NCBI GenBank assembly: GCA_017656345.1
Contig: JACDNZ010000006.1
Location: 1-64,000, forward strand
Reading direction: 5' to 3'
DNA length: 64,000 nt
DNA from: Thermosipho sp. (in: thermotogales)
GTDB lineage: Bacteria > Thermotogota > Thermotogae > Thermotogales > Fervidobacteriaceae
Below, one piece after another: positions 1 through 64,000 of the stretch (its first letter is position 1; each line of letters opens with the position of its first letter). Below the pieces are notes generated by a model. It was given only the letters and a program-made list of their open reading frames with translations, made no database searches and had not been told where the DNA came from. A program made the translations under genes and the position numbers.

Positions 1-1
1 T

Positions 2-853
2 AATTTTGTACAAGTCGATACTCCAATATTTACAGGTGCTATTGGAGAATCTGCTGGAAATCTATTTGAAATTGACTATTTTGATTATGGGAAAGTTTAT
101 CTTGCACAAACCGGTCAACTATACCTTGAAGCGGCTTGTATGGCACTTGGAAAAGTTTTCAATTTAGGCCCAACATTCAGGGCAGAAAAATCAAAAACAA
201 GAAGACATCTCATTGAATTTTGGATGAATGAAGCAGAAGTTGCATTTTATGAACATGAAGACAATTTGAAATTACAAGAAAGCCTTGTAAGTTACATTGT
301 AAAATACGTTTTAGAAAACGCTGCGGAACATTTACATGCTATAAAAAGAGATATCTCTAAATTAGAGAAAATTGAACCTCCATTCCCAAGGATTACGTAT
401 ACAGAAGCTGTTAAATTGCTCCAGAAAAAAGGTTATGACATCCAATGGGGAGATGACTTTGGAGGAGATGAAGAAACAGAAATAGCAAAACAGTTTGAAA
501 AACCTGTTTTTATTACTCATTATCCTAGAAAAGCAAAAGCTTTCTATATGCAACCTGATCCAGAAAATCCCGAAGTTGTTCTCTGTGATGATTTAATCGC
601 ACCTGAAGGATATGGTGAAATAATTGGAGCTTCACAAAGAATTCACGATTATAATTTATTAGTTGAAAGGCTCAAAGAATTCAATTTGCCTATTGAAGCA
701 TACGATTGGTATCTCGATCTTAGAAAATTTGGTTCTGTACCACACAGTGGTTTTGGATTAGGAGTTGAAAGAACAATAGCCTGGATAGCTGGTTTAGATC
801 ATATTAGAGAAGCAATACCATTCCCACGAACACTTTACAGAATACATCCATAA
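2..853 (+). CDS. asnS: Asparaginyl-tRNA synthetase, C-terminal part (5' end outside window)
   Basis: The reading frame is open from the first bases, so the gene begins upstream; 283 codons plus stop are seen. The protein charges tRNA-Asn with asparagine in the cytoplasm using ATP. Class II aminoacyl-tRNA synthetase motif 2 is visible ([19 protein letters not shown], about residues 54-72 of the visible part), as is the C-terminal motif 3 ([15 protein letters not shown]). The upstream DTPIFTGA and [10 protein letters not shown] stretches are typical of AsnS and the related AspS2; the lack of a longer aspartate-type signature and the general wording favour AsnS. About 150 residues, including the anticodon-binding OB domain, are missing. 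It ends in a strong terminator. Confidence 0.9.
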
Positions 854-880
854 AGCCCGAGATAGTCTCGGGCTTTTTTA
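854..880 (+). terminator. Rho-independent terminator of asnS
   Basis: A 9-bp stem (AGCCCGAGA at 854-862, TCTCGGGCT at 866-874) with a 3-base loop is followed at once by six T residues. It begins directly after the asnS stop codon. Confidence 0.9.
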
Positions 881-1026
881 TTTATTTAATTAGTGAAGTA
901 TAATGAAGAATAAAAAAATTAAAAATTAATTATCTATATATTTGAGGTTATATTAATATTGATACTTAAAATTTCATATGCTAAAATCAGGTTGTAAAAT
1001 TGACCAATACCAAAGGAGGGGTAAAA

Positions 1027-2265
1027 GTGATAGTAAGACCATTCAGAGGTTTAAGACCAAAAAAAGATATGATTGAAAAAGTTGCAGCCAAACCATATGA
1101 CGTTGTTACAACAGAAGAAGCTAGAAAGGAAGCCGAAAGAAATCCTTTTACATTTTACAAAGTAACAAGACCTGAAATAAATTTTGAAGGTGAAGTAGAC
1201 ACACATTCAGATGAGGTAATATTGAAAGGTAAAGAAGTACTTGATCAATATCAAAAAGACGGCGTAATGATTTTAGAAGAAAAACCAGCAATTTACGTTT
1301 ACAAAGAAGAATGGAAAGGATTTTCACAAATTGGAATATATGCAACATTTTCAACGCAAGAATACAGAGAAGGGAAAATCAAAAAGCATGAATTAACCAG
1401 GAAAGATAAGGAAGATGAAAGAGCAAGGCATGTTAAACTTCTTAAAGCACATACAGGCCCCGTATTTCTTATGTATCGTTCAAAACCAGAAATCGATGAA
1501 TTAATTATTAAACACACCTCAAAAACCCCAGAATATGATTACGTTGATGAAACAGGAATCCATCATACCCTTTGGGTAGTTGACAATGAAGAAGAAATAA
1601 AAGAAATATCTGAAGTTTTCAAAACAGTGGATGCATTCTATATTGCAGATGGACACCACAGGGCAGCTGCAGCCGCAAGAGCCGCAGAAGAATTTGCAAA
1701 AGAAAATCCTAACCATACAGGTGAAGAAGAATATAACTTTTTCTTAGCTGTTTTATTCCCTCACAATCAATTAAACATCCTGGATTACAACAGAGTAGTC
1801 AAGGACCTAAATGGATTAAGTGAAGAAGAATTTTTAAACAAGGTTTCCGAAAAATTCATAATTGAAGAAGCTCCAAAATCTCCATATAAACCCGAAAAGA
1901 AACATGAATTTGGAATGTATCTAAACAACAAATGGTACAAACTAATAGCAAAAGAAGGTACTTATGATGAAAACGATGTAGTATCTTCTCTTGATGTTGC
2001 AATATTACAAGAAAACTTATTAAACCCAATTCTTGGTATCGAAAACCCAAGAACTGACAAAAGAATTGACTTCGTAGGTGGAATAAAAGGCATGGAGGAA
2101 CTCCAAAAACTTGTTGATAGTGGTGAATTTAAAGTTGCCTTTTCTCTTTTCCCAACATCAATTGAAGATTTGCTTCAAGTAGCAGATGAAGGAAAAATAA
2201 TGCCACCAAAATCAACATGGTTTGAACCAAAATTGAAAAGTGGAATAGTAGTTCACCTTATTTAA
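1027..2265 (+). CDS. DUF1015 family protein
   Basis: A 412-residue soluble protein of the DUF1015 family, whose biochemical role is not established. Family features are the N-terminal VRPFRGLRPKK segment with PYDVV, the long ELTRKDKEDERARHVKLL segment and the conserved ADGHHRAAAA histidine cluster about mid-protein, which looks like a metal or phosphate site. DUF1015 genes are often found near serine biosynthesis genes in other bacteria, but there is no such neighbour here. The frame is open from 1000, but the GTG at 1027 is preferred: it follows AAAGGAGGG (1012-1020) by six bases and gives the usual family N-terminus. The gene is single, bounded by terminators. Confidence 0.85.
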   Translation: MIVRPFRGLRPKKDMIEKVAAKPYDVVTTEEARKEAERNPFTFYKVTRPEINFEGEVDTHSDEVILKGKEVLDQYQKDGVMILEEKPAIYVYKEEWKGFSQIGIYATFSTQEYREGKIKKHELTRKDKEDERARHVKLLKAHTGPVFLMYRSKPEIDELIIKHTSKTPEYDYVDETGIHHTLWVVDNEEEIKEISEVFKTVDAFYIADGHHRAAAAARAAEEFAKENPNHTGEEEYNFFLAVLFPHNQLNILDYNRVVKDLNGLSEEEFLNKVSEKFIIEEAPKSPYKPEKKHEFGMYLNNKWYKLIAKEGTYDENDVVSSLDVAILQENLLNPILGIENPRTDKRIDFVGGIKGMEELQKLVDSGEFKVAFSLFPTSIEDLLQVADEGKIMPPKSTWFEPKLKSGIVVHLI

Positions 2266-2291
2266 ATATTTACCAAAATATTTATCAATTA

Positions 2292-2330
2292 AAATGGCTC
2301 CAGGAACATATACTGGAGCCATTTATTTTT
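2292..2330 (+). terminator. Terminator after DUF1015 gene
   Basis: A 12-bp stem (2292-2303 with 2313-2324, reading AAATGGCTCCAG / CTGGAGCCATTT) closes a 9-base loop and is followed by a T-rich tract. Confidence 0.85.
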
Positions 2331-2400
2331 ATCACTTATTAAAAATTTCTCGCTTTCAAACATTATTTTTATGTAATCTCTTTTTAATTTCACAATATTT

Positions 2401-2601
2401 TTAAACAAAAACTGCCAACAACCCTGAAATACCAAATAAAACTCCTGAAATTATCAAAAGTTTTAAAGCTATTTTTGTGCTCCTTTTTTCTTTTTTATCC
2501 AATTGTCTCCTCATAGCCCTTAACCCTATTTCAAAAAATATCAATGAACTTGCAAGTAATACTACAGCGGAAACAAAAAATATATTTGAAATTATTTTCA
2601 C
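2401..2601 (-). CDS. Small two-helix membrane protein, unknown function
   Basis: A 66-residue protein not recognised as a known family. It has two hydrophobic segments (about residues 4-24 and 46-65) joined by a very basic loop (RAMRRQLDKKEKRSTK), so the loop probably faces the cytoplasm. The start is GTG at 2601, preceded on the minus strand by AAGGGGTGA, which supports real translation. It lies 20 bases downstream of the Nudix gene on the same strand and may be cotranscribed with it. Nothing else in the sequence suggests a role. Confidence 0.6.
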   Translation of the reverse strand: MKIISNIFFVSAVVLLASSLIFFEIGLRAMRRQLDKKEKRSTKIALKLLIISGVLFGISGLLAVFV

Positions 2602-2621
2602 AGAATCACCCCTTCAATCTT

Positions 2622-3173
2622 TTAATATTGTCCAGGCATCTTATTTCTTATAAAAAAATAAGCTTTAAAAATCCCGGCAATTGTCTTTGCATCAGTAATT
2701 TTCCCATCTAAACATTCCTTTACCGCTTCATCCAAATCTTTAAACTCTATTTCTAAAATTTCATCTTCATCAGGAGACATTTTTCCACTTTCCAGTTCTC
2801 TTGCAAGATAAATATGAATCACTTCATTCGAGAAACCTGGAGTTGTATGAATATATCCCATATATATAAATTTTTTAGCAGTATAACCTGTTTCTTCTTT
2901 TAATTCCCTTTTTGCACATTCAAGAGGATCTTCTCCTGGAAAATCAAATTTTCCAGCAGGAATCTCAAGTAATACTTGCTTTATTGGATACCTATACTGT
3001 TTAACCAACACTACTTTATCATCTTCAGTTATAGGAACAACCGCAACAGCTCCTGGATGCAAAACATATTCCCTTGTGCTCATCTTACCATTTGAAAGTA
3101 AGACTTCATCCTTTTTAACGTGGAGTAATATCCCTTTAAAAATTTCCTCTGTTTTTATTGTTTTTTCTTCCAT
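2622..3173 (-). CDS. Nudix hydrolase, ADP-ribose pyrophosphatase type (NudF-like)
   Basis: A 183-residue cytoplasmic Nudix enzyme that most likely cleaves ADP-ribose or similar ADP-sugars to AMP and sugar phosphate. The Nudix box is clear, with the REL-KEETGY core that binds magnesium, preceded by the IPAGK segment of the NudF group. The box contains one extra residue between the leading Gly and the first Glu (GKFDFPGE). HTTPGFSNEVIHIYLA is the usual ADPRase C-terminal segment. The frame stays open far upstream through the tRNA, but the true start is ATG at 3173, seven bases after GGAGG. The gene precedes a small membrane-protein gene on the same strand. Confidence 0.85.
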   Translation of the reverse strand: MEEKTIKTEEIFKGILLHVKKDEVLLSNGKMSTREYVLHPGAVAVVPITEDDKVVLVKQYRYPIKQVLLEIPAGKFDFPGEDPLECAKRELKEETGYTAKKFIYMGYIHTTPGFSNEVIHIYLARELESGKMSPDEDEILEIEFKDLDEAVKECLDGKITDAKTIAGIFKAYFFIRNKMPGQY

Positions 3174-3231
3174 CCCATAACCTCCAAAATCGGATATCAC
3201 AAAAATTATACTATATTTAAATCTAAATGAA

Positions 3232-3258
3232 AAATAATTGCGGGCAAATTGCCCGCAA
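3232..3258 (-). terminator. Terminator following tRNA-Ser
   Basis: An 8-bp GC-rich stem (TTGCGGGC / GCCCGCAA, 3238-3258) on the minus strand lies just past the CCA end of the tRNA and is followed by a T-rich run. Confidence 0.7.
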
Positions 3259-3261
3259 CTG

Positions 3262-3351
3262 TGGCGGAGGCGGTGGGACTCGAACCCACAAGGGCTTAAA
3301 AGCCCACCGGTTTTCGAGACCGGCCCCTTAGCCAATTCGGTGCACGCCTCC
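3262..3351 (-). tRNA. tRNA-Ser(CGA)
   Basis: The minus strand folds into a class II tRNA of 90 bases. Acceptor stem GGAGGCG pairs with CGCCTCC, the discriminator is G and the CCA end is encoded. The anticodon stem-loop GCCGG-TCTCGAAAA-CCGG presents CGA, which reads UCG serine codons. The long variable arm (TGGGC TTTTAA GCCC) and T-arm GTGGGTTCGAGTCCCAC fit a serine tRNA. Confidence 0.95.
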
Positions 3352-3424
3352 TCAATTGAAATATTAACATAAAAAACGTAATTTTTCAATTTATTTTTTA
3401 ATGAATTATATATAACTAATTCAC

Positions 3425-3452
3425 TTGTATTAAACTTAGTTTGTGGTATAAT
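3425..3452 (+). promoter_or_regulatory. Promoter of the HMA-protein gene
   Basis: A -35-like TTGTAT (3425-3430) and an extended -10 TGgTATAAT (TATAAT at 3447-3452) are 16 bases apart, about 50 bases ahead of the start codon at 3506. Confidence 0.6.
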
Positions 3453-3505
3453 ATTGGTAGTAAACAAAAAATCCTTTAAGTCAAAGCCTAAAAGGAGGTA
3501 AAATA

Positions 3506-3712
3506 ATGGGAAAATTTATTTTGCATGTTCCTGATATGTCTTGTAAACATTGCGTTATGAGAATAAAAAACGCCCTTGAAGAGACTGGCGAAAAAAACTT
3601 TGAAATCAAACTTGATGAAAAAATTATTATCATAGAAACCAATAATTTAGAAACAGTGAAATCAAAACTCTCGGAAATTGATTATCCCGTAAAAGAAGCA
3701 AAAAGCATATGA
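3506..3712 (+). CDS. Heavy-metal-associated (HMA) domain protein, CopZ-like chaperone
   Basis: A 68-residue protein made of a single HMA domain. The metal-binding loop is MSCKHC (residues 11-16), the CxxC pair that binds Cu(I) or similar soft metals, followed by the usual beta-alpha-beta-beta-alpha-beta pattern and a C-terminal DYPVKEA segment. Free-standing proteins of this type act as cytoplasmic metal chaperones for P-type ATPases or as part of metal sensing, but no ATPase lies in this window. The ATG at 3506 follows AAAGGAGG by eight bases. It has its own promoter and terminator, so it is transcribed alone. Copper specificity is inferred from the family only. Confidence 0.85.
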   Translation: MGKFILHVPDMSCKHCVMRIKNALEETGEKNFEIKLDEKIIIIETNNLETVKSKLSEIDYPVKEAKSI

Positions 3713-3714
3713 GC

Positions 3715-3749
3715 AAAAGGTTCCGAAAAATCGGAACCTTTTTTATTTT
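3715..3749 (+). terminator. Terminator of HMA-protein gene
   Basis: A perfect 12-bp stem (3715-3726 with 3731-3742; AAAAGGTTCCGA / TCGGAACCTTTT) with an AAAA loop, followed by T residues. Confidence 0.9.
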
Positions 3750-3792
3750 TGTAACATAAGTTACAGATATCTCGCGATAAATAATCTATAAT
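3750..3792 (+). promoter_or_regulatory. Crp/Fnr-type dyad and promoter of the hemerythrin-regulator operon
   Basis: TGTAACATAAGTTACA (3750-3765) is a perfect dyad with 6-base arms and 4-base centre, equal to the Crp/Fnr layout TGTAA-N6-TTACA. A -10 TATAAT lies at 3787-3792. With the usual 6-7 base spacing the transcript starts near 3799, so the dyad is centred close to -41.5, the position used by class II activators. No good -35 is present at the right distance, as expected for an activated promoter. The Crp/Fnr protein encoded in the same operon is the obvious candidate to bind; that part is inference. Confidence 0.65.
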
Positions 3793-3829
3793 TAAATTAG
3801 GGAAAACTAATTATCATGGAGGTGTAAAT

Positions 3830-5119
3830 ATGAGTGAATTATTCAACAAAAAAGAATACTTAAAAAGCTTACTCAAAAGGCTTAAAAACGAAAACAATGA
3901 AGAGATTAAAAAAGAAGTAAAAAAACTTCTTTCGGAAATTTCACCTTTGGAAATTGCCATTGTGGAGCAAGAACTTTCAAAAGAAAATGGAATGACAGTT
4001 GATGATGTAAGAAATGTTTGTAATATTCATATTGATGTTTTAAAAAGCAAAACGGTAAATAAAAAATTGGATGTACCGGAATGGCATCCTATTCATATAT
4101 TAGTAAAAGAACATGAATTTATGCAAAATGAAGTTACTAACTTTAAAAGTCTTGTAGACCAGATCTATTCAAAAAATAATTTTTCTGATGCTATGCTTTT
4201 AATTTTAAAAATCCAAAACTTTACAGAAAACTTCGAAAATTTTGAATTTTATTTCCAAAAAGAAGAGAATGCTTTGTTCCCAATTCTAGAAAAGCATGGA
4301 ATTGAAAAACCACCAATGGTAATGTGGAAAGAACATGATATCTTCAGAGATTTAAGAAAAAGACTAAAAAATCTGAGAAATAAAGAAAATCACGATAATT
4401 TTGAAATTTTCAAAAATTCCATCTGGAAAATTGCTACTGGAATGATTGAGTTAATTTTGAATCATATACACAAAGAACATTCCATACTTTTTCCATCTGC
4501 ACTTGAAACAATAACTGAAAAAGAATGGATAGAAATCAGAAAAGAGTTTGACAAAATAGGATATTGTTGCTTTACACCAAAACCACTACCAAAGTTCAAT
4601 TTAAATAAAGAAGAAAAAAATGTTAATATTAATAATGATAGGGATGAAATAAATGAAGATGTTACTCTTGATAATATAATTGAGCTTATTAAAAAATTCT
4701 CAAAGAAACAATCGGATAAAATCAAACTTCCTAGCGGAGAATTTACTTTGCAGCAACTAATTGCTGTATTGAATGCTTTGCCTGTTGATATAACTTTTGT
4801 AGATGAAAAAGATGAGGTAAAATATTTCAATGAAACAAAAGATAGAATTTTTGTTAGAAGTAGAACAATAATTGGTAGAAAAGTTCAAAATTGTCATCCA
4901 GAAAAAAGTATAGAAATTGTTAATCGAATTTTAAGTGACTTCAAAAGTGGCAAACGAGATAAAGCGGATTTTTGGTTAAAGATGGGAGAAAAATATATTT
5001 ACATTCAGTATTTCCCCGTTAGGAACGAAAAAGGGGAATACTTAGGAACATTGGAAGTTACACAGGATATTGCACCCATTAAAAAAATAGAAGGAGAAAA
5101 AAGAATATACGACGATTAA
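3830..5119 (+). CDS. DUF438-hemerythrin-PAS sensor-like protein
   Basis: A 429-residue cytoplasmic protein with three parts. Residues about 10-80 form a DUF438 domain. Residues about 85-230 form a hemerythrin-like four-helix bundle with candidate di-iron ligands in WHPIHILVKEHEF, the FYFQKEENALFP glutamate segment, MWKEHDIF and NHIHKEHSILFP. Residues about 305-420 form a PAS domain of the type that follows DUF438 (VRSRTIIGRKVQNCHPEKS, KYIYIQYFPVRNEKGEYLG). Hemerythrin domains bind O2, NO or iron, and PAS domains sense small ligands or redox state. There is no kinase or output domain. The ATG at 3830 follows GGAGGTG. The gene is 16 bases ahead of a Crp/Fnr regulator and very probably works with it in an oxygen or nitrosative response; that link is inference. 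Confidence 0.85.
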   Translation: MSELFNKKEYLKSLLKRLKNENNEEIKKEVKKLLSEISPLEIAIVEQELSKENGMTVDDVRNVCNIHIDVLKSKTVNKKLDVPEWHPIHILVKEHEFMQNEVTNFKSLVDQIYSKNNFSDAMLLILKIQNFTENFENFEFYFQKEENALFPILEKHGIEKPPMVMWKEHDIFRDLRKRLKNLRNKENHDNFEIFKNSIWKIATGMIELILNHIHKEHSILFPSALETITEKEWIEIRKEFDKIGYCCFTPKPLPKFNLNKEEKNVNINNDRDEINEDVTLDNIIELIKKFSKKQSDKIKLPSGEFTLQQLIAVLNALPVDITFVDEKDEVKYFNETKDRIFVRSRTIIGRKVQNCHPEKSIEIVNRILSDFKSGKRDKADFWLKMGEKYIYIQYFPVRNEKGEYLGTLEVTQDIAPIKKIEGEKRIYDD

Positions 5120-5135
5120 TTCTGGGGTGAAAAAA

Positions 5136-5816
5136 TTGGAAAAATTCATTAAAACAATTAAAAATTGTGAATTATTTGATGGAATGAAAGTAGAAGAAAT
5201 AAAAGAAGTATTTAAAACTGCCAAAAAAGAAACTTATGATAAAAATTCAATTGTGAGACAAAGAGGAGAAAACTGTGATGAATTACTTTTTTTAGTTGAG
5301 GGTGAAACCCTGGGGCTTTTTACCAATGAACAGGGAAAAGTTCTTCAGATTGATCACATGATAGCTCCAAAGCTTCTAGCTTCTGCTGTTATCTTTTCTA
5401 AAGGTTCAAAATATCCTGTTGATGTTGTTACTATTAAAAAAAGTACTTTTCTTTCAATAGATAAAAACCATTTTATAAACTCAATGCTCAAACATGAAAA
5501 ACTTCTAAGAAACTACTTAAAGGTTGTTTCAGAATCTTTTATCTTTATAACCGATAGATTTTATGAGATTGCAATGAAAAATCTTGTTCAAAAGGTATGC
5601 AGTTATTTATATCGACTTTATAAAGATCAAAAGTCCCTGGAAGTAAAGCTTAATATGTCAAAGGAAGAACTTGCAAGAGAATTTGGAGTTGCAAGACCTG
5701 CCCTTTCAAGGGTATTCATAGAACTTGAAAAATACGGTATCATTGAGACAAACGGGAAAATGGTTAAACTAATTAATCTGCAATACATAAAAGACTATGC
5801 TGAATTATTTGATTAA
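5136..5816 (+). CDS. Crp/Fnr family transcriptional regulator
   Basis: A 226-residue protein with an N-terminal cyclic-nucleotide-binding-like beta barrel (about residues 5-120), a dimer helix, and a C-terminal winged helix-turn-helix of the HTH_CRP type (SKEELAREFGVARPALSRVFIELEKYGII, about residues 170-200). It lacks the N-terminal cysteine cluster of Fnr, so a 4Fe-4S sensor is unlikely; haem or another ligand is possible, as in the HcpR and DNR groups. The start is placed at TTG 5136, five bases after GGGGTGA; the GTG at 5127 inside that sequence is less likely. It is cotranscribed with the hemerythrin-PAS gene and may control the operon through the dyad at 3750-3765. Confidence 0.85.
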   Translation: MEKFIKTIKNCELFDGMKVEEIKEVFKTAKKETYDKNSIVRQRGENCDELLFLVEGETLGLFTNEQGKVLQIDHMIAPKLLASAVIFSKGSKYPVDVVTIKKSTFLSIDKNHFINSMLKHEKLLRNYLKVVSESFIFITDRFYEIAMKNLVQKVCSYLYRLYKDQKSLEVKLNMSKEELAREFGVARPALSRVFIELEKYGIIETNGKMVKLINLQYIKDYAELFD

Positions 5817-5817
5817 A

Positions 5818-5842
5818 AAAACACTCCCATTTGGGAGTGTTT
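5818..5842. terminator. Bidirectional terminator between Crp/Fnr and RpiR genes
   Basis: A 10-11 bp stem AAACACTCCC / GGGAGTGTTT lies between convergent genes, with a T-rich tail on both strands (TTTAATA on plus, TTTTTTTA on minus). Confidence 0.85.
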
Positions 5843-5861
5843 AATATATATTAGATCAATA

Positions 5862-6701
5862 TTATATTTTTTCAGCTTTACTACTGTATTTTTTCGTCTG
5901 TAAGGTTGTGTTTCCTTTTTTAAGTATTTCTATTGCTTCTTTTTTCAAGGACAATACTTCTTCAAAAATAATATGAAGAATTACCATCTGACAAACAATA
6001 GGGGAAATCTTTGGTATCCCACCCTCAATACCCGACGGTGGAATATACAGTGTTTTGTCAACAACTTCCGTAATTCTAGACTCATAACCTCCAGTAATAG
6101 CAATAGTGTAAGCTTTGGAATCTTTTGCAACCTTCATTGACTTTACAGTATCTCTAATATTACCACTTGAAGAAATACCAAACACAACTGTTTTATCATC
6201 CATTCCAACAGCGCTTATCACCTGCATATGAGGATCAATAAAATAGTTAGCAAAAAAACCAGCCCTTGTAAACAATAGCGCTCCGTACTCTGCTACAACT
6301 CCACTTGATCCAACACCAAAGAAAAAAACTTTGTTTGAATTTATTATCTTTTGTGCAACACTTTTTATCGTTTTTTCATCAATCAATTTTGACAAATTAT
6401 TCAAAGAAAGAATTATCTCAGAAACAATTGAATGAGTTTTTGCTGGTTGGGCATCCAAATTTGATATTTCTTTTGCTAATTCAATTTTTAAAGCTTGAAA
6501 TCCCTTAAAACCAAGCTTTCTACTCAGACGCGAGATAGTTGCCTCACCAACCTTTGCGAGATCAGCTAATTCACTAATCGAATGATGAATAACATCATCT
6601 GGATATTTGATAATATATCTTGCTATCTTTTTTTCAGCTGGTTTTAACTGATCAAAAATCGCTTTTAATCGTTCAATAATACCAAGTTTTATCTCATCCA
6701 T
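5862..6701 (-). CDS. RpiR family transcriptional regulator (HTH-SIS)
   Basis: A 279-residue regulator with an N-terminal HTH_6 domain (about residues 5-80, including KIARYIIKYPDDVIHHSISELADLA read in two parts, and GEATISRLSRKLGF) and a C-terminal SIS phosphosugar-binding domain (about residues 115-245; FFFGVGSSGVVAEYGA, FGISSSGNIRDTVKSM). RpiR proteins respond to sugar phosphates and usually control neighbouring sugar uptake or catabolic genes. Here it is the last gene of a five-gene minus-strand operon and its ATG overlaps the 3' end of the glycosyltransferase by 13 bases. It is probably a local regulator of the transporter operon; the ligand is unknown. Confidence 0.9.
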   Translation of the reverse strand: MDEIKLGIIERLKAIFDQLKPAEKKIARYIIKYPDDVIHHSISELADLAKVGEATISRLSRKLGFKGFQALKIELAKEISNLDAQPAKTHSIVSEIILSLNNLSKLIDEKTIKSVAQKIINSNKVFFFGVGSSGVVAEYGALLFTRAGFFANYFIDPHMQVISAVGMDDKTVVFGISSSGNIRDTVKSMKVAKDSKAYTIAITGGYESRITEVVDKTLYIPPSGIEGGIPKISPIVCQMVILHIIFEEVLSLKKEAIEILKKGNTTLQTKKYSSKAEKI

Positions 6702-7918
6702 ATTTTTCTAAGTTCATCCTTCCTTTCAAAAAATTTATCTAATAATTTGTTAATTTCATTTTCTGCTTCCTTTGTATCCATATCTATTGTTTTTAACACA
6801 AAATCACCCGTTTTACCAAAATATATTGGGACCAGCGTTTCAATAACTTCAGTTTTATATTCCTTATATTTATATGATAACTCAAATATCACTGAAATCC
6901 AAATATCTTCATCTACTCTTCCATCCTTTTCAGCCACTTTAAATAACTTATCTGCCAATTCTGGGCTAAAAATTTTCTTAATATTTTCCCTGTTCTCAAT
7001 TATACCATTTTGACACTTTCTCAAAAGATTTTCAACATCAACTTTTATTGGTTCAGGCTTTATATCTAAAATATCTCCAAATATTGGTGCTTCAACAATT
7101 CCCTTAATATTTAACCAGCTATCTTTATATACATCCATTAAAGTAAACAATGTACCAACAACTTCTCTAAACATATTTCCAAGCTGTTTTCCGGGATCTT
7201 TAACATCATGAATTTTCGCACCCAGTGAAGCCTGATAAACAGGGAAATTTGATTCATTGATGGCAGTGGTAGTCATCCAAATATCAATCCCAAACTTTGA
7301 AATATCAGATTCCCATATTTCAACTGGTTTCTTAACGTATATTTCAATCATTTCCTTGCCAACTCCAAAATCTCCGCCGATAGGTTGTCTAACTTTCTGA
7401 CCATATAATACTGATGTTAAAGGATAACAAATAGAGTTTGTTATGGTTCCATCATATTTATGCCTAATATAGTAAGGAGTAATATATGATGTTTTGCCTT
7501 CTAAAATTGGCTTTAACAACCTTTCAATCCAGAAAGGTTCAACACTTCTCAAATCAGAATCCAAAAATACAACTGCCTTTGCATCCACTGCATATGCTAT
7601 CTCAAAAATACTTCTCATCGCTGTACCCTTACCAGAAATTCCTTCATAAACAAATGTATAAAGATCAGATTGTGCTTCACTTTTCAAAAACTCATCTCGT
7701 GTTCCATCGTTTGAACCACCATCCGAATTAATGATACAGGTTTTCATTTCCGGGAAATACTTTTTTAAACCTTTATCAGCTGTTTCAACAACATATCTGA
7801 TTGTATCAGCATTGTTATAACTAGGGATACCCACTATCAAGTCATATGGACCTTCACTAATTATCCTTTCCATAACTTCCTGCGGCACTGTATGAACCTT
7901 TAAATCTTCTTTGATCAT
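6689..7918 (-). CDS. Glycosyltransferase, mannosylglycerate/glucosylglycerate-synthase-like GT-A enzyme
   Basis: A 409-residue soluble GT-A fold enzyme. The nucleotide-sugar domain covers about residues 20-260: VGIPSYNNADTI at the first strand, the DSD metal motif in VVFLDSDLRSVEPFW (about 115-130), QPIGGDFGVGKEM, and FGIDIWMTTTA followed by a GAKIHDVKDPGK segment whose His may complete the metal site. This order resembles the mannosylglycerate synthase and glucosyl-3-phosphoglycerate synthase groups (GT78/GT81) more than ordinary wall-polymer GT2 enzymes. The C-terminal about 130 residues are helical. Its ATG overlaps the permease stop (ATGA). The setting, inside a sugar ABC operon with an RpiR regulator, suggests a compatible-solute or storage glycoside; the exact substrate cannot be read from the sequence. 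Confidence 0.75.
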   Translation of the reverse strand: MIKEDLKVHTVPQEVMERIISEGPYDLIVGIPSYNNADTIRYVVETADKGLKKYFPEMKTCIINSDGGSNDGTRDEFLKSEAQSDLYTFVYEGISGKGTAMRSIFEIAYAVDAKAVVFLDSDLRSVEPFWIERLLKPILEGKTSYITPYYIRHKYDGTITNSICYPLTSVLYGQKVRQPIGGDFGVGKEMIEIYVKKPVEIWESDISKFGIDIWMTTTAINESNFPVYQASLGAKIHDVKDPGKQLGNMFREVVGTLFTLMDVYKDSWLNIKGIVEAPIFGDILDIKPEPIKVDVENLLRKCQNGIIENRENIKKIFSPELADKLFKVAEKDGRVDEDIWISVIFELSYKYKEYKTEVIETLVPIYFGKTGDFVLKTIDMDTKEAENEINKLLDKFFERKDELRKIWMR

Positions 7919-9210
7919 TCTTTAACACCTCCTGCTGTAAAACCTGCTGTAAGATATTTTTCCATAAGACTAAATATAATTATAATTGGTACAGCCGAAA
8001 CTAGCGAAGCGGCCATCAATCTACCCCAAACTGAATGCGCTGATTGACTAAATGCGTTGAGTCCTATAGGTAAAGTAAACAAATCCTTATACGATTTTAA
8101 ACCGAGAAAAGCAGATGCAAATAAATATTCGTTCCAACCAATCATAAATGCATAAATATAAACTGTGACTATTGCAGGAGCTGATAACGGGATTATTATC
8201 TTTAAAATTGTCTGCATTCTAGTACAACCATCGATAATTGCAGCCTCTTCAATAGAATATGGAATTGTTCTAAAATAGTTTCCCAACATATATAATGAAA
8301 CAGGTAAAGTCTGAATAATATACACAATAATCAAATAAACTCCCGCTCCAAATGGAGTTGATAATATTCCTAATTTTACAGCCATTTGATATAAAGGAAC
8401 CATAATTACTGTCCCACCAAACAAGTATACAACTAATACTGATCTTTGAAGCATTCCTTTTCCTCTAAATCTAAGTCTAGAAATTGCATAACCACCAAGC
8501 ATTGCAAAAATAAGGCTAAATAAAGCTCCTAAACCTGCAAACATTAGAGAATTCTTCATGTATTTAAGAAACGGAAATTCCGTTGCTTTTTCTGCAATTA
8601 TCTTTTGCTTTTGCTCTTCCAGTTCATTTATTTGCTCTTTTACTTTTGCTAACTCTTTATCTAAAAATTCTTCTGATTTGTAATTATTCAAGAAATAATA
8701 TAAATCGTTTAATAAAGTTATATCGCCTTCACTTAATATTATCTGGGCATTTTCCATTATTTCGTTATATTCTTTTGTTCCTATTTTCATTGCATTTTGC
8801 AAATATTCTTCCCTATTTTCGGGTGTCAAACCAGAAAAATCCATTATTAATTCGATCATATTTCGTAATTCCTTTTCTTTTTCTGGAATTAACGTTTCCT
8901 CAACATAGGTTAGATAACTTTCTTTTGATGCCGAAATGCTCTTTAATCTTTCTAGTTTTGTATTTATTGATTCCAGATTTCTTTTTGTTATTTCATCACC
9001 AAAAAATGCTTCTTCAGTGCTCTGGATTAACCCAAAAATTTCTGCATAATTTCTCAATGTTAAATTATTAAAACTTGTCTTGTAAGGATCATAATCCGCA
9101 TGAAAAGAAACAATCAACATATAATAAAAAGGAATCAAAATGATGGATGCTATTATCACCAAGCCAAAGTAGAACAAAAACTTTCTCAATGGTGATTTCC
9201 TTTTTACCAT
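7915..9210 (-). CDS. Sugar ABC transporter permease (MalG type) with large coiled-coil insertion
   Basis: A 431-residue inner-membrane permease; ordinary MalG-type subunits have about 270-300 residues. TM1 lies at about residues 11-36. After the NYAEIFGL segment an extra charged, helical region of about 145 residues (about 66-210) is inserted, rich in Glu and Lys with coiled-coil heptads (for example INTKLERLKSI and KVKEQINELEEQKQK). The normal fold then resumes at FPFLKYMKNSL with five further membrane segments. The EAA loop for the ATPase is intact (EAAIIDGCTRMQTILKIIIP). By topology the insertion faces outside. The start overlaps the upstream permease stop by 7 bases. No ATP-binding subunit is in the operon, so a shared MsmK-type ATPase is presumably used. 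Confidence 0.88.
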   Translation of the reverse strand: MVKRKSPLRKFLFYFGLVIIASIILIPFYYMLIVSFHADYDPYKTSFNNLTLRNYAEIFGLIQSTEEAFFGDEITKRNLESINTKLERLKSISASKESYLTYVEETLIPEKEKELRNMIELIMDFSGLTPENREEYLQNAMKIGTKEYNEIMENAQIILSEGDITLLNDLYYFLNNYKSEEFLDKELAKVKEQINELEEQKQKIIAEKATEFPFLKYMKNSLMFAGLGALFSLIFAMLGGYAISRLRFRGKGMLQRSVLVVYLFGGTVIMVPLYQMAVKLGILSTPFGAGVYLIIVYIIQTLPVSLYMLGNYFRTIPYSIEEAAIIDGCTRMQTILKIIIPLSAPAIVTVYIYAFMIGWNEYLFASAFLGLKSYKDLFTLPIGLNAFSQSAHSVWGRLMAASLVSAVPIIIIFSLMEKYLTAGFTAGGVKE

Positions 9211-10064
9211 TTTAACACCTTCTTCACATAGAAACCAATTAGTACCATCATTACTACCATTAAAATGGTTGCAATAGCAGCCGCAACACCAAATTCAGGA
9301 GAAGTTGTACCAATTACTCTTTCATATATAAAAATTGGTAAAGTACCCGCACTCTTACTCATCAAATATACTTCATCGAATTTGTAAAAATTCCAAATAC
9401 CTCTCAACAATCCAACAGCAGCAATTACAAAGTAAAGTTCTGGTAACGTTACATTGGTAAACTTTCTCCAGGCATTTGCTCCATCTATTTCTGCTGCTTC
9501 ATATAATTCAGAAGGAATTGATTGCAATTTCGAAAGAATCATTAAATACACAAATGGAAAATTTCTCCAAATATTGAATACTGAAACCACAATAAATGCA
9601 TTATTTATATTATTTAAAAGATCAATATCAGTGGATATTAATCCTAATTTTCTTCCGAAAAATTCAACAAATGGTCCAAGGCTTGGATCAAAAATATAGT
9701 GCCAGGAAAACACTACCGATATTAAAGGAGTAATATATGGCAGCAAAATTATTGTTCTCATTATTCTTCTACCCTTAAAATCTTTATTCATCATCAATGC
9801 AACAATTAGGCCAAGCAATATACTACCCACAACAGTCAATAAAGTAAATGAAATGGTTATAAAAAACGATCTCCAGAAATCCTTGTCAGAAAGAATTCTT
9901 TTATAATTTTCAAGTCCAACAAATTTCATAGAAGTAATTCCTACATCGAAAAAAGAAATATAAATGTTGTAAATAACTGGATATAAAATTAGCAATAGTA
10001 GAAGAATAATCGTAGGTGCAACCAGTTTCCAAGCAAATCTTTCTTCTTTAACTGAAAGTTCCAA
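9204..10064 (-). CDS. Sugar ABC transporter permease (MalF type)
   Basis: A 286-residue permease with six predicted membrane segments (first at about residues 12-34) and the conserved EAA motif that docks the ATPase (LYEAAEIDGANAWRKFTNVTLP, about 188-209, given here in two halves by function). It forms the transmembrane channel with the MalG-type partner downstream, importing a sugar delivered by the binding protein. The start is TTG at 10064, seven bases after GGAGGTGA; no ATG or GTG is suitably placed. It follows the binding-protein gene after a 68-base gap containing a stable hairpin, and overlaps the next permease by 7 bases. Confidence 0.9.
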   Translation of the reverse strand: MELSVKEERFAWKLVAPTIILLLLLILYPVIYNIYISFFDVGITSMKFVGLENYKRILSDKDFWRSFFITISFTLLTVVGSILLGLIVALMMNKDFKGRRIMRTIILLPYITPLISVVFSWHYIFDPSLGPFVEFFGRKLGLISTDIDLLNNINNAFIVVSVFNIWRNFPFVYLMILSKLQSIPSELYEAAEIDGANAWRKFTNVTLPELYFVIAAVGLLRGIWNFYKFDEVYLMSKSAGTLPIFIYERVIGTTSPEFGVAAAIATILMVVMMVLIGFYVKKVLKW

Positions 10065-10093
10065 CTCTTGTTCACCTCCTATATAGAGAGGAA

Positions 10094-10111
10094 GGGGGAC
10101 TGTTGTCCCCC
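10094..10111 (-). other. Intercistronic GC-rich hairpin between binding protein and permease genes
   Basis: GGGGGAC (10094-10100) pairs with GTCCCCC (10105-10111) around a 4-base loop. On the minus strand it follows the binding-protein stop codon but has no T-run, and the next gene's ribosome site lies just beyond. Such hairpins commonly stabilise the upstream mRNA so that binding protein is made in excess over permeases. Confidence 0.6.
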
Positions 10112-10132
10112 CCTTTATTAGAAATTACTTAA

Positions 10133-11434
10133 TTATTTTCCGGTGACTTTTTTCATTTCTGTCTCCCAGAAACTTAGTACTTCTTCAGGAGTAAGTCCTT
10201 CATCAAACATTTTTACTATCCCTTTTCCTATAATGAATGCACCTGAAATCTTTCCCATTTCCGGGAAAACTTTTCCAGCAACATATCCAAATTTTTCAAC
10301 ATTAGACATACCCTCAATTATTTCCATTATTTTCTCTTTTCCATACCTGGTATAAATTCCTTTAGGATCGTTCATAAACACTTCGCTTTCGGCCATTTCC
10401 TTGGTTGTTGGCAACATTCCTCCAGGTGCCATATGTAAAAACTTCACATAATTTTCTGGTTCAAACATGAAATTCAAAAATTTCCAGGCACCAAGTTTAT
10501 TGGTTGTTGTGTTTAAAACTCCCAATGAAACAACCTGTCCAAAAGAAGACTTTCTTGAATGAGTCATGTATGGAGCAAAACCTGTATTATCTACAAGTTC
10601 AGGATTAAAGTTTTCAATATATTTTGTTTGAACTTCTGCCAATGCTAAATCATCCATTATGTAAGTTGAATAGAAAAACATTGCTGCTTTACCCTGTAAA
10701 TACAATTCCCTTGCTTGTTTCCAATATGTATGTCCGGGTGCAGAATATTTGCCAAGTTCTCTATAATATTCTAATGTTTCTTTCATCTGAGGAGAATTTA
10801 CAACTATGTTTCCGTTTTTATCAAAAATTCTGGCACCATTTGATAATGCAAAAATTGTAAATACCTGCTCAGCATATGAATCTGCATTTTTTGCCAAAAC
10901 AATTCCATATATTCCTTTATCAGGATTGTTAAAATATCTTGCAGCATTTAAAATGGCTTCCCAGGTAACAGGAGGTTCCAATCCTGCTTCCTCAAACCAA
11001 TCTTTCCTATACCAAATTCCTTGAACCCATCCATGATATGGGACCGCATAATAGTTATTTCCATCAGGAGACATTACAAATCTTGCAGCTCCTTCATAAA
11101 AAGTCCAACCAGAATTGTTAATAAACCTTGTTGGGAGTATCGTATCAAGCAATCCATCTGATCCTAAACTCAAAATTGTTTCAGCACCAGCTTCAATGAT
11201 ATCAGGAAGAGTTCCTGCTGCTTTTGCGGCAGCCAATTTTGAAAACATTTCATTTTCTTCAACAGCAACAACTTCAACTTCTATACCCGTCTCAATAGAA
11301 AAAGTTTCAGCAAGTTGATTTATTACCTTTTGTCTGCTTTCTTCAACTTGTGTATGCCAAAAAACTATTTTACTCGCACTGAAGGATATACTAAAAACAA
11401 ACACTAACAAAAGAACCATAAAAAGTTTTTTCAT
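10133..11434 (-). CDS. Extracellular sugar-binding protein of ABC importer
   Basis: A 433-residue family 1 solute-binding protein. A clear signal peptide (MKKLFMVLLLVFVFSISFSA) has no lipobox cysteine, so the protein is probably released or held through its N-terminus. Maltose/multiple-sugar-binding hallmarks follow: IVFWHTQVEE, AAKAAGTLPDIIE, AVPYHGWVQGIWYRKDWF, LYLQGKAAMFF and AWKFLNFMF. The substrate is a carbohydrate, but the sequence does not say which. The start is ATG 11434, eight bases after GGAGGTG; an upstream ATG at 11464 in frame is only part of the leader. It is the first gene of the operon with permeases, glycosyltransferase and RpiR regulator. Confidence 0.92.
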   Translation of the reverse strand: MKKLFMVLLLVFVFSISFSASKIVFWHTQVEESRQKVINQLAETFSIETGIEVEVVAVEENEMFSKLAAAKAAGTLPDIIEAGAETILSLGSDGLLDTILPTRFINNSGWTFYEGAARFVMSPDGNNYYAVPYHGWVQGIWYRKDWFEEAGLEPPVTWEAILNAARYFNNPDKGIYGIVLAKNADSYAEQVFTIFALSNGARIFDKNGNIVVNSPQMKETLEYYRELGKYSAPGHTYWKQARELYLQGKAAMFFYSTYIMDDLALAEVQTKYIENFNPELVDNTGFAPYMTHSRKSSFGQVVSLGVLNTTTNKLGAWKFLNFMFEPENYVKFLHMAPGGMLPTTKEMAESEVFMNDPKGIYTRYGKEKIMEIIEGMSNVEKFGYVAGKVFPEMGKISGAFIIGKGIVKMFDEGLTPEEVLSFWETEMKKVTGK

Positions 11435-11768
11435 GCTTTCACCTCCGAAGAAAAATATTTTCATGTGACATATTTATAATATCAGATATCCGAAAAAAAT
11501 TAAAACTTGTTTTTTAATAATTAAACTGATTCTCATTAATTTATCAAGATTATACAGAGAAATACATCAAAAATCATTGTTTTAATATTATAACCGAACC
11601 AAAACCCGAGAATTTCGTCTAAATTTAAAGAATATCAAATTCAGTTAATGTCTACTAATTTTGTCTGAATTGTAACAATAATTTTAGATATATTATTCTC
11701 TTGTGGTGTATAATTTTATCGTGCATGTATAAAAAACAATGGCAAAAATTTTTTGGAGGTGTATACTA
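11435..11768. promoter_or_regulatory. Divergent intergenic region between sugar ABC operon and redox operon
   Basis: This 334-base stretch has no gene. Leftward, an extended -10 (TGATATTAT on the minus strand, 11476-11484) lies about 45 bases before the binding-protein start. Rightward, TATAAT at 11709-11714 lies 55 bases before the PDO start, with only a weak -35. Upstream of it are two near-identical 9-mers, GTCTAAATT (11617-11625) and GTCTGAATT (11663-11671), and an inverted pair AATTCAG (11638-11644) / CTGAATT (11665-11671). These could be operator elements, but no binding protein can be named. Confidence 0.5.
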
Positions 11769-12431
11769 ATGGCACTTTTATCAGCAAAAGACAGGGAATA
11801 TTTAAAGGATTTATTCTCTAAAGAACTCGAAAACAAAGTAAAGCTTATTTATTTTGGAGATGCTAAGGAAAATTGTGAATACTGTGAACTTGAAGAACAA
11901 ATCTTAGACGAACTTCAGGAGCTTTCTGACAAAATAATTATTGAAAGATATAACGTAAATGAAAACAAAGATTTAGTTGAAAAATATGAAGTTGAAATGA
12001 CTCCAGCATTAATCTTAACACTTGAAGATGGCGAAGATAAAGGAGTTAGATTCTATGGTCTTCCATCAGGGCATGAATTCGGTACATTAGTTCAGGATAT
12101 CGTTACTTTTGGAAAAGGTGCTAAACCTGAACTTTCTTCAACAACAATTGAAAAACTTAAAGCTATTGATAAACCTGTTAAGATCAGCGTATTCGTTACA
12201 CCAACATGTCCTTACTGTCCTCGTGCAGTTCTAACAGCTCACAATTTTGCTTTAGTTAACCCATTAATAAAAGCTGAAATGATTGAAGCTAACGAATTCT
12301 TTGATCTCAGTAACGAATTTGGTGTTTCATCTGTTCCACACATTGTTATTAACAGAAATCCAAACACATTCTTTATCGGTGCATATCCAGAACCTCAATA
12401 CTTAGAAGAAGTATTGAAGGCAATAAAGTAA
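11769..12431 (+). CDS. Protein disulfide oxidoreductase with two thioredoxin folds (PDO)
   Basis: A 220-residue cytoplasmic protein built of two thioredoxin/glutaredoxin units, as in the PDO of Pyrococcus and other thermophiles. The N-terminal unit has CEYC (about residues 38-41) and the C-terminal unit CPYC (about 150-153), each followed by its cis-Pro segment (VEMTPALI and VSSVPHIV). PDOs shuffle disulfides in thermophile cytoplasm and are reduced by a thioredoxin reductase, here encoded 14 bases downstream. The start is ATG 11769 behind TTGGAGGTG; an in-frame ATG at 11739 upstream of that ribosome site is unlikely. It opens a redox operon that continues with trxB and a glutaredoxin. Confidence 0.92.
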   Translation: MALLSAKDREYLKDLFSKELENKVKLIYFGDAKENCEYCELEEQILDELQELSDKIIIERYNVNENKDLVEKYEVEMTPALILTLEDGEDKGVRFYGLPSGHEFGTLVQDIVTFGKGAKPELSSTTIEKLKAIDKPVKISVFVTPTCPYCPRAVLTAHNFALVNPLIKAEMIEANEFFDLSNEFGVSSVPHIVINRNPNTFFIGAYPEPQYLEEVLKAIK

Positions 12432-12445
12432 GGAGGTGAACTATT

Positions 12446-13396
12446 ATGGTTCACTTTGATTTGGGAAATATTTCGACCGGTCCTAAAGATTATTATGACA
12501 TATTAATTGTTGGTGGTGGACCAGCAGGATTAACTGCTGCCATTTACGCTGGAAGAGCAGGACTTTCTGCCGGAGTTTTTGAAAAATCAATCGAAGGTGG
12601 AGCAGTTACTCAAACTCACATAGTCGAAAATTGGCCAGGATTTATGAGAATAGAAGGAAATGAACTTGGAGAAAAATTTGCTGAACATGCTAGAGAATTT
12701 GGTGCTGAACTTATAACCGCAGAAGTTGTAAAAATTACATATGACGATGATTATAAATATATTCATTTAGACAATGGAAAAGTTGTTAAAGGGAAAGTCC
12801 TAATCTTTGCAACCGGAGCTGTTCCAAGAGAACTTGGAGTTCCCGGTGAAAAAGAATTTAGAGGAAAAGGCGTTACCTATTGTGCGGCATGCGATGGATA
12901 TCTATTCTCAGGAAAAGATGTAGTTGTTGTTGGTGGTGGAGATAGTGCTTGTGACGAAGCTCATTTTCTTGCAAAAATGGTTAAAAGTATTACAATGGTT
13001 CAAAATCTTCCATATTTAACTGCTGCAAAAGTTCTGCAGGACAGACTCTTGTCAAATAACAATGTGAAAGTTATATATAATTCTTTAGTAAAAGAAATAA
13101 GGGGTAATGACAAAGTTGAAGAAGTTGTTGTCGTAGATAATGAAACTGGTAAAGAAACAGTTATTAAAGCTGAAGGTGTTTTCATTTATATTGGACTTGT
13201 TCCCAAAAGTGATCTTTTGAAGGATATTGTAAAAGTCGACAAATTTGGTTACATAATAACAGATGAAAATATGGAAACAAATATCCCGGGAATCTACGCA
13301 GTTGGAGACGTTAGAGTAAAAAATCTTAGGCAAATTGTTACTGCCGCCGCTGATGGTGCAATCGCAGTTGAACATGCAGCGAAAAAATATTTCTAG
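12446..13396 (+). CDS. trxB: Thioredoxin reductase (FAD/NAD(P)H)
   Basis: A 316-residue flavoprotein. The FAD-binding GGGPAGLTAA motif is near residues 23-32, the redox-active pair is CAAC in VTYCAACDGY (about 150-153), a second dinucleotide motif VVGGGDSACDEA follows, and the C-terminal FAD segment GIYAVGDVR is present. It passes electrons from NAD(P)H to small thiol proteins; in this operon the partners are most likely the PDO just upstream and the glutaredoxin-like protein just downstream. Start ATG 12446 follows AAGGAGGTGA. CAAC replaces the more common CATC of bacterial enzymes, which does not alter the chemistry expected. Confidence 0.95.
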   Translation: MVHFDLGNISTGPKDYYDILIVGGGPAGLTAAIYAGRAGLSAGVFEKSIEGGAVTQTHIVENWPGFMRIEGNELGEKFAEHAREFGAELITAEVVKITYDDDYKYIHLDNGKVVKGKVLIFATGAVPRELGVPGEKEFRGKGVTYCAACDGYLFSGKDVVVVGGGDSACDEAHFLAKMVKSITMVQNLPYLTAAKVLQDRLLSNNNVKVIYNSLVKEIRGNDKVEEVVVVDNETGKETVIKAEGVFIYIGLVPKSDLLKDIVKVDKFGYIITDENMETNIPGIYAVGDVRVKNLRQIVTAAADGAIAVEHAAKKYF

Positions 13397-13407
13397 GAGG
13401 TGGCAAA

Positions 13408-13650
13408 ATGCAACATTTGAAAATAACAATTTACACTACTCCAACTTGTCCATACTGTAAAAAAGCAAAAAACTATTTCAAACAACTTGGATTAAAATTC
13501 AAAGAATATGATGTTTCAAAAGATCAAAAAGCAGCAGACAGAATGTACAGAAAATCAGGTCAATTAGGTGTGCCTGTAATTGAAATAGGGAATCAAGTTA
13601 TTGTAGGGTTTGATAAATTAAAAATTGATAGAATATTAGGCATAAATTAA
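13408..13650 (+). CDS. Glutaredoxin-like protein (NrdH/Grx type)
   Basis: An 80-residue single-domain thiol protein with CPYC at about residues 14-17 (TTPTCPYCKKA) and a cis-Pro segment GVPVIEIGNQVIVGFD that is typical of NrdH-redoxins and small glutaredoxins. It would carry electrons from TrxB to targets such as ribonucleotide reductase. It lies 11 bases behind trxB with its own GGAGGTGG site and is followed by a strong terminator, so it closes the first part of the redox series. Confidence 0.9.
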   Translation: MQHLKITIYTTPTCPYCKKAKNYFKQLGLKFKEYDVSKDQKAADRMYRKSGQLGVPVIEIGNQVIVGFDKLKIDRILGIN

Positions 13651-13682
13651 TTAAAGGCAGGTTTAACCTGCCTTTAATTAAA
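13649..13682 (+). terminator. Terminator after PDO-trxB-grx unit
   Basis: A long perfect dyad (AATTAAAGGCAGGT / ACCTGCCTTTAATT) starts at the stop codon of the glutaredoxin gene. The 3' arm ends in an A/T run rather than a pure T tract, but the stem is very stable and symmetric. Confidence 0.75.
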
Positions 13683-13698
13683 ATTGAGGTGATTATTT

Positions 13699-13722
13699 AT
13701 GAAGTTTTTTAAACACCGATAA
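13699..13722 (+). other. Seven-codon open frame with good ribosome site (possible leader peptide or gene relic)
   Basis: ATG at 13699 is preceded by TTGAGGTGA at proper spacing and reads MKFFKHR before TAA. It lies between the terminator at 13649-13682 and the exported thioredoxin-like gene at 13799. It may be a leader peptide, or the stub of a gene that has since decayed; no coding continuation is visible in the other frames. Confidence 0.35.
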
Positions 13723-13798
13723 AATGCCTTATTATTAGATTTTTTGAAAGGTTAAAAATTAAAAGAGTTAAACTAAAAATAAGGAAGAAGGGGTTATA

Positions 13799-14479
13799 AT
13801 GAAAAAAATTATATTTTCTTTATTGTTAATTGTTTCAATTCTATCTTTTTCATATAAGTTTACATTTTTTGACCTAGGAACTGCTCATAAAATTTCCCAA
13901 ATTGAAGATAAACCACTCATAATATATTTTTCCTCACCTAGTTGTGGTTATTGTAAAAAATTTGAAGAAGAAGTTCTATCTGATAAAAACTTTCGAGAAA
14001 TTCTGAGAGCTTCATATATATTTGTGAAGATCAATCCTAACACATATAAAACTTCATTTATGGGAGAAGAATTTACAAACATGGAGCTTTTCAGTGTGTT
14101 CGGGGTAAGAGGAACACCAACGTTTGTCTTCTGGTACAAAGATAAAATAATAACTTCTATACCAGGCTATTTACCATTAAACGATTTTTCAAAAGCACTT
14201 ATGTATATTCTAAGATTTACTTATGAAAATTATCAGGAAAGTTTCGAAACGTATATGACACAAGAAGATTTTTATTTAGGACCTTCTGAAATTATCCACG
14301 TTTCTAAAGAATACTTTGACTTTGTTCTCGAAAACGACAAAAATGCTGAATTAATACAAGAACTTACAGACGAAACCGTCATCGATCAATATAAAACTTA
14401 TTTAACATATTCAACGGAAAATGCCGAAACACTTAAAGAAAAAGGAGTATTAAGAATACTTGTAATGGAGGAAAAATAA
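13799..14479 (+). CDS. Exported thioredoxin-like protein
   Basis: A 226-residue protein with an N-terminal signal or anchor segment (MKKIIFSLLLIVSILSFSY) and a thioredoxin-fold domain at about residues 25-140. The active pair is CGYC in SSPSCGYCKKFEEEVL (about 49-52) with cis-Pro in GVRGTPTFVFW, as in SoxW and thioredoxin_2 proteins. The C-terminal about 80 residues are not recognised. It probably reduces disulfides outside the membrane, receiving electrons from the CcdA protein encoded next; the two genes overlap by one base (TAATG), consistent with joint translation. Confidence 0.88.
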   Translation: MKKIIFSLLLIVSILSFSYKFTFFDLGTAHKISQIEDKPLIIYFSSPSCGYCKKFEEEVLSDKNFREILRASYIFVKINPNTYKTSFMGEEFTNMELFSVFGVRGTPTFVFWYKDKIITSIPGYLPLNDFSKALMYILRFTYENYQESFETYMTQEDFYLGPSEIIHVSKEYFDFVLENDKNAELIQELTDETVIDQYKTYLTYSTENAETLKEKGVLRILVMEEK

Positions 14480-15123
14480 TGCTCACGATTTACAAAGATG
14501 TTAGTGTTTGGATTGCATTTGGTCATGGGATACTAGCTTTTTTCAGTCCATGTGTTTTACCATTAATTCCTGCATTTCTGGGAATTTTATTTACTGCAAA
14601 AAATAAAATACTTAAAATACTGGGATTCTTTATAGGATTCTCTTTTTTGTTCTCTTTAATAGGAGTATTTTCAGGAAAAGTAGGAACTTTTTTTGTAAAA
14701 TACGGCAATATAATAAACTATGTTTTGGGAAGCATTATAATCATCATGGCTATATTTTACATACTTGGAAAACAAATTGTAAAAGAAAATAAAATAAACG
14801 TATGGAAATTCAAAGGCGGAGGTTTTTTTACTGGCATCTTATTAGGCGGTGCAGTAGGACTTGTGTGGATTCCGTGTAGTAGTCCTGTGTTGGGTTCTAT
14901 TCTATCCATTGCTGCAAAATCAAACGCTTTGAAAGGGGGAATTTTGTTATTTGTTTACTCTTTAGGAATTTTCATACCCTTCCTTACCATAGGGGCATCT
15001 GTATCAAAGATTCTTTCTGTAAGTTTTAAAAAACCAAAATGGGAAAAATTTTTAAGAATACTAGGTGGAATATTTTTAGCACTTTTAGGAATTTTAATTA
15101 TTTCAGGAAAAATGGTAGTATAA
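14479..15123 (+). CDS. ccdA: CcdA-type transmembrane thiol electron carrier
   Basis: A 214-residue membrane protein with six predicted helices. It has both hallmark cysteines of the CcdA/DsbD-beta family, in FSPCVLPLIPAFLG (helix 1, about residues 23-36) and WIPCSSPVLGSIL (helix 4, about 130-142). CcdA moves reducing equivalents from cytoplasmic thioredoxin across the membrane to an outside thioredoxin-like protein. Here both partners are encoded nearby: the exported CGYC protein immediately upstream and the cytoplasmic Trx-type proteins further upstream. Cytochrome c maturation genes are absent, so a general periplasmic reducing role is more likely than haem attachment. Confidence 0.92.
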   Translation: MLTIYKDVSVWIAFGHGILAFFSPCVLPLIPAFLGILFTAKNKILKILGFFIGFSFLFSLIGVFSGKVGTFFVKYGNIINYVLGSIIIIMAIFYILGKQIVKENKINVWKFKGGGFFTGILLGGAVGLVWIPCSSPVLGSILSIAAKSNALKGGILLFVYSLGIFIPFLTIGASVSKILSVSFKKPKWEKFLRILGGIFLALLGILIISGKMVV

Positions 15124-15148
15124 TAAAAAATAGAAAGGAGATGTTGGC

Positions 15149-15574
15149 ATGCCAAAAGCAGAATTAAATTGGTATGAAGGGATGTTGTTTTTCACAAAAA
15201 CTACTTCAGGGCATGATTTAATCATAGACGCTGGGGAAAAAGTTGGCGGAAGAGACGCTGGGGCAAGACCCAAAGAGCTTATTCTATACTCTCTTATGGG
15301 ATGTACAGGAATGGATGTTGTCTCATTGCTTAGAAAAATGAGAGTTATAGACCAACTTGAATCATTCAAACTCGAAGTTGATTATGAAGTAGCATCTGAA
15401 CACCCAAAAGTTTATACGAAAATTCATTTAAAATATATATTCAAATTTAATGGCGAACCCCCAAAAGACAAGGTAGAAAAAGCTATAAATCTTTCTCAAG
15501 AAAGATATTGTGCTGTTTCTGCAATGCTTAGAAAAATAGTACCAGAATTTACTCACGAAATTGTATATATATAA
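15149..15574 (+). CDS. OsmC/Ohr family peroxiredoxin-like protein
   Basis: A 141-residue OsmC-like protein with the two conserved cysteines, in [10 protein letters not shown] (about residue 53) and [10 protein letters not shown] (about 124), that in this family reduce organic hydroperoxides with dithiols. [13 protein letters not shown] is a clear family segment. It follows ccdA by 25 bases behind GAAAGGAGATG and fits the thiol-redox theme. The stop codon lies one base before the start of the debranching enzyme gene, so these two very different genes are in one transcript. Confidence 0.9.
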
Positions 15575-15575
15575 T

Positions 15576-17744
15576 ATGGCTGATTATCCTCTTCAATATA
15601 AAAATCCAGGACCAGAAGTCAAATTAAAAACCAAAAAAGGATATCCAAAATTAGGCGCGACTCCTGATGACACAGGGGTTAATTTTGCTATTTTTTCACG
15701 ACACGCTGAAAAAGTCGTTTTAGAACTCTATCAAAATTACAACGATTCAAAACCTTCCCATAGATTTGAACTCGATCCCATATACAACAAAACAGGAGAT
15801 ATATGGCATATATACATATATGGAATTGGTCACGGACAATACTATGGTTGGAGAGTATTCGGCCCTTATGCTCCAGAACAAGGTAAAAGGTTCAATCATA
15901 ATAAATTACTAATAGATCCATACGCAAAAGCCATTTCAAGTTATTTCCTCTGGGAAACTACTTCAGTGTATGGTTATGATAAAAATTCCCCTCATCTAGA
16001 TCTATCTTTTTCCAATGAAGACTCTGCCATTACTCCTTCAAAATCAATAGTTATTGATGATTCGAAATACAATTGGGAGAACGACTCCCACCTGCACATT
16101 CCATGGGAAGACACTATCATATATGAGTTACATGTAAGACTTTTTACAATAAGTCCCTCATCAAAAGTAAAGTATCCCGGGACTTTTCTTGGAATACTAG
16201 AAAAATTAGATCATTTAAAAGAACTTGGAGTAACTACAATCGAATTGATGCCAATTTTTGAATTTAATTTCGATGCAAATGATAGAATAAATCCTCTAAC
16301 TGGTGAAAAATTAAAAGATGTTTGGGGATATAATCCCTTAGGATTCTTTGCAGTTACTGGAAATTACTCGATTGGTTTGAAACTTGGTGAGCAAGTATTT
16401 TTATTCAAAGATTTTGTAAAGGAACTCCACAAACAAGGTTTTGAAGTAATTCTTGATGTTGTTTACAACCATACTGGTGAAGGTAATGAATTAGGCCCTA
16501 CTCTTTCTTTTAGAGGATTAGATAACGAAATATATTATATGCTTGATCCCAATAACAAAAGATATTATTTGAATTATACTGGTTGCGGAAATACTCTAAA
16601 TTGTAATCACCCTGTTGTAAAGAAATTAATAATTGATAGTTTGCGATATTGGGTAACAGAAATGCATGTAGACGGTTTTAGATTTGATCTTGCAGCTGTT
16701 CTGGGAAGAACACCGGAGGGTGATTGGATAGGGGATTTATCCTTATTAAAAGACATTGCTGAAGATCCTATCTTACATAATCTGAAATTAATTGCTGAAG
16801 GTTGGGATGCTGCAGGAGGTTACTTTCTAGGTAAATTTCCAAAAGGATGGGCCGAATGGAATGGACAATATAGAGATACCGTCAGAAGATTTATTCGTGG
16901 AGATGAAGGAATGGTTCTGGAACTAGCAAAAAGAATTACAGGAAGCCCTGATATATACGGTACTAAAACACCACATGCAAGTATTAATTTTGTTACTTGC
17001 CATGATGGCTTTACTTTAAGAGATCTTGTAAGTTACAATCATAAGCACAACGAAGAAAATGGTGAAAATAATAAAGATGGCATTGATGAAAATTACAGTT
17101 TTAATTATGGAGTAGAAGGAGAAACTGATGACCCAGAAATAAATAAAATAAGGAAACAACAGGTGAAAAATTTTATAACAATTCTCATGGTCTCACATGG
17201 TACTCCTATGATTCTAATGGGAGACGAGATGTATAGAACACAATATGGAAACAATAATGCATACTGTCAAGATAATGAAAAAACTTGGTTAGATTGGTCC
17301 TTAAAAGAAAAACACTACGATATATTTAGATTTTTTAAGAAAATGATTGAGTTTCGAAAAAAACATCATGCATTAAGACGAAAACATTTTTTCACAGGGA
17401 AAGACCTTACAGGTGATGGTATTGCAGACATATCCTGGCACGGAATAAAACCTTTCCAACCTGATTGGGGTTATCATTCCCATTCAATTGCTTTTATGAT
17501 AAGTGGCACCGATTTTTTATGTGAAAATATAAAACCCGATAATGATATTTTTGTTATTTTAAACCAATGGAAAGAACCCCTAAAATTTACACTTCCATTT
17601 ATACATGGAAAAACTTGGTTTAGAGTTGTTGACACTTCGAAAGAATCTCCTGAAGATTTTTTAGATATTCCAGAGCAAGTTGGATTTACTTACATTGCCC
17701 AGCCAAGAAGTTCTGTAATTTTAATAAGTGCCGAAGAAAAATAG
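15576..17744 (+). CDS. glgX: Glycogen debranching enzyme, isoamylase/GlgX type (GH13)
   Basis: A 722-residue cytoplasmic GH13 enzyme that hydrolyses alpha-1,6 branches of glycogen or limit dextrins. An N-terminal CBM48 domain (about residues 20-150; GVNFAIFSRHAEKVVLELY) precedes the catalytic barrel. Conserved regions: DVVYNHT, the nucleophile Asp in VDGFRFDLAAVL, the acid Glu in LIAEGWDA, and the transition-state Asp in FVTCHDGFTLRD. The pattern YNPLGFFAVTGNYS fits GlgX/TreX. The ATG at 15576 is one base after the osmC-like stop and has no recognisable Shine-Dalgarno, so translation may rely on coupling; a TTG at 15561 in frame also lacks one. No signal peptide. Confidence 0.92.
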   Translation: MADYPLQYKNPGPEVKLKTKKGYPKLGATPDDTGVNFAIFSRHAEKVVLELYQNYNDSKPSHRFELDPIYNKTGDIWHIYIYGIGHGQYYGWRVFGPYAPEQGKRFNHNKLLIDPYAKAISSYFLWETTSVYGYDKNSPHLDLSFSNEDSAITPSKSIVIDDSKYNWENDSHLHIPWEDTIIYELHVRLFTISPSSKVKYPGTFLGILEKLDHLKELGVTTIELMPIFEFNFDANDRINPLTGEKLKDVWGYNPLGFFAVTGNYSIGLKLGEQVFLFKDFVKELHKQGFEVILDVVYNHTGEGNELGPTLSFRGLDNEIYYMLDPNNKRYYLNYTGCGNTLNCNHPVVKKLIIDSLRYWVTEMHVDGFRFDLAAVLGRTPEGDWIGDLSLLKDIAEDPILHNLKLIAEGWDAAGGYFLGKFPKGWAEWNGQYRDTVRRFIRGDEGMVLELAKRITGSPDIYGTKTPHASINFVTCHDGFTLRDLVSYNHKHNEENGENNKDGIDENYSFNYGVEGETDDPEINKIRKQQVKNFITILMVSHGTPMILMGDEMYRTQYGNNNAYCQDNEKTWLDWSLKEKHYDIFRFFKKMIEFRKKHHALRRKHFFTGKDLTGDGIADISWHGIKPFQPDWGYHSHSIAFMISGTDFLCENIKPDNDIFVILNQWKEPLKFTLPFIHGKTWFRVVDTSKESPEDFLDIPEQVGFTYIAQPRSSVILISAEEK

Positions 17745-17758
17745 TAAGCAAATTTGAA

Positions 17759-17779
17759 GAAATAACATCCGATTATTTC
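17759..17779. terminator. Weak hairpin between convergent genes
   Basis: GAAATAA (17759-17765) and TTATTTC (17773-17779) can form a short AT-rich stem between the convergent glgX and SDR genes. It is the only terminator-like element in the 64-base gap and is weak. Confidence 0.3.
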
Positions 17780-17808
17780 AAGAAACAATTTAAATTAATA
17801 GATTTTTC

Positions 17809-18480
17809 TTACCATTCAATTTCTCTACCAGTATAATCAAAAAAACGTCCTGTGCCTTCAAAAACTTCAATCAAATCCATTATACCTTTTGCTGATTCTT
17901 CAGGGGTAATAGGAGCTTCCATTCCACCCATATCGGTTTTCACCCACCCTGGATGAATGGATAACACCGAAATATTTTCCTTTAAAAAATAGTGCGAAAG
18001 AAGTTTAGTAATCATATTAAGTGCTGCTTTTGAAACTGAATAGCTATAACTTGTTGTTGCCGAAGTATTACTAATTGAACCTAATATCGAATCTATGTTT
18101 ATTATTTTTCCGCCTTTATTTATCTTTCCTTGTTCATAAAGCTCACGAGTCAAAAACAAAGGCCCCAAAGCATTTGTTTCAAATGATTTTATAAAATTTT
18201 CATATTTTAAATTTGGAAACTTATCCCTAAATAAGACGCCAGCATTATTTATAAGAACATCGACTTTAAATTCAAGCTCATCAACAAATTTCTTTATAGA
18301 ATCACAATCTGAAACATCCAGCTTTAATACTACTATGTTTTCACCGTTTTCAATCATATTTTGTAAACTTTCTGCCTGGGGATTTCTAACTGCTGCAATA
18401 ACTTTATGCTTTCTCCTCAATGCTTCTTTCGTCAAAGCAAGACCAATACCTCTATTTGCACCTGTAATTAAATATATCAT
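17809..18480 (-). CDS. Short-chain dehydrogenase/reductase (SDR)
   Basis: A 223-residue Rossmann-fold oxidoreductase. The cofactor motif TGANRGIG lies at residues 6-13, NNAG at about 78-81, a catalytic serine in IDSILGS, and the Tyr-Lys pair in YSYSVSKAAL. After it comes HPGWVKTDMGG, a feature of the classical SDR group that resembles CsgA/YciK-type proteins. The substrate is unknown. Start ATG 18480 follows TTGGAGGGA. It lies 16 bases behind the L,D-transpeptidase gene on the same strand. Confidence 0.9.
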   Translation of the reverse strand: MIYLITGANRGIGLALTKEALRRKHKVIAAVRNPQAESLQNMIENGENIVVLKLDVSDCDSIKKFVDELEFKVDVLINNAGVLFRDKFPNLKYENFIKSFETNALGPLFLTRELYEQGKINKGGKIINIDSILGSISNTSATTSYSYSVSKAALNMITKLLSHYFLKENISVLSIHPGWVKTDMGGMEAPITPEESAKGIMDLIEVFEGTGRFFDYTGREIEW

Positions 18481-18496
18481 TTTATCCCTCCAACTT

Positions 18497-19726
18497 TTAA
18501 TTTTTCTTCATGTTTGAGATATCTTTCTTAAATATTGCAAATTCTGGTAAATCAATTAATTCCTCAGGAAACTCTTTATACTTTTTAATTACAATTACAG
18601 GACTTCCCAGATCTACAAAAGCATCTAATGCCTCAACATCTAAATTAAACATCCTTATACAACCATGCGAAATTCTTCTACCTATTTCCCATGGTTTTGT
18701 GGTACCATGAATTCCAAACCATGGGTCTGAAAACTGGAGGAACCGCGTACCTAAACCGTTAATCGGCGACTTTGGAGGAATGTATTCACCGTACCAATAA
18801 AGGGCAGGATCCACCTGTTTGTCCAAAATCCAGTATATCCCCGGTGGAGTAGCATCACTCCTTCCAATAGATACCGGGAAAATTTTTACAAGTTTTCCTG
18901 CATAATATACTGCTAGTCTAGAAGTTGAAAGATTGATAACAACAGTTGTTAATCCTTCTAAAAATTGAACAGTTCCTATCTTCAACTTCATGCCAGAATA
19001 TATTTTGTTTGGATCATCAAGCTTATTAATTATTTGTAAATCAGCTGTTCTTACCCCATACTTATTTGCGATTTCCCAGAGAGTTTCTCCGCGTGAAACT
19101 GTATGTGTTGTTATTATATTCGTGATATAAGGTGTAAAATCTCCTCTTAAATATGTTGTGAAACCATTCATTGTAAACAAATCATATGTAACAATTCTCT
19201 TCTTTCCTTCAATATTCAACGTGATATATAGATGATTTCTATACTCCTTTCTCCTTTTCTCTGAATACAAAATATACCCTTCTGAAGTCTTAATTACATC
19301 AAGGGGAATGTCATCGATTTTTGCATCCAATATTTCATAAACTGTTTCCACTTTGATTACCAATGACAAATTATCTGGGTCAGTATAAACTTTTAGATCT
19401 ATTGACTTTTTATACTCATTTAAATCTAAAATTGGCTTTGGTAAAACTCCAACAACCGTTTGACCTAAAATATTTTTTCCATATACTATTGGTATTACCC
19501 ACGTGTAGTTTCCATCTTCAAATTCGTATAAACTATCACCCTTTTTTCTAGCAATTGTAAAACCTGTTGGTGAATAAATATACACCTTTGGCGCATTTAT
19601 TGCATCATATACTGGTTTAACTTCCAGCGTAACTCCTGTTGAAGTAACTGTGTTTATTTCAACGTAATGGCCAGCAAGTATGTAGACAACTATGTTTACA
19701 AAAAATAATAAAACAATTCTTTTCAT
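18497..19726 (-). CDS. LysM-L,D-transpeptidase (YkuD domain), exported
   Basis: A 409-residue cell-wall enzyme. It has an N-terminal signal segment (KRIVLLFFVNIVVYILAG), a region of about 180 residues that is probably beta-rich, a LysM peptidoglycan-binding repeat (HTVSRGETLWEIANKYGV, about residues 215-260), and a C-terminal YkuD domain with the catalytic motif in HGTTKPWEIGRR followed by SHGCIRM (Cys nucleophile, about residue 365). It would make or modify 3-3 crosslinks or attach proteins to peptidoglycan in the periplasm. ATG at 19726 overlaps the esterase stop (ATGA) and follows GGAGG by seven bases; the longer frame to 19777 is not used. Confidence 0.9.
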   Translation of the reverse strand: MKRIVLLFFVNIVVYILAGHYVEINTVTSTGVTLEVKPVYDAINAPKVYIYSPTGFTIARKKGDSLYEFEDGNYTWVIPIVYGKNILGQTVVGVLPKPILDLNEYKKSIDLKVYTDPDNLSLVIKVETVYEILDAKIDDIPLDVIKTSEGYILYSEKRRKEYRNHLYITLNIEGKKRIVTYDLFTMNGFTTYLRGDFTPYITNIITTHTVSRGETLWEIANKYGVRTADLQIINKLDDPNKIYSGMKLKIGTVQFLEGLTTVVINLSTSRLAVYYAGKLVKIFPVSIGRSDATPPGIYWILDKQVDPALYWYGEYIPPKSPINGLGTRFLQFSDPWFGIHGTTKPWEIGRRISHGCIRMFNLDVEALDAFVDLGSPVIVIKKYKEFPEELIDLPEFAIFKKDISNMKKN

Positions 19727-20805
19727 TTTACATCCTCCAAAATCCATTTTATCGCCGCAGGAAATCTTCTTGCCCAATACGCTTCATTATGTTTCCCTTC
19801 AGAATCAAAAATATACTTAACTTTAACATTTTTCTGCTTTAAAAGCTCATACATTTTCTCAACATCTTTAACGAATTTAAGATTATTTGTTTCATTTCCT
19901 CCTACATCAAGATAAATTTTGGCATATGTTGGAGGATTATTTTTAACACATTCAAAAATTTTGTCTCCCCCAAAAAAGAAGGCAGGACTCATTACTATTG
20001 CACCAGAAAAAATACTGTACTTTGTAACAGCATATAAGGAAATTAATCCTCCCATTGATGATCCGCCAATGTAATTTATTTTTTCATTTGTTCTGTAATG
20101 TTTATCAATAAATGGTTTTAAAGTTTTAACAATAAATTCAATATATTTATCTCCTTTTCCTCCTTGCTGATAATTTGGATCATACCATGGAGAATATTCA
20201 GAAAGTCTATCAGCATTATTGTATATACCAACTACAATAATTGGTTTTATTTCACCGTTATTAATCAATTTATCCAACGTTTCATCTATTTCCCATTCTA
20301 TACCAACAAAAGCCGTATCTTTGTCAAACAAATTTTGACCATCATGCATGTAAAGGACAGGATAACTTTCATTTCCCTTGTCATATCCCGGTGGTAAATA
20401 GATTATTATATTTCTTCTATTATCAAGTTCAGGTGAATAGAAATTTTCTATTAATTCAATTTTCCCCATCATGTCAAGCCAACCCTTTACTCTAACAATT
20501 ATTCTTATTCCGTCTTTGCCGATCCTGGCTATTCTATATTTTTCGATTTTTTCAGATGTATCTGTACTACCTCTTGTAATAATAAATCTAATTGTCCCTG
20601 AGAGCTCCACATCTAAAAAATAATATTTTTCTGCCTTTATGAGCTGGTATTTTTCATCTTCAGGGTTCCAGTTATTAAAATTACCTGAAATATAAATTTT
20701 TGAATCTTTTGGTGTATTTTCTGGTACATAAACTTCAAATCTAACCTTATACGAAAAAACCGTGAAAGAAACAAACAATAAAACTAAAAGTATAAATTTT
20801 CTCAC
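19723..20805 (-). CDS. Exported esterase with N-terminal carbohydrate-binding-like domain
   Basis: A 360-residue alpha/beta-hydrolase of the enterochelin/feruloyl-esterase group. A signal peptide (MRKFILLVLLFVSFTVFS) precedes a starch-binding-like beta domain at about residues 20-110 (KIYISGNFNNWNPEDEKY resembles CBM20/CBM48). The hydrolase follows, with RNIIIYLPPGYDKG, YMHDGQNLFD, the nucleophile elbow GGSSMGG and a catalytic His in GKHNEAYW near the end. It probably cleaves acyl or aryl esters on polysaccharides outside the membrane; the exact substrate is unknown. GTG at 20805 follows GGAGGG. It overlaps the LysM transpeptidase by four bases. Confidence 0.85.
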   Translation of the reverse strand: MRKFILLVLLFVSFTVFSYKVRFEVYVPENTPKDSKIYISGNFNNWNPEDEKYQLIKAEKYYFLDVELSGTIRFIITRGSTDTSEKIEKYRIARIGKDGIRIIVRVKGWLDMMGKIELIENFYSPELDNRRNIIIYLPPGYDKGNESYPVLYMHDGQNLFDKDTAFVGIEWEIDETLDKLINNGEIKPIIVVGIYNNADRLSEYSPWYDPNYQQGGKGDKYIEFIVKTLKPFIDKHYRTNEKINYIGGSSMGGLISLYAVTKYSIFSGAIVMSPAFFFGGDKIFECVKNNPPTYAKIYLDVGGNETNNLKFVKDVEKMYELLKQKNVKVKYIFDSEGKHNEAYWARRFPAAIKWILEDVK

Positions 20806-20844
20806 TTTTTCCCTCCGTTTTGTTTATTATATCATTGATTTATT

Positions 20845-21825
20845 TTATCTATCAATTCTTCTCAACTTCTTGTGCCAGTTCCAGGCTGTTTCAATAATCA
20901 TATTAAGATCGTATTTTGGCTTCCAGCCAAGCACCTTACTCGCTTTTTCACTATCAGCAATTAAATATGGTGGATCACCTGGTCTCCTATCTGTTTCAAT
21001 AACCTCAAAGTCTCTTTTAGTTATCTCTTTAACTTTCTCAATTACCTCTTTAACAGAATAACCTTCACCACTACCTAGATTAAAATAATTTGTACCTTCA
21101 CCGCTTAATAGATACTCTAACCCCTTTATATGTGCATCTGCAAGATCATTTACGTGAATGAAATCTCTAATGCACGTCCCATCTCTCGTATCATAATCTG
21201 TCCCAAATATTTTTATGTTTTCTCTTACACCTAATGCTGCATCAAAAATTAATGGTATTAAATGTGTTTCTGGCTTATGTGCTTCCCCAATCTCTCCGCT
21301 TTCATCTGCCCCTGCAGCATTAAAATACCTGAATCTAATACTTCTGAGACCATAAGCTTTATCATAATCTTCCAGTATTTGCTCAATCATCCATTTACTC
21401 TTTCCGTAAGGATTAATTGGTTGTTTGGGGTCATCTTCCTTTATTGGTATTTTTTCAGGTAAGCCATATACTGCAGCTGTTGATGAAAATATGAACTTTT
21501 TTATCCCGTTTTTCAACATTGTTTTTAATAGAATAAGAGTACTCTCCACATTGTTTATATAATATTTCTGTGGGTCAATCACAGACTCTCCTACTTCTAT
21601 ATAAGCACAAAAATGCATAACAGCATCTATTTCATAGTTTTTAAAAATATTATCTAAAAGCTTTTCATCAGAAATATCACCAGGAACAAATTCACCCCAT
21701 TTTACAAAGTTTTTAAAACCATGTGATAAATTATCATATACTATCACTTCATATCCCTTTTCATAAAGCATCTTACAGACATGAGAGCCTATATAACCTG
21801 CCCCACCTGCCATAAGTATTGCCAA
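20845..21825 (-). CDS. galE: UDP-glucose 4-epimerase
   Basis: A 326-residue extended SDR enzyme that interconverts UDP-galactose and UDP-glucose (or the N-acetyl forms). The NAD motif GGAGYIGSH is at the N-terminus; the catalytic Ser and Tyr-Lys lie in FIFSSTAAVYG and INPYGKSKWMIE; VFGTDY-type IFGTDYDTRDGTCIRDFIHV and the C-terminal EKASKVLGWKP are typical of GalE. The start is placed at TTG 21825, five bases after GAGGTGA, giving the normal N-terminus; the GTG at 21834 sits inside that ribosome site. It is 39 bases ahead of the esterase gene and probably heads the operon. Confidence 0.93.
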   Translation of the reverse strand: MAILMAGGAGYIGSHVCKMLYEKGYEVIVYDNLSHGFKNFVKWGEFVPGDISDEKLLDNIFKNYEIDAVMHFCAYIEVGESVIDPQKYYINNVESTLILLKTMLKNGIKKFIFSSTAAVYGLPEKIPIKEDDPKQPINPYGKSKWMIEQILEDYDKAYGLRSIRFRYFNAAGADESGEIGEAHKPETHLIPLIFDAALGVRENIKIFGTDYDTRDGTCIRDFIHVNDLADAHIKGLEYLLSGEGTNYFNLGSGEGYSVKEVIEKVKEITKRDFEVIETDRRPGDPPYLIADSEKASKVLGWKPKYDLNMIIETAWNWHKKLRRIDR

Positions 21826-21945
21826 CTTCCTCACCTCTCTGTTATTTACTTAACTTTCAAAACTATTATATAACATTTAAAAATAATTGTTAATCTTGTC
21901 TTATTAAACCATGTCAATATTTAAAAAATCTTTTCAATTTAAAAA

Positions 21946-21954
21946 TGATATAAT
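21946..21954 (+). promoter_or_regulatory. Extended -10 promoter of addAB
   Basis: TGATATAAT (TATAAT at 21949-21954) lies 63 bases before the addA start. No -35 hexamer is visible at 16-18 bases, as allowed for extended -10 promoters. Confidence 0.5.
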
Positions 21955-22016
21955 TTTTTTGAAAGAGAACATTACAATTCAAGGGTGTAATTTACAAAAA
22001 TATTGGGGGAATCTTT

Positions 22017-25000
22017 ATGTCAATTTTAGAAGAAATTAGAAAAAATATAAACGCAAATTATTTTATTTCAGCATCTGCTGGAACAGGTAAAACCTACACA
22101 ATAACCAGCTATTACATTTACATACTTGAAGAATATGAAAAACAGAATTATCCTGATATTATCGACAAAATAGTTGTCGTTACATTTACACGAAAAGCTG
22201 CTTCAGAAATGAAAGAAAGGATAATTGAAGCTGTAAAAGAAAAACTATTAAACACTCGAAAAAGAGGAAATAAAAAAGCCACTCAATACTGGGAAAATGT
22301 AAGTAATAACCTTTCAAGGGCAATAATTTCTACCATAGACAGCTTTTGTCAAAGAATTTTAAAAGAAGAGAATTTAAATGTTTCTATCGATCCAAACTTC
22401 ACAATAATAAGCGATATGAAAGCTTCTAAAATCATTGACAAATCCGTTTTTTTAACACTTAAATACGTTTTTGAACTATACGATTTTGATAAAACAAACA
22501 TTACAACGAATTTGCTTCTAAAAAGAAAAGAAAGAATCGAAGAATATTTAAAAAACCTCTCAAACTATAAAGCAGGTATAAAAACTTTATTCGAAAAACT
22601 AGAAAGTATAAGTGAAATTGAAAACCTTCTTAAAAAAACCTTGATCAACTGGCGCACTGAAATGAAGAAATCAACAGTTTCAGATAAATTACTCAAAATC
22701 GCAAAAGAAGATTCTGAAGCTTTAATAGCATTTAAATTAATGGCTCTAATTTCAAAAGAAATTTACGAAGGAAACACTATTGATAATTTTGAATTTGACT
22801 TTAAAGGTGTGCTTGAGAAAACTCTGGAAGTACTTGAAATTGATGAAATAAGAGAAAAATACAAAAATAGATTTAAATACATTATTATAGACGAGTTTCA
22901 AGACACAAATTATCTTCAAAAGGAATTATTTGAAAAACTTCACGGAGATAATAATTATGTGTTTTACGTGGGAGATAGGAAACAATCTATTTACCGATTT
23001 AGAGGAGCTGATGTTTCAGTTTTTCTTGAAACACAACAATATTTTGAAGACAACAAAAATAAAAACTATAGATTATTAGCATTAAAAGATAACTATCGCT
23101 CAAATAACAATCTAGTTCAATACTTCAACTTTATTTCGAAAGAAAAGCTCTTTAACAAACACATAATAAACCAAACAGACAAATACGAAGTTTTTAAATC
23201 GTTAAATCCTGAAATATATGAAAAACTCTGGTTCAATGAAAAAGATATTTCAATTCCCAAACAAGTATACGATGGACATGTTCCAGGCATAGAAACTGAA
23301 AATGGTGGAAGAATAAAATATGTGCTAGTTGAATTAGACAAAGAAAAAAATAAGATACTACAAGAAGCCGAAACTGTAGCCTATATAATTTCAAAACTTG
23401 TTGGAAAAAAGCTTACAGTAAAAGACAAAAATAACTTTCAAAAAGATCATATTATAACCTACAAAGATTTTGCAATTTTAAGAAGTAGAATAGCTAACGC
23501 AGAAGAAATATATTCTGATACTTTTAAAAAAGCCGGAATTCCATTATATATAGTTGGTGGGAGAAATTTTTATAAGAGGCTTGAAATCAAAACAATATTA
23601 AATGTTTTAAACGCCATCCAAAATCCAAACAACAATTTTTATTTCACTCAATTCTTCTTCTCACCGTTAGTTCTCGGTACATTTAAAGATTACTCAAAAC
23701 TAGTGGAAAAAAATAATGGTGAACCACTATTTCAAACATCCAAAAATGCAAAATTTTTAAACGACAATTTAAAACATGCAATAAGGGTGCTTGAAAAATA
23801 TTCAGAATTGAAATATTACATTAGGCCAACTGAGGTTCTAAAGGGTATTATCGAGGAATTAAAATATTTTGAAAAGTTAACCCTATTTGAGAATTATAAA
23901 GCTTCCATTCTCAATGTAAAAAAACTTCTGGTCGAAGCATCTGGATTAGATCAACTAGCAACTTCTTTTTCTGAACTTGTTAGACTTATTCAAAAACTCT
24001 CTGAAACAAGTGAAGAAGAAGCTTCTATGGAGGACGAAACAACTGATAGCGTGAAATTAATGTCTATTCATGCCGCCAAAGGATTAGAATTTAAAATTGT
24101 AATTCTGGGTGACCTTTTTGACAAAAAAGAAAAAAAATCAAATTCAGGGTTACAATTTGCGAATATGGAAAATTCCAGGAATTATATTCTGGAAAAATTT
24201 CTGGAGGAATTTAGAAAATCCGGAAATGAAGAAATACTTGATGCAATAAAACATTTTTATTTAAATGATGTCTATGATGAAACCGAGCTACAGAGAAAAT
24301 TATACGTTGCTATTACAAGAGCTTCAGAAATGTTTATTCCCATTATTTTCCCGGAAATTGATTCAAAAAGCGCTAAATTTATTAAATTATCGGACGATGA
24401 GATCAAAACATTAAAAACCCTAACAAAAAGTTTCGAAATAGTCAAAATAAAACCTGAAACACTACAAATAACTACCCTTGAAGAAGAGTCTGAAAAATCT
24501 TTTGAAAAAATTCCTGAAGAAAATCTAAAAGACTTCAGAAACCTTTCCTACAAATCTTACATATCGCCAACAACTTTATATAATCTCATGGAAAAAGTAA
24601 AAGAAAAGGAATTTGAAGACGAAGAACAAACATATGATTTAAATGATTTGAACAACTTATTTTTAGAAGAAACTTTCGAAGGTACGGATATTCACCAGAA
24701 ACTTTCATCAGTAAACACTTTATCTCAACTAATTTATCTCGAAAACACAGGAATTTTAAATATAAAAATTTCAGATAAATTAAATGAACTTTTTGAAAAA
24801 TCTACAGTTTACTCTGAATGGAGACTTGTAAAACCATTAAGATATAAAGACAGAGAATATATGTTATTTGGAATACCAGACAAGGTTTTCAAAAAAAATG
24901 AAAAATTTTATGTTGTTGACTTCAAGCATTCCCCTCTCAATGATCAAGACAAGTTAAACAAATACCGTTTTCAGATTAAGTTTTATATGTATCTTTTAAA

Positions 25001-25136
25001 CGACTTAGGAAAAGTAGCCAAAGGTTTTATTATATCCACAAAAACTGGAGAAATGTATGAAATAGAACCTCCTGGAATGGAGTTTGAAGAAGAGTTGAAA
25101 AAATTAATAGATGAATACGAAAAGGTGATAATATGA
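22017..25136 (+). CDS. addA: ATP-dependent helicase-nuclease subunit A (AddA/RecB-like)
   Basis: A 1039-residue SF1 UvrD-type helicase fused to a C-terminal nuclease. Walker A is SASAGTGKTYTIT (about residues 18-30), motif Ia VVTFTRKAASEMKERI, Walker B IIIDEFQDTNYLQ, motif III GDRKQSIYRFRGAD, motif V SIHAAKGLEFKIVIL and motif VI LYVAITRA. The C-terminal PD-(D/E)XK nuclease shows FGIPDKV, VVDFKHS and QIKFYMYLL. With the partner it resects double-strand ends for RecA-dependent repair and degrades foreign linear DNA. ATG 22017 follows TTGGGGGA. The stop overlaps the next gene (ATGA). Its length is slightly shorter than Bacillus AddA (about 1230). Confidence 0.9.
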   Translation: MSILEEIRKNINANYFISASAGTGKTYTITSYYIYILEEYEKQNYPDIIDKIVVVTFTRKAASEMKERIIEAVKEKLLNTRKRGNKKATQYWENVSNNLSRAIISTIDSFCQRILKEENLNVSIDPNFTIISDMKASKIIDKSVFLTLKYVFELYDFDKTNITTNLLLKRKERIEEYLKNLSNYKAGIKTLFEKLESISEIENLLKKTLINWRTEMKKSTVSDKLLKIAKEDSEALIAFKLMALISKEIYEGNTIDNFEFDFKGVLEKTLEVLEIDEIREKYKNRFKYIIIDEFQDTNYLQKELFEKLHGDNNYVFYVGDRKQSIYRFRGADVSVFLETQQYFEDNKNKNYRLLALKDNYRSNNNLVQYFNFISKEKLFNKHIINQTDKYEVFKSLNPEIYEKLWFNEKDISIPKQVYDGHVPGIETENGGRIKYVLVELDKEKNKILQEAETVAYIISKLVGKKLTVKDKNNFQKDHIITYKDFAILRSRIANAEEIYSDTFKKAGIPLYIVGGRNFYKRLEIKTILNVLNAIQNPNNNFYFTQFFFSPLVLGTFKDYSKLVEKNNGEPLFQTSKNAKFLNDNLKHAIRVLEKYSELKYYIRPTEVLKGIIEELKYFEKLTLFENYKASILNVKKLLVEASGLDQLATSFSELVRLIQKLSETSEEEASMEDETTDSVKLMSIHAAKGLEFKIVILGDLFDKKEKKSNSGLQFANMENSRNYILEKFLEEFRKSGNEEILDAIKHFYLNDVYDETELQRKLYVAITRASEMFIPIIFPEIDSKSAKFIKLSDDEIKTLKTLTKSFEIVKIKPETLQITTLEEESEKSFEKIPEENLKDFRNLSYKSYISPTTLYNLMEKVKEKEFEDEEQTYDLNDLNNLFLEETFEGTDIHQKLSSVNTLSQLIYLENTGILNIKISDKLNELFEKSTVYSEWRLVKPLRYKDREYMLFGIPDKVFKKNEKFYVVDFKHSPLNDQDKLNKYRFQIKFYMYLLNDLGKVAKGFIISTKTGEMYEIEPPGMEFEEELKKLIDEYEKVII

Positions 25137-28100
25137 GAAAAGCAATTGTTATAGAAATCAACAAAAATCATTTCGATTTTATATCAAAAGAAATAGAAAA
25201 ATTATATGACCCTTTCAATTTTCTCTTCATTGGGCCAACAGGATTCTATGTAAGACAAATTTCAGACAAATTTGCCAAAAATATTGGTAAAACAATAAAT
25301 AAAAATGCTTTTATGGTTATAAATCAATATGTCACAGAAATGCTTTTGAAAAACAATATGGAAGCTGTTTACTTTGACAGAGACTTTTTCAAAGCTTTTA
25401 TCTCAGAAAAAATAGAAGAATTAATAAGCAAACATGAAAAAAACAAAGACCATTACTATGAATTTTTAAGAGTTGTCTCAAGATCAAAAGGGATCATTGA
25501 ATATCTCCTTGATCTGTTTGAAAAAGCCTGGGAATTAAACAACAGTACTTCAACTAATATTCCATTATATTATAAAGAAATCGAAAACATCCTAAATCAA
25601 GATGGGAACCTGCCAAGGCTTCTTAAAGAACTCCTTGAAGAAATTAGTTTGTTTTTTCAAAAGAGTGAAAATATATTTGATCCAATAACAACATATAAAT
25701 GGTATATCGAAAATGCTGATTTCATTGAATACACAAGGGAAAACCTTGTAATAAGTGGTTTCTTTGACTTAACTCCGCTTGTGAAAAAAACACTGGAAAA
25801 ACTATTTAATAAAAGCAAAAACGTCTATTTTTACATCTGGAGAAATGTCGAAGATAGAGCCTTCAAAGAATTAGAAATGATTTACGAATTTTTAAAGGAA
25901 AATGGTTTTGAAATACCCGAAAAGGAAAAAGGAAGGTTAAACATTAAACAGAAAACAGAAGCATTCTCTTTCAAAAATCCAACACTTGAAATCAAAAATG
26001 TTTGTGGGATGGTTAAGAAACTTATAATAAATGGCGTAAACCCTGGTGACATTTCAATAATTGCACCAACCACCCAGATTATGCTTCAGGTATCGGAAGA
26101 ATTAAAAGATATGTACGTCCCTCATAAACTTTCGGGAGTTATAAAACTTTCAGATAGTAAAATAGTTAAAATGCTCCTTCAACCATTAAAAACTATTTTT
26201 TCCGGATATGAAATGGAAGAAATTCTTGCACTGATTGAATCTCCATTTTTAGAAGAAAGAAGACTCACAATGGACCAGATAGAAGAACTATTTAGAGAAT
26301 TTGACTTTTTCGCTCTCAACATAAAGCCTTCGGATATATCCCGGGAATTTATAAAACAAACTTTTTTGGACCCAATTCAGGAAAAAATCGACAAGTTATC
26401 CCAAATTGATGAAGAAGACACCTACCAAGAAAGGCTAGAAAAGATTGAAGAGTATAAGAATTTTAAAACAATTATTGAAAAAGCTTTTGAAATTTTATTA
26501 AATATAGAAAATAACAAAAACCACGATTTTCTTGATTGGTTAAAAAATTTCGTAAAAAATACCATAAACAATCTTTCCCTTTTCAAAAATTATCAGGATT
26601 ACTTAAAAGATGAAAGCGTAAATAAAGAAATAAATGCGTTAATGAAGTTTGCAGAAGTAATTACAAAGTTGCAAAAATTCAAAGATGCATTATTGAAAAA
26701 CAAGAAAATGTCCTGGTATTCCATGTATAAAATTTTAGTTAACATCTTAAATGTCGAAACATTTAGGACTACCAGCAGATACTCAAATTCCGTTGAAATT
26801 TTAGATATAACTACTGCAAGATTTATTGAAAAGAAATATAAATTTTTTGTTCATTTCACTGATTCATATTATCCTTCATTTAACATTAACCCTCTAATAC
26901 TGCAAGTTTCAGGAAACTCACAAAACTTTGCAAAATTTGTTGAAGAAATGGAAAGAAGAAACTTATTACTTTCTCTTGTCTTTTCACAAAAAAATGTAGT
27001 AACTTATCCAAATGCAAACTTTAAAGGTGAACCGCTACTTCCATCACAGTATCTAAAAGAACTTATTACTTCCAAAGTAAAAGTATCTAATGAAGATAAT
27101 ATACTTCCTAAACCAAACAAAATATTTTCAATACAAGATAAAGAAATTTATGAAGCTCTTCAAAAAAGAGAAAAACTTCTGGAAACAACCCCAGAAGATT
27201 GGATAGGAACTTATAAAGAAAATGTATTAAGTCACAGTAAAATCTCAACTTATGTTAATTGTCCTTTTTACTTTTATTTACGGGAAATTGGAAAAGTAAG
27301 ACCAACAATTCAAAATAAAGAGGCAATGTACAAAGGTATTTTGTATCATAGAGTCTTAAAAGAAATTTTTGAAAATAACCTTCTTTCTCTCAAAGAAGAC
27401 ACTGTCGAAATTATTAAAAAATTAGTTGAAAAAGAATACGATAACATTTTCAGAAACAATATCGAGCAATATAGATTGCCCAAAGAATTAAAAATAAACG
27501 AGTTTACAACTAACATAACCAATTTTATTTCTGAAAATCTCTCGGAGAAAGGTTATATTAATATAACTAAAAAATTTACACTTCATAGAAAAAAAACAAA
27601 AGAAGTAGAATCACAATATAAAACGACATTAAGCTTAAACGGTAAAATGTACAAATTCGAAGTCAGAATAGATAGAATAGATGAACTTGATAAAAATTAT
27701 GGAAATATTGAAGGAAAAAACGCAACTGAAGTCCAAAAAAACATTACCTTGATTGACAAAAAAGCTATCGCCATTATAGATTACAAAAGTTCTCTAAGCA
27801 AAATATACGCTGAACAACTATTGCTCTATGATCTTGTATACAGAAAATTTGTTAAAAATGATTTCGATAGCTATCTTATATTTTTCAACTTATCAAATAA
27901 GAGTCCTAAAAGTTATTTTATTAAAAGGGAAGACGATAAACTCATTTTAAAAGGATCAAGAGGCACAAAGTACTTTACCATTAGTTATAAGTATTTTGAA
28001 GAATGGCTGAAAAACATTATTGATAAACTTTCTTCTGGATATTTTGTCCCAATAACAATCGAAAAAGAGGAAACAAACATAAAGCCATTTTTAAATTACA

Positions 28101-28231
28101 TCAAAGAAATTACTTCCTTTGAAATTAAAACCACAGCAGAAAAAAAGTGTTTAAATTTCAATCTTAACTGCGATTTTGCTGATATATGTAAAAACTTTGA
28201 AATTTATAAAGGTATAAACTTAAAAAAATAA
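25133..28231 (+). CDS. addB: ATP-dependent nuclease subunit B (AddB-like) with Fe-S nuclease domain
   Basis: A 1032-residue partner of AddA. The helicase-like core is degenerate: the place of Walker A reads FIGPTGFYVRQI, without the GKT/GKS lysine, so ATP hydrolysis by this subunit is doubtful. The C-terminal PD-(D/E)XK nuclease shows SHSKISTYVNCPFYFYLRE, the Asp-x-Lys pair in AIIDYKSSLSK, and EQLLLYDLVYRKF. One cysteine before the nuclease (in NCPFYF) and three near the end (KKCLNFNLNCDFADICKNF) match the four-cysteine iron-sulfur staple of AddB. It overlaps addA by four bases and is followed by HU on the opposite strand. Confidence 0.85.
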   Translation: MRKAIVIEINKNHFDFISKEIEKLYDPFNFLFIGPTGFYVRQISDKFAKNIGKTINKNAFMVINQYVTEMLLKNNMEAVYFDRDFFKAFISEKIEELISKHEKNKDHYYEFLRVVSRSKGIIEYLLDLFEKAWELNNSTSTNIPLYYKEIENILNQDGNLPRLLKELLEEISLFFQKSENIFDPITTYKWYIENADFIEYTRENLVISGFFDLTPLVKKTLEKLFNKSKNVYFYIWRNVEDRAFKELEMIYEFLKENGFEIPEKEKGRLNIKQKTEAFSFKNPTLEIKNVCGMVKKLIINGVNPGDISIIAPTTQIMLQVSEELKDMYVPHKLSGVIKLSDSKIVKMLLQPLKTIFSGYEMEEILALIESPFLEERRLTMDQIEELFREFDFFALNIKPSDISREFIKQTFLDPIQEKIDKLSQIDEEDTYQERLEKIEEYKNFKTIIEKAFEILLNIENNKNHDFLDWLKNFVKNTINNLSLFKNYQDYLKDESVNKEINALMKFAEVITKLQKFKDALLKNKKMSWYSMYKILVNILNVETFRTTSRYSNSVEILDITTARFIEKKYKFFVHFTDSYYPSFNINPLILQVSGNSQNFAKFVEEMERRNLLLSLVFSQKNVVTYPNANFKGEPLLPSQYLKELITSKVKVSNEDNILPKPNKIFSIQDKEIYEALQKREKLLETTPEDWIGTYKENVLSHSKISTYVNCPFYFYLREIGKVRPTIQNKEAMYKGILYHRVLKEIFENNLLSLKEDTVEIIKKLVEKEYDNIFRNNIEQYRLPKELKINEFTTNITNFISENLSEKGYINITKKFTLHRKKTKEVESQYKTTLSLNGKMYKFEVRIDRIDELDKNYGNIEGKNATEVQKNITLIDKKAIAIIDYKSSLSKIYAEQLLLYDLVYRKFVKNDFDSYLIFFNLSNKSPKSYFIKREDDKLILKGSRGTKYFTISYKYFEEWLKNIIDKLSSGYFVPITIEKEETNIKPFLNYIKEITSFEIKTTAEKKCLNFNLNCDFADICKNFEIYKGINLKK

Positions 28232-28263
28232 CATTTTATACAAATCCAGAAAATTTATACACT

Positions 28264-28300
28264 AAAAAAAAAGAAGTGTGCCCAAACGGGCACACTTTCT
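28264..28300. terminator. Bidirectional terminator between addB and HU gene
   Basis: A 10-bp stem (AAGTGTGCCC 28274-28283, GGGCACACTT 28288-28297) with AAAC loop sits between convergent genes; there is a T-rich tail on plus (TTTCTTATTTG) and an eight- to nine-T run on minus. Confidence 0.85.
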
Positions 28301-28578
28301 TATTTGTTTACACTTTCTTTTAAGTCTTTACCAGGTTTAAATTTAGGAACTTTTCTTGCAGGAATCTTAATTTTTTGTCTTGTTCTTGGATTAACTCCTG
28401 TTCTTGCTGCTGCTTTTCTTACTTCAAATGTACCAAAACCAACAAGCTGAACCTTTTCCCCCTTAGAAAGTGCTTCAGAAATTGATTCAAAAACTGCATC
28501 AACAACAGCTTTAACATCTTTCTTCTTTAATCCTGGAACTTTCTCAGCAACCATGTTGACAAGTTCTTTCTTACTCAT
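28300..28578 (-). CDS. hup: DNA-binding protein HU
   Basis: A 92-residue histone-like protein. The N-terminal helical dimer region is followed by the VQLVGFGTFEVRKAAARTG segment, the beta arm NPRTRQKIKIPARKVPKF (the conserved Pro that intercalates into DNA) and the terminal PGKDLKE. It compacts and bends DNA as a homodimer. Thermotogales HU is highly abundant. ATG 28578 follows GGGAGGG at good spacing. Confidence 0.97.
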   Translation of the reverse strand: MSKKELVNMVAEKVPGLKKKDVKAVVDAVFESISEALSKGEKVQLVGFGTFEVRKAAARTGVNPRTRQKIKIPARKVPKFKPGKDLKESVNK

Positions 28579-28714
28579 GCTTTTCCCTCCCTCTTAAAAA
28601 GATAACTTTAAATACGTTTATAATATAGCATTTTTACTAAAACATTTGCAAATCACGTATCTGCAAGGTTTTCCGAATATTTGTATAGAAAACAAAAGCA
28701 AAAATAAGATTTTT

Positions 28715-29194
28715 TTAATTATTTCTGTTTTTTCTGTAAAAATCATCTATAATCTTGGCTATTTCAAATTTTGTCTTGTTTTCAGATGAGATAACTAAAT
28801 CAGCTTTTTGTGAAAATGTAGTATGGACCTCTTCGTAGATTTCATTTATATATTTCACTTTTTTAGAAATTTTATTTATTCTTTGGATGTATTTATTTTT
28901 GGGAATTTTTATATAAATTATTTTACCACTAAAAAGCTCCAAATTTCCAAGTGTACCCAAAGTAATTATAAACTTATCATCATATTTTCTAAACCGCTTT
29001 AAAATCTTTCCTTCTAAAGCCCGTAAAATTGTAAAACCATTATCCTGTAATATCTTATTAAATCCTTTATTAAGTTCTACATTCAAAACATCATCAAGAT
29101 CAATTACATCATATCCAAAATCTTCCTTCAAAATCCTTCCAACGGCTGATTTTCCGGATCCCGGCAAGCCAACAATATAGAAAGGCAAAAGCAT
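28715..29194 (-). CDS. Shikimate-kinase-like P-loop kinase
   Basis: A protein of about 159 residues with a Walker A motif at its very N-terminus (YIVGLPGSGKSAVGRIL) and DVIDLDDVL, which recalls the shikimate kinase DxD region; the downstream FTILRALEGKIL also resembles the family's FR-x3-E segment. The typical GGG triplet appears only loosely (IITLGTLGNLELF), and the lid arginine is unclear, so this may be a divergent shikimate kinase or another small-molecule kinase; no other aromatic-pathway gene is nearby. Possible starts are GTG 29197, ATG 29194 or TTG 29188; the last sits best behind GGGGTGA. It follows the YjbQ gene with almost no gap. Confidence 0.65.
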   Translation of the reverse strand: MLLPFYIVGLPGSGKSAVGRILKEDFGYDVIDLDDVLNVELNKGFNKILQDNGFTILRALEGKILKRFRKYDDKFIITLGTLGNLELFSGKIIYIKIPKNKYIQRINKISKKVKYINEIYEEVHTTFSQKADLVISSENKTKFEIAKIIDDFYRKNRNN

Positions 29195-29200
29195 CACCCC

Positions 29201-29599
29201 TTAGTCCTTCAAAATTTTTATATAAACTCTTCTTCTTCTCGGACCATCAAATTCGCAGAAATATACTCCTTGCCAGGTACCGAGAAGAAGTTGCCCATTA
29301 TCGATTATTAAAGTAATGCTAGGTGAAACAAGTGTAGATTTGATGTGCGAATCAGAGTTGCCTTCAATATGCGTATAATCTAAATTCGAAGGAACAATTT
29401 GTGAAAGTGTTTTTTCAATGTCAAATCTCACAGAAGGGTCTGCATTTTCATTAATCGTTACTGCGGCAGTTGTATGAGGGACAAAAACAACACAGACTCC
29501 AGAAATTACTCCTGATTTTTTTATAAATTCTTTTATTTTCTGAGTAATGTCAATTAACTCATTGCGATGTTTAGTGCTAACTTCAAATGAAAAAAGCAT
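29201..29599 (-). CDS. YjbQ family (UPF0047) protein
   Basis: A 132-residue protein of the YjbQ/UPF0047 family. Signature segments are [37 protein letters not shown] and [20 protein letters not shown] (quoted up to twenty residues). The conserved histidines probably bind metal. Members have thiamine-phosphate-synthase activity in vitro, but the physiological role is unresolved. It is divergent from the fur operon and precedes the shikimate-kinase-like gene. ATG 29599 follows a GGGGG-type ribosome site. Confidence 0.92.
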
Positions 29600-29664
29600 T
29601 CTATCCCCCCTATATCGAGTCTTATTATATCATAAATACTTGTTCGTATGCAAAAACATTGAAC

Positions 29665-29708
29665 TTTACAAATTTTTGTGATAAAATATAATGCAAATGA
29701 TTCGCATT
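29665..29708 (+). promoter_or_regulatory. fur-znu promoter with overlapping Fur/Zur box
   Basis: A -35 TTTACA (29665-29670) and -10 TATAAT (29687-29692) are 16 bases apart. AATGCAAATGATTCGCATT (29690-29708) is a 19-base near-palindrome (arms AATGC/GCATT; 16 of 19 positions symmetric) that overlaps the end of the -10 and the start point, the usual repressor position of Fur-family proteins. Its 7-1-7 core TGCAAAT-G-ATTCGCA resembles known Fur/Zur boxes. The fur gene itself starts 19 bases downstream, so autoregulation by metal-loaded Fur is likely. Confidence 0.75.
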
Positions 29709-29726
29709 CGCATGGAGGAAAAAACA

Positions 29727-30095
29727 ATGAATTTAACAAAATGGAGAAAAGAAATACTTAAAATAATTGAAGAAAGCAATATACCATTGACCGCGGAAGA
29801 AATTTATACTAGAAACAATTTAAAACCAAATTTCTCAACAATCTATAGAGCACTCAATTTTCTTGAAAAAAATAACTTAATAAAATCCGTATCGTTTGAC
29901 AATAGTCCAAAATACTATTTTTCAATTAACAAACATTTTCATTTTCTATATTGCATCAAATGTGGCAGAATTGAAACATTCGACAAATGTTTCGCCAGTA
30001 AACTTGAAGATTATGTAGTTAAAAATTTCAACTTTAATATTACTGACCATGTTTTTTACTTTAAAGGAATTTGTAAAAAGTGTCAGGAGGTATAA
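29727..30095 (+). CDS. Fur family metalloregulator (probably Zur)
   Basis: A 122-residue Fur-family repressor with an N-terminal winged helix (TAEEIYTRNNLKPNFSTIYR and ALNFLEKNNLI) and a C-terminal dimer domain. The HFHFLYCIKCG histidines lie at the regulatory metal site, and two CxxC pairs (CIKC and CKKC) bind the structural zinc. It heads an operon with a ZnuACB-type importer, which argues for zinc (Zur) or manganese rather than iron. The start is ATG 29727 behind GGAGG; the longer frame from 29691 would begin inside the operator. Two bases separate it from the binding-protein gene. Confidence 0.9.
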   Translation: MNLTKWRKEILKIIEESNIPLTAEEIYTRNNLKPNFSTIYRALNFLEKNNLIKSVSFDNSPKYYFSINKHFHFLYCIKCGRIETFDKCFASKLEDYVVKNFNFNITDHVFYFKGICKKCQEV

Positions 30096-30097
30096 AT

Positions 30098-30895
30098 ATG
30101 AAAAAACTATTTGTAATTTTTATTTTCCTTATACTCTTTTCCGTTTCCTTTTCTTTCACTATTGTAGCAACCATAAATCCATATTATTTGCTTGTCAAAG
30201 AAATAGTTCAAAATAAAGCGGATGTTTACCTGCTGTTAAAACCAGGAATCAATCCACATGTATATTCTTTAAAAGTAAGTGATGTACAGGTATTAAATAA
30301 AGCAGATTTGATAATTGCTAATGGATTACTAGAACCGTATCTTACTAGATTCGATAAAGTGTTTTATATCTCAAATTATATTCCTGAATTACTCATTGAC
30401 TATGAAAATCCACATTTCTGGTTAGATCCCTTTTTTGTAAAATTCTACGTTTTACCTTCAGTAGTTGAGAAACTATCATCAATTGATCCATCTAACAGAA
30501 GCTTTTACGAAAATAATGCGAAAATTTTAATTAACAAATTAGATAAATTTATCTTTGAATCATTTGAAATTCTCAAAAAAGCCAATGGAAAAATACTTGT
30601 TCATCACCCAAGTTTCTATTACTATTTCAAAGAGTTCGGTGTTGATATAATCTGGATTGAAGAGGGGCATAATACTTCGACAAGCATTAAAGAACTTTTG
30701 AATATAATAAAAACTCAGAATATTTCGGCAATTTTTTCTGAAATACAACAATCAAAAACAGAAATTGAAATAATTTCAAAAGAGCTAAACAAAAAGTATT
30801 ACATATTAGATCCACTTGGAATTGATGCAAAAAATTTCATGGATATATATTACAAAAATCTAAATGAAATAAGAAAGGCGATACACAATGAATAA
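30098..30895 (+). CDS. znuA: Zinc/manganese ABC transporter metal-binding protein (ZnuA type)
   Basis: A 265-residue cluster A-I (TroA/ZnuA family) solute-binding protein. The signal peptide MKKLFVIFIFLILFSVSFSF is followed by TIVATINPYYLLVKEI. Metal ligands are expected at His in GINPHVYSL, His in NPHFWLDP, His in LVHHPSFYYYF and Asp in LDPLGID. It lacks the long His-rich loop of many ZnuA proteins, so manganese cannot be excluded. It is the outside receptor of the importer, with the ATPase and channel genes directly behind; the stop overlaps the ATPase start. Confidence 0.88.
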   Translation: MKKLFVIFIFLILFSVSFSFTIVATINPYYLLVKEIVQNKADVYLLLKPGINPHVYSLKVSDVQVLNKADLIIANGLLEPYLTRFDKVFYISNYIPELLIDYENPHFWLDPFFVKFYVLPSVVEKLSSIDPSNRSFYENNAKILINKLDKFIFESFEILKKANGKILVHHPSFYYYFKEFGVDIIWIEEGHNTSTSIKELLNIIKTQNISAIFSEIQQSKTEIEIISKELNKKYYILDPLGIDAKNFMDIYYKNLNEIRKAIHNE

Positions 30896-31604
30896 ATACT
30901 CTATAATTGTTGAAGATTTAAGTTACAAAATTGGCGAAACCGAAATTTTAAAAAAAATCAATTTTAAAATCCCTACCGGAGATTTTGTAGGGATAATCGG
31001 CCCTAACGGCGCAGGAAAATCAACTCTTGTAAAGATTTTAATTGGTCAAATTTCAGATTACGAGGGAAAAGTTATTATAAAAGGCAAGATAGGCTATTTA
31101 CCTCAATTTCAAACTATAAATAGAGAAGTACCAATAAATGCTTATCAATTTGTTTCCATGGGGACATATCGAAACAAAAAAAACATCAGCAAAATTTCCG
31201 ATTTTTTAAACGAAGTCGGATTAAAAGGAAAAGAAAAATATTTAGTAGGAAATATGTCAGGCGGAGAACTTCAGAGACTTTCACTTGCAAGAGCTCTTAT
31301 TTCTGAACCTGATATCTTAATTTTAGATGAACCAGAAGCAGGTGTAGATCAGATGGGAAAAGCAAAGTTTTATGAACTACTTGAAAAAATTCAGAGTAAT
31401 AGAAAATTAACAATATTAATGATTTCGCATGATATTGGAATGGTTTTTGAGAAGTGTAAAACAATTATGTGTTTAAATAAAACACTCCATTGTCATGGTC
31501 CAAGTGAAAAAATTAAACCAGAGGATCTCAAACTTTTATTCCCGGACTTTGATTTATGGATCAGAGCTAAAAATCACTACGAGAGGGAACATCATTATGA
31601 TTAA
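30888..31604 (+). CDS. znuC: Zinc/manganese ABC transporter ATP-binding protein
   Basis: A 238-residue ABC ATPase. Walker A GPNGAGKST is at residues 38-46, followed by the Q-loop in IGYLPQFQTINREVPI (a feature of the metal-importer group), signature MSGGELQRLSLARAL, Walker B ILILDEPEAGVD and the H-loop in LMISHDIG. It powers metal import by the adjacent membrane subunit. It overlaps znuA by eight bases and znuB by eight bases, indicating coupled translation of the whole unit. Confidence 0.93.
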   Translation: MNKYSIIVEDLSYKIGETEILKKINFKIPTGDFVGIIGPNGAGKSTLVKILIGQISDYEGKVIIKGKIGYLPQFQTINREVPINAYQFVSMGTYRNKKNISKISDFLNEVGLKGKEKYLVGNMSGGELQRLSLARALISEPDILILDEPEAGVDQMGKAKFYELLEKIQSNRKLTILMISHDIGMVFEKCKTIMCLNKTLHCHGPSEKIKPEDLKLLFPDFDLWIRAKNHYEREHHYD

Positions 31605-32394
31605 AGATATTTTTCAATACGATTTTCTAAGAATTGCATTTATTGCCAGCATCTTGTCCGGAATTGCTGCTTCAATAGTGTCACCATTAATTGTCTACAA
31701 AAAAATGGAATTCATTGGTGATGGAACAGCTCATGCTGCATTTGCAGGCCTTGCTATAGGCTTGTTTTTTGATGTTGATTATAGATTCGTTGCAATACTC
31801 ACTGCTATTATATTTTCGCTTATGATAAGTTATTTTGCAAACAAAAATAAAATACACGAAAATAGCGCTATTGGAATGCTTCTCCCTGTTTTTATGTCTA
31901 TCGGAGTGATTATCCTTTCAAAAAGCACTTCTTATGTTCAAGATATTACAAGTTATCTTTTTGGCGACATATTGCTTGTTAACACTTCTGATATATGGTT
32001 TCTGCTTTTTATAATTATTATAATGACTTCAATTTTATTTATATTAAGACATGAAATTCTCTTCTTCCTGGCAGATGAAGAAATGGCACTATTTTATGGT
32101 GTAAACACAAAATTATTAAGGACAATTTTGCTTATTCTTATTTCAACAACCGTCGTAAGTATTGTAAAAATTTCTGGAATAGTACTTCTGGGAGCACTTT
32201 TGATTATTCCTGGCCTATTTGCCAAAAGACTTTCAAAGTCTTTCTTATCAGTGTTTATATTAGCAATCATCTACAACTTGTTTGTTTCCTCCGTTGGATT
32301 TTATTTTTCTTACGTTCTTGATATCTCTCCTGGCCCTTCCATCGTGCTTTCTTCCTTTACCTTATTCCTGATATTTAACTTCTTTAAAAAATAG
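31597..32394 (+). CDS. znuB: Zinc/manganese ABC transporter permease
   Basis: A 265-residue ABC-3 family membrane protein with eight or nine predicted helices. MEFIGDGTAHAAFAGLAIGL and GIVLLGALLIIPGLFAKRLS are family signatures. It forms the metal channel of the importer. The start is ATG 31597, behind GAGAGGGA and overlapping the znuC stop; a longer frame from 31495 lies inside znuC and is not used. It is the last gene of the fur-znu operon; ribF behind it has its own promoter. Confidence 0.92.
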   Translation: MIKDIFQYDFLRIAFIASILSGIAASIVSPLIVYKKMEFIGDGTAHAAFAGLAIGLFFDVDYRFVAILTAIIFSLMISYFANKNKIHENSAIGMLLPVFMSIGVIILSKSTSYVQDITSYLFGDILLVNTSDIWFLLFIIIIMTSILFILRHEILFFLADEEMALFYGVNTKLLRTILLILISTTVVSIVKISGIVLLGALLIIPGLFAKRLSKSFLSVFILAIIYNLFVSSVGFYFSYVLDISPGPSIVLSSFTLFLIFNFFKK

Positions 32395-32403
32395 CTCTCT
32401 CTA

Positions 32404-32412
32404 TGATATAAT
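32404..32412 (+). promoter_or_regulatory. Extended -10 promoter of ribF operon
   Basis: TGATATAAT at 32404-32412, with a -35-like TTTAAA at 32383-32388, gives a start point about 15 bases before the ribF start codon at 32431. The gap is only 36 bases, so there is no room for an FMN riboswitch. Confidence 0.5.
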
Positions 32413-32430
32413 TTTTTTGAGGTGGTATTT

Positions 32431-33300
32431 TTGCGTATTGTTACAATAGGTGTATTTGATGGTGTTCACAAAGGACACGTCAAAATACTTGAAGAATTGA
32501 AAAAAGAAGCCGAAAAACTTAATGCAGACCCTGAAATATTTACAATAATCTTTCCCATGGAATATTACAAAGGAAAATTTGACGGTCTTCTTATTACACT
32601 TGAAGAGAGAATAAACCTTCTTGAAATGTATGGTACAGTTTATACTTTGGATCTTTTAAAAATTAAAAATATCACAGCTGAAGATTTCTTTCATTTCATC
32701 CAAAAAAACACAAAAGCAATCATTGTCGGTGATGATTTCAGATTTGGAAAAAATGCAAAAGGTGATGTGAAATATCTTGAAAAACTTTGTAAGGAAAATA
32801 ACATTAAACTCAAAGTCATAAAAGACATCATGGCAAACGGAGAAAGAATCAGCAGCTCATTAATCAGAAAACTTCTAAAAGAAGGAAACATAGAAAAAGC
32901 AAATTATTTGTTGGGGAGGCCTTATTCTATTCACGGAAAAGTCTACAAGGATAAGCAGATTGGAAAAAAACTTGGTTTTCCAACAGCAAATATAAAAAGA
33001 GACAAAAATTTAATTCATCCAAAAAACGGAGTATATCTTTGTAGAGTTTACACCCCCGAATTACATTACGGCCTTATGAATATAGGAATTAGACCTACTA
33101 TAGAAAAAACCAAAGTAATTAAATATGAAGTTTACATTTTTGATTTTGATGAAAACTTGTATAATAAAAATATCTATGTTGAACTTCTAGAATATTTAAG
33201 AGAGGAAATAGAATTTGAAAACATCCAAATGTTGATTAATCAAATGAAAAAAGATGTTAAAATTGCAAAGAAACTTTTGGAGGAAAAATATGGACATTGA
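32431..33300 (+). CDS. ribF: Bifunctional riboflavin kinase/FAD synthetase
   Basis: A 289-residue enzyme that makes FMN and FAD. The N-terminal adenylyltransferase domain (about residues 1-160) shows IGVFDGVHKGHVKIL, the HxGH-type nucleotide site, and ISSSLIRKLLKEG. The C-terminal riboflavin kinase domain shows GKKLGFPTANI and NIGIRPTI. The start is TTG at 32431, six bases after GAGGTGG; GTG at 32422 overlaps that site. It overlaps nth by 11 bases and begins a four- or five-gene transcript. Confidence 0.93.
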   Translation: MRIVTIGVFDGVHKGHVKILEELKKEAEKLNADPEIFTIIFPMEYYKGKFDGLLITLEERINLLEMYGTVYTLDLLKIKNITAEDFFHFIQKNTKAIIVGDDFRFGKNAKGDVKYLEKLCKENNIKLKVIKDIMANGERISSSLIRKLLKEGNIEKANYLLGRPYSIHGKVYKDKQIGKKLGFPTANIKRDKNLIHPKNGVYLCRVYTPELHYGLMNIGIRPTIEKTKVIKYEVYIFDFDENLYNKNIYVELLEYLREEIEFENIQMLINQMKKDVKIAKKLLEEKYGH

Positions 33301-33901
33301 AAAAGTAGCAAATTTAATAGTTAAAAAGTTTCCCAGGGATCATAAAATAAAGGATCCCTTTTATGTTTTAATAACCACTGTTCTAAGTCAGAGAAGTAAA
33401 GATGAAAATACAGAAGTAGCTGCAAAAAACCTTTTTGCCAAATTCAAAAACTCCAAAGAGCTTTCTAAAGTAAAACCAGAGGATATATATGAACTTATTA
33501 AACCGGCTGGTTTATACAGACAAAAAGCAAAAAGAATTATTGAAATAGCAAAAACTGTTGAAGAAAAATATAAAGGAAAAGTTCCCAATACTCTCAATGA
33601 ATTATTAAAATTACCCGGTGTAGGAAGAAAAACAGCCAATATAGTATTATACGTTTCTTTTAACAAAGAAGCCCTAGCAGTAGATACACACGTTCACAGA
33701 ATATCAAACAGACTTGGATGGGTCAAAACAAAAACACCAGAAGAAACAGAATTTGCTCTTATGAAACTTTTACCACAAAAGTTATGGGGACCAATCAACG
33801 CTTCAATGGTTGAGTTTGGAAAAAAAGTATGTAAACCAGTTAAACCGGACTGTAAAAATTGCCCAATCTATAAGTATTGCAAATGGGAGGGTAAAAAATG
33901 A
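33290..33901 (+). CDS. nth: Endonuclease III (base-excision repair glycosylase)
   Basis: A 203-residue DNA glycosylase/AP lyase for oxidised pyrimidines. The helix-hairpin-helix LPGVGRKTANIVL carries the catalytic Lys, and the Asp is in AVDTHVHR. The C-terminal 4Fe-4S cluster motif C-x6-C-x2-C-x5-C is complete (KVCKPVKPDCKNCPIYKYC). The start is ATG 33290, six bases after TTGGAGG within the end of ribF; the earlier frame start is not used. It ends with an ATGA overlap into the aminotransferase gene. Confidence 0.95.
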   Translation: MDIEKVANLIVKKFPRDHKIKDPFYVLITTVLSQRSKDENTEVAAKNLFAKFKNSKELSKVKPEDIYELIKPAGLYRQKAKRIIEIAKTVEEKYKGKVPNTLNELLKLPGVGRKTANIVLYVSFNKEALAVDTHVHRISNRLGWVKTKTPEETEFALMKLLPQKLWGPINASMVEFGKKVCKPVKPDCKNCPIYKYCKWEGKK

Positions 33902-35040
33902 TACCCCTTTTTGATTTAAAAAGACAATATAAAGAATTAAAGAAAGAAATATTAGACGCTATCGATCAAGTAATACAAAATGGAAAAGTAATTTTAGGGG
34001 CACAAGTAGAAAAGTTAGAAAGAAACATCTCAAGTTTTATAGGAGTAAAATATGGTATTGGTGTTGCAAATGGTAGCGATGCTCTAGTTATTGCTTTAAG
34101 AGCAATGGGAATAAACAAAGGAGATAAAGTTATAACTACACCGTATACGTTCTTCGCAACCGCATCATCCATTGTAAGAAATAATGCTATGCCAGTATTT
34201 GTGGATGTTGATAAAGAAACCTACAATATTGATTTAAACCAGGTTGAAAACATTTTAAAAAAAGAAAAAATATTCGGTATAATACCTGTTCACCTTTTTG
34301 GTCAAACAGTTGATCTTGAAGGACTTTTATACCTCAAAGAAAAATATGGTATAAAAATATTAGAAGATTGTGCTCAATCTATTGGTTCGGAAGGTAAAGT
34401 AAATGGAAGTATTAGAAAAAGTGGTAGTATTGGAGATGCGGGTATACTTTCATTCTTTCCAACGAAAAATCTTGGAACATATGGTGACGGTGGAATGATC
34501 GTAACCGACGATGAACAAATCTATGAAACAGCAAAAATGCTTCGAGTACATGGTTCTAAGAAAAAATATTTCCACGAAACAGTAGGGTATAATTCCAGGC
34601 TTGATGAAATACACGCTGCAATTTTAAACGTGAAATTTAAATATTTAGAGACATGGACAGACAAAAGAATTAGTATTGCCAAAAAATACGCCAAATTTTT
34701 TGAAAAAGAGAAATTAAACCTAAAATATCCAAAAATTGAACAAAAATCTTTTAAATACCATGTTTTTCACCAATATGTAGTGAAATTTAAAGATAATAAA
34801 ATTAGAGACAAAGTAAGAAATCACCTAAATGATGCTGGGATTGGCACTAGTATATACTATCCAGTTCCACTTCATTTACAAAGTTGTTTTAAAAAACTAG
34901 GATATAAGGAAGGAGATTTTCCAATCTCAGAAAATCTATCAAAAACAACACTTGCGCTACCCATTTTTCCCGAATTAACTGACGAAGAAATCGAAAAAGT
35001 TGTTTTTGAAATTTCTAAAGTATTAAAGGAGGAACAATAA
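33898..35040 (+). CDS. DegT/DnrJ/EryC1/StrS family aminotransferase
   Basis: A 380-residue PLP-dependent sugar aminotransferase. IPLFDLKRQYKELKKEI is the family N-terminus; the PLP lysine lies in SFFPTKNLGTYGDGG (about residue 190), the cofactor Asp in ILEDCAQSIGS. Such enzymes make amino sugars for surface polysaccharides or glycosylated products from keto sugar nucleotides. No other sugar-nucleotide gene is in the operon, so the substrate is unknown. It overlaps nth by four bases and the small coiled-coil gene by one. Confidence 0.9.
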   Translation: MIPLFDLKRQYKELKKEILDAIDQVIQNGKVILGAQVEKLERNISSFIGVKYGIGVANGSDALVIALRAMGINKGDKVITTPYTFFATASSIVRNNAMPVFVDVDKETYNIDLNQVENILKKEKIFGIIPVHLFGQTVDLEGLLYLKEKYGIKILEDCAQSIGSEGKVNGSIRKSGSIGDAGILSFFPTKNLGTYGDGGMIVTDDEQIYETAKMLRVHGSKKKYFHETVGYNSRLDEIHAAILNVKFKYLETWTDKRISIAKKYAKFFEKEKLNLKYPKIEQKSFKYHVFHQYVVKFKDNKIRDKVRNHLNDAGIGTSIYYPVPLHLQSCFKKLGYKEGDFPISENLSKTTLALPIFPELTDEEIEKVVFEISKVLKEEQ

Positions 35041-35240
35041 TGGACGACGGTAAAAAAACACTGGAAGAATTATTAAAAAGATATTTAAGAGTAAAAGAAA
35101 CGATAAAGGAATTAAACAGAGAGAAAAAAGAATTAGAAGAAATGATTGTAGACTTTGTTGAAAATATGGACATCGACAATATGGTTGTGGAGGGTGTACT
35201 TGTTGAATTTCAAAGAAAAACTAAAATTCAAATAAAATAA
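35040..35240 (+). CDS. Small coiled-coil protein, unknown function
   Basis: A 66-residue protein that I do not recognise. Residues 1-42 form a charged coiled coil (LLKRYLRVKETIKELNREKK) and the rest is a short beta-prone tail (NMVVEGVLVEFQRKTKIQIK). It starts at ATG 35040, inside the stop of the aminotransferase (TAATG), with AAAGGAGG upstream, so translation is well supported. The layout, a coiled coil followed by a two-strand tail, is similar to small phage-type or nucleoid-associated proteins, but no function should be assigned. Confidence 0.7.
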   Translation: MDDGKKTLEELLKRYLRVKETIKELNREKKELEEMIVDFVENMDIDNMVVEGVLVEFQRKTKIQIK

Positions 35241-35272
35241 GTTAGCCACATCTTAAGAGGGGAGGGGTTTGC

Positions 35273-36613
35273 GTGGATAAGCTTTTCAAACTAAAAGAAA
35301 AAGGAACAAACGCGCGTACCGAAATTATTGCTGGTATCACCACCTTTTTAACCATGGCATACATCATATTCGTCAATCCCAGCATCTTAATTAACGTAAT
35401 TCCTGGTGCAACTCCTGGAAGTGATCTTTACACACAATTCTTCGGAGCATTCATGGTCGCAACTATACTTGGTGCAGCAACTGCAACTTTGATTATGGGA
35501 CTATGGGCAAATTATCCATTCGCACTTGCTCCAGGTATGGGACTTAATGCATATTTTGCTTTCACAGTATGTCTCAAATTAGGAATCGACTGGAGAATAG
35601 CTCTCGCAGCTGTATTTGTAGAAGGTATCATTTTCATCCTTCTCACCCTCACAGGTGTTCGAGGATTCGTAGTAAAAGCCGTCCCATCAAGTATTAAATT
35701 AGCAACAAGTGCTGGTATTGGTTTGTTCATAGCATTTATAGGTCTTAAAAGTGCCGGTATTGTAGTATCTGATCCAGCTACATTTGTAACTCTTGGCGAT
35801 CTTACTTCACCAGCAGCTCTTGTAGCAATTATTGGTTTCTTTATCATAGCTATATTGTTTGCCCTAAGAGTCCCTGGTTCAATTTTAATTGGAATTCTCC
35901 TTTCAACATTCATCGGAGCTCTTCCTGTATTTAAAGTAACCGAATTCCAAGGAATAGTTGGTAAAATTCCAGACATCTCTCCAACGTTCCTAAAACTATT
36001 TGAAAAATTCTCATGGGCAGATCTTGCTTCTGGAACATTCTGGGTCGTCGTATTCACATTCTTCTTCGTAGACTTTTTCGACACCCTTGGTACTTTAACA
36101 GGACTTGCTGAAAGTGCAGGATTTATGAAAAATGGTGAATTCCCAAGAGCAAACAGAGCATATATGGCAGACGCAGTTGGAACTTCCGTTGGTGCATTAT
36201 TTGGTACATCAACAGTTACAACATATATTGAAAGTAGTACAGGAATTGCAGAAGGTGGAAAGACAGGTCTTACCGCAGTTACTGTCGCAGTTCTAATGCT
36301 TCTCATGTTATTCTTCGCACCACTTGGGTTAACCATTCCAGCTGCTGCTACAGCCCCAGCATTGATCTTTGTTGGTGCTTTGATGCTTAAAGGAATGAAA
36401 TTAATAAACTGGGATGATATTACAGAAGCTATCCCAGCATTTGTTACCATGATTGTAATGCCTCTCACATACTCCATAGCAAACGGTATTGCTTTAGGTT
36501 TAATTGTTTACCCAATAGTAAAAACATTCAGCGGAAAAGCAAAAGAAGTTCACTGGTTTAACTGGATACTCGCTATACTCTTTACACTTTATCTGATCTA
36601 CTTAAGAGGATAA
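35273..36613 (+). CDS. NCS2/AzgA-type purine permease
   Basis: A 446-residue membrane transporter with about 13 helices, of the AzgA/PbuG branch of nucleobase permeases (guanine, hypoxanthine, adenine). TNARTEIIAGITTFLTMAYI is the family start; APGMGLNAYFAFTVC, SAGIGLFIAFIGL, FFFVDFFDTLGTLTG and GTSTVTTYIESSTGIAEGGK are family signatures near the substrate site. GTG 35273 follows GAGGGGAGGGG. Base use differs from the neighbours: sampled lines have about 42% GC against about 20-30% around it, with many C-ending codons, which may reflect strong expression or transfer. Confidence 0.92.
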   Translation: MDKLFKLKEKGTNARTEIIAGITTFLTMAYIIFVNPSILINVIPGATPGSDLYTQFFGAFMVATILGAATATLIMGLWANYPFALAPGMGLNAYFAFTVCLKLGIDWRIALAAVFVEGIIFILLTLTGVRGFVVKAVPSSIKLATSAGIGLFIAFIGLKSAGIVVSDPATFVTLGDLTSPAALVAIIGFFIIAILFALRVPGSILIGILLSTFIGALPVFKVTEFQGIVGKIPDISPTFLKLFEKFSWADLASGTFWVVVFTFFFVDFFDTLGTLTGLAESAGFMKNGEFPRANRAYMADAVGTSVGALFGTSTVTTYIESSTGIAEGGKTGLTAVTVAVLMLLMLFFAPLGLTIPAAATAPALIFVGALMLKGMKLINWDDITEAIPAFVTMIVMPLTYSIANGIALGLIVYPIVKTFSGKAKEVHWFNWILAILFTLYLIYLRG

Positions 36614-36650
36614 GAAATTAATATGTAAAGCGGGAATAAAACAAATTGAA

Positions 36651-36686
36651 AAACCTTCCTCCTGTACCGGGAGGAAGGTTTTTTAT
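36651..36686 (+). terminator. Terminator after purine permease
   Basis: An 11-bp stem AACCTTCCTCC (36652-36662) / GGAGGAAGGTT (36670-36680) followed by six T residues. Confidence 0.9.
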
Positions 36687-36785
36687 TTAAAAATATTTAA
36701 AAATCATATCAGACAAACAATAGTAAACAAAAAATAAAGTTTTCATACCAATCATTCTATTTTTAAATATTATCCAATAAAAAGT

Positions 36786-36810
36786 TAAGCCCTCCATATG
36801 GAGGGCTTCT
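36786..36810 (-). terminator. Terminator after O-antigen-ligase-like gene
   Basis: A 9-bp stem AAGCCCTCC (36787-36795) / GGAGGGCTT (36800-36808) with an ATAT loop, just past the stop codon on the minus strand, followed there by AACTTTTTATT. Confidence 0.8.
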
Positions 36811-36813
36811 TGA

Positions 36814-39800
36814 CTATTTCAACTCATTTAAAATGTTCTCTAAATAATTTAAGATTTCCTCTTTTGTGTTTAGTGGCTTTCCCTCTTCCATTTCAACTTT
36901 ACTCCAATCTTTAATTACATTTTCCCACATATTTTCAGAAAATTCCTTGTAATTTTCCTCTAAATTTGAAGCAATGTATCTTAAATCATTTACCAGTAAC
37001 TCGTAATGAGCTATAAATCTCATATAACTTTCATAAATATTGGCACTACTGGGTGGATTTTCAACAATACCCTGGATTGCCTCTTTTATTTTTAGAAGAA
37101 TATTAACATTTATTCCCATTTTTTGAATTTGAGAAATGAAATTATTGAGTTCTTGAACTCCTACAGACACCCATATATTTTGTTTTCTTTGATCATACCA
37201 TTTTGGAAATTCTACCTGGTTCAATTTTGAAATATATCCGGCTTCAGCTGACATAAAATTGTAACTCTTAAAAGTGCTATTAATTTCATCGAGTGTCTTA
37301 ACAAACATGTTTACAATTACATTTACTGCTGCTTCAGGTAACTTTTCACCAACCAATATACTTTCAAGCTGAGAACTATATTTTTCTTTCATGCTTTCAA
37401 CAGTTTTATCCAAACTTTCCTGGTACTTAGGAAGTTGTTTTTTTGCTTCAATATTCGATGTTTTATACAAATTCACTAATTTTTCCAGAGTATATATTGT
37501 CTCTTGATACTTTCCTGCTTTGTAATATTCAAAAGCACTAGCATGCAAGAAATCAAGAACTCCATTGGGTACACCCCAAACGCCTTTGAGGGTCATGTAT
37601 TTTACCGCTTTTATTTCTGTTTCAGCAAGCCAGTAAAGCAACTCTCTAACAGGAATAACAGTAGGTGGTTGAAGTTTAAAAGTCATACCTGCAAAAAATC
37701 TATATATATCCTGTCCAGATGTTGCCTTTGAAACATCAGGATTTTTCCAATCCGGGAATCTATTCCAGCCTCCCGGCATATTCTGGATTGTTTTTTTCAC
37801 GTAAGTATTATAGTTATCAAAAAACTTTATAACTAATGTTTTTACATATGAATAATATTCACTATCACTTGGTAATTTACTTAAAAGTTGCTTGGCTAAG
37901 TTATGAAGTGAATGATATCTCACCGCAATTGCTTTATATGTGTTTCTTTCATTAAATGAAAGCAACGATGTCTGATATAAACCAACTGAGTCGATAAGTG
38001 CTTGCATTATTGAAAAATCAAATTGTGAAAGAATGTCTGGATTTTCTTCGATATATGGTACTAACTTTTCAAGCCATCTATATTTGTATTGTTCATATAT
38101 TACTTTTTGATATTCATCAAAATCTTGAGCAAATATTTCTTTATAATGACTTAAAATATTGTTTTTTAAATTTGCAATTCTGTAATTCTGAACAGAAAGT
38201 GTTCCAAGATAAAAATAGGATTTACCATACGTGTGATTTAATTTGACACTCTTCAACAATTTTTCACTGGCAGTTTTATAATATTTTTCTGCGTACTGAG
38301 GTAATTGTTCTTTCTGTGCTTTTATTTGTGAAATTTGTGAAATTATCTGATTTCTTATTTTGTTTATCTCCGAAAGCCTTTGATTTTCTATATCAATTTC
38401 ATTGTAAGGAAGCGATTTCTGCAAATATTCCTGTTGTTTATTTCTTTTCCAATTCTCCGGACTTAAGTACGAGTACTGGCCAGAATAATTTTCAAGATCC
38501 TTTAATCTTCTCTCCAATTGACTAATAAACTGATCAGCTTTCGGAATTTCCTCAAGAATCTTTACATAGGTTATATAAGAACCGTTCCCTTCTTTAAAGT
38601 TTACTTCTGATATGAAATGATTCCATCTTAAATAAGTAGAGGTATACAATGTTGCAACTATTAAAATTCCAACAATTACTGCCGATTTGTTTTTTATTTC
38701 TTTTAATTCTTTTTTTGTAAAATAAGGACCTACTGCTACACTTGCAAAAAATATTGCTGCAAGTGCATTTGGCAAAAGATGCCCAGGAAAACTAAATACA
38801 CTTTGGATAGCAAACCCAACAACCGCTACCGACAAAGAAAGGAAAAGAATTAAATCGTCTTTATCATCTATTTTCTTTGGAATTGTGAAAAAGAAATATC
38901 CAAGAGAAATTAAAAGCCCTATTATCAACACAAAACCAACTATCCCGGTTTCTCCTAGAACCTGGAAGTAATCGTTGTGAGCTCTTTTGAAATTATTCCA
39001 ACCATAATATAATTCCGGATGTTTTTCAAGATATTCTCCCATTTTGGTTATCGATAAAAGCTGATACGTACTTATTCCTGTTCCAAAAATTTTATGATCT
39101 TCCCAAAGTTCTAAAGAAGTAAACCACGATAAAAACCTTTCATCTTTACTTGAAACTGATGCCATGGCTGCAAATCTACTAGTCATATTTACCTTACCAT
39201 TACCGGTTAGAGGATTTGGGGTATTATACAAAACTACCACAAATACTGAAAGAATTAACACTACAAAAAAGATGTACCGAGTTAATAATTTTAACTTACT
39301 TGCAAGTTTTTCATTTTTCTGTCTAATTTTTTCTAAAGCTTTATCTTTTTTGTTTCTACTCCATATGAAATAGAAAATAACATAAAGAGAGGTCATAATG
39401 ATTATTGCTAAATATTCTGATCTTGTTTGTGAAACAATAACCGCTGTAAGCCCAACAACAAAAGTAATCGCTGCAAATATTTTTATAGATAAAACTTTTA
39501 AAAAGTTGGGATTTTCCAATCCAAGATCAAAACTTAAAATAAAATACAACGCAATTGGTAAAAGCATATCAATGTAATTTGCGGTAAAAATAACATTTCC
39601 AACTGTTGATTTAATTGCTGCTCTGGTAAATGGCTCACCTACATTACCAAGGAACAAATCAACACCCAGGTAAAAATTCAAAAGAGCGTCAATGGATATA
39701 ATTAATGAAGTAATCAAAAAGGTAAACAAAAGCGTATTAATCTTTCGTTTGTCTTTGTAAACAGTGCTAAAATAAATTGCTAAAATTGCATTAAACAAAA

Positions 39801-40092
39801 CGTATAATGCTATATCAATTGATTGTCTAAAGTAAAAAGGATTATCTCTTAAAACATTAAAGCTTGAAATGATCGAAACTATTGCAAATAAAAACCAGAG
39901 AACATGAGCATGAGATATATAAAACTTTATTTTCTTTTCTTTGATCCATTTAAACAAAAAAGAAGTAAAGAGTATGGAAATCGCTAAGGTTAAAATTGCA
40001 TATTTTGGAACACTAAATTCGTACGTAAGCTTTGGATGAGCAAAAAGCGCAACAAGCACAACTGTTATATGTAACAATATATCGTTAAACAA
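36814..40092 (-). CDS. O-antigen ligase/polymerase-like membrane protein with long TPR-like tail
   Basis: A 1092-residue protein, about twice the usual size. The N-terminal about 460 residues hold some 12 membrane helices and a Wzy_C/O-antigen-ligase domain; the large outside loop contains SRFAAMASVSSKDERF, the helix-turn FGTGISTYQLL and the HNDYFQVLGETGIVG motif (conserved His). The C-terminal about 600 residues are soluble and helical with TPR-like units (KLLKSVKLNHTYGKSYFYLG; ASAFEYYKAGKYQETIYTLEK). It may join or polymerise surface glycans, or glycosylate proteins. TTG 40092 is chosen because it lies six bases behind AAAAAGGAGGGG; the frame start at 40119 is upstream of that site. No glycan genes adjoin. 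Confidence 0.8.
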   Translation of the reverse strand: MFNDILLHITVVLVALFAHPKLTYEFSVPKYAILTLAISILFTSFLFKWIKEKKIKFYISHAHVLWFLFAIVSIISSFNVLRDNPFYFRQSIDIALYVLFNAILAIYFSTVYKDKRKINTLLFTFLITSLIISIDALLNFYLGVDLFLGNVGEPFTRAAIKSTVGNVIFTANYIDMLLPIALYFILSFDLGLENPNFLKVLSIKIFAAITFVVGLTAVIVSQTRSEYLAIIIMTSLYVIFYFIWSRNKKDKALEKIRQKNEKLASKLKLLTRYIFFVVLILSVFVVVLYNTPNPLTGNGKVNMTSRFAAMASVSSKDERFLSWFTSLELWEDHKIFGTGISTYQLLSITKMGEYLEKHPELYYGWNNFKRAHNDYFQVLGETGIVGFVLIIGLLISLGYFFFTIPKKIDDKDDLILFLSLSVAVVGFAIQSVFSFPGHLLPNALAAIFFASVAVGPYFTKKELKEIKNKSAVIVGILIVATLYTSTYLRWNHFISEVNFKEGNGSYITYVKILEEIPKADQFISQLERRLKDLENYSGQYSYLSPENWKRNKQQEYLQKSLPYNEIDIENQRLSEINKIRNQIISQISQIKAQKEQLPQYAEKYYKTASEKLLKSVKLNHTYGKSYFYLGTLSVQNYRIANLKNNILSHYKEIFAQDFDEYQKVIYEQYKYRWLEKLVPYIEENPDILSQFDFSIMQALIDSVGLYQTSLLSFNERNTYKAIAVRYHSLHNLAKQLLSKLPSDSEYYSYVKTLVIKFFDNYNTYVKKTIQNMPGGWNRFPDWKNPDVSKATSGQDIYRFFAGMTFKLQPPTVIPVRELLYWLAETEIKAVKYMTLKGVWGVPNGVLDFLHASAFEYYKAGKYQETIYTLEKLVNLYKTSNIEAKKQLPKYQESLDKTVESMKEKYSSQLESILVGEKLPEAAVNVIVNMFVKTLDEINSTFKSYNFMSAEAGYISKLNQVEFPKWYDQRKQNIWVSVGVQELNNFISQIQKMGINVNILLKIKEAIQGIVENPPSSANIYESYMRFIAHYELLVNDLRYIASNLEENYKEFSENMWENVIKDWSKVEMEEGKPLNTKEEILNYLENILNELK

Positions 40093-40163
40093 GAAAATCC
40101 CCTCCTTTTTATTTTTCAAAATTAATTATACCACTCAATCCATTTTTATTTAAAAAAATATTA

Positions 40164-40192
40164 TGATATAATATCGTTGACCAGGTGGTCAA
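40164..40192 (+). promoter_or_regulatory. Promoter and TetR-type operator of ABC-2 exporter operon
   Basis: An extended -10 TGaTATAAT (TATAAT at 40167-40172) is followed by TTGACCAGGTGGTCAA (40177-40192), a dyad with perfect 7-base arms TTGACCA/TGGTCAA and GG at the centre. It covers the expected start point (+1 to about +14), a position that blocks transcription. The TetR regulator at the end of the operon is the natural binding protein; this is inference. Confidence 0.7.
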
Positions 40193-40225
40193 TTTAATTT
40201 TACTTTTTTTGTGAGGAGGAAAAAA

Positions 40226-41083
40226 ATGATAATAGTAAAAAACCTAAAAAAATATTATGGAAAAAATAGAGGAATTGAAGATGTAAGTTTTGAAATCAAC
40301 GAAGGAGAGATTCTCGGTTTAATTGGCCCTAATGGAGCTGGTAAAACCACAACTATAAGAATTTTAACCGGTTTTCTTTCACCAGATAATGGAAAGGCAC
40401 TAATTTCAAACAAAAAAATGCCTTTCGAAATTGATTTGGTAAAAGAAAATATTGGTTATATACCTGGTGAAGTTAACTTCTACGGAGAAATGCGAGTAAA
40501 AGAATTTCTCGAATTTAATAGATCATTTTATAAAAACATTGATTTGAACTATGAAAAAGAACTCATTAAAATTCTTGGAATTGAATTAAATAAAAAATTT
40601 AAAGCATTATCACTTGGAAACAAGAAAAAAGTAGCAATTTTACAAGCATTGGTACATAAGCCAAAATATCTTATCTTAGACGAACCAACAAATGGACTTG
40701 ATCCACTCGTTCAACAAAAATTTTACGAACTTATTTTAAAACATAAACAAATGGGAGCAGTTATTTTATTTTCATCTCATATCTTATCAGAAGTGGAAAA
40801 GATATGTGACACGTTTGCAATGATAAAAGATGGAAAGGTTATAAAATCAGGCACTATAGATAGTTTGAGAGATATTTCTAAAAAGTTGATCTATATATAC
40901 GACCTAGTATTTACTGAAAATCTAAAAAGATTTGATTACAAAATTAAAGAAAATGTTTATATTTTTGAAATAAAAAATAATGATTTAAAAGATTTCTTAA
41001 ATGAACTTGTAAAAACCGAATTTAAAGATATTGAAATAAAAAATCCTGCACTTGAAGATATCTTTCTTGAACTTTATAAATAG
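40226..41083 (+). CDS. ABC exporter ATP-binding protein
   Basis: A 285-residue ATPase of the CcmA/DrrA exporter type. Walker A GPNGAGKTTT is at about residues 36-45, the Q-loop region IGYIPGEVNFYGEMRVKEFL, signature ALSLGNKKKVAILQALVHKP (with LGNKK in place of LSGGQ-like wording), Walker B LILDEPTNGLDP and the H-loop in FSSHILSEVEK. The C-terminal about 80 residues are the usual regulatory extension. ATG 40226 follows GAGGAGG by six bases. It works with the two permeases behind it; the cargo is unknown. Confidence 0.93.
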   Translation: MIIVKNLKKYYGKNRGIEDVSFEINEGEILGLIGPNGAGKTTTIRILTGFLSPDNGKALISNKKMPFEIDLVKENIGYIPGEVNFYGEMRVKEFLEFNRSFYKNIDLNYEKELIKILGIELNKKFKALSLGNKKKVAILQALVHKPKYLILDEPTNGLDPLVQQKFYELILKHKQMGAVILFSSHILSEVEKICDTFAMIKDGKVIKSGTIDSLRDISKKLIYIYDLVFTENLKRFDYKIKENVYIFEIKNNDLKDFLNELVKTEFKDIEIKNPALEDIFLELYK

Positions 41084-41094
41084 GAGGAAAAAAT

Positions 41095-41895
41095 ATGAAC
41101 TTAATAAAAAAAGAGTTCAAATACAACCTTAAGAATCTTTTAATTTGGATTACTGTGATTGTACTTTTTAATTTAATGTTTTCCTCCATCACTGATCTTG
41201 TAAACAATCAAAACAGCTTAGTCTTATCTTTCTTGGAAAAAATGCCGGAAACTTTTCTAAAAGCCTTCAATTTAGACCTCAACACACTCTCAAGACCTGA
41301 AGGACTTTTCGGCTCAGAAGGAATGACATTTATGTTCATATTCTTTGGTATATTTGGAATAACCCTTGCCAGCAAAATATTTGCAGGAGAATTTGACAAC
41401 AAGACTATAGAATATCTTCTGATTAAACCTTTTTCAAGAAAGAAAATTTTCTCTGAAAAAGTATTTGTTTTATCAATCAATACTTTCTTACTCTTTGCTT
41501 TTTTCTTATTAACTATCCTATTATTTTTCAAATTATTTGTTAGTGAAAATTATAGTAATATAGTGTTAGTTTCTTTTAGTCTATACCTTTTCGTAACTGA
41601 ATTTTTCTTTGCATCACTTTCAATTTTGATTTCATTAATAACAAAAAATAAAAAATTGACCAATTCAATTGTCATGGGAATATTATTTTTCATGTATTTT
41701 GGTTATTCTGTAACTCAGGGTGTCAAAAATGCTGAAATAATAAGAAAAATCAGTATTTTCAACTACATGTCTACAATAGACACGATTAAAAATCTTAATG
41801 GATTTTATCTAAATTCTTTTCTCATATTGGTAATTTCAATTACCGTCATATTCATATCAATGAAACTATTCGAAAAGCAAAATATACTCTTGTAA
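41095..41895 (+). CDS. ABC-2 type exporter permease, copy 1
   Basis: A 266-residue membrane protein of the ABC-2 family with six predicted helices. The N-terminus MNLIKKEFKYNLKNLLIWI and the FAGEFDNKTIEYLLIKPFSRKK segment (about residues 98-120) closely match the next gene (KKELKFNIKNFLIW; SEYESKTIEYLLVKPITRKK), showing a tandem duplication. The two probably pair as a heterodimeric channel with the ATPase encoded upstream. Twelve bases separate it from copy 2. Start ATG with AGGAGG. Confidence 0.88.
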   Translation: MNLIKKEFKYNLKNLLIWITVIVLFNLMFSSITDLVNNQNSLVLSFLEKMPETFLKAFNLDLNTLSRPEGLFGSEGMTFMFIFFGIFGITLASKIFAGEFDNKTIEYLLIKPFSRKKIFSEKVFVLSINTFLLFAFFLLTILLFFKLFVSENYSNIVLVSFSLYLFVTEFFFASLSILISLITKNKKLTNSIVMGILFFMYFGYSVTQGVKNAEIIRKISIFNYMSTIDTIKNLNGFYLNSFLILVISITVIFISMKLFEKQNILL

Positions 41896-41907
41896 GGAGG
41901 TAGTTCA

Positions 41908-42702
41908 ATGTTATTTAAAAAAGAATTAAAGTTTAACATAAAAAATTTTTTAATATGGACATTAGTTTTACTTTTCTTTTCTGCGATGATCGCCCCATTT
42001 ATTGATGGAATCATGGAGGATGCTGACTCGCTTAAAGAATTTATAAACTCTCTTCCAAAATTCATGCTTAAAATGTTCAATATTTCAGAAAATTTTATCA
42101 CTCCTGAAGGTTTTTTTAGCGCAAAAGTAATGTTTATGGCGGAAATATTTGCAGGAATATTTGCGATAATCCTGGCTGTAAATATTTTTGTATCGGAATA
42201 TGAATCAAAAACCATTGAATACTTACTTGTAAAACCTATTACAAGAAAGAAAATCTTCTATAAAAAGCTACTAGTCCTCATTATTTACTATTCCATTTTT
42301 TCGTTAGTTTTCTGTGTAAGTGTTCTCTGGCTTTTTAGTATTTATGTTCATTATGAATATAATCCATATATCTTGGCTGGTTTTTCACTTTATCTCTACG
42401 TAATTGAAATATTTTTTGGTTCAATAACTGTACTTTTGTCGGTAATATTCCAAAAATCTTTTCTAACAATATCCATATCTTCGGGAATTTTCCTGCTTAT
42501 GTTTATCACTGATATGTTAGGAAATGCTGTCGAAAAACTCAGCTGGCTTAGAAGTATTACGATATTTAAATATATTTCATTAGGAGACACCATTCAATAC
42601 AATAAAGTATATGTTTCAAATTCCATACTTTCCATTTTAATCGGATTTGGTATTCTATTAATTGCCGGAAAAATCTTTGAAAAAGAAGACATTTTAATAT
42701 AG
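41908..42702 (+). CDS. ABC-2 type exporter permease, copy 2
   Basis: A 264-residue permease with six predicted helices, the paralogue of the preceding gene, as shown by shared start and EYLL-KP--RKKIF segments. Differences cluster in the middle helices, so the copies have diverged enough to have separate roles in a heterodimer. ATG 41908 follows AAGGAGGT. The TetR regulator gene begins 12 bases behind its stop. Confidence 0.88.
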   Translation: MLFKKELKFNIKNFLIWTLVLLFFSAMIAPFIDGIMEDADSLKEFINSLPKFMLKMFNISENFITPEGFFSAKVMFMAEIFAGIFAIILAVNIFVSEYESKTIEYLLVKPITRKKIFYKKLLVLIIYYSIFSLVFCVSVLWLFSIYVHYEYNPYILAGFSLYLYVIEIFFGSITVLLSVIFQKSFLTISISSGIFLLMFITDMLGNAVEKLSWLRSITIFKYISLGDTIQYNKVYVSNSILSILIGFGILLIAGKIFEKEDILI

Positions 42703-42714
42703 GAGATGAACACG

Positions 42715-43317
42715 TTGAATAAAAAAGAAAAAATAATAAAAATAGCTATAAAAGAATTTTCAGAAAAAGGCTTTGAAGCAGCTTCCACGAATAAAATTGC
42801 GCAAGAAGCAAAAGTATCAAAAGGAATCGTCTTTCATTACTTCAAAAATAAAGAAAATCTTTTTTTCGAAACATACAAATGGTCACAAAATTTCATTGGA
42901 AATATTTTTCTTGATCTCTACGAAAGTACCAAAGAAGAAGATTTTTTCAACTTTTTAAAACTATGGATACAGAAAAAAATAGAAATTATAAAAAAATATC
43001 CGGAAGTATTTAATCTTTTCTTTATTGCTCAAAACCTCCCTGAACAACTAAAACTGAAAATTCTTTCAGAAACCCAGAATTCTTTACAGGAAAAATATTT
43101 TGTGATATTAAAAGAAAAATTATCAAAATTGAATTTAAGAAAAAACATCGATCCTGAAGAGGCTTTTAATTTTATTATCCTGGTATTCAACTGTTTTTCA
43201 AACAATTACCTTAACCACTCTCAAAAACTTGAAGATCTTATTGAAAATTCAAACTCTCTATTAAAACAAATTGATAAAATCATCGAAATGATTAAATTTG
43301 GAATTTTACAACAATAA
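42715..43317 (+). CDS. TetR family transcriptional regulator
   Basis: A 200-residue repressor with an N-terminal TetR helix-turn-helix (EKIIKIAIKEFSEKGFEAAS then TNKIAQEAKVSKGIVFHYFKNKENLF, about residues 3-50) and a variable helical ligand domain. The start is TTG 42715, nine bases after AGGAG; ATG 42706 is inside that site. As last gene of the exporter operon it likely represses its own transcription at the dyad 40177-40192 and is released by a compound that the exporter removes. Confidence 0.92.
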   Translation: MNKKEKIIKIAIKEFSEKGFEAASTNKIAQEAKVSKGIVFHYFKNKENLFFETYKWSQNFIGNIFLDLYESTKEEDFFNFLKLWIQKKIEIIKKYPEVFNLFFIAQNLPEQLKLKILSETQNSLQEKYFVILKEKLSKLNLRKNIDPEEAFNFIILVFNCFSNNYLNHSQKLEDLIENSNSLLKQIDKIIEMIKFGILQQ

Positions 43318-43319
43318 CT

Positions 43320-43347
43320 TTCACATTCCAATATTGTATGTTATAAT
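43320..43347 (+). promoter_or_regulatory. Promoter of maltosyltransferase gene
   Basis: A -35-like TTCACA (43320-43325) lies 16 bases before an extended -10 TGtTATAAT (TATAAT at 43342-43347). The start codon is 40 bases further. Confidence 0.6.
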
Positions 43348-43386
43348 TTTAAACAATTGGAACCGTTTCTATGGAGGTGGTCGTTT

Positions 43387-45396
43387 TTGGTGTTAAAAGA
43401 AATTGAAAAATTTTTAAAATCCAAAATTTCAAATCGCAAGAATTATGCTATACCAAAAGTTTGGATCGAAGGGTTTGAACAGGTATACGGTGATATTTTC
43501 GAAGAAAAAGAAAATCTTTTATTCGTTAATCCTTATTTATTTTTTTCGAAATCTATCTCATTTATTCTTGAACATGCAAAAGATATTGAATATTCAAAAT
43601 CTCTTTCAATCATAAATGGTAAAAAAGAAAATAATTGGATTAAAAATGCCTGTATTTATGGTTCACTTCCCAGAATGACTACGGCATTTAATCACAAAGG
43701 ATTTGGTACCTTTGAAGAATTGGATATTCTTGGTTTTAAAGAATCTGGAACATTTTTAAAAATGATTCCATTACTTTTATACATGAAAAAGTTTAAAATA
43801 AACACTTTATATTTGCTTCCTATTAGCAGTTCTAGCACCCTTTTTAAAAAGGGAAGTATTGGTTCTCCATATGCAGTTAAAAATCCATTAAAAATCGACG
43901 AGAGTTATCACGACCCTCTTTTAGAAATCTTTAATGTAGACGATGAATTCAAAGCACTTGTTGAAGCCGCACATATTTTGAACATTAGAGTTATTCTTGA
44001 TTTTATTCCAAGAACCGCTTCTAGAGATTCCGATTTAATTAAAAATCACCCAGATTGGTTTTATTGGATAAAAATTGACGATCTCTCAACTTATAAACCG
44101 CCAAAAATTGAACAACTACCATTCAAAATCCCAGATATTAACGATTTACATATAATCTACAGAAATTTAGAAGTAAGAAAACACCTGAAAAAATTCGTCG
44201 ATTCTCCAGATAAAATTGATCCTCAAAAGTGGGAAAAAGTTAAAAATATGGAAGGAAACATACTTGTAAATATCATAAAAGAATTTGGTATTGTAACTCC
44301 TCCAGGATTTTCTGATTGGGTCAACGATACTCAACCAACATGGGACGATATTACTTTCCTTAGACTTTATTTAGATCATCCTATCGCAGCGCAAAATTAC
44401 GTGCCCGAAAATCAAAAACCTTATATTCTGTTTGATGTTATAAAAGCAAGCAAATTCCCTGGAGCAAAACCTAATTACGAATTGTGGGAATATCTTTCAG
44501 ATATCATCCCCACATACCAGAAAAAGTTTGGAATTGATGGCGCAAGGATTGACATGGGGCACGCACTACCTTCAAAGCTTCAGGAAATGATAATTAAAAA
44601 AGCAAAAAATCTCGACCCCTCTTTTGTGTTTATAGCAGAAGAGCTTGAAATGGATAATGATGAAAAAGCAAAAAACGACGGTTATAACATGATTTTAGGA
44701 AATACATGGTATTCGGTTGCAAGAAGAGAAGAATTTTACAAATTAGTTGAAGAAAAATCAATAAAAATGAAACTTCCCTTTATGGCTTCACCTGAAACAC
44801 CTGACACTCCCAGAATATCGGCTAGAGAATTTGGCGATAAATTAAAATATCTTGCACCGTTTTTGATTTATTTTCTCCCAAATGGTGTACCTTATATTAA
44901 TTCCGGACAAGAAATAGGTGAAATTCAACCTATGAACCTTGGCCTTGACAATTCAATTTGGGGGAAAACTGTCTTGCCACCAGATGATGAATTTTACGGT
45001 AAACTTGCATTTTTCGATCACTATGTACTCCACTGGAACAATGTCGATAAAAATATATTTAATTTTCTCAAAGAATTGATGAAAATGAGAGAAATTTATA
45101 AAGAATTCATTCTTAATGGTGAGTTTAAATACGTTTATTTTAATTATCAAGATGGTTATCTTGCTAATTACTCTTACTGGATAAATAACAAAGGAATAAT
45201 TATTGTTGGTAATCTTGATCTATCATGGGGGAGAGAATTTGAAATATATTTAGACAAAACTTATGGTGAAAATCTTGAAATTAAATCTATAAATATTTGG
45301 AAAAAAGACGGAAATATACCAATTATAGCACCATCAAATGTTTTAAAAATGTTTCTGGATCCAGGTGATTTTGCACTTATAAAGATTAATATTTAA
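43387..45396 (+). CDS. Maltosyltransferase-like GH13 enzyme (maltodextrin glycosyltransferase)
   Basis: A 669-residue cytoplasmic GH13 protein that resembles the Thermotoga maltosyltransferase, which moves maltosyl units between maltodextrins. The catalytic nucleophile lies in [15 protein letters not shown], the acid in [10 protein letters not shown] and the third carboxylate in [10 protein letters not shown]. The IDMGHALP wording and the long inserts before the barrel (residues 20-110) are unlike ordinary alpha-amylases. It has no signal peptide. TTG 43387 (or GTG 43390) is preferred behind GGAGGTGG; upstream frame starts precede that site. The next gene is the pullulanase, 19 bases on. Confidence 0.75.
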
Positions 45397-45415
45397 ACTT
45401 AAGGAGGGGTTTTTT

Positions 45416-47947
45416 GTGAAGAAATTCTTGGTGATTTTGTTGATTCTGATATCTTTGTTTGCGTTCTCAAAAACAACAATAATAGTTCATTATCATCGAT
45501 TTGATAACAATTATGAGGGATGGAATTTATGGATATGGCCAATGAAACCTGTGGCAATGGAAGGAAAATCTTATCAATTTACTGAAAAAGATGATTTTGG
45601 AGTTGTTGCCAAAGTGGTTTTAGATATGGATCTGGATCAGGTTGGTATTATAGTAAGACTTAACGAGTGGCAAATGAAAGATGTAGCAAAGGATAGATTT
45701 ATTGATATTAAAGATGGAAAGGCGGAGGTGTGGATTTTGCAAGGTGTTGAAGAAATTTATCTATCAAAACCAGATACAAGTCCGAGAATATTTTTTGCTG
45801 CAGCAAAATCAAAAAACACAATCGAAGCATATTTGACAAACACTATTGACACAAAAACGTTTAAGGATATAAAAGTTACAATCGATGGTGGAGAAAAAGA
45901 AGTAGTAAAAGTAGAAAAAGCTGACCCAACAGATCTTTCAGTGACAAACTATATTAGAATAACTCTAAAAGATAATCTTACCGAAGAAGATCTAAGAAAA
46001 AATGTTCAACTTCATATCAAGGGATTTAACCCTTCACCTGTATACATGCTTGACGTACTTGATGAATATTACTATGATGGTGAACTTGGATACATATACA
46101 CCCCAGACTACACCATATTCCGAACCTGGTCTCCTGTTTCAAAGAGCGCAAGTGTATTGTTGTATAAAAATGGAGAAGATGAAACCCCTTACAAAGTTGT
46201 TGATATGAAATATGTTGGAAATGGCGTCTGGGAAACAAAAATTGAAGGAAATCTAGACGGGATATTTTACAAATATAGATTTGAAAGTTACGGTAAAATT
46301 AGAGAAACTGTTGATTACTACTCAAAGGCAGTATATAAAAACTCAGCAAAAAGTGCTGTTGTTGACCTTTCAAAAACTGATCCCAAAAACTGGAATAAAG
46401 ATGTAAGACCATTCATGGAAACGCTTGAAGATGCTATCATTTATGAAATTCACATAGCAGATATGACCGGTTTAGACAATTCAGGAGTAAAAAATAAAGC
46501 TACTTACTTAGGACTTGTTGAAGAAAATACAAAAGGTCCAGGTGGGGTAACCACTGGGCTTTCTCACCTTGTTGAACTTGGTATTACGCATGTTCACATC
46601 CTTCCAATGTTTGACTACCATACCGGGGACGAAGCAGATAAAAACTTTGAAAAAAGCTATAACTGGGGATATGATCCTGTTCTCTTCATGGTTCCAGAAG
46701 GAAGATATTCAACAAACCCATACGATCCATATACAAGAATTAAGGAAGTCAAGTTGATGGTTCAGAAACTTCACGAAAAGGGTATTAGAGTTATTCTTGA
46801 TATGGTTTTTCCACACACTTTTGGTATAGGTGAACTCTCTCCATTCGATCAAACAGTCCCTTACTATTTTTACAGACTTGATAAAACCGGGGCATATTTG
46901 AATGAAACGGGAGTAGGAAATGTAATTGCTTCTGAAAGACCAATGATGAGAAAGTTTATTATCGATACTCTGGTTTATTGGATAAATGAATATCATATCG
47001 ATGGTTTTAGATTTGATCAGATGGGGTTAATCGATAAAAAAACTATGACTGAACTTGAAAAAGTTGTGCATGAAATTGATCCAACAATAATTTTGTATGG
47101 TGAACCCTGGGGAGGTTGGGGAGCACCCATTAGATTTGGAAAAAATGATGTAGCAGGAACACACATTGCTGCTTTTAATGATGAATTTAGAGATGCATTA
47201 AGAGGTTCTGTATTTAACCCAACAGTAAAAGGATTTTTACTTGGAGCAATAGGAAAAGAAACAAAAATAAAAAGAGGTATTGTTGGTAGTATATATTACG
47301 ACAGCAGAATCAAAAGTTTTGCGGAAGATCCAGAAGAAACAATAAACTATGTAGCATGTCATGACAATCACACGCTCTGGGATAAAAATTATCTTGCTGC
47401 AAAGGAAGATAAAAGATATGAATGGACTGATGAAATGCTTAGAAACGCACAAAAGTTAGCTGGAGCAATTATATTAACTTCACAAGGAATACCTTTCATT
47501 CATGCTGGACAGGATTTTGCAAGAACAAAAAAATTCAATGAAAATTCATATAATGCACCAATCTCTATTAATGGAATGGATTATCAAAGAAAATACGAAT
47601 ACCTTGATGTATTTGAATATTACAAAGGTTTAATTAAACTTAGAAAAGAACATCCTGCATTCAGGTTAACAACTGCAGACGAAATTAAAAAACATTTAAA
47701 AATCTTCACAAGCAAAACTAGAAGAGTTGTTTCATTTATGATCACGGGAAATGCAAGAAACGATAGCTGGAAAGATATCTTGGTTATTTATAACGGTAAT
47801 GTTAAATCAGTAGAATATGAACTTCCTGAAGGAGAATGGAATATAGTTGTAAATGGTAATGTTGCCGGTACTGAAATAATTGAAAAAGTTTCAGGAAAAT
47901 TAACATTAGATGGAATATCTGCTTACGTACTATACAAGAATGAGTAG
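45416..47947 (+). CDS. pulA: Type I pullulanase, exported
   Basis: An 843-residue enzyme, the same length as the Thermotoga maritima enzyme as I recall it. It cuts alpha-1,6 links of pullulan and starch outside the cell. Signal peptide [20 protein letters not shown]; a CBM41 starch-binding domain at about residues 20-130 ([18 protein letters not shown]); a CBM48-like domain (about 225-320); then the GH13 barrel with [15 protein letters not shown] (the pullulanase region), DMVFPHT, nucleophile [11 protein letters not shown], acid LYGEPWGG and Asp in [11 protein letters not shown]. The start is GTG 45416 behind AAGGAGGGG. Its products would feed the maltosyltransferase and sugar uptake systems. 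Confidence 0.95.
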
Positions 47948-47951
47948 TATA

Positions 47952-47960
47952 TGATATAAT
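47952..47960 (+). promoter_or_regulatory. Extended -10 promoter of the receiver gene
   Basis: TGATATAAT at 47952-47960, just after the pulA stop codon and 42 bases before the receiver start, lets the receiver be transcribed apart from pulA. Confidence 0.5.
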
Positions 47961-48002
47961 TGTTTAGAAATTCCTCTTTTGCATTTGAAAGGGGTGATTA
48001 GT

Positions 48003-48362
48003 ATGAGCAAAAGAAGGATACTCGTAATTGAAGATGAAGAAAATATGAGACTTTTGATAAAAGAAGAACTGGAAGATAGTGGATATGAAGTCGTTGAAGC
48101 GAAAAGTGGGGAAGAAGGTTTAGCTAAATTCAAAGAAGAAACATTTGATCTGGTAACAGTTGACATCGAAATGCCTGGGATGAATGGCTTAGAAGTTGCG
48201 GGTAAGATAAGGGAAATGAAAAAAGATGCAAAAATAATCATTTTAACTGCTTATTCTCATTATAAAAGCGACCTGGCCTCTTGGGCAGCAGATGCTTACG
48301 TGGTTAAATCTTCAGATTTAACTGAATTAAAAGATACAATTTCAAAGATAATTAGCAAGTAA
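48003..48362 (+). CDS. Stand-alone response-regulator receiver (CheY-like)
   Basis: A 119-residue single receiver domain: acidic pair in VIEDEENM (about residues 9-11), phospho-Asp in VTVDIEMPGMNG (about 55), Thr in ILTAYS and Lys in YVVKSSDL. There is no output domain and no kinase nearby. ATG 48003 follows AAAGGGGTGATT. Single receivers often act by protein contact, as in chemotaxis or phosphorelays. The following 110-base leader holds the terminator pair before ileS. Confidence 0.92.
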   Translation: MSKRRILVIEDEENMRLLIKEELEDSGYEVVEAKSGEEGLAKFKEETFDLVTVDIEMPGMNGLEVAGKIREMKKDAKIIILTAYSHYKSDLASWAADAYVVKSSDLTELKDTISKIISK

Positions 48363-48368
48363 ATTAGT

Positions 48369-48412
48369 CCCTCCCGCAAAAACATAAAGGTGGCGGGAGG
48401 GCCACCTTTTTT
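48369..48412 (+). terminator. Terminator with overlapping alternative hairpin after receiver gene
   Basis: AAAGGTGGC (48386-48394) pairs with GCCACCTTT (48401-48409) and is followed by T residues: a clear terminator. A second 9-bp GC-rich stem, CCCTCCCGC (48369-48377) with GCGGGAGGG (48393-48401), uses bases of the first, so only one can form at a time. The second would act as an anti-terminator for ileS; whether it is used is unknown. Confidence 0.75.
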
Positions 48413-48471
48413 GTTAATTTAATATATAATATATGGTGATAAAATAGATAAAAAGTTCTGGAGGTGATTGA

Positions 48472-51198
48472 ATGGATTATAAAGAAACTTTAAATTTGCC
48501 TTCCACCGAGTTTTCTATGAGAGCAAATCTTGTTAAAAAAGAACCAGAAATGTTAAAAAGATGGAAAGAAATGGATGACTATAATCTGGCACTAAAAAGC
48601 AGAGAAGGTAAACCAAAATTCATACTACATGATGGACCTCCATATGCTAATGGAAACATTCATATAGGAACAGCAACAAATAAAATTTTAAAAGATATCG
48701 TTATTAGATACAAAACCATGAGAGGATATTATTCTCCATATACTCCTGGATGGGACACACATGGTTTACCAATTGAACACAGAGTATCAGTTGAAATGGG
48801 CGAGAAAATTAAAGAAATGACCCCTGTGGAAATAAGGCAAAAATGTAAAGAATTCGCCTTACATTTTGTTGACGTACAAAGAGAACAATTCAAAAGGCTT
48901 GGAATAAGAGGAGATTGGGATCACCCATATCTCACATTAGATCCAAAATATGAAACACATATACTTGATATTTTTAAAACACTGGTTAAAAATGGAAACG
49001 TGTACAGAGGAAATAAACCGGTCTATTGGTGTCCGACATGTAAAACAGCCCTTGCAGAAGCTGAAGTCGAATACCATGATCATACATCTCCTTCCATTTA
49101 CGTGAAATTTAAATTAGAAGAAAACACTTTTATAATAATCTGGACAACAACACCCTGGACACTTCCAGCAAATGTAGCTATAGCAGTACATCCAGAGTAC
49201 GATTATGTGAAAATTAAAGTAAATAATGAATATTGGATCATTGCTGAAGGACTTTTAAATAAATTTGTTGCTGAAACAGGTATTGAATATACCGTCGTTG
49301 AAAAATTTAAAGGAAAAGAACTTGAACATAAAAAAGCGAAACATCCATTTATCGATAGAGATTCCTTAATTGTTCTTGCAGATTACGTAACCCTAGAAGA
49401 TGGTACAGGATGTGTTCATACAGCACCCGGTCATGGTGCTGAAGACTACTTGACAGGTATTAAATATAACTTACCCGTTTTATCCCCTGTTAATGAAGAT
49501 GGGGTATTTACAGAAGAAGCTGGAAAATATGCAGGAATGAAAATTTGGGACGCAAATAAAGTAATCATTGAAGATCTAGAAAAATCCGGTGCTTTAATAA
49601 AAACTGAAAAAATCGAACACAGTTATCCCCATTGTTGGAGATGTAAAAACCCTGTTATCTTTAGAGCAACACCTCAGTGGTTTATCTCAGTCGATGCAAA
49701 CAATTTAAGAGAAAAAGTTCTTGATGAAATTAAAAAAGTAGAATGGCACCCAAAATGGGGAGAAAACAGAATTACAGCAATGGTAAAAGAAAGACCAGAT
49801 TGGACAATTTCAAGACAAAGAGTTTGGGGAACACCAATACCTGCAATCAAATGTTCTGATTGTGGAGAAGTTTTCTTAGATGAGAAGGTTATAGATAATT
49901 TCATAAAAATCGTTGAGGAAAAAGGAACAGATGCTTGGTTCGAACTTTCAGAAAATGAAATAATACCCGAAGATGTTAAATGTCCAAAATGTGGAGGGAG
50001 TCACTTTGTAAAAACTTATGATACTCTTGATGTCTGGATTGACTCTGGATGTTCTTTTGAAGCTGTAATAAGATCAAAAGGCGAAAAATTCCCTGTAGAT
50101 CTTTATCTTGAAGGTGACGACCAACATAGAGGATGGTTCCAAAGCTCCATTTTCATGTCCGTTGCAAAAACTGGACAAGCACCATATAAATCTGTGGTAA
50201 CTCATGGATTCATAAAAGATGAACAAGGAAGGAAAATGAGTAAATCATTGGGAAATGTAATCGATCCAAACGAAATTGTAGATAAATTCGGCGCAGATAT
50301 TTTAAGGTTATGGGTTGCAAGCATTGATTTCTTTGATAACATAAGAGTTGGTAAAAATATTATTCAACAACAGGTTGAAGTATACAAAAAAATCAGAAAT
50401 ACTCTCAGATATCTGTTAGGAAATCTTAGTGATTTCAATGAAGAAAATATTGTACCATATGAAAAACTTCTTCCACTTGATAAATGGGCCCTTGGAAGAA
50501 TTCAATTACTAATCGAACAAGTTACCACCCATTATGAAAATTACGAATATTCAAAGGTATACAGCCTCTTGAATAGATATTGTACTGTTGAACTTAGCGC
50601 AACGTATTTGGATATTATTAAAGATAGGCTTTACGTAGAAGCAAAAGATTCAATATACAGAAGATCAGCTCAAACTGCAATGTACTTCATTTTAGAAGCA
50701 TTAATTAAAATGCTTGCACCAATACTTGTATTCACTGCTGAAGAAGCTTATCAACAAAGTCCAATTAAAAAGTATGAAACCGTTCATATAGATTATTGGC
50801 CAGAAGTAAAAAAAGATTGGATTGATGAAGAATTACTTGAAGATTTCAAAATATTACTTCTTGTAAGAGACGATGTTTTAAAAGCACTCGAAAACGCTAG
50901 AAACAACGATGTTATTGGTCATTCACTTGACGCAAAAGTAATTTTATCCGGATTAAATGAAAATGTACAAAGTATTCTCGAAAAATACAAAGATATTCTT
51001 GAAGAATTCTTCATAGTCTCAAATGTAGAATTTGGTAAAGGAAAACTTAGAGGAGAATTCACTTCTGTATCAGTCGAAAAAGCCAAAGGAGAAAAATGTC
51101 AAAGATGTTGGAAATATCATGAAGACACAGGAAAAGACGAGCAATTTCCAGGTGTCTGTCCAAGATGTGCTGCTGTTTTAAAAGGAGAAAGGAAATAA
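48472..51198 (+). CDS. ileS: Isoleucyl-tRNA synthetase
   Basis: A 908-residue class I synthetase that charges tRNA-Ile and edits misactivated valine. The HIGH-type motif NGNIHIGTA lies at about residues 61-69, the editing domain with TTPWTLPAN and [16 protein letters not shown] follows, and KMSKSLGN is at about residue 590. The C-terminal zinc ribbon has both cysteine pairs (CQRCWKYH and CPRCAAV). ATG 48472 follows CTGGAGGTGA. It is a housekeeping gene of bacterial type. Its leader contains the overlapping hairpins at 48369-48412, just upstream. Confidence 0.98.
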
Positions 51199-51200
51199 AG

Positions 51201-51224
51201 TGCGGGGAATTTCCCCGCATTTTT
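51201..51224 (+). terminator. Terminator after ileS
   Basis: TGCGGGGAA (51201-51209) / TTCCCCGCA (51211-51219) followed by five T residues, lying directly before the ribosome site of the next gene, so read-through or partial termination is possible. Confidence 0.75.
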
Positions 51225-51237
51225 GAAGGAGGAAAAA

Positions 51238-51744
51238 ATGAAACGCATTGCAGTCATTGGGAATTCAGGAAATATCAATGAAAATCTCAAAATACTCTGT
51301 AATGAACTTGGAAAAAAACTTGGGGAAAGATTCATCGTACTCTCAGGCGGTAGAGACGGTGTCATGGAAGAGATTGCAAAAGGTGTTAGACAGGTAAACG
51401 GACAAATAATTGGAATACTCCCTTTTGAAGAAAAAGGGAATAAATTTAATACTCTCGAAATTAAAACCGGTCTTGACTTTCAAATGAGATCGTTTGTTTT
51501 AATAAAAAGTGTGGATGCAGTTATATCAATTGGTGGTGAAATTGGAACAGCCATAGAAATATTAAGTGCTTATGCAAATAAAAAACCCATTATATTATTT
51601 AACGGAACCGGTGGTTGGACGGATAGAATCCAAAAAGTCTTAATTGAAGGAAAATATCTTGACAACAGAAAATTATCTGAAGTTTATATAGCAAATAGCA
51701 TAAATGAAGTTTTAGAAATTTTAGAAACAATATTGGGGGAATAA
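51238..51744 (+). CDS. TIGR00725/LOG-like Rossmann family protein
   Basis: A 168-residue single-domain protein of the SLOG/LOG (lysine-decarboxylase-like) fold. Signature parts: IAVIGNSG at the N-terminus, VLSGGRDGVMEEIAKG, LPFEEKGNKFN, and ISIGGEIGTAIEIL near the nucleotide site. Some relatives release cytokinin-type bases from nucleotides; others bind nucleotide signals; the role here is unknown. ATG 51238 follows AAGGAGG. It lies in a run ileS-LOG-EamA-mreB with one-base gap to the transporter. Confidence 0.82.
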   Translation: MKRIAVIGNSGNINENLKILCNELGKKLGERFIVLSGGRDGVMEEIAKGVRQVNGQIIGILPFEEKGNKFNTLEIKTGLDFQMRSFVLIKSVDAVISIGGEIGTAIEILSAYANKKPIILFNGTGGWTDRIQKVLIEGKYLDNRKLSEVYIANSINEVLEILETILGE

Positions 51745-51745
51745 G

Positions 51746-52609
51746 ATGAAATATATTCCACTAATAGTTGTAACAATACTTTGGGGCCTTTCCTTTATAG
51801 CTACTAAATTTGTTGTTGGAGAAATATCTCCTCTCATTGCTGCTTTATTCAGGTTTTCAATTGCTCTGTTTGTACTTTATTTGTTTTCTCAAAAACGAAA
51901 AATTTCATTATTTAACATTCATAAAATTCTCGCAGGTTTTTGGGGTATTACCATTTATTTCGCAGCAGAAAATTTTGCTTTGAGATTAACAAGCCCTACT
52001 AATGCAGCTATGATTGTATCCACTGCTCCGATTTGGTATGTTTTATTTACACAACTTGTTCACAAAAAAAAGACAAGGGCGGTACAATATGTCGCCTCGT
52101 TAATGGCACTTTTTGGAGTTGCCCTTGTAATTTTAAATGGAAAATTATATTTGAAAGTAAATACTCTGGGAGACCTTATTGCATTTATTGCTGCTTTTTC
52201 CTGGGTTTTTTATACCCACCATGTTGTTAAACTAAAAGATCATTCTTCAATTACCGCTATCTTCGAAATAACTTTTTGGGGTGTTATAACTCTTATACCT
52301 TTTTCTTTACTAGAGTATTTTGTGTTTAAACCTCAAATGAATTTTAATTTTAACGCAATTTTTGGTTTAATATATCTTGGAGTATTTTGCTCAGCTCTGG
52401 GATACTTTTTGTGGAATAAATCTATAAAAATTTTGGGAGATAGAACAACAACAAACGCTGTTTACATTATACCTGTTGTTACTGCTATCTCCGAATTATT
52501 AATATTTAAAAGATTGCCAACATTATTATTAATTTCGGGTATAATATTAGTAGTAATTGGACTCTATGTCTTTGAGAAGTTTGAAGAAAGGGGAGAAATA
52601 CATGGGTAA
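51746..52609 (+). CDS. EamA/DMT family transporter
   Basis: A 287-residue membrane protein with ten predicted helices in two repeated EamA halves (TILWGLSFIATKFVVGE at the start, and LIYLGVFCSALGYFLWNKSI in the second half). Members export or import small metabolites such as amino acids or sugars; the substrate is not predictable. The ATG is one base past the LOG-family stop and the stop overlaps mreB by eight bases. Confidence 0.9.
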   Translation: MKYIPLIVVTILWGLSFIATKFVVGEISPLIAALFRFSIALFVLYLFSQKRKISLFNIHKILAGFWGITIYFAAENFALRLTSPTNAAMIVSTAPIWYVLFTQLVHKKKTRAVQYVASLMALFGVALVILNGKLYLKVNTLGDLIAFIAAFSWVFYTHHVVKLKDHSSITAIFEITFWGVITLIPFSLLEYFVFKPQMNFNFNAIFGLIYLGVFCSALGYFLWNKSIKILGDRTTTNAVYIIPVVTAISELLIFKRLPTLLLISGIILVVIGLYVFEKFEERGEIHG

Positions 52610-53609
52610 AAATGACTTGGGTATAGACCTTGGAACAGCTAACTTTATAGTATATCAAAAAGGAAAAGGAATAGTTCTTTATCAACCATCAGTTGTTGCA
52701 ATTTCCAAGAAAACGGGAAAAATAATAGCAATTGGTGATGAAGCAAAAGAAATGCTTGGAAAGACTCCGGAAGATATTATCACAGCGGTAAGACCTATGA
52801 AAGACGGAGTTATTGCAGACTACACAATTATCTCAGAAGTTTTAAAAATATTCATTAAAAAAGTTACAAAAGGGTTCCTGTTTAAACCAAATATGGTAAT
52901 CGGTATTCCAGCAAAAACTACAACCGTTGAAAAAAGAGCAGTTTTTGATGCAGCATTGAATGCAGGGGCTAAAAAGGTATTTGTTGTGTCAGAACCCCTT
53001 GCCGCAGCAATTGGAGCAGGAATAGATGTTACAAAACCAAAAGGAAACATGATAATAGATATTGGCGGTGGAACAACTGATATCGCTGTAATCAGCCTGG
53101 GTGGCCTTGTTGTAGGTGATTCTATAAAGCTAGCTGGAGATTCTATGAATGATATAATTGTTAAAAGCGTTAGAAAAATTTTCGGATTAATTATAGGCGA
53201 ATCAACAGCCGAAGAAATCAAGATAAAAGTAGGAAAAGCTCATCCAGATGTAGAAGATATCGAAATTGAAGTAAAAGGTAGAGATGCAGTAACAGGCTTA
53301 CCAAGAGTTGATAAAATTAACTCTCAACATGTATATGAAATGTTAAAACCCGTTATAGAAAATCTTGTATCAAAAATAAAGATAGTTTTAGAAAAAACTC
53401 CTCCAGAATTATCAGCAGACATTATGGAAAAAGGTATCACGCTAACCGGTGGTGGCTCATTACTCAGAGGAATTGACATGGCAATATATGATGAAATAGG
53501 TGTTACATGTAAGATTGCTGACGATCCCATGACATGTGTTGCTAGAGGTACTGGAATTCTACTTGATGATGAAGAGCTCTTAAATCAAGTTGCAACAACA
53601 TATGAATGA
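52602..53609 (+). CDS. mreB: Rod-shape-determining actin homologue MreB
   Basis: A 335-residue bacterial actin that forms membrane-bound filaments guiding cell-wall synthesis. Phosphate 1 loop GIDLGTANFIV is at the N-terminus, phosphate 2 DIGGGTTDIAVISLGG at about residues 148-163, and the adenosine segment ITLTGGGSLLRGID near 280. GIPAKTTTVEKRAVFDAALN is the MreB helix segment. ATG 52602 follows AAAGGGGAG and overlaps the EamA gene end. The mreC and mreD genes are not adjacent, so this may be one of two MreB paralogues, as in other Thermotogales. Confidence 0.95.
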   Translation: MGKNDLGIDLGTANFIVYQKGKGIVLYQPSVVAISKKTGKIIAIGDEAKEMLGKTPEDIITAVRPMKDGVIADYTIISEVLKIFIKKVTKGFLFKPNMVIGIPAKTTTVEKRAVFDAALNAGAKKVFVVSEPLAAAIGAGIDVTKPKGNMIIDIGGGTTDIAVISLGGLVVGDSIKLAGDSMNDIIVKSVRKIFGLIIGESTAEEIKIKVGKAHPDVEDIEIEVKGRDAVTGLPRVDKINSQHVYEMLKPVIENLVSKIKIVLEKTPPELSADIMEKGITLTGGGSLLRGIDMAIYDEIGVTCKIADDPMTCVARGTGILLDDEELLNQVATTYE

Positions 53610-53640
53610 TTAAAAAACTCCCCGAACGGGGAGTTTTTTA
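53610..53640. terminator. Bidirectional terminator between mreB and gdhA
   Basis: AAAAAACTCCCC / GGGGAGTTTTTT (53612-53623 and 53628-53639) has T-runs on both strands between the convergent genes; it overlaps the gdhA stop codon. Confidence 0.9.
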
Positions 53641-54876
53641 AATCCATCCCCGGGCTTTCATTGCTTCGATTATTCTATTTACTGCAACAATATAAGCAGC
53701 TACTCTTGAGTTTACGCTTTTCTCCTTCATGGTTTCATATACCATATGAAATGCCTCAGTCATAACTTCATCCAACTTCTTGTGAACTTCTCTTTCTTGC
53801 CAGTAATAGCCTGTTCTATTTTGTACCCATTCAAAATACGAAACAGTAACTCCTCCAGCATTTGCAAGAACATCTGGAAGAATAAACACACCTTTTTTAT
53901 ACAAAATTTTATCAGCTTCTGGTGTTATTGGTCCATTTGCAAGTTCCAAAATGTACTTTGCCTTTATTTTGTCAGCATTTTCTTCAGTTATTACATTTTC
54001 AATAGCTGCCGGAATTAATATATCTACATCTAACTCCAGAAGCTCTTCATTTGAAATATTTTTTGCACCATCAAAGTCAATAACACTTCCGGTCTTCTTT
54101 TTATGCTCAACAACAGGGCCATATGGTAAACCCTGTGGATTATATATAGCACCTTTAGAATCAGAAACTGCCACAACATTTGCACCAACTTCACTCAAAA
54201 ATCTTGCAGCAAATGACCCGGCATTTCCAAATCCTTGAACAGCTACTGTCATTCCCTTAAAGTCTTCACCTTTTACCTTTAAAGCTTCTCTTAAAACAAA
54301 GAAACCTCCACGTGCTGTTGCTGTACCTCTTCCCTGCGATCCTCCAACTATTTTCATTTTCCCGGTAATAACCCCAGGTTGGTAAGAACCAACTAATTTA
54401 CTATATTCATCCATCATCCACGACATTATCTGGGAATTCGTATATACATCAGGTGCAGGAATGTCTTGATCTACACCAATGTACTTATAAATTGCGTCAA
54501 TATAGCCTCTCGAAAGCCTTTCTAGTTCACCTTTTGAAAGTTCCTTTGGATTGACCTTTATACCTCCTTTTCCTCCACCATATGGTATTCCTACTACAGC
54601 ATTCTTTATTGACATCCACGCTGATAATGCCATAACTTCTTCTTTAGAAACATCTGGATGATACCTTATACCTCCCTTGGTTGGACCCAATGCATTATTA
54701 TGTTGAGATCTCCATCCCTTGAATACTTTGACACTTCCATCATCCATTCTCACCGGAATAGAAACTTCAATGATTCTCAATGGATTCTTCAAAATTTCGA
54801 GAGCTCCTGAAAGTGTTTCAATATACTTTGCTACATTTTCTAACTGTTTTAAGTAATTTTCATATGGATTTAGCAT
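53638..54876 (-). CDS. gdhA: Glutamate dehydrogenase, hexameric type
   Basis: A 412-residue enzyme that interconverts glutamate with 2-oxoglutarate and ammonium. Substrate Lys lies in [11 protein letters not shown] and the catalytic region in [13 protein letters not shown]; the [19 protein letters not shown] segment and the dinucleotide motif [17 protein letters not shown] follow. Length and wording fit thermophile hexameric NAD(P) enzymes. ATG 54876 is used, nine bases after AGGGGTGA; a longer frame to 54918 has no ribosome site. It shares a bidirectional terminator with mreB. Confidence 0.96.
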
Positions 54877-55027
54877 TTTTATCACCCCTATTTTTTGATT
54901 AACATTTTTATTATACATATAAAAATAAAATATAAAAATAATTCAAATGATTTAATTTTATATAATAAACTTAAATAATCTCCATAAATTTTTGATATTA
55001 AGTAAATATAAAGGATATTAAAAAAAT

Positions 55028-55062
55028 ACTCCCCACACTCACGTTGTGCGAGGAGTAAAAAA
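55028..55062 (-). terminator. Terminator after mnmG
   Basis: ACTCC...GGAGT arms with interior CACA/TGTG pairing (55028-55056) on the minus strand, past the mnmG stop and followed by seven T residues. Two mismatches reduce certainty. Confidence 0.6.
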
Positions 55063-55080
55063 TTACAAAGCGAGAATATA

Positions 55081-56955
55081 CTATCTTTCAAGATAACTTA
55101 TTATATTCGCTATATCAGAAGGAGTCACACCAGGTATTCTCATAGCCTGTCCAATAGAACGCGGGGAAATTTTCTTTAATTTCTCTCGTGCTTCTGTTGA
55201 AAGATTTGGAACTTTGTCAAAATTAACCTTCGAAATATCAAATGATTCATATTGTTCAAATATTTTTATATCCTCCAGCATCTTTTGTATGTAACCTTCA
55301 TATTTCAGCATAATCTCAATCTGCTCGATTAACTCTGAATCGTTGATGGGGGTCGGATCCAAATCTTTTACATCCGCATACTTTATTTCTGGTCTTTTTA
55401 ATATGTTATATAATTTTGTCCCTTCCTTTATGGGAGTAGATCCAAGATTCTTCAAAATATTGTTAACTGTATCCGATGCGGGAACCTTCACCTGCTTAAA
55501 CCTTTCTATTTGTTCTTTAATCCCATTTTCAAGCCTTAAAACTTTTTCATAGAACCATTTTGGAATTAATCCAACTTTATAACCATATTTAGTAAGCCTT
55601 AAGTGTGCATTATCGTGCCTTAATAAAAGTCTATACTCTGCCCTCGAGGTTAACAACCGATATGGCTCATCTACTCCTTTTGTTGTCAAATCATCAATCA
55701 TAATACCAATATAGCTCTCCGATCTCCTCAAAATCAATTGTTCTCCACCAAGAATTTTCATCGCAGCATTTATCCCTGCCACAATTCCTTGCCCGGCAGC
55801 TTCTTCATATCCACTGGTACCATTGATCTGCCCTGCAAAATATAATCCTTCAACTATTTTCGATTCTAATGTCTGAAAAAGCTGGGTTGGATCTATGTAA
55901 TCATATTCAATTGCGTATGCCGGACGAACAATAACTACATTTTCGAGACCTGGTACAGTTCTTAACATCTTAATCTGAGCTGCGTACGGTAGGCTAGTAG
56001 AAAGCCCATTTAAATAATATTCTTCAGTAAATTTTCCCTCAGGCTCAACAAATACTTGATGAGAGTCCCTACCAAACTTTATTACCTTATCCTCTATAGA
56101 AGGGCAATATCTTGGACCAACACTATGAATTAGTTTCACTTCTCCGTACAACGGAGAATAAACAAGATAATCCCGAATGATTTTATGTGTTTCAGGATTT
56201 GTATGTGTAAGCCAGCAAGGAAAATCTTTAGGTAATATTTTTGGTTCATTAAAATGCGAAAATGCTCTGGGAACATTATCAGTATCCTGCCTTGTCATCT
56301 TTGAAAAATCTATACTACTTTTTAGTACTCTTGCAGGAGTTCCCGTTTTAAATCTTGAAAGTTTAAAACCAATTTCTTGAAGAGATTTACTTAAACCCCT
56401 TGCGGGAAAATCTCCCATTCTTCCTGCTTCCATCGTATCCCGGCCAATAAATATTTTTCCTCTTAAAAATGTTCCAGTTGTTAATATAACTGCTTTTGCC
56501 CTGTAATCTATTCCAAAAGAATCAACCACTCCCTGTACTTTCCCTTTTTCCACTAAAATCTGCTCAACAAGTCCAAAACGTAAAATCAGATTTTTTTGAG
56601 TTTGTAGCTTTTTTTTCATAACATGAGAATATTGATATTTATCAATCTGAGCTCTAAGTGCTCTTACTGCAGGCCCCTTTCCAGTATTAAGCATTCTTAC
56701 GTTAATCATTGTCTCATCTGTTGTTTTGGCCATTTCACCACCGAGCACATCTATTTCTCTTACCACAATTCCTTTGGCAGGGCCACCAATGGCGGGATTA
56801 CAAGGGGCCCATCCTACATTATCTGGATTCGTTGTAAGTAGTAGTGTTCTTAATCCAAGTTTTGCGGGCACAAGGGCAGCTTCAATGCCTGCATGGCCAC
56901 CTCCTACTACAATAACATCAAAATATCTATCGTCATCAGGTCGTTTGAAAAACAT
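55081..56955 (-). CDS. mnmG: tRNA uridine-5-carboxymethylaminomethyl modification enzyme MnmG (GidA)
   Basis: A 624-residue FAD protein that, with MnmE, modifies U34 of several tRNAs. FAD motif [20 protein letters not shown] is at the N-terminus, then [34 protein letters not shown] and [20 protein letters not shown]. The C-terminal helical MnmE-binding region is complete ([19 protein letters not shown]). ATG 56955 follows AAAGGAGGA. mnmE is not in the window. Confidence 0.97.
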
Positions 56956-57072
56956 GATATCCTCCTTTAGATTATTTGTATTTTATATAAGTATATCACA
57001 TCAAAATTTTAAATATCTACAAAAATGGTGCGCTTTTTCAGCACACCTTTTAATTTCTTCAATTTAATTCTT

Positions 57073-57318
57073 TTATTTATAATTTTCTAGAAGTTTTTTT
57101 GCTTCATCAAGTGACGGTATTTTCCCAGACAATACTACTTTTCCATTAATTGCTACAGCCGGTGTTGAAATAACTCCACGTGCAACTATTTCATTTATAT
57201 CTTGAACCTTCACAATATCCGCTTCTAATTTAAGTTCCTTTACTGCTATTTTTATGATTTTTTCTGTTTGTTTACATCTTGGGCATCCACTTCCCAAAAT
57301 TTCAATCTTCCTTATCAT
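57073..57318 (-). CDS. Small thioredoxin-like redox protein (redox-active disulfide protein 2 type)
   Basis: An 81-residue thioredoxin-fold protein, with CPRC in ILGSGCPRCKQTEKII (about residues 12-15) and cis-Pro in GVISTPAVAINGKVV. It is the short archaeal/Thermotoga kind (MTH895-like), which in other genomes is often encoded beside UPF0718 permeases and ArsR regulators. Here that permease cluster lies 850 bases away, past a transposase relic. ATG 57318 follows AAAGGAGGAAAAG. Confidence 0.88.
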   Translation of the reverse strand: MIRKIEILGSGCPRCKQTEKIIKIAVKELKLEADIVKVQDINEIVARGVISTPAVAINGKVVLSGKIPSLDEAKKLLENYK

Positions 57319-57468
57319 ACTTTTCCTCCTTTGTATAATAAAGTTTAAGTAAAATTATTGTTTTTCCAAAGAAAGACCTCTAAACTAAAGTATAACTATT
57401 TACCTGTCGGAAAATGTCTATCTTTTCAACTCATATATCACAAGTACTAAGGCTGTACTCAAATAGAG

Positions 57469-57978
57469 GTAATTTTGTGTATATTCTTGTTGTTTCTAAA
57501 GATTCTCCTATTTTTTCTAATTTTTTAACCTAGATCCTGTTTTAAATTCACCTTAAAGTATTTTGGATTTGTCCTTTAAAAAGCTCTCTTTAACAGCTTC
57601 TTCTTAGTCTTTGAACTTACTGGTGTTTATTATTCTTTTATATCACTTCTTTCTTCTCTAAACAATCTATTCCCGTATTATTTACCTAATATTTATCGTA
57701 AACTTTTCAATCGTTCCAAAACTGACAAAGTTGATGTAAAACTTATTTTTGATATTTTCTTTTTTCTGAATCTTTAGTCTCATTTGTTTCATTCTCTGAA
57801 ATTATCAAAGAACTTTATAAAATCACCAGATTCAAAATTAAGTTTAATGAAGATACCTTTTAACTTGAATTACACCCTTTATATTTTTACCTATTCTTCT
57901 AATCTTAAATTCACACTGAATAAAATTTATGCTGGTTTCTCTGAAGATTTTACTATTAAAGATAAACAAAAATAAATT
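57469..57978 (+). pseudogene. Decayed IS110-family (DEDD) transposase relic
   Basis: The 850-base gap between the thioredoxin-like and ferredoxin genes contains a broken transposase read on the plus strand. From about 57471 NFVYILVVSKDSP recalls the IS110 N-terminus (VGIDVSK). From 57592, frame 1 reads NSFFLVFELTGVYYSF (the E-x-TG-x-Y motif; E at 57613), and further to NRSKTDKVDVKLIFDI (57709-57756), which is the KTDxxDA motif with both acidic residues. A stop follows at 57775. A different frame (57784-57975) still shows a decayed helical stretch. Stops and frameshifts rule out activity; no terminal repeats were found, as usual for IS110. Confidence 0.65.
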
Positions 57979-58165
57979 CAAAACATTTTAAAATTGTGTA
58001 TTGTCGAGAATAACTATCTTTTATGATTGAATATTTTTATTATCCTTCTCAATTTTTCTCATCTCTTTACTGGCATTCTTTTCAAATACCGTTTAACACC
58101 TCGATAACATTCAAGGGTCAACAAGATCATATTTGTACAAATCAAAGTAAAAAATACGTTTGCTG
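57979..58165. other. Non-coding remainder beyond the IS110 relic
   Basis: These bases hold no convincing gene, hairpin or promoter. They may contain the worn 3' end of the insertion element or of an older gene. The matching left flank (57319-57468) is also featureless apart from the ribosome site of the thioredoxin-like gene at its start. Confidence 0.4.
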
Positions 58166-58516
58166 TTAAGTGGTATGGCTATTTTTCATTTTTTCAAGTT
58201 GTTTTTTCGCAGTAATTAAAATTTTTCTTTCCTTTATCAAATTTTTTACATATTGGGGATCAGGGAAGTGTATAGCATCAAACACACACCATGTCTGACA
58301 TGATGTACAACCAACCATACATTGAAGCGGTCTTGCCACAATAACTTTTTGCTTTTTCCAATCATATTCAAAAACATCTCTTCCGCAACTTGTAATGCAC
58401 ATGCCACATCCTACACATTTATTTTCATCAATTGTAGGATGCCAAGTTATTTCTTTTCTGGGTATCCCTTTCCAATAAGCAAATCTTTCATCTAATCTTA
58501 GTTTCTCTGGGCTCAC
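58166..58516 (-). CDS. Ferredoxin-like 4Fe-4S protein
   Basis: A 116-residue cytoplasmic protein. One classical cluster motif, CVGCGMCITSCGRDVF (C-x2-C-x2-C-x3-C), is followed by a second cysteine set, CMVGCTSCQTWC, that could bind another cluster. The N-terminus (VSPEKLRLDERFAYWKGIPR) and the C-terminal basic helix are not part of the standard ferredoxin fold. The start is GTG 58516 behind AAAGGAGG; the longer frame overlaps the permease gene. It follows the ArsP-like permease by 13 bases and may supply reducing power for that cluster's function; this is inference. Confidence 0.85.
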   Translation of the reverse strand: MSPEKLRLDERFAYWKGIPRKEITWHPTIDENKCVGCGMCITSCGRDVFEYDWKKQKVIVARPLQCMVGCTSCQTWCVFDAIHFPDPQYVKNLIKERKILITAKKQLEKMKNSHTT

Positions 58517-58529
58517 TTTTGTACCTCCT

Positions 58530-59615
58530 TTAAACATGTCCGTAAATAACCCCGAATAACGTTGAAAAAACAACAACAAGTGAAAAATAAATAAATGCTT
58601 TTTTCTTTCCAAATAATCTAGTTATTACTATCATACTGGGCAAACTCAAAGAGTTTCCCGCCATCAATAGTGCAAGCGTTGGTCCCTTTGCCATTCCCAA
58701 CTCCCTTAATGCTTGTACAATAGGAACTTCAGTAAGTGTTGCAAAGTACATAAACATCCCTATTACTGACGCAAAAAAGTTCGAAACAATGCCATTACTA
58801 CCCAAAAGTCTTGTTACAAATTTTTGAGGCAAAAGCATTGTTAAAATACCTGCTAAAAACACCCCAAAAAACAGATAAGGCAAAATCTTTTTGGCAAAAT
58901 CCCATGTTTCTTCAAGCCAGCTTTTTGTTTCATTTTTTTTGAAAGAAAACATAGCCATTAAAAAGACAGATATTGAAAGTGTAATCATAACCGAATATTT
59001 GATAATAAAACTTATCTTTAAGCCGCTTACAATTAAAAAAGAAAGCTGTAACAAGAAAAACACAAGAACCTTAATTCCGTTTCCTTGTTTTTCTTGTATA
59101 TGAAATCCTCCTTCGCCTTTCTCTTGAAATAAAGCTTCCATTATCAAACCTATCAATATTGCGGCTGTAACTGTTGCAATAAGTCTTGCGAAGCCAAGAT
59201 CCCAACCTAAAACTCTTGCTGTTAAAAATATTGCCGCAATATTAATTGCAGGTCCACTAAACAGAAATGTTGTTGCAGGACCAATTCCCGCACCTTTTTT
59301 ATATATCCCTCCAAAGAGAGGTAGAATAGTACATGAACATACAGCTAAAATTCCTCCACTAACTGCTGCGATAGGATATGAAACAATCCTCTTAGCTTTA
59401 GGCCCAAGTAACTTTAAGACAGCATCCTTTTTCAACATAACTGAAATAGTCCCAGCTATAAAAAAGGCTGGCACAAGACACAATAAAACATGTTCTCTAG
59501 CATATTCTTGAAGCATGTAAAAACCATTTAAAATACTATTACTTATGATTTCAGAATCAAATGGAACAAAATAAAATATCAAAAATATTGTTAAAACAAT
59601 AAGAAATTCTTTCAT
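58530..59615 (-). CDS. UPF0718/ArsP-like permease
   Basis: A 361-residue membrane protein with about ten helices of the DUF318/UPF0718 family. Signature segments: FIAGTISVMLKKDAVLKLLG, the SGGILAVCSCTILPLFGGI cysteine pair, GPATTFLFSGPAINIAAIFL, and the second-half ATLTEVPIVQALRELGMAKG and GPTLALLMAGNSLSLPSM. Some relatives export methylated arsenicals. An ArsR regulator is encoded 84 bases upstream and a ferredoxin 13 bases downstream. ATG 59615 follows AAAGGTGA. Metalloid export is suggested by the regulator, not proven. Confidence 0.88.
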   Translation of the reverse strand: MKEFLIVLTIFLIFYFVPFDSEIISNSILNGFYMLQEYAREHVLLCLVPAFFIAGTISVMLKKDAVLKLLGPKAKRIVSYPIAAVSGGILAVCSCTILPLFGGIYKKGAGIGPATTFLFSGPAINIAAIFLTARVLGWDLGFARLIATVTAAILIGLIMEALFQEKGEGGFHIQEKQGNGIKVLVFFLLQLSFLIVSGLKISFIIKYSVMITLSISVFLMAMFSFKKNETKSWLEETWDFAKKILPYLFFGVFLAGILTMLLPQKFVTRLLGSNGIVSNFFASVIGMFMYFATLTEVPIVQALRELGMAKGPTLALLMAGNSLSLPSMIVITRLFGKKKAFIYFSLVVVFSTLFGVIYGHV

Positions 59616-59699
59616 TGAATCACCTTTCTTTCTGTTTTAAGAATATTCGAATTTCATTAATTAGTATATAAGAAAATTCTAATATTGTCAACAAAAAAA

Positions 59700-59966
59700 T
59701 TATTTTAAATTTTTTAATACGGTTTCTACAATTCTATTGTTTACAAGTTTATAGATTACCATATTACCATTTCTTTCATCTTTTATGAGACCAAGATTCC
59801 TCAAAATAGCAAGATGTTGTGATAAATTTGGTTGATTTATTCCAAGTTTCGAAAGAAGCTCACAAACACAATGTTTTTTTTGAGCCAAAAAAAATAATAT
59901 TTTTAACCTTGTGGGATGCCCCATGGCTTTTAATATATTTGCTATCTCTTCAAAATTATCGGACAT
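59700..59966 (-). CDS. ArsR family metalloregulator
   Basis: An 88-residue SmtB/ArsR winged-helix repressor. HPTRLKILFFLAQKKHCVCEL contains the CVC metal site that binds arsenite or similar thiophilic ions in ArsR; the recognition helix is INQPNLSQHLAILRNLGLI. It heads the permease-ferredoxin operon and lies behind a strong promoter overlapped by a perfect dyad. ATG 59966 follows AAGGAGGG. Confidence 0.93.
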   Translation of the reverse strand: MSDNFEEIANILKAMGHPTRLKILFFLAQKKHCVCELLSKLGINQPNLSQHLAILRNLGLIKDERNGNMVIYKLVNNRIVETVLKNLK

Positions 59967-59989
59967 TTTTTCCCTCCTTCTTTGAAATA

Positions 59990-60024
59990 ATTATAACCGT
60001 TTTTTAGATAATTTGTCAAATTAT
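59990..60024 (-). promoter_or_regulatory. arsR promoter with dyad operator
   Basis: On the minus strand TTGACA (60014-60019 read in reverse) and TATAAT (59990-59995) are 18 bases apart, both consensus hexamers. ATAATTTGTCAAATTAT (60008-60024) is a dyad with perfect 8-base arms and one central base, covering the -35. ArsR proteins commonly bind such sites. The divergent MATE gene starts 55 bases to the right, so the same site could affect both. Confidence 0.7.
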
Positions 60025-60078
60025 TGTCATAATACCATGTTAAAATAGTTTGCAAAGCTAACTATAGGGGGTATTTAA

Positions 60079-61416
60079 TTGAATATATATAAAAAACTAT
60101 TTGCTTTAGCCTTACCAATAGCTTTACAACAATTTTTATCTTCAAGTGTAAACTTCCTTGATACTTTAATGATAGGAAAACTTGGTGAAATCCCCATAGC
60201 GGCTATTGGGCTTTCAAACCAGTTCTTTTTTCTATACAATCTGGTTCTTTTTGGACTTGTTTCTGGCGGTTCTATTTTCTTTTCACAATTCTGGGGTAAA
60301 AAGGATCAAAATGGTCTTTCAAAATCGGTAGCTTTAACTGTTTTCATGGCCATTATATTTTCTTTACCATTTTTCGTTCTTAGTCTCTTCCACCCAAACT
60401 TAGTAATGAATTTTTATTCTCCAGATATCAACGTTATTTCAACCGGTATAAAATACCTAAAGATAATTTCCTTTTCTATTCCAATATTTGCAATAAGCAT
60501 GGTATTCTCCTTTTCTCTCAGAAGCATTCATAAAGCAACAATTCCAATGTACGTCACTATTATAGAGCTCTCTTCCAATGTGTTTTTAAATTACGTATTA
60601 ATTTTTGGAAAACTAGGTTTCCCAAAAATGGGAGTCACAGGAGCCGCCATTGCTACCTTGCTTTCAAGAACCATCGGTCTTTCTATTTTGATTGCCATAA
60701 TTGAAATTAAAAAATTACCTGTAAGATTTAATTTTAAGCATGTTGAACTTATTAATCTTAACTTTATTAAACGATACTTCAAATACACTTTCCCGACTGT
60801 TGGAAATGAATTTGCCTGGTCATTAGGAATGACCATGTATTCCGTAATCTATGCTCATATGAGCACCCAAGTAATTGCAGCTAGAAACATCATGGGTACA
60901 ATCGAGGGATTTGCCTGGGCTTTTACATTTGCACTGGCAAATGCGGCATCGGTAATCGTAGGAAATTATTTGGGGGCTTCTAAATTTAATGAAGCATATG
61001 AAATTTCCAAAAAAATTGTTAAATTAACTGAGTTAATAGCAATCATTTCAGCAATTTTAACATACGCTTTAACAATTTATTCTATAAGATTTTTTGATGT
61101 TTCACCGGATGTAAAAAAACTTGTTTTAATAACAATGGCCATTTCCATGGGATTTGTTCCAATTAAAATTTTCAATGGTTTAAATGTTGTAGGATTTTTA
61201 AGGGCAGGTGGAGATACTCGATTCTCTTTTCTGGTTGAAACTATTACACTATGGGTGTTAGGAGTACCATTAGCTGGTTTAACAGGATTAATTTTAAATT
61301 TCAGTTTCCCGATTGTTTACCTATTCACAATGGTCGATGAAATAACAAAATGTTTCATTCTTCTCCTAAGGTACAGGAGTAAGAAATGGATTAAAAATGT
61401 TGTTGAGGGCCTATAA
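60079..61416 (+). CDS. MATE family efflux transporter
   Basis: A 445-residue membrane protein with twelve predicted helices in two MatE halves. SSSVNFLDTLMIGKLGEIPI, IGLSNQFFFLYNLV and GVTGAAIATLLSRTIGLSIL belong to the first half, and WSLGMTMYSVIYAHMSTQVI and AFTFALANAASVIVGNYLGA to the second. MATE proteins export cationic or other compounds using Na+ or H+. The start is TTG 60079, seven bases after AGGGGG. It is divergent from arsR and ends six bases inside the convergent ABC-F gene. Confidence 0.92.
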   Translation: MNIYKKLFALALPIALQQFLSSSVNFLDTLMIGKLGEIPIAAIGLSNQFFFLYNLVLFGLVSGGSIFFSQFWGKKDQNGLSKSVALTVFMAIIFSLPFFVLSLFHPNLVMNFYSPDINVISTGIKYLKIISFSIPIFAISMVFSFSLRSIHKATIPMYVTIIELSSNVFLNYVLIFGKLGFPKMGVTGAAIATLLSRTIGLSILIAIIEIKKLPVRFNFKHVELINLNFIKRYFKYTFPTVGNEFAWSLGMTMYSVIYAHMSTQVIAARNIMGTIEGFAWAFTFALANAASVIVGNYLGASKFNEAYEISKKIVKLTELIAIISAILTYALTIYSIRFFDVSPDVKKLVLITMAISMGFVPIKIFNGLNVVGFLRAGGDTRFSFLVETITLWVLGVPLAGLTGLILNFSFPIVYLFTMVDEITKCFILLLRYRSKKWIKNVVEGL

Positions 61417-63162
61417 CATGGAAGATATTTTATTGTACTCCTCTTTTAATCTTTCAATTTCTTCTAACGTAGAAAATATTTCGTTTTCAATGTTTGCTTT
61501 TTCCTCTGTTAATTCCATGGCTTTAACATAATCTGAACCAATTGAAAGCAACTCACTTTCAACTTTTTCAAGAGTTTTGAGAAGCTCTTTCTCCTTATTT
61601 TGGAGTCTTTCTATTGTTTCTTTTAACTTTTTTGCCTGATTTTTTAATCTTTTTCTTTTCACAAATTCAACATTAGACTTTCTTTGATTATTTTTTTCGG
61701 TTTGGGGAAATTCATATTCTTCCAACGAATTAATTTCTTTTAAAGTCTTTTCCTTTATCACAAAAAACCTATTGCAAACATTTTTAATTAATTCTTCATC
61801 ATGAGACACAAGAATTATTGATCCTTTAAATTCTTTCAAAGCATCTTCCAGGGCCTCTACTGTTTCCAGGTCCATATGATTGGTTGGTTCATCAAGAACC
61901 AATAAATTAGGCCTTCTTAAGAGAACTTTTGCAAGCGCAAGAATTTGTCTTTCACCACCACTTAATTCGGAAACAAATTTAAACACGTCCTCATTTTTAA
62001 ATCCAAACCTTCCAGCATATGATCTTATAACATAATCAGGCTCCATCTCCATTTCAGATGCTAGTTCTTCAAAAACGGTGTTTTCCAAATCCAATTGATT
62101 TACAAACTGGTCTAAAAATTCTGCTTTTACATTATGACCAAAAACAACTTTACCCTCACCTTCTAATAATCCAAAAATAACCCTTAAAATTGTACTTTTC
62201 CCACTTCCGTTTGGCCCTAAAATTGCAATTTTTTCACCATTGTACAATGTAAATGAAACATTTTTAATAATTTCTTTGAAACCCAGTTTTTTTACATCCA
62301 AAACAACGTATCCCATATTTTCTGGTTCAGGGATCTTTACTTTTTTATCCGATTTTTCACTAACAAATAATGTTGTTGATTCCAATTCATCTAGTAATTT
62401 TTGAAGTCTCCTTTCTTTATTTCTGGCTTGTTTGATAAACTTTTCATTAGATTTACCCCATTTTCTATAACGCTCAATAATGGTTTTTAACCTTTCTATC
62501 TCCTTCGTTTTATTTTTCAATTCTCTTTCCTGTTGAATCAGCAACTTTTTCCTTTCAACAAGATAACTATCAAAATCCATATTAAAGTCCCATATTTTCT
62601 CATTGTTTATCTCTAGAAACCTATTACACGTGTCTCTTAAAAAGCTTCTATCATGGGATATAATGACATATCCTCCTCTAAAATTCAACAAAAGACCTTT
62701 CAAAAAATGAATACCTGCAATATCCAAAAAATTTGTTGGCTCATCAAGCAAAATAAAATCAGGATCCTCCAAAAATAATCTTCCAATATGAAGACGTGTT
62801 TTTTCTCCTCCGCTAAAAGTTGAAATATCTCTATGCCAATCTTTTTCTTCAAATCCCAATCCCTTTAAGATACTCCTTACCATTCGTTCCTTTTCAGGGG
62901 TATCTGCAACCTTTGAATAATATTCAAATGGCGTTGTCCCATCAAATGTCCTATATTGATCTAAATACACAATTTTTCCCGAAGTAGAAATTCTACCGGT
63001 ATAATCTTTAAATATACCGGCTATCGATTTCAAAAGTGTTGTCTTACCTGAACCGTTTTTTCCAATTAAAGCAACTCTATCTTTATCACCTATGTTTAAA
63101 TTAATATCTGTAAGTAAATTCTTTCCCGGAAAGAATATGGATAAATTACTTAAAACAATCAA
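61411..63162 (-). CDS. ABC-F family ATPase (Uup-like)
   Basis: A 583-residue soluble protein with two ABC domains and no membrane part. Walker A motifs are IGKNGSGKTT (about residue 40) and GPNGSGKST (about 325); signature motifs FSGGEKTRLHIG and LSGGERQILALAKVL; Walker B motifs with DEPTNFLD and DEPTNHMD. A linker with long basic helices lies between, and a C-terminal coiled coil (about 500-583) resembles Uup. ABC-F proteins act on the ribosome or DNA structures. The start is TTG 63162, four bases after GAGGTGA; the upstream ORF start lies in the next gene. It overlaps the MATE gene at its 3' end. Confidence 0.92.
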   Translation of the reverse strand: MIVLSNLSIFFPGKNLLTDINLNIGDKDRVALIGKNGSGKTTLLKSIAGIFKDYTGRISTSGKIVYLDQYRTFDGTTPFEYYSKVADTPEKERMVRSILKGLGFEEKDWHRDISTFSGGEKTRLHIGRLFLEDPDFILLDEPTNFLDIAGIHFLKGLLLNFRGGYVIISHDRSFLRDTCNRFLEINNEKIWDFNMDFDSYLVERKKLLIQQERELKNKTKEIERLKTIIERYRKWGKSNEKFIKQARNKERRLQKLLDELESTTLFVSEKSDKKVKIPEPENMGYVVLDVKKLGFKEIIKNVSFTLYNGEKIAILGPNGSGKSTILRVIFGLLEGEGKVVFGHNVKAEFLDQFVNQLDLENTVFEELASEMEMEPDYVIRSYAGRFGFKNEDVFKFVSELSGGERQILALAKVLLRRPNLLVLDEPTNHMDLETVEALEDALKEFKGSIILVSHDEELIKNVCNRFFVIKEKTLKEINSLEEYEFPQTEKNNQRKSNVEFVKRKRLKNQAKKLKETIERLQNKEKELLKTLEKVESELLSIGSDYVKAMELTEEKANIENEIFSTLEEIERLKEEYNKISSML

Positions 63163-63166
63163 AAAA

Positions 63167-63595
63167 TCACCTCGTGTATTTTTTAGTAACTCTAAAACAT
63201 TCAATAGATACTGCTACAGCAAATAAATGCCACAAGATCACAAATATTACAATCATTATAAAATGAATTCCAACAGGTTCTGTATCCCCATGGGCAAGTC
63301 CTGTTAAAATTGAATAAGCCATTGCTGTTAAAAAATTTATAATTGATAGAATAAGAAAAATTAACAATAGCTTAAGTTTTTTCATACTTTGCTTATTAAT
63401 CCATCCAATTAGTAACACTCCAAATCCTCCCAATATTGTAAATAAAAATAATTCTGCAGGCATCATATAATCGTATAAAAACATTCCCTTTGTAATTAAC
63501 ACCACCATTGTTAGGAACACAGGAACAATTATAGGGAATGTTGAAATTATCGAAAAAATATAACTTAAACCTGTGTAAACCTTATTTTTATTCAT
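63167..63595 (-). CDS. Four-helix membrane protein, unknown function
   Basis: A 142-residue integral membrane protein that I do not recognise. Four hydrophobic segments lie at about residues 8-36, 45-66, 76-99 and 111-133; a short charged loop (NKQSMKKLK) and an exposed GLAHGDTEPVGIH loop separate them. ATG 63595 follows GAGGAGGTGA, so expression is well supported. It ends five bases before the ABC-F start on the same strand and so forms an operon with it. Confidence 0.75.
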   Translation of the reverse strand: MNKNKVYTGLSYIFSIISTFPIIVPVFLTMVVLITKGMFLYDYMMPAELFLFTILGGFGVLLIGWINKQSMKKLKLLLIFLILSIINFLTAMAYSILTGLAHGDTEPVGIHFIMIVIFVILWHLFAVAVSIECFRVTKKYTR

Positions 63596-63717
63596 ATTTT
63601 TTCACCTCCTCAATCTATAAATAGTTTAACACACAAAATAGTTTTTAAAAATAAATTATTCGGTCAATTTCTTGACACAATATTCATTTTTTATACACAT
63701 ATACATTATTATATGTA

Positions 63718-63726
63718 TGATATAAT
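63718..63726 (+). promoter_or_regulatory. Extended -10 promoter of the Mrp-type gene
   Basis: TGATATAAT lies 31 bases before the start at 63757. An inverted pair ATACAT (63701-63706) / ATGTAT (63713-63718) is just upstream and could be an operator or chance in AT-rich DNA. Confidence 0.5.
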
Positions 63727-63756
63727 TTAATGAAGACAAAATACGGAGGTGATTAA

Positions 63757-64000
63757 ATGCAAAACCCACAATTCAACCTAAACAACGAACAAAACAAGGT
63801 TAAAGAGAAGATGGAAAAAATAAAATTTAAAGTAGCAGTACTAAGTGGGAAAGGTGGTGTTGGCAAAACTACTGTGGCAGTTAATCTTGCAACAGCACTA
63901 GCGGAAAGTGGATATAAAGTTGGTTTACTCGATCTTGATATGCATGGTCCAAATATAGTAAGAATGCTTGGTCAAAAAAACCCAACAGTTGATGAAGATG
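63757..64000 (+). CDS. Mrp/NBP35-type iron-sulfur carrier ATPase, N-terminal part (runs past window end)
   Basis: 81 codons are present before the window ends. After a short charged start the deviant Walker [21 protein letters not shown] (about residues 30-49) and the [11 protein letters not shown] segment identify a ParA/Mrp P-loop ATPase of the Mrp group, which carries or assembles Fe-S clusters. ATG 63757 follows ACGGAGGTGATT. No C-terminal cysteine motif can be checked because the gene is cut. Confidence 0.9.

Follow-up and report, generated by a model that had tools for sequence, protein, structure and literature searches.

The systems closest to the locus described here are the ycjMNOP genes of E. 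coli, the glycerate-type glycosyltransferases GpgS and mannosylglycerate synthase (MgS), and the mannosylglucosylglycerate (MGG) pathway of Petrotoga mobilis. The glucosylglycerate synthase Ggs and a non-phosphorylating MGG pathway were reportedly described by Fernandes et al. in 2010 from work on P. mobilis and the T. maritima MggS, with four enzymes in all; to our knowledge, no operon link to an importer and an RpiR regulator was drawn there. P. mobilis has been reported to make MGG (PMC3694870). In GpgS, Val186 and Thr187 hold the acceptor carboxylate, and their counterparts in MgS are Ile138 and Thr139 (PMC2581804). In E. coli, YcjM is a characterised glucosylglycerate phosphorylase, and the binding protein YcjN bound none of the sugars screened, among which glucosylglycerate was not included (PMC11543891).

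The 64,000-nucleotide stretch of Thermosipho sp. DNA analyzed here (contig JACDNZ010000006.1; hereafter, the window) carries a minus-strand operon of five genes, running from 11434 to 5862 according to open reading frame (ORF) calls and Pfam. The operon is likely an RpiR-controlled glucosylglycerate module that combines a synthase with an importer. Its parts, and a site upstream of it, are as follows.

10133..11434, minus strand: solute-binding protein of the YcjN type with a signal peptide (SBP_bac_1, E=7e-33)
9204..10064, minus strand: MalF-type permease with an EAA loop and a TTG start (BPD_transp_1)
7915..9210, minus strand: MalG-type permease with an EAA loop and a charged insert (BPD_transp_1)
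6689..7918, minus strand: GT-A glycosyltransferase, predicted glucosylglycerate synthase (Ggs) (Glycos_transf_2; AlphaFold2 model)
5862..6701, minus strand: RpiR-family regulator (HTH_6 and SIS, Pfam)
11449..11463, minus strand: near-palindrome TGAAAATATTTTTCT, candidate RpiR operator (sequence and scoring of upstream regions)

An earlier note, made from the sequence of the window, had described five tightly joined genes that overlap from the second gene on, and the junctions agree: a 68-base gap separates the binding protein from MalF, and each later pair of neighbors overlaps, by 7, 4 (ATGA), and 13 bases in turn. The note was also right that the operon holds no ATPase or catabolic gene, as judged by an ORF and Pfam scan of the five genes, and that its last gene encodes an RpiR/MurR protein, identified by HTH_6 and SIS domains. 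The binding protein starts at the ATG at 11434, behind the Shine-Dalgarno sequence GGAGGTG; the mechanically called frame opens at 11464. Upstream, divergent plus-strand genes (11739-13650) encode a glutaredoxin-like protein, a thioredoxin reductase, and a glutaredoxin, the first two of which are kept beside the operon across the same genus. Convergent with the RpiR gene, plus-strand positions 3830-5816 encode a DUF438-hemerythrin-PAS protein followed by a Crp/Fnr-type regulator; the two resemble a pair for sensing redox state or gases, with no apparent link to the operon.

The binding protein and the two EAA-loop permeases match three parts of a CUT1-type importer; the fourth, a MalK-type ATPase, is absent from the operon. 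Elsewhere the genome has two MalK/UgpC-type ATPases, one at C1:175864 and a lone UgpC-type at C4:96983. Among PDB sequences, the binding protein matches YcjN (8ula, 7v09, and 8vqk) with E ~1e-57, and the next family follows at 2e-20. Identity to the E. coli proteins is 32% between the binding protein and YcjN, 40% between MalF and YcjO, and 45% over the core between MalG and YcjP. By sequence comparison, the importer is thus homologous to E. coli YcjNOP in its binding protein and both permeases. Alignment places the MalG insert, which comprises ~110 charged residues, in the first periplasmic loop. It is common to the Mesotoga-type versions (431 aa) and absent from the Kosmotoga, Petrotoga, and Mesoaciditoga types (321-324 aa), and it might contact the binding protein.

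No NCBIfam model calls the glycosyltransferase; GpgS proteins are its best PDB matches in sequence searches, and these are weak. The AlphaFold2 model (pLDDT 92.7) finds its best PDB folds in 2y4j and 2bo7, the R. marinus mannosylglycerate synthase, over the full length (~400 columns, TM ~0.7); the match to the GpgS fold is limited to the GT-A core (TM ~0.43). Across 38 aligned sequences, the DSD, GKG, TITN, and GGD motifs and H237 are invariant or nearly so. The conserved Lys-Asp-Glu/Asp network of such enzymes is represented by invariant D120 and D122 of DSD, K97 of GKG, and D212, an Asp in the place of Glu232. The enzyme therefore belongs to the glycerate-type retaining GT-A enzymes of the GT78/GT81 superfamily, to which the earlier note had assigned it. 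Fold, motifs, and context all speak against a wall-polymer glycosyltransferase, an assignment that the note had named as one that would count against its reading. A true GpgS was also rejected (50.6 bits against an NCBIfam cut-off of 262, with Thr158 in place of Arg), and among annotated plasmids the search returned distant matches only.

Residues of the acceptor site favor free D-glycerate over a phosphorylated acceptor. The carboxylate-binding Thr of GpgS (T187) and MgS (T139) is kept as T160, within an invariant Ile159-Thr160 pair. The Arg of the GpgS motif GRVT, which presumably contacts the acceptor phosphate, is replaced by Thr158 (GTIT) in 38/38 aligned sequences. Both GpgS-type enzymes that were aligned, P. 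mobilis GpgS and a GpgS-like enzyme from Aminicenantes, retain this Arg. Because the Arg position is an invariant Thr while the carboxylate-binding Ile-Thr is kept, free D-glycerate is the predicted acceptor.

Orthologues of the glycosyltransferase occur in 65/103 genomes of the class. The order binding protein, MalF, MalG, glycosyltransferase, RpiR is repeated in all 22 inspected Thermotogae genomes that have both the binding protein and the enzyme, with two exceptions in detail: L184 lacks an RpiR call, and L176 has a GT4 gene between MalG and the enzyme. Since it recurs in 22/22 genomes, the arrangement is far from chance, and the lack of conserved order that the earlier note had set as grounds for dismissal was not encountered. 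The note had also called the coupling of a synthase to an importer unusual, which is so by general knowledge but not in several families of Thermotogae, where it is the standard arrangement. RpiR adjoins the glycosyltransferase in most relatives. Thermotoga and Pseudothermotoga operons combine the same glycosyltransferase and RpiR with a GH38 enzyme, a GT4 gene, and a different importer that comes with an ATPase of its own. In trees of the enzyme, the binding protein, and RpiR alike, the window's group falls beside Mesotoga-type genomes, a pattern that transfer or descent of the operon as a whole would produce. Two genomes of the same genus hold only the glycosyltransferase and RpiR; since these lie at the same site and the two genomes form a clade inside the group, their importer genes were probably lost. 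Outside Thermotogae, relatives of the enzyme occur in other settings, some of them beside GpgS-like and MpgP-type genes, so members of the family may differ in activity. In Aminicenantes and a Syntrophus-titled bin (L090, L097, L110, and L128), the neighbors of such relatives are an MpgP-family phosphatase and another glycosyltransferase, which belongs to the same cluster as that of L090 and scores as GpgS-like but below the cut-off; these neighborhoods possibly encode a combined pathway for a glucosylglycerate derivative.

Ten genomes carry the same importer without the glycosyltransferase and with a YcjM-type GH13 phosphorylase. In the 6/6 swap genomes inspected, the order is binding protein, MalF, MalG, RpiR, GH13 protein, with a GT4 gene adjacent, and the GH13 proteins share 42-45% identity with E. 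coli YcjM over nearly the whole length. L217 has, in addition, a gene for a glycerate 2-kinase homologue that overlaps the end of the phosphorylase gene. Counted across genomes of one class with kinship ignored, each of the 37 genomes with the binding protein has one and only one of the two enzymes, the synthase type in 27 and the phosphorylase in 10. None of the GH13 proteins in the window's own genome reaches the YcjM-type family. We lean, by a modest degree, toward the view that YcjN-type importers, from E. coli to Thermotogae, are devoted to glucosylglycerate and have been joined to a single RpiR-switched slot that holds a synthase, to accumulate the compound, or a phosphorylase, to eat it. 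The synthase side would then comprise the Thermosipho, Petrotoga, Kosmotoga, Mesotoga, and Mesoaciditoga types, and the phosphorylase side, in some cases with a glycerate kinase, the Marinitoga type. If true, one operon slot decides whether an imported compound serves as protectant or as food.

Glucosylglycerate, and not mannosylglycerate, is the most likely product, judging from two genomic associations: the pairing with mannosylglucosylglycerate synthase, which needs glucosylglycerate, and the swap with glucosylglycerate phosphorylase. The GT4 mannosylglucosylglycerate synthase family is present in 61 of the 65 genomes with the glycosyltransferase (Fisher p=9e-9, kinship ignored). In the window's genome, the NF041101 mannosylglucosylglycerate synthase (GT4) scores 752 bits against a cut-off of 640; it scores 681 in a genome that we take to be that of T. 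petrophila, and 405-460, under the cut-off, in many relatives. The window's genome also encodes glgC, for ADP-glucose, and a MOFRL-type glycerate 2-kinase homologue, and no GpgS was found in it. Its mannosylglucosylglycerate synthase gene ends a second ABC operon (G000:C1:172360-178200; L214:10361-16197) that encodes a binding protein, two permeases, and a MalK-type ATPase. Several Thermosipho-type genomes share this second operon, and in L227 an RpiR copy closes it.

A palindrome, TGAAA-N5-TTTCA with the consensus TGAAAATATTTTTCA, lies upstream of these operons. A match of at least 12/15 to TGAAAATATTTTTCA was found in 22/22 type-A upstream regions versus 30/211 control regions from the same loci, and a similar site precedes 15/17 type-B operons, a set that was not used in writing the consensus. 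In the window, the site (11463-11449) follows a -10-like TATTAT and precedes the ribosome-binding site. A loosened motif gave 63 matches across the genome versus 44 for a reversed control and is hardly specific. Given the AT-rich motif and the kinship of the genomes, the palindrome stays a candidate RpiR operator predicted from sequence. Similar-looking sites precede the mannosylglucosylglycerate synthase operon of the window's genome (C1:172216 and C1:172246). The idea of a shared RpiR operator there was discarded, since such sites are not enriched before second ABC operons bearing MggS (3/9, p=0.14).

In the mechanism that we infer for substrate, donor, transport direction, and RpiR binding and effector, the glycosyltransferase would use a nucleotide-activated sugar, probably ADP-glucose, to glucosylate free D-glycerate, giving 2-O-alpha-D-glucosyl-D-glycerate in one step. 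The GT4 mannosylglucosylglycerate synthase encoded elsewhere would extend this compound to the osmolyte MGG. The binding protein and two permeases would take up glucosylglycerate or MGG from the medium, or retrieve leaked solute, with energy from a shared MalK-type ATPase encoded at another locus (on C1, or the lone UgpC-type on C4). RpiR may bind TGAAA-N5-TTTCA just upstream and switch the whole set, as a repressor. Import and synthesis together fit osmolyte accumulation and recapture of leaked solute.

Other assignments of the sugar deserve consideration. The earlier note had called the enzyme mannosylglycerate-synthase-like, which stands for the fold but not for the product. That it makes mannosylglycerate from GDP-mannose and D-glycerate, with an importer that handles mannosylglycerate, is unlikely: its nearest full-length fold is the R. 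marinus mannosylglycerate synthase, but the near-strict pairing with mannosylglucosylglycerate synthase and the phosphorylase swap point to glucosylglycerate. The GH38 enzyme of Thermotoga-type operons weakly resembles mannosylglycerate hydrolase (198 bits, with the cut-off at 1138), yet an enzyme of this family could also strip the terminal alpha-mannose from MGG, and no such GH38 turned up in the window's genome at E<=1e-40.

Two further readings concern the relation of importer to enzyme, which the note had seen either as coordinated uptake and synthesis of one glycoside or as delivery of an imported acceptor to the glycosyltransferase. Of the two, the former is the better alternative. The latter, with imported glucosylglycerate receiving a second sugar, would suit Aminicenantes and related bacteria, where a GpgS-like gene and an MpgP-family phosphatase next to the enzyme gene could supply glucosylglycerate without it; in such settings outside Thermotogae, a one-step glucosylglycerate synthase would be redundant, which counts against the module proposed here. 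The imported-acceptor reading, however, lost ground with the two same-genus genomes that retain the glycosyltransferase and RpiR without a YcjN-type importer, one of which also lacks mannosylglucosylglycerate synthase and GpgS and thus shows no other source of glucosylglycerate. The second sugar is, moreover, already assigned to the GT4 enzyme, and we regard an imported acceptor as improbable. Hardly more credible is an importer for an unrelated sugar that ended up behind the same promoter as the synthase through chance assembly of the operon. Such a coincidence would agree with the failure of E. coli YcjN to bind any sugar screened and with the different importer family that precedes the same glycosyltransferase and RpiR in Thermotoga and Pseudothermotoga, but 37/37 genomes with the binding protein have one of the two glucosylglycerate enzymes, and wherever gene order was inspected that enzyme shares the operon of the importer. 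In E. coli, too, ycjM is the gene immediately ahead of ycjN.

The glucosylglycerate module would put uptake and synthesis of an osmolyte of extremophiles on a single transcript, and it names a concrete candidate ligand, glucosylglycerate, for the orphan YcjN family of binding proteins. That the same importer and regulator occur with a synthase in some genomes and with a phosphorylase in others also offers a natural comparison of how storage and consumption of an osmolyte evolve into each other.

The locus resembles E. coli ycjMNOP in its homologous importer and in the YcjM-type phosphorylase that replaces the synthase in ten Thermotogae. In contrast to E. coli, the window has a synthase rather than a phosphorylase and RpiR rather than the LacI-type YcjW, and the kojibiose and dehydrogenase genes of the ycj system are missing from its operon. 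With R. marinus mannosylglycerate synthase (GT78; 2BO4 and others), the enzyme shares the full-length fold, the DxD motif, the carboxylate-binding Ile-Thr, and an acceptor site for free D-glycerate, whereas identity is 14-16% and the predicted donor sugar is glucose rather than mannose. With GpgS (GT81), it has the GT-A core and motifs in common and differs by an additional C-terminal helical domain, as in MgS. The genome that we take to be that of P. mobilis has the same importer-glycosyltransferase operon besides GpgS; it holds an orthologue of the window enzyme (L174), a separate GpgS (L175) that has another glycosyltransferase next to it, and an MggS homologue (L221). This gene set is consistent with the four enzymes of Fernandes et al. 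2010.
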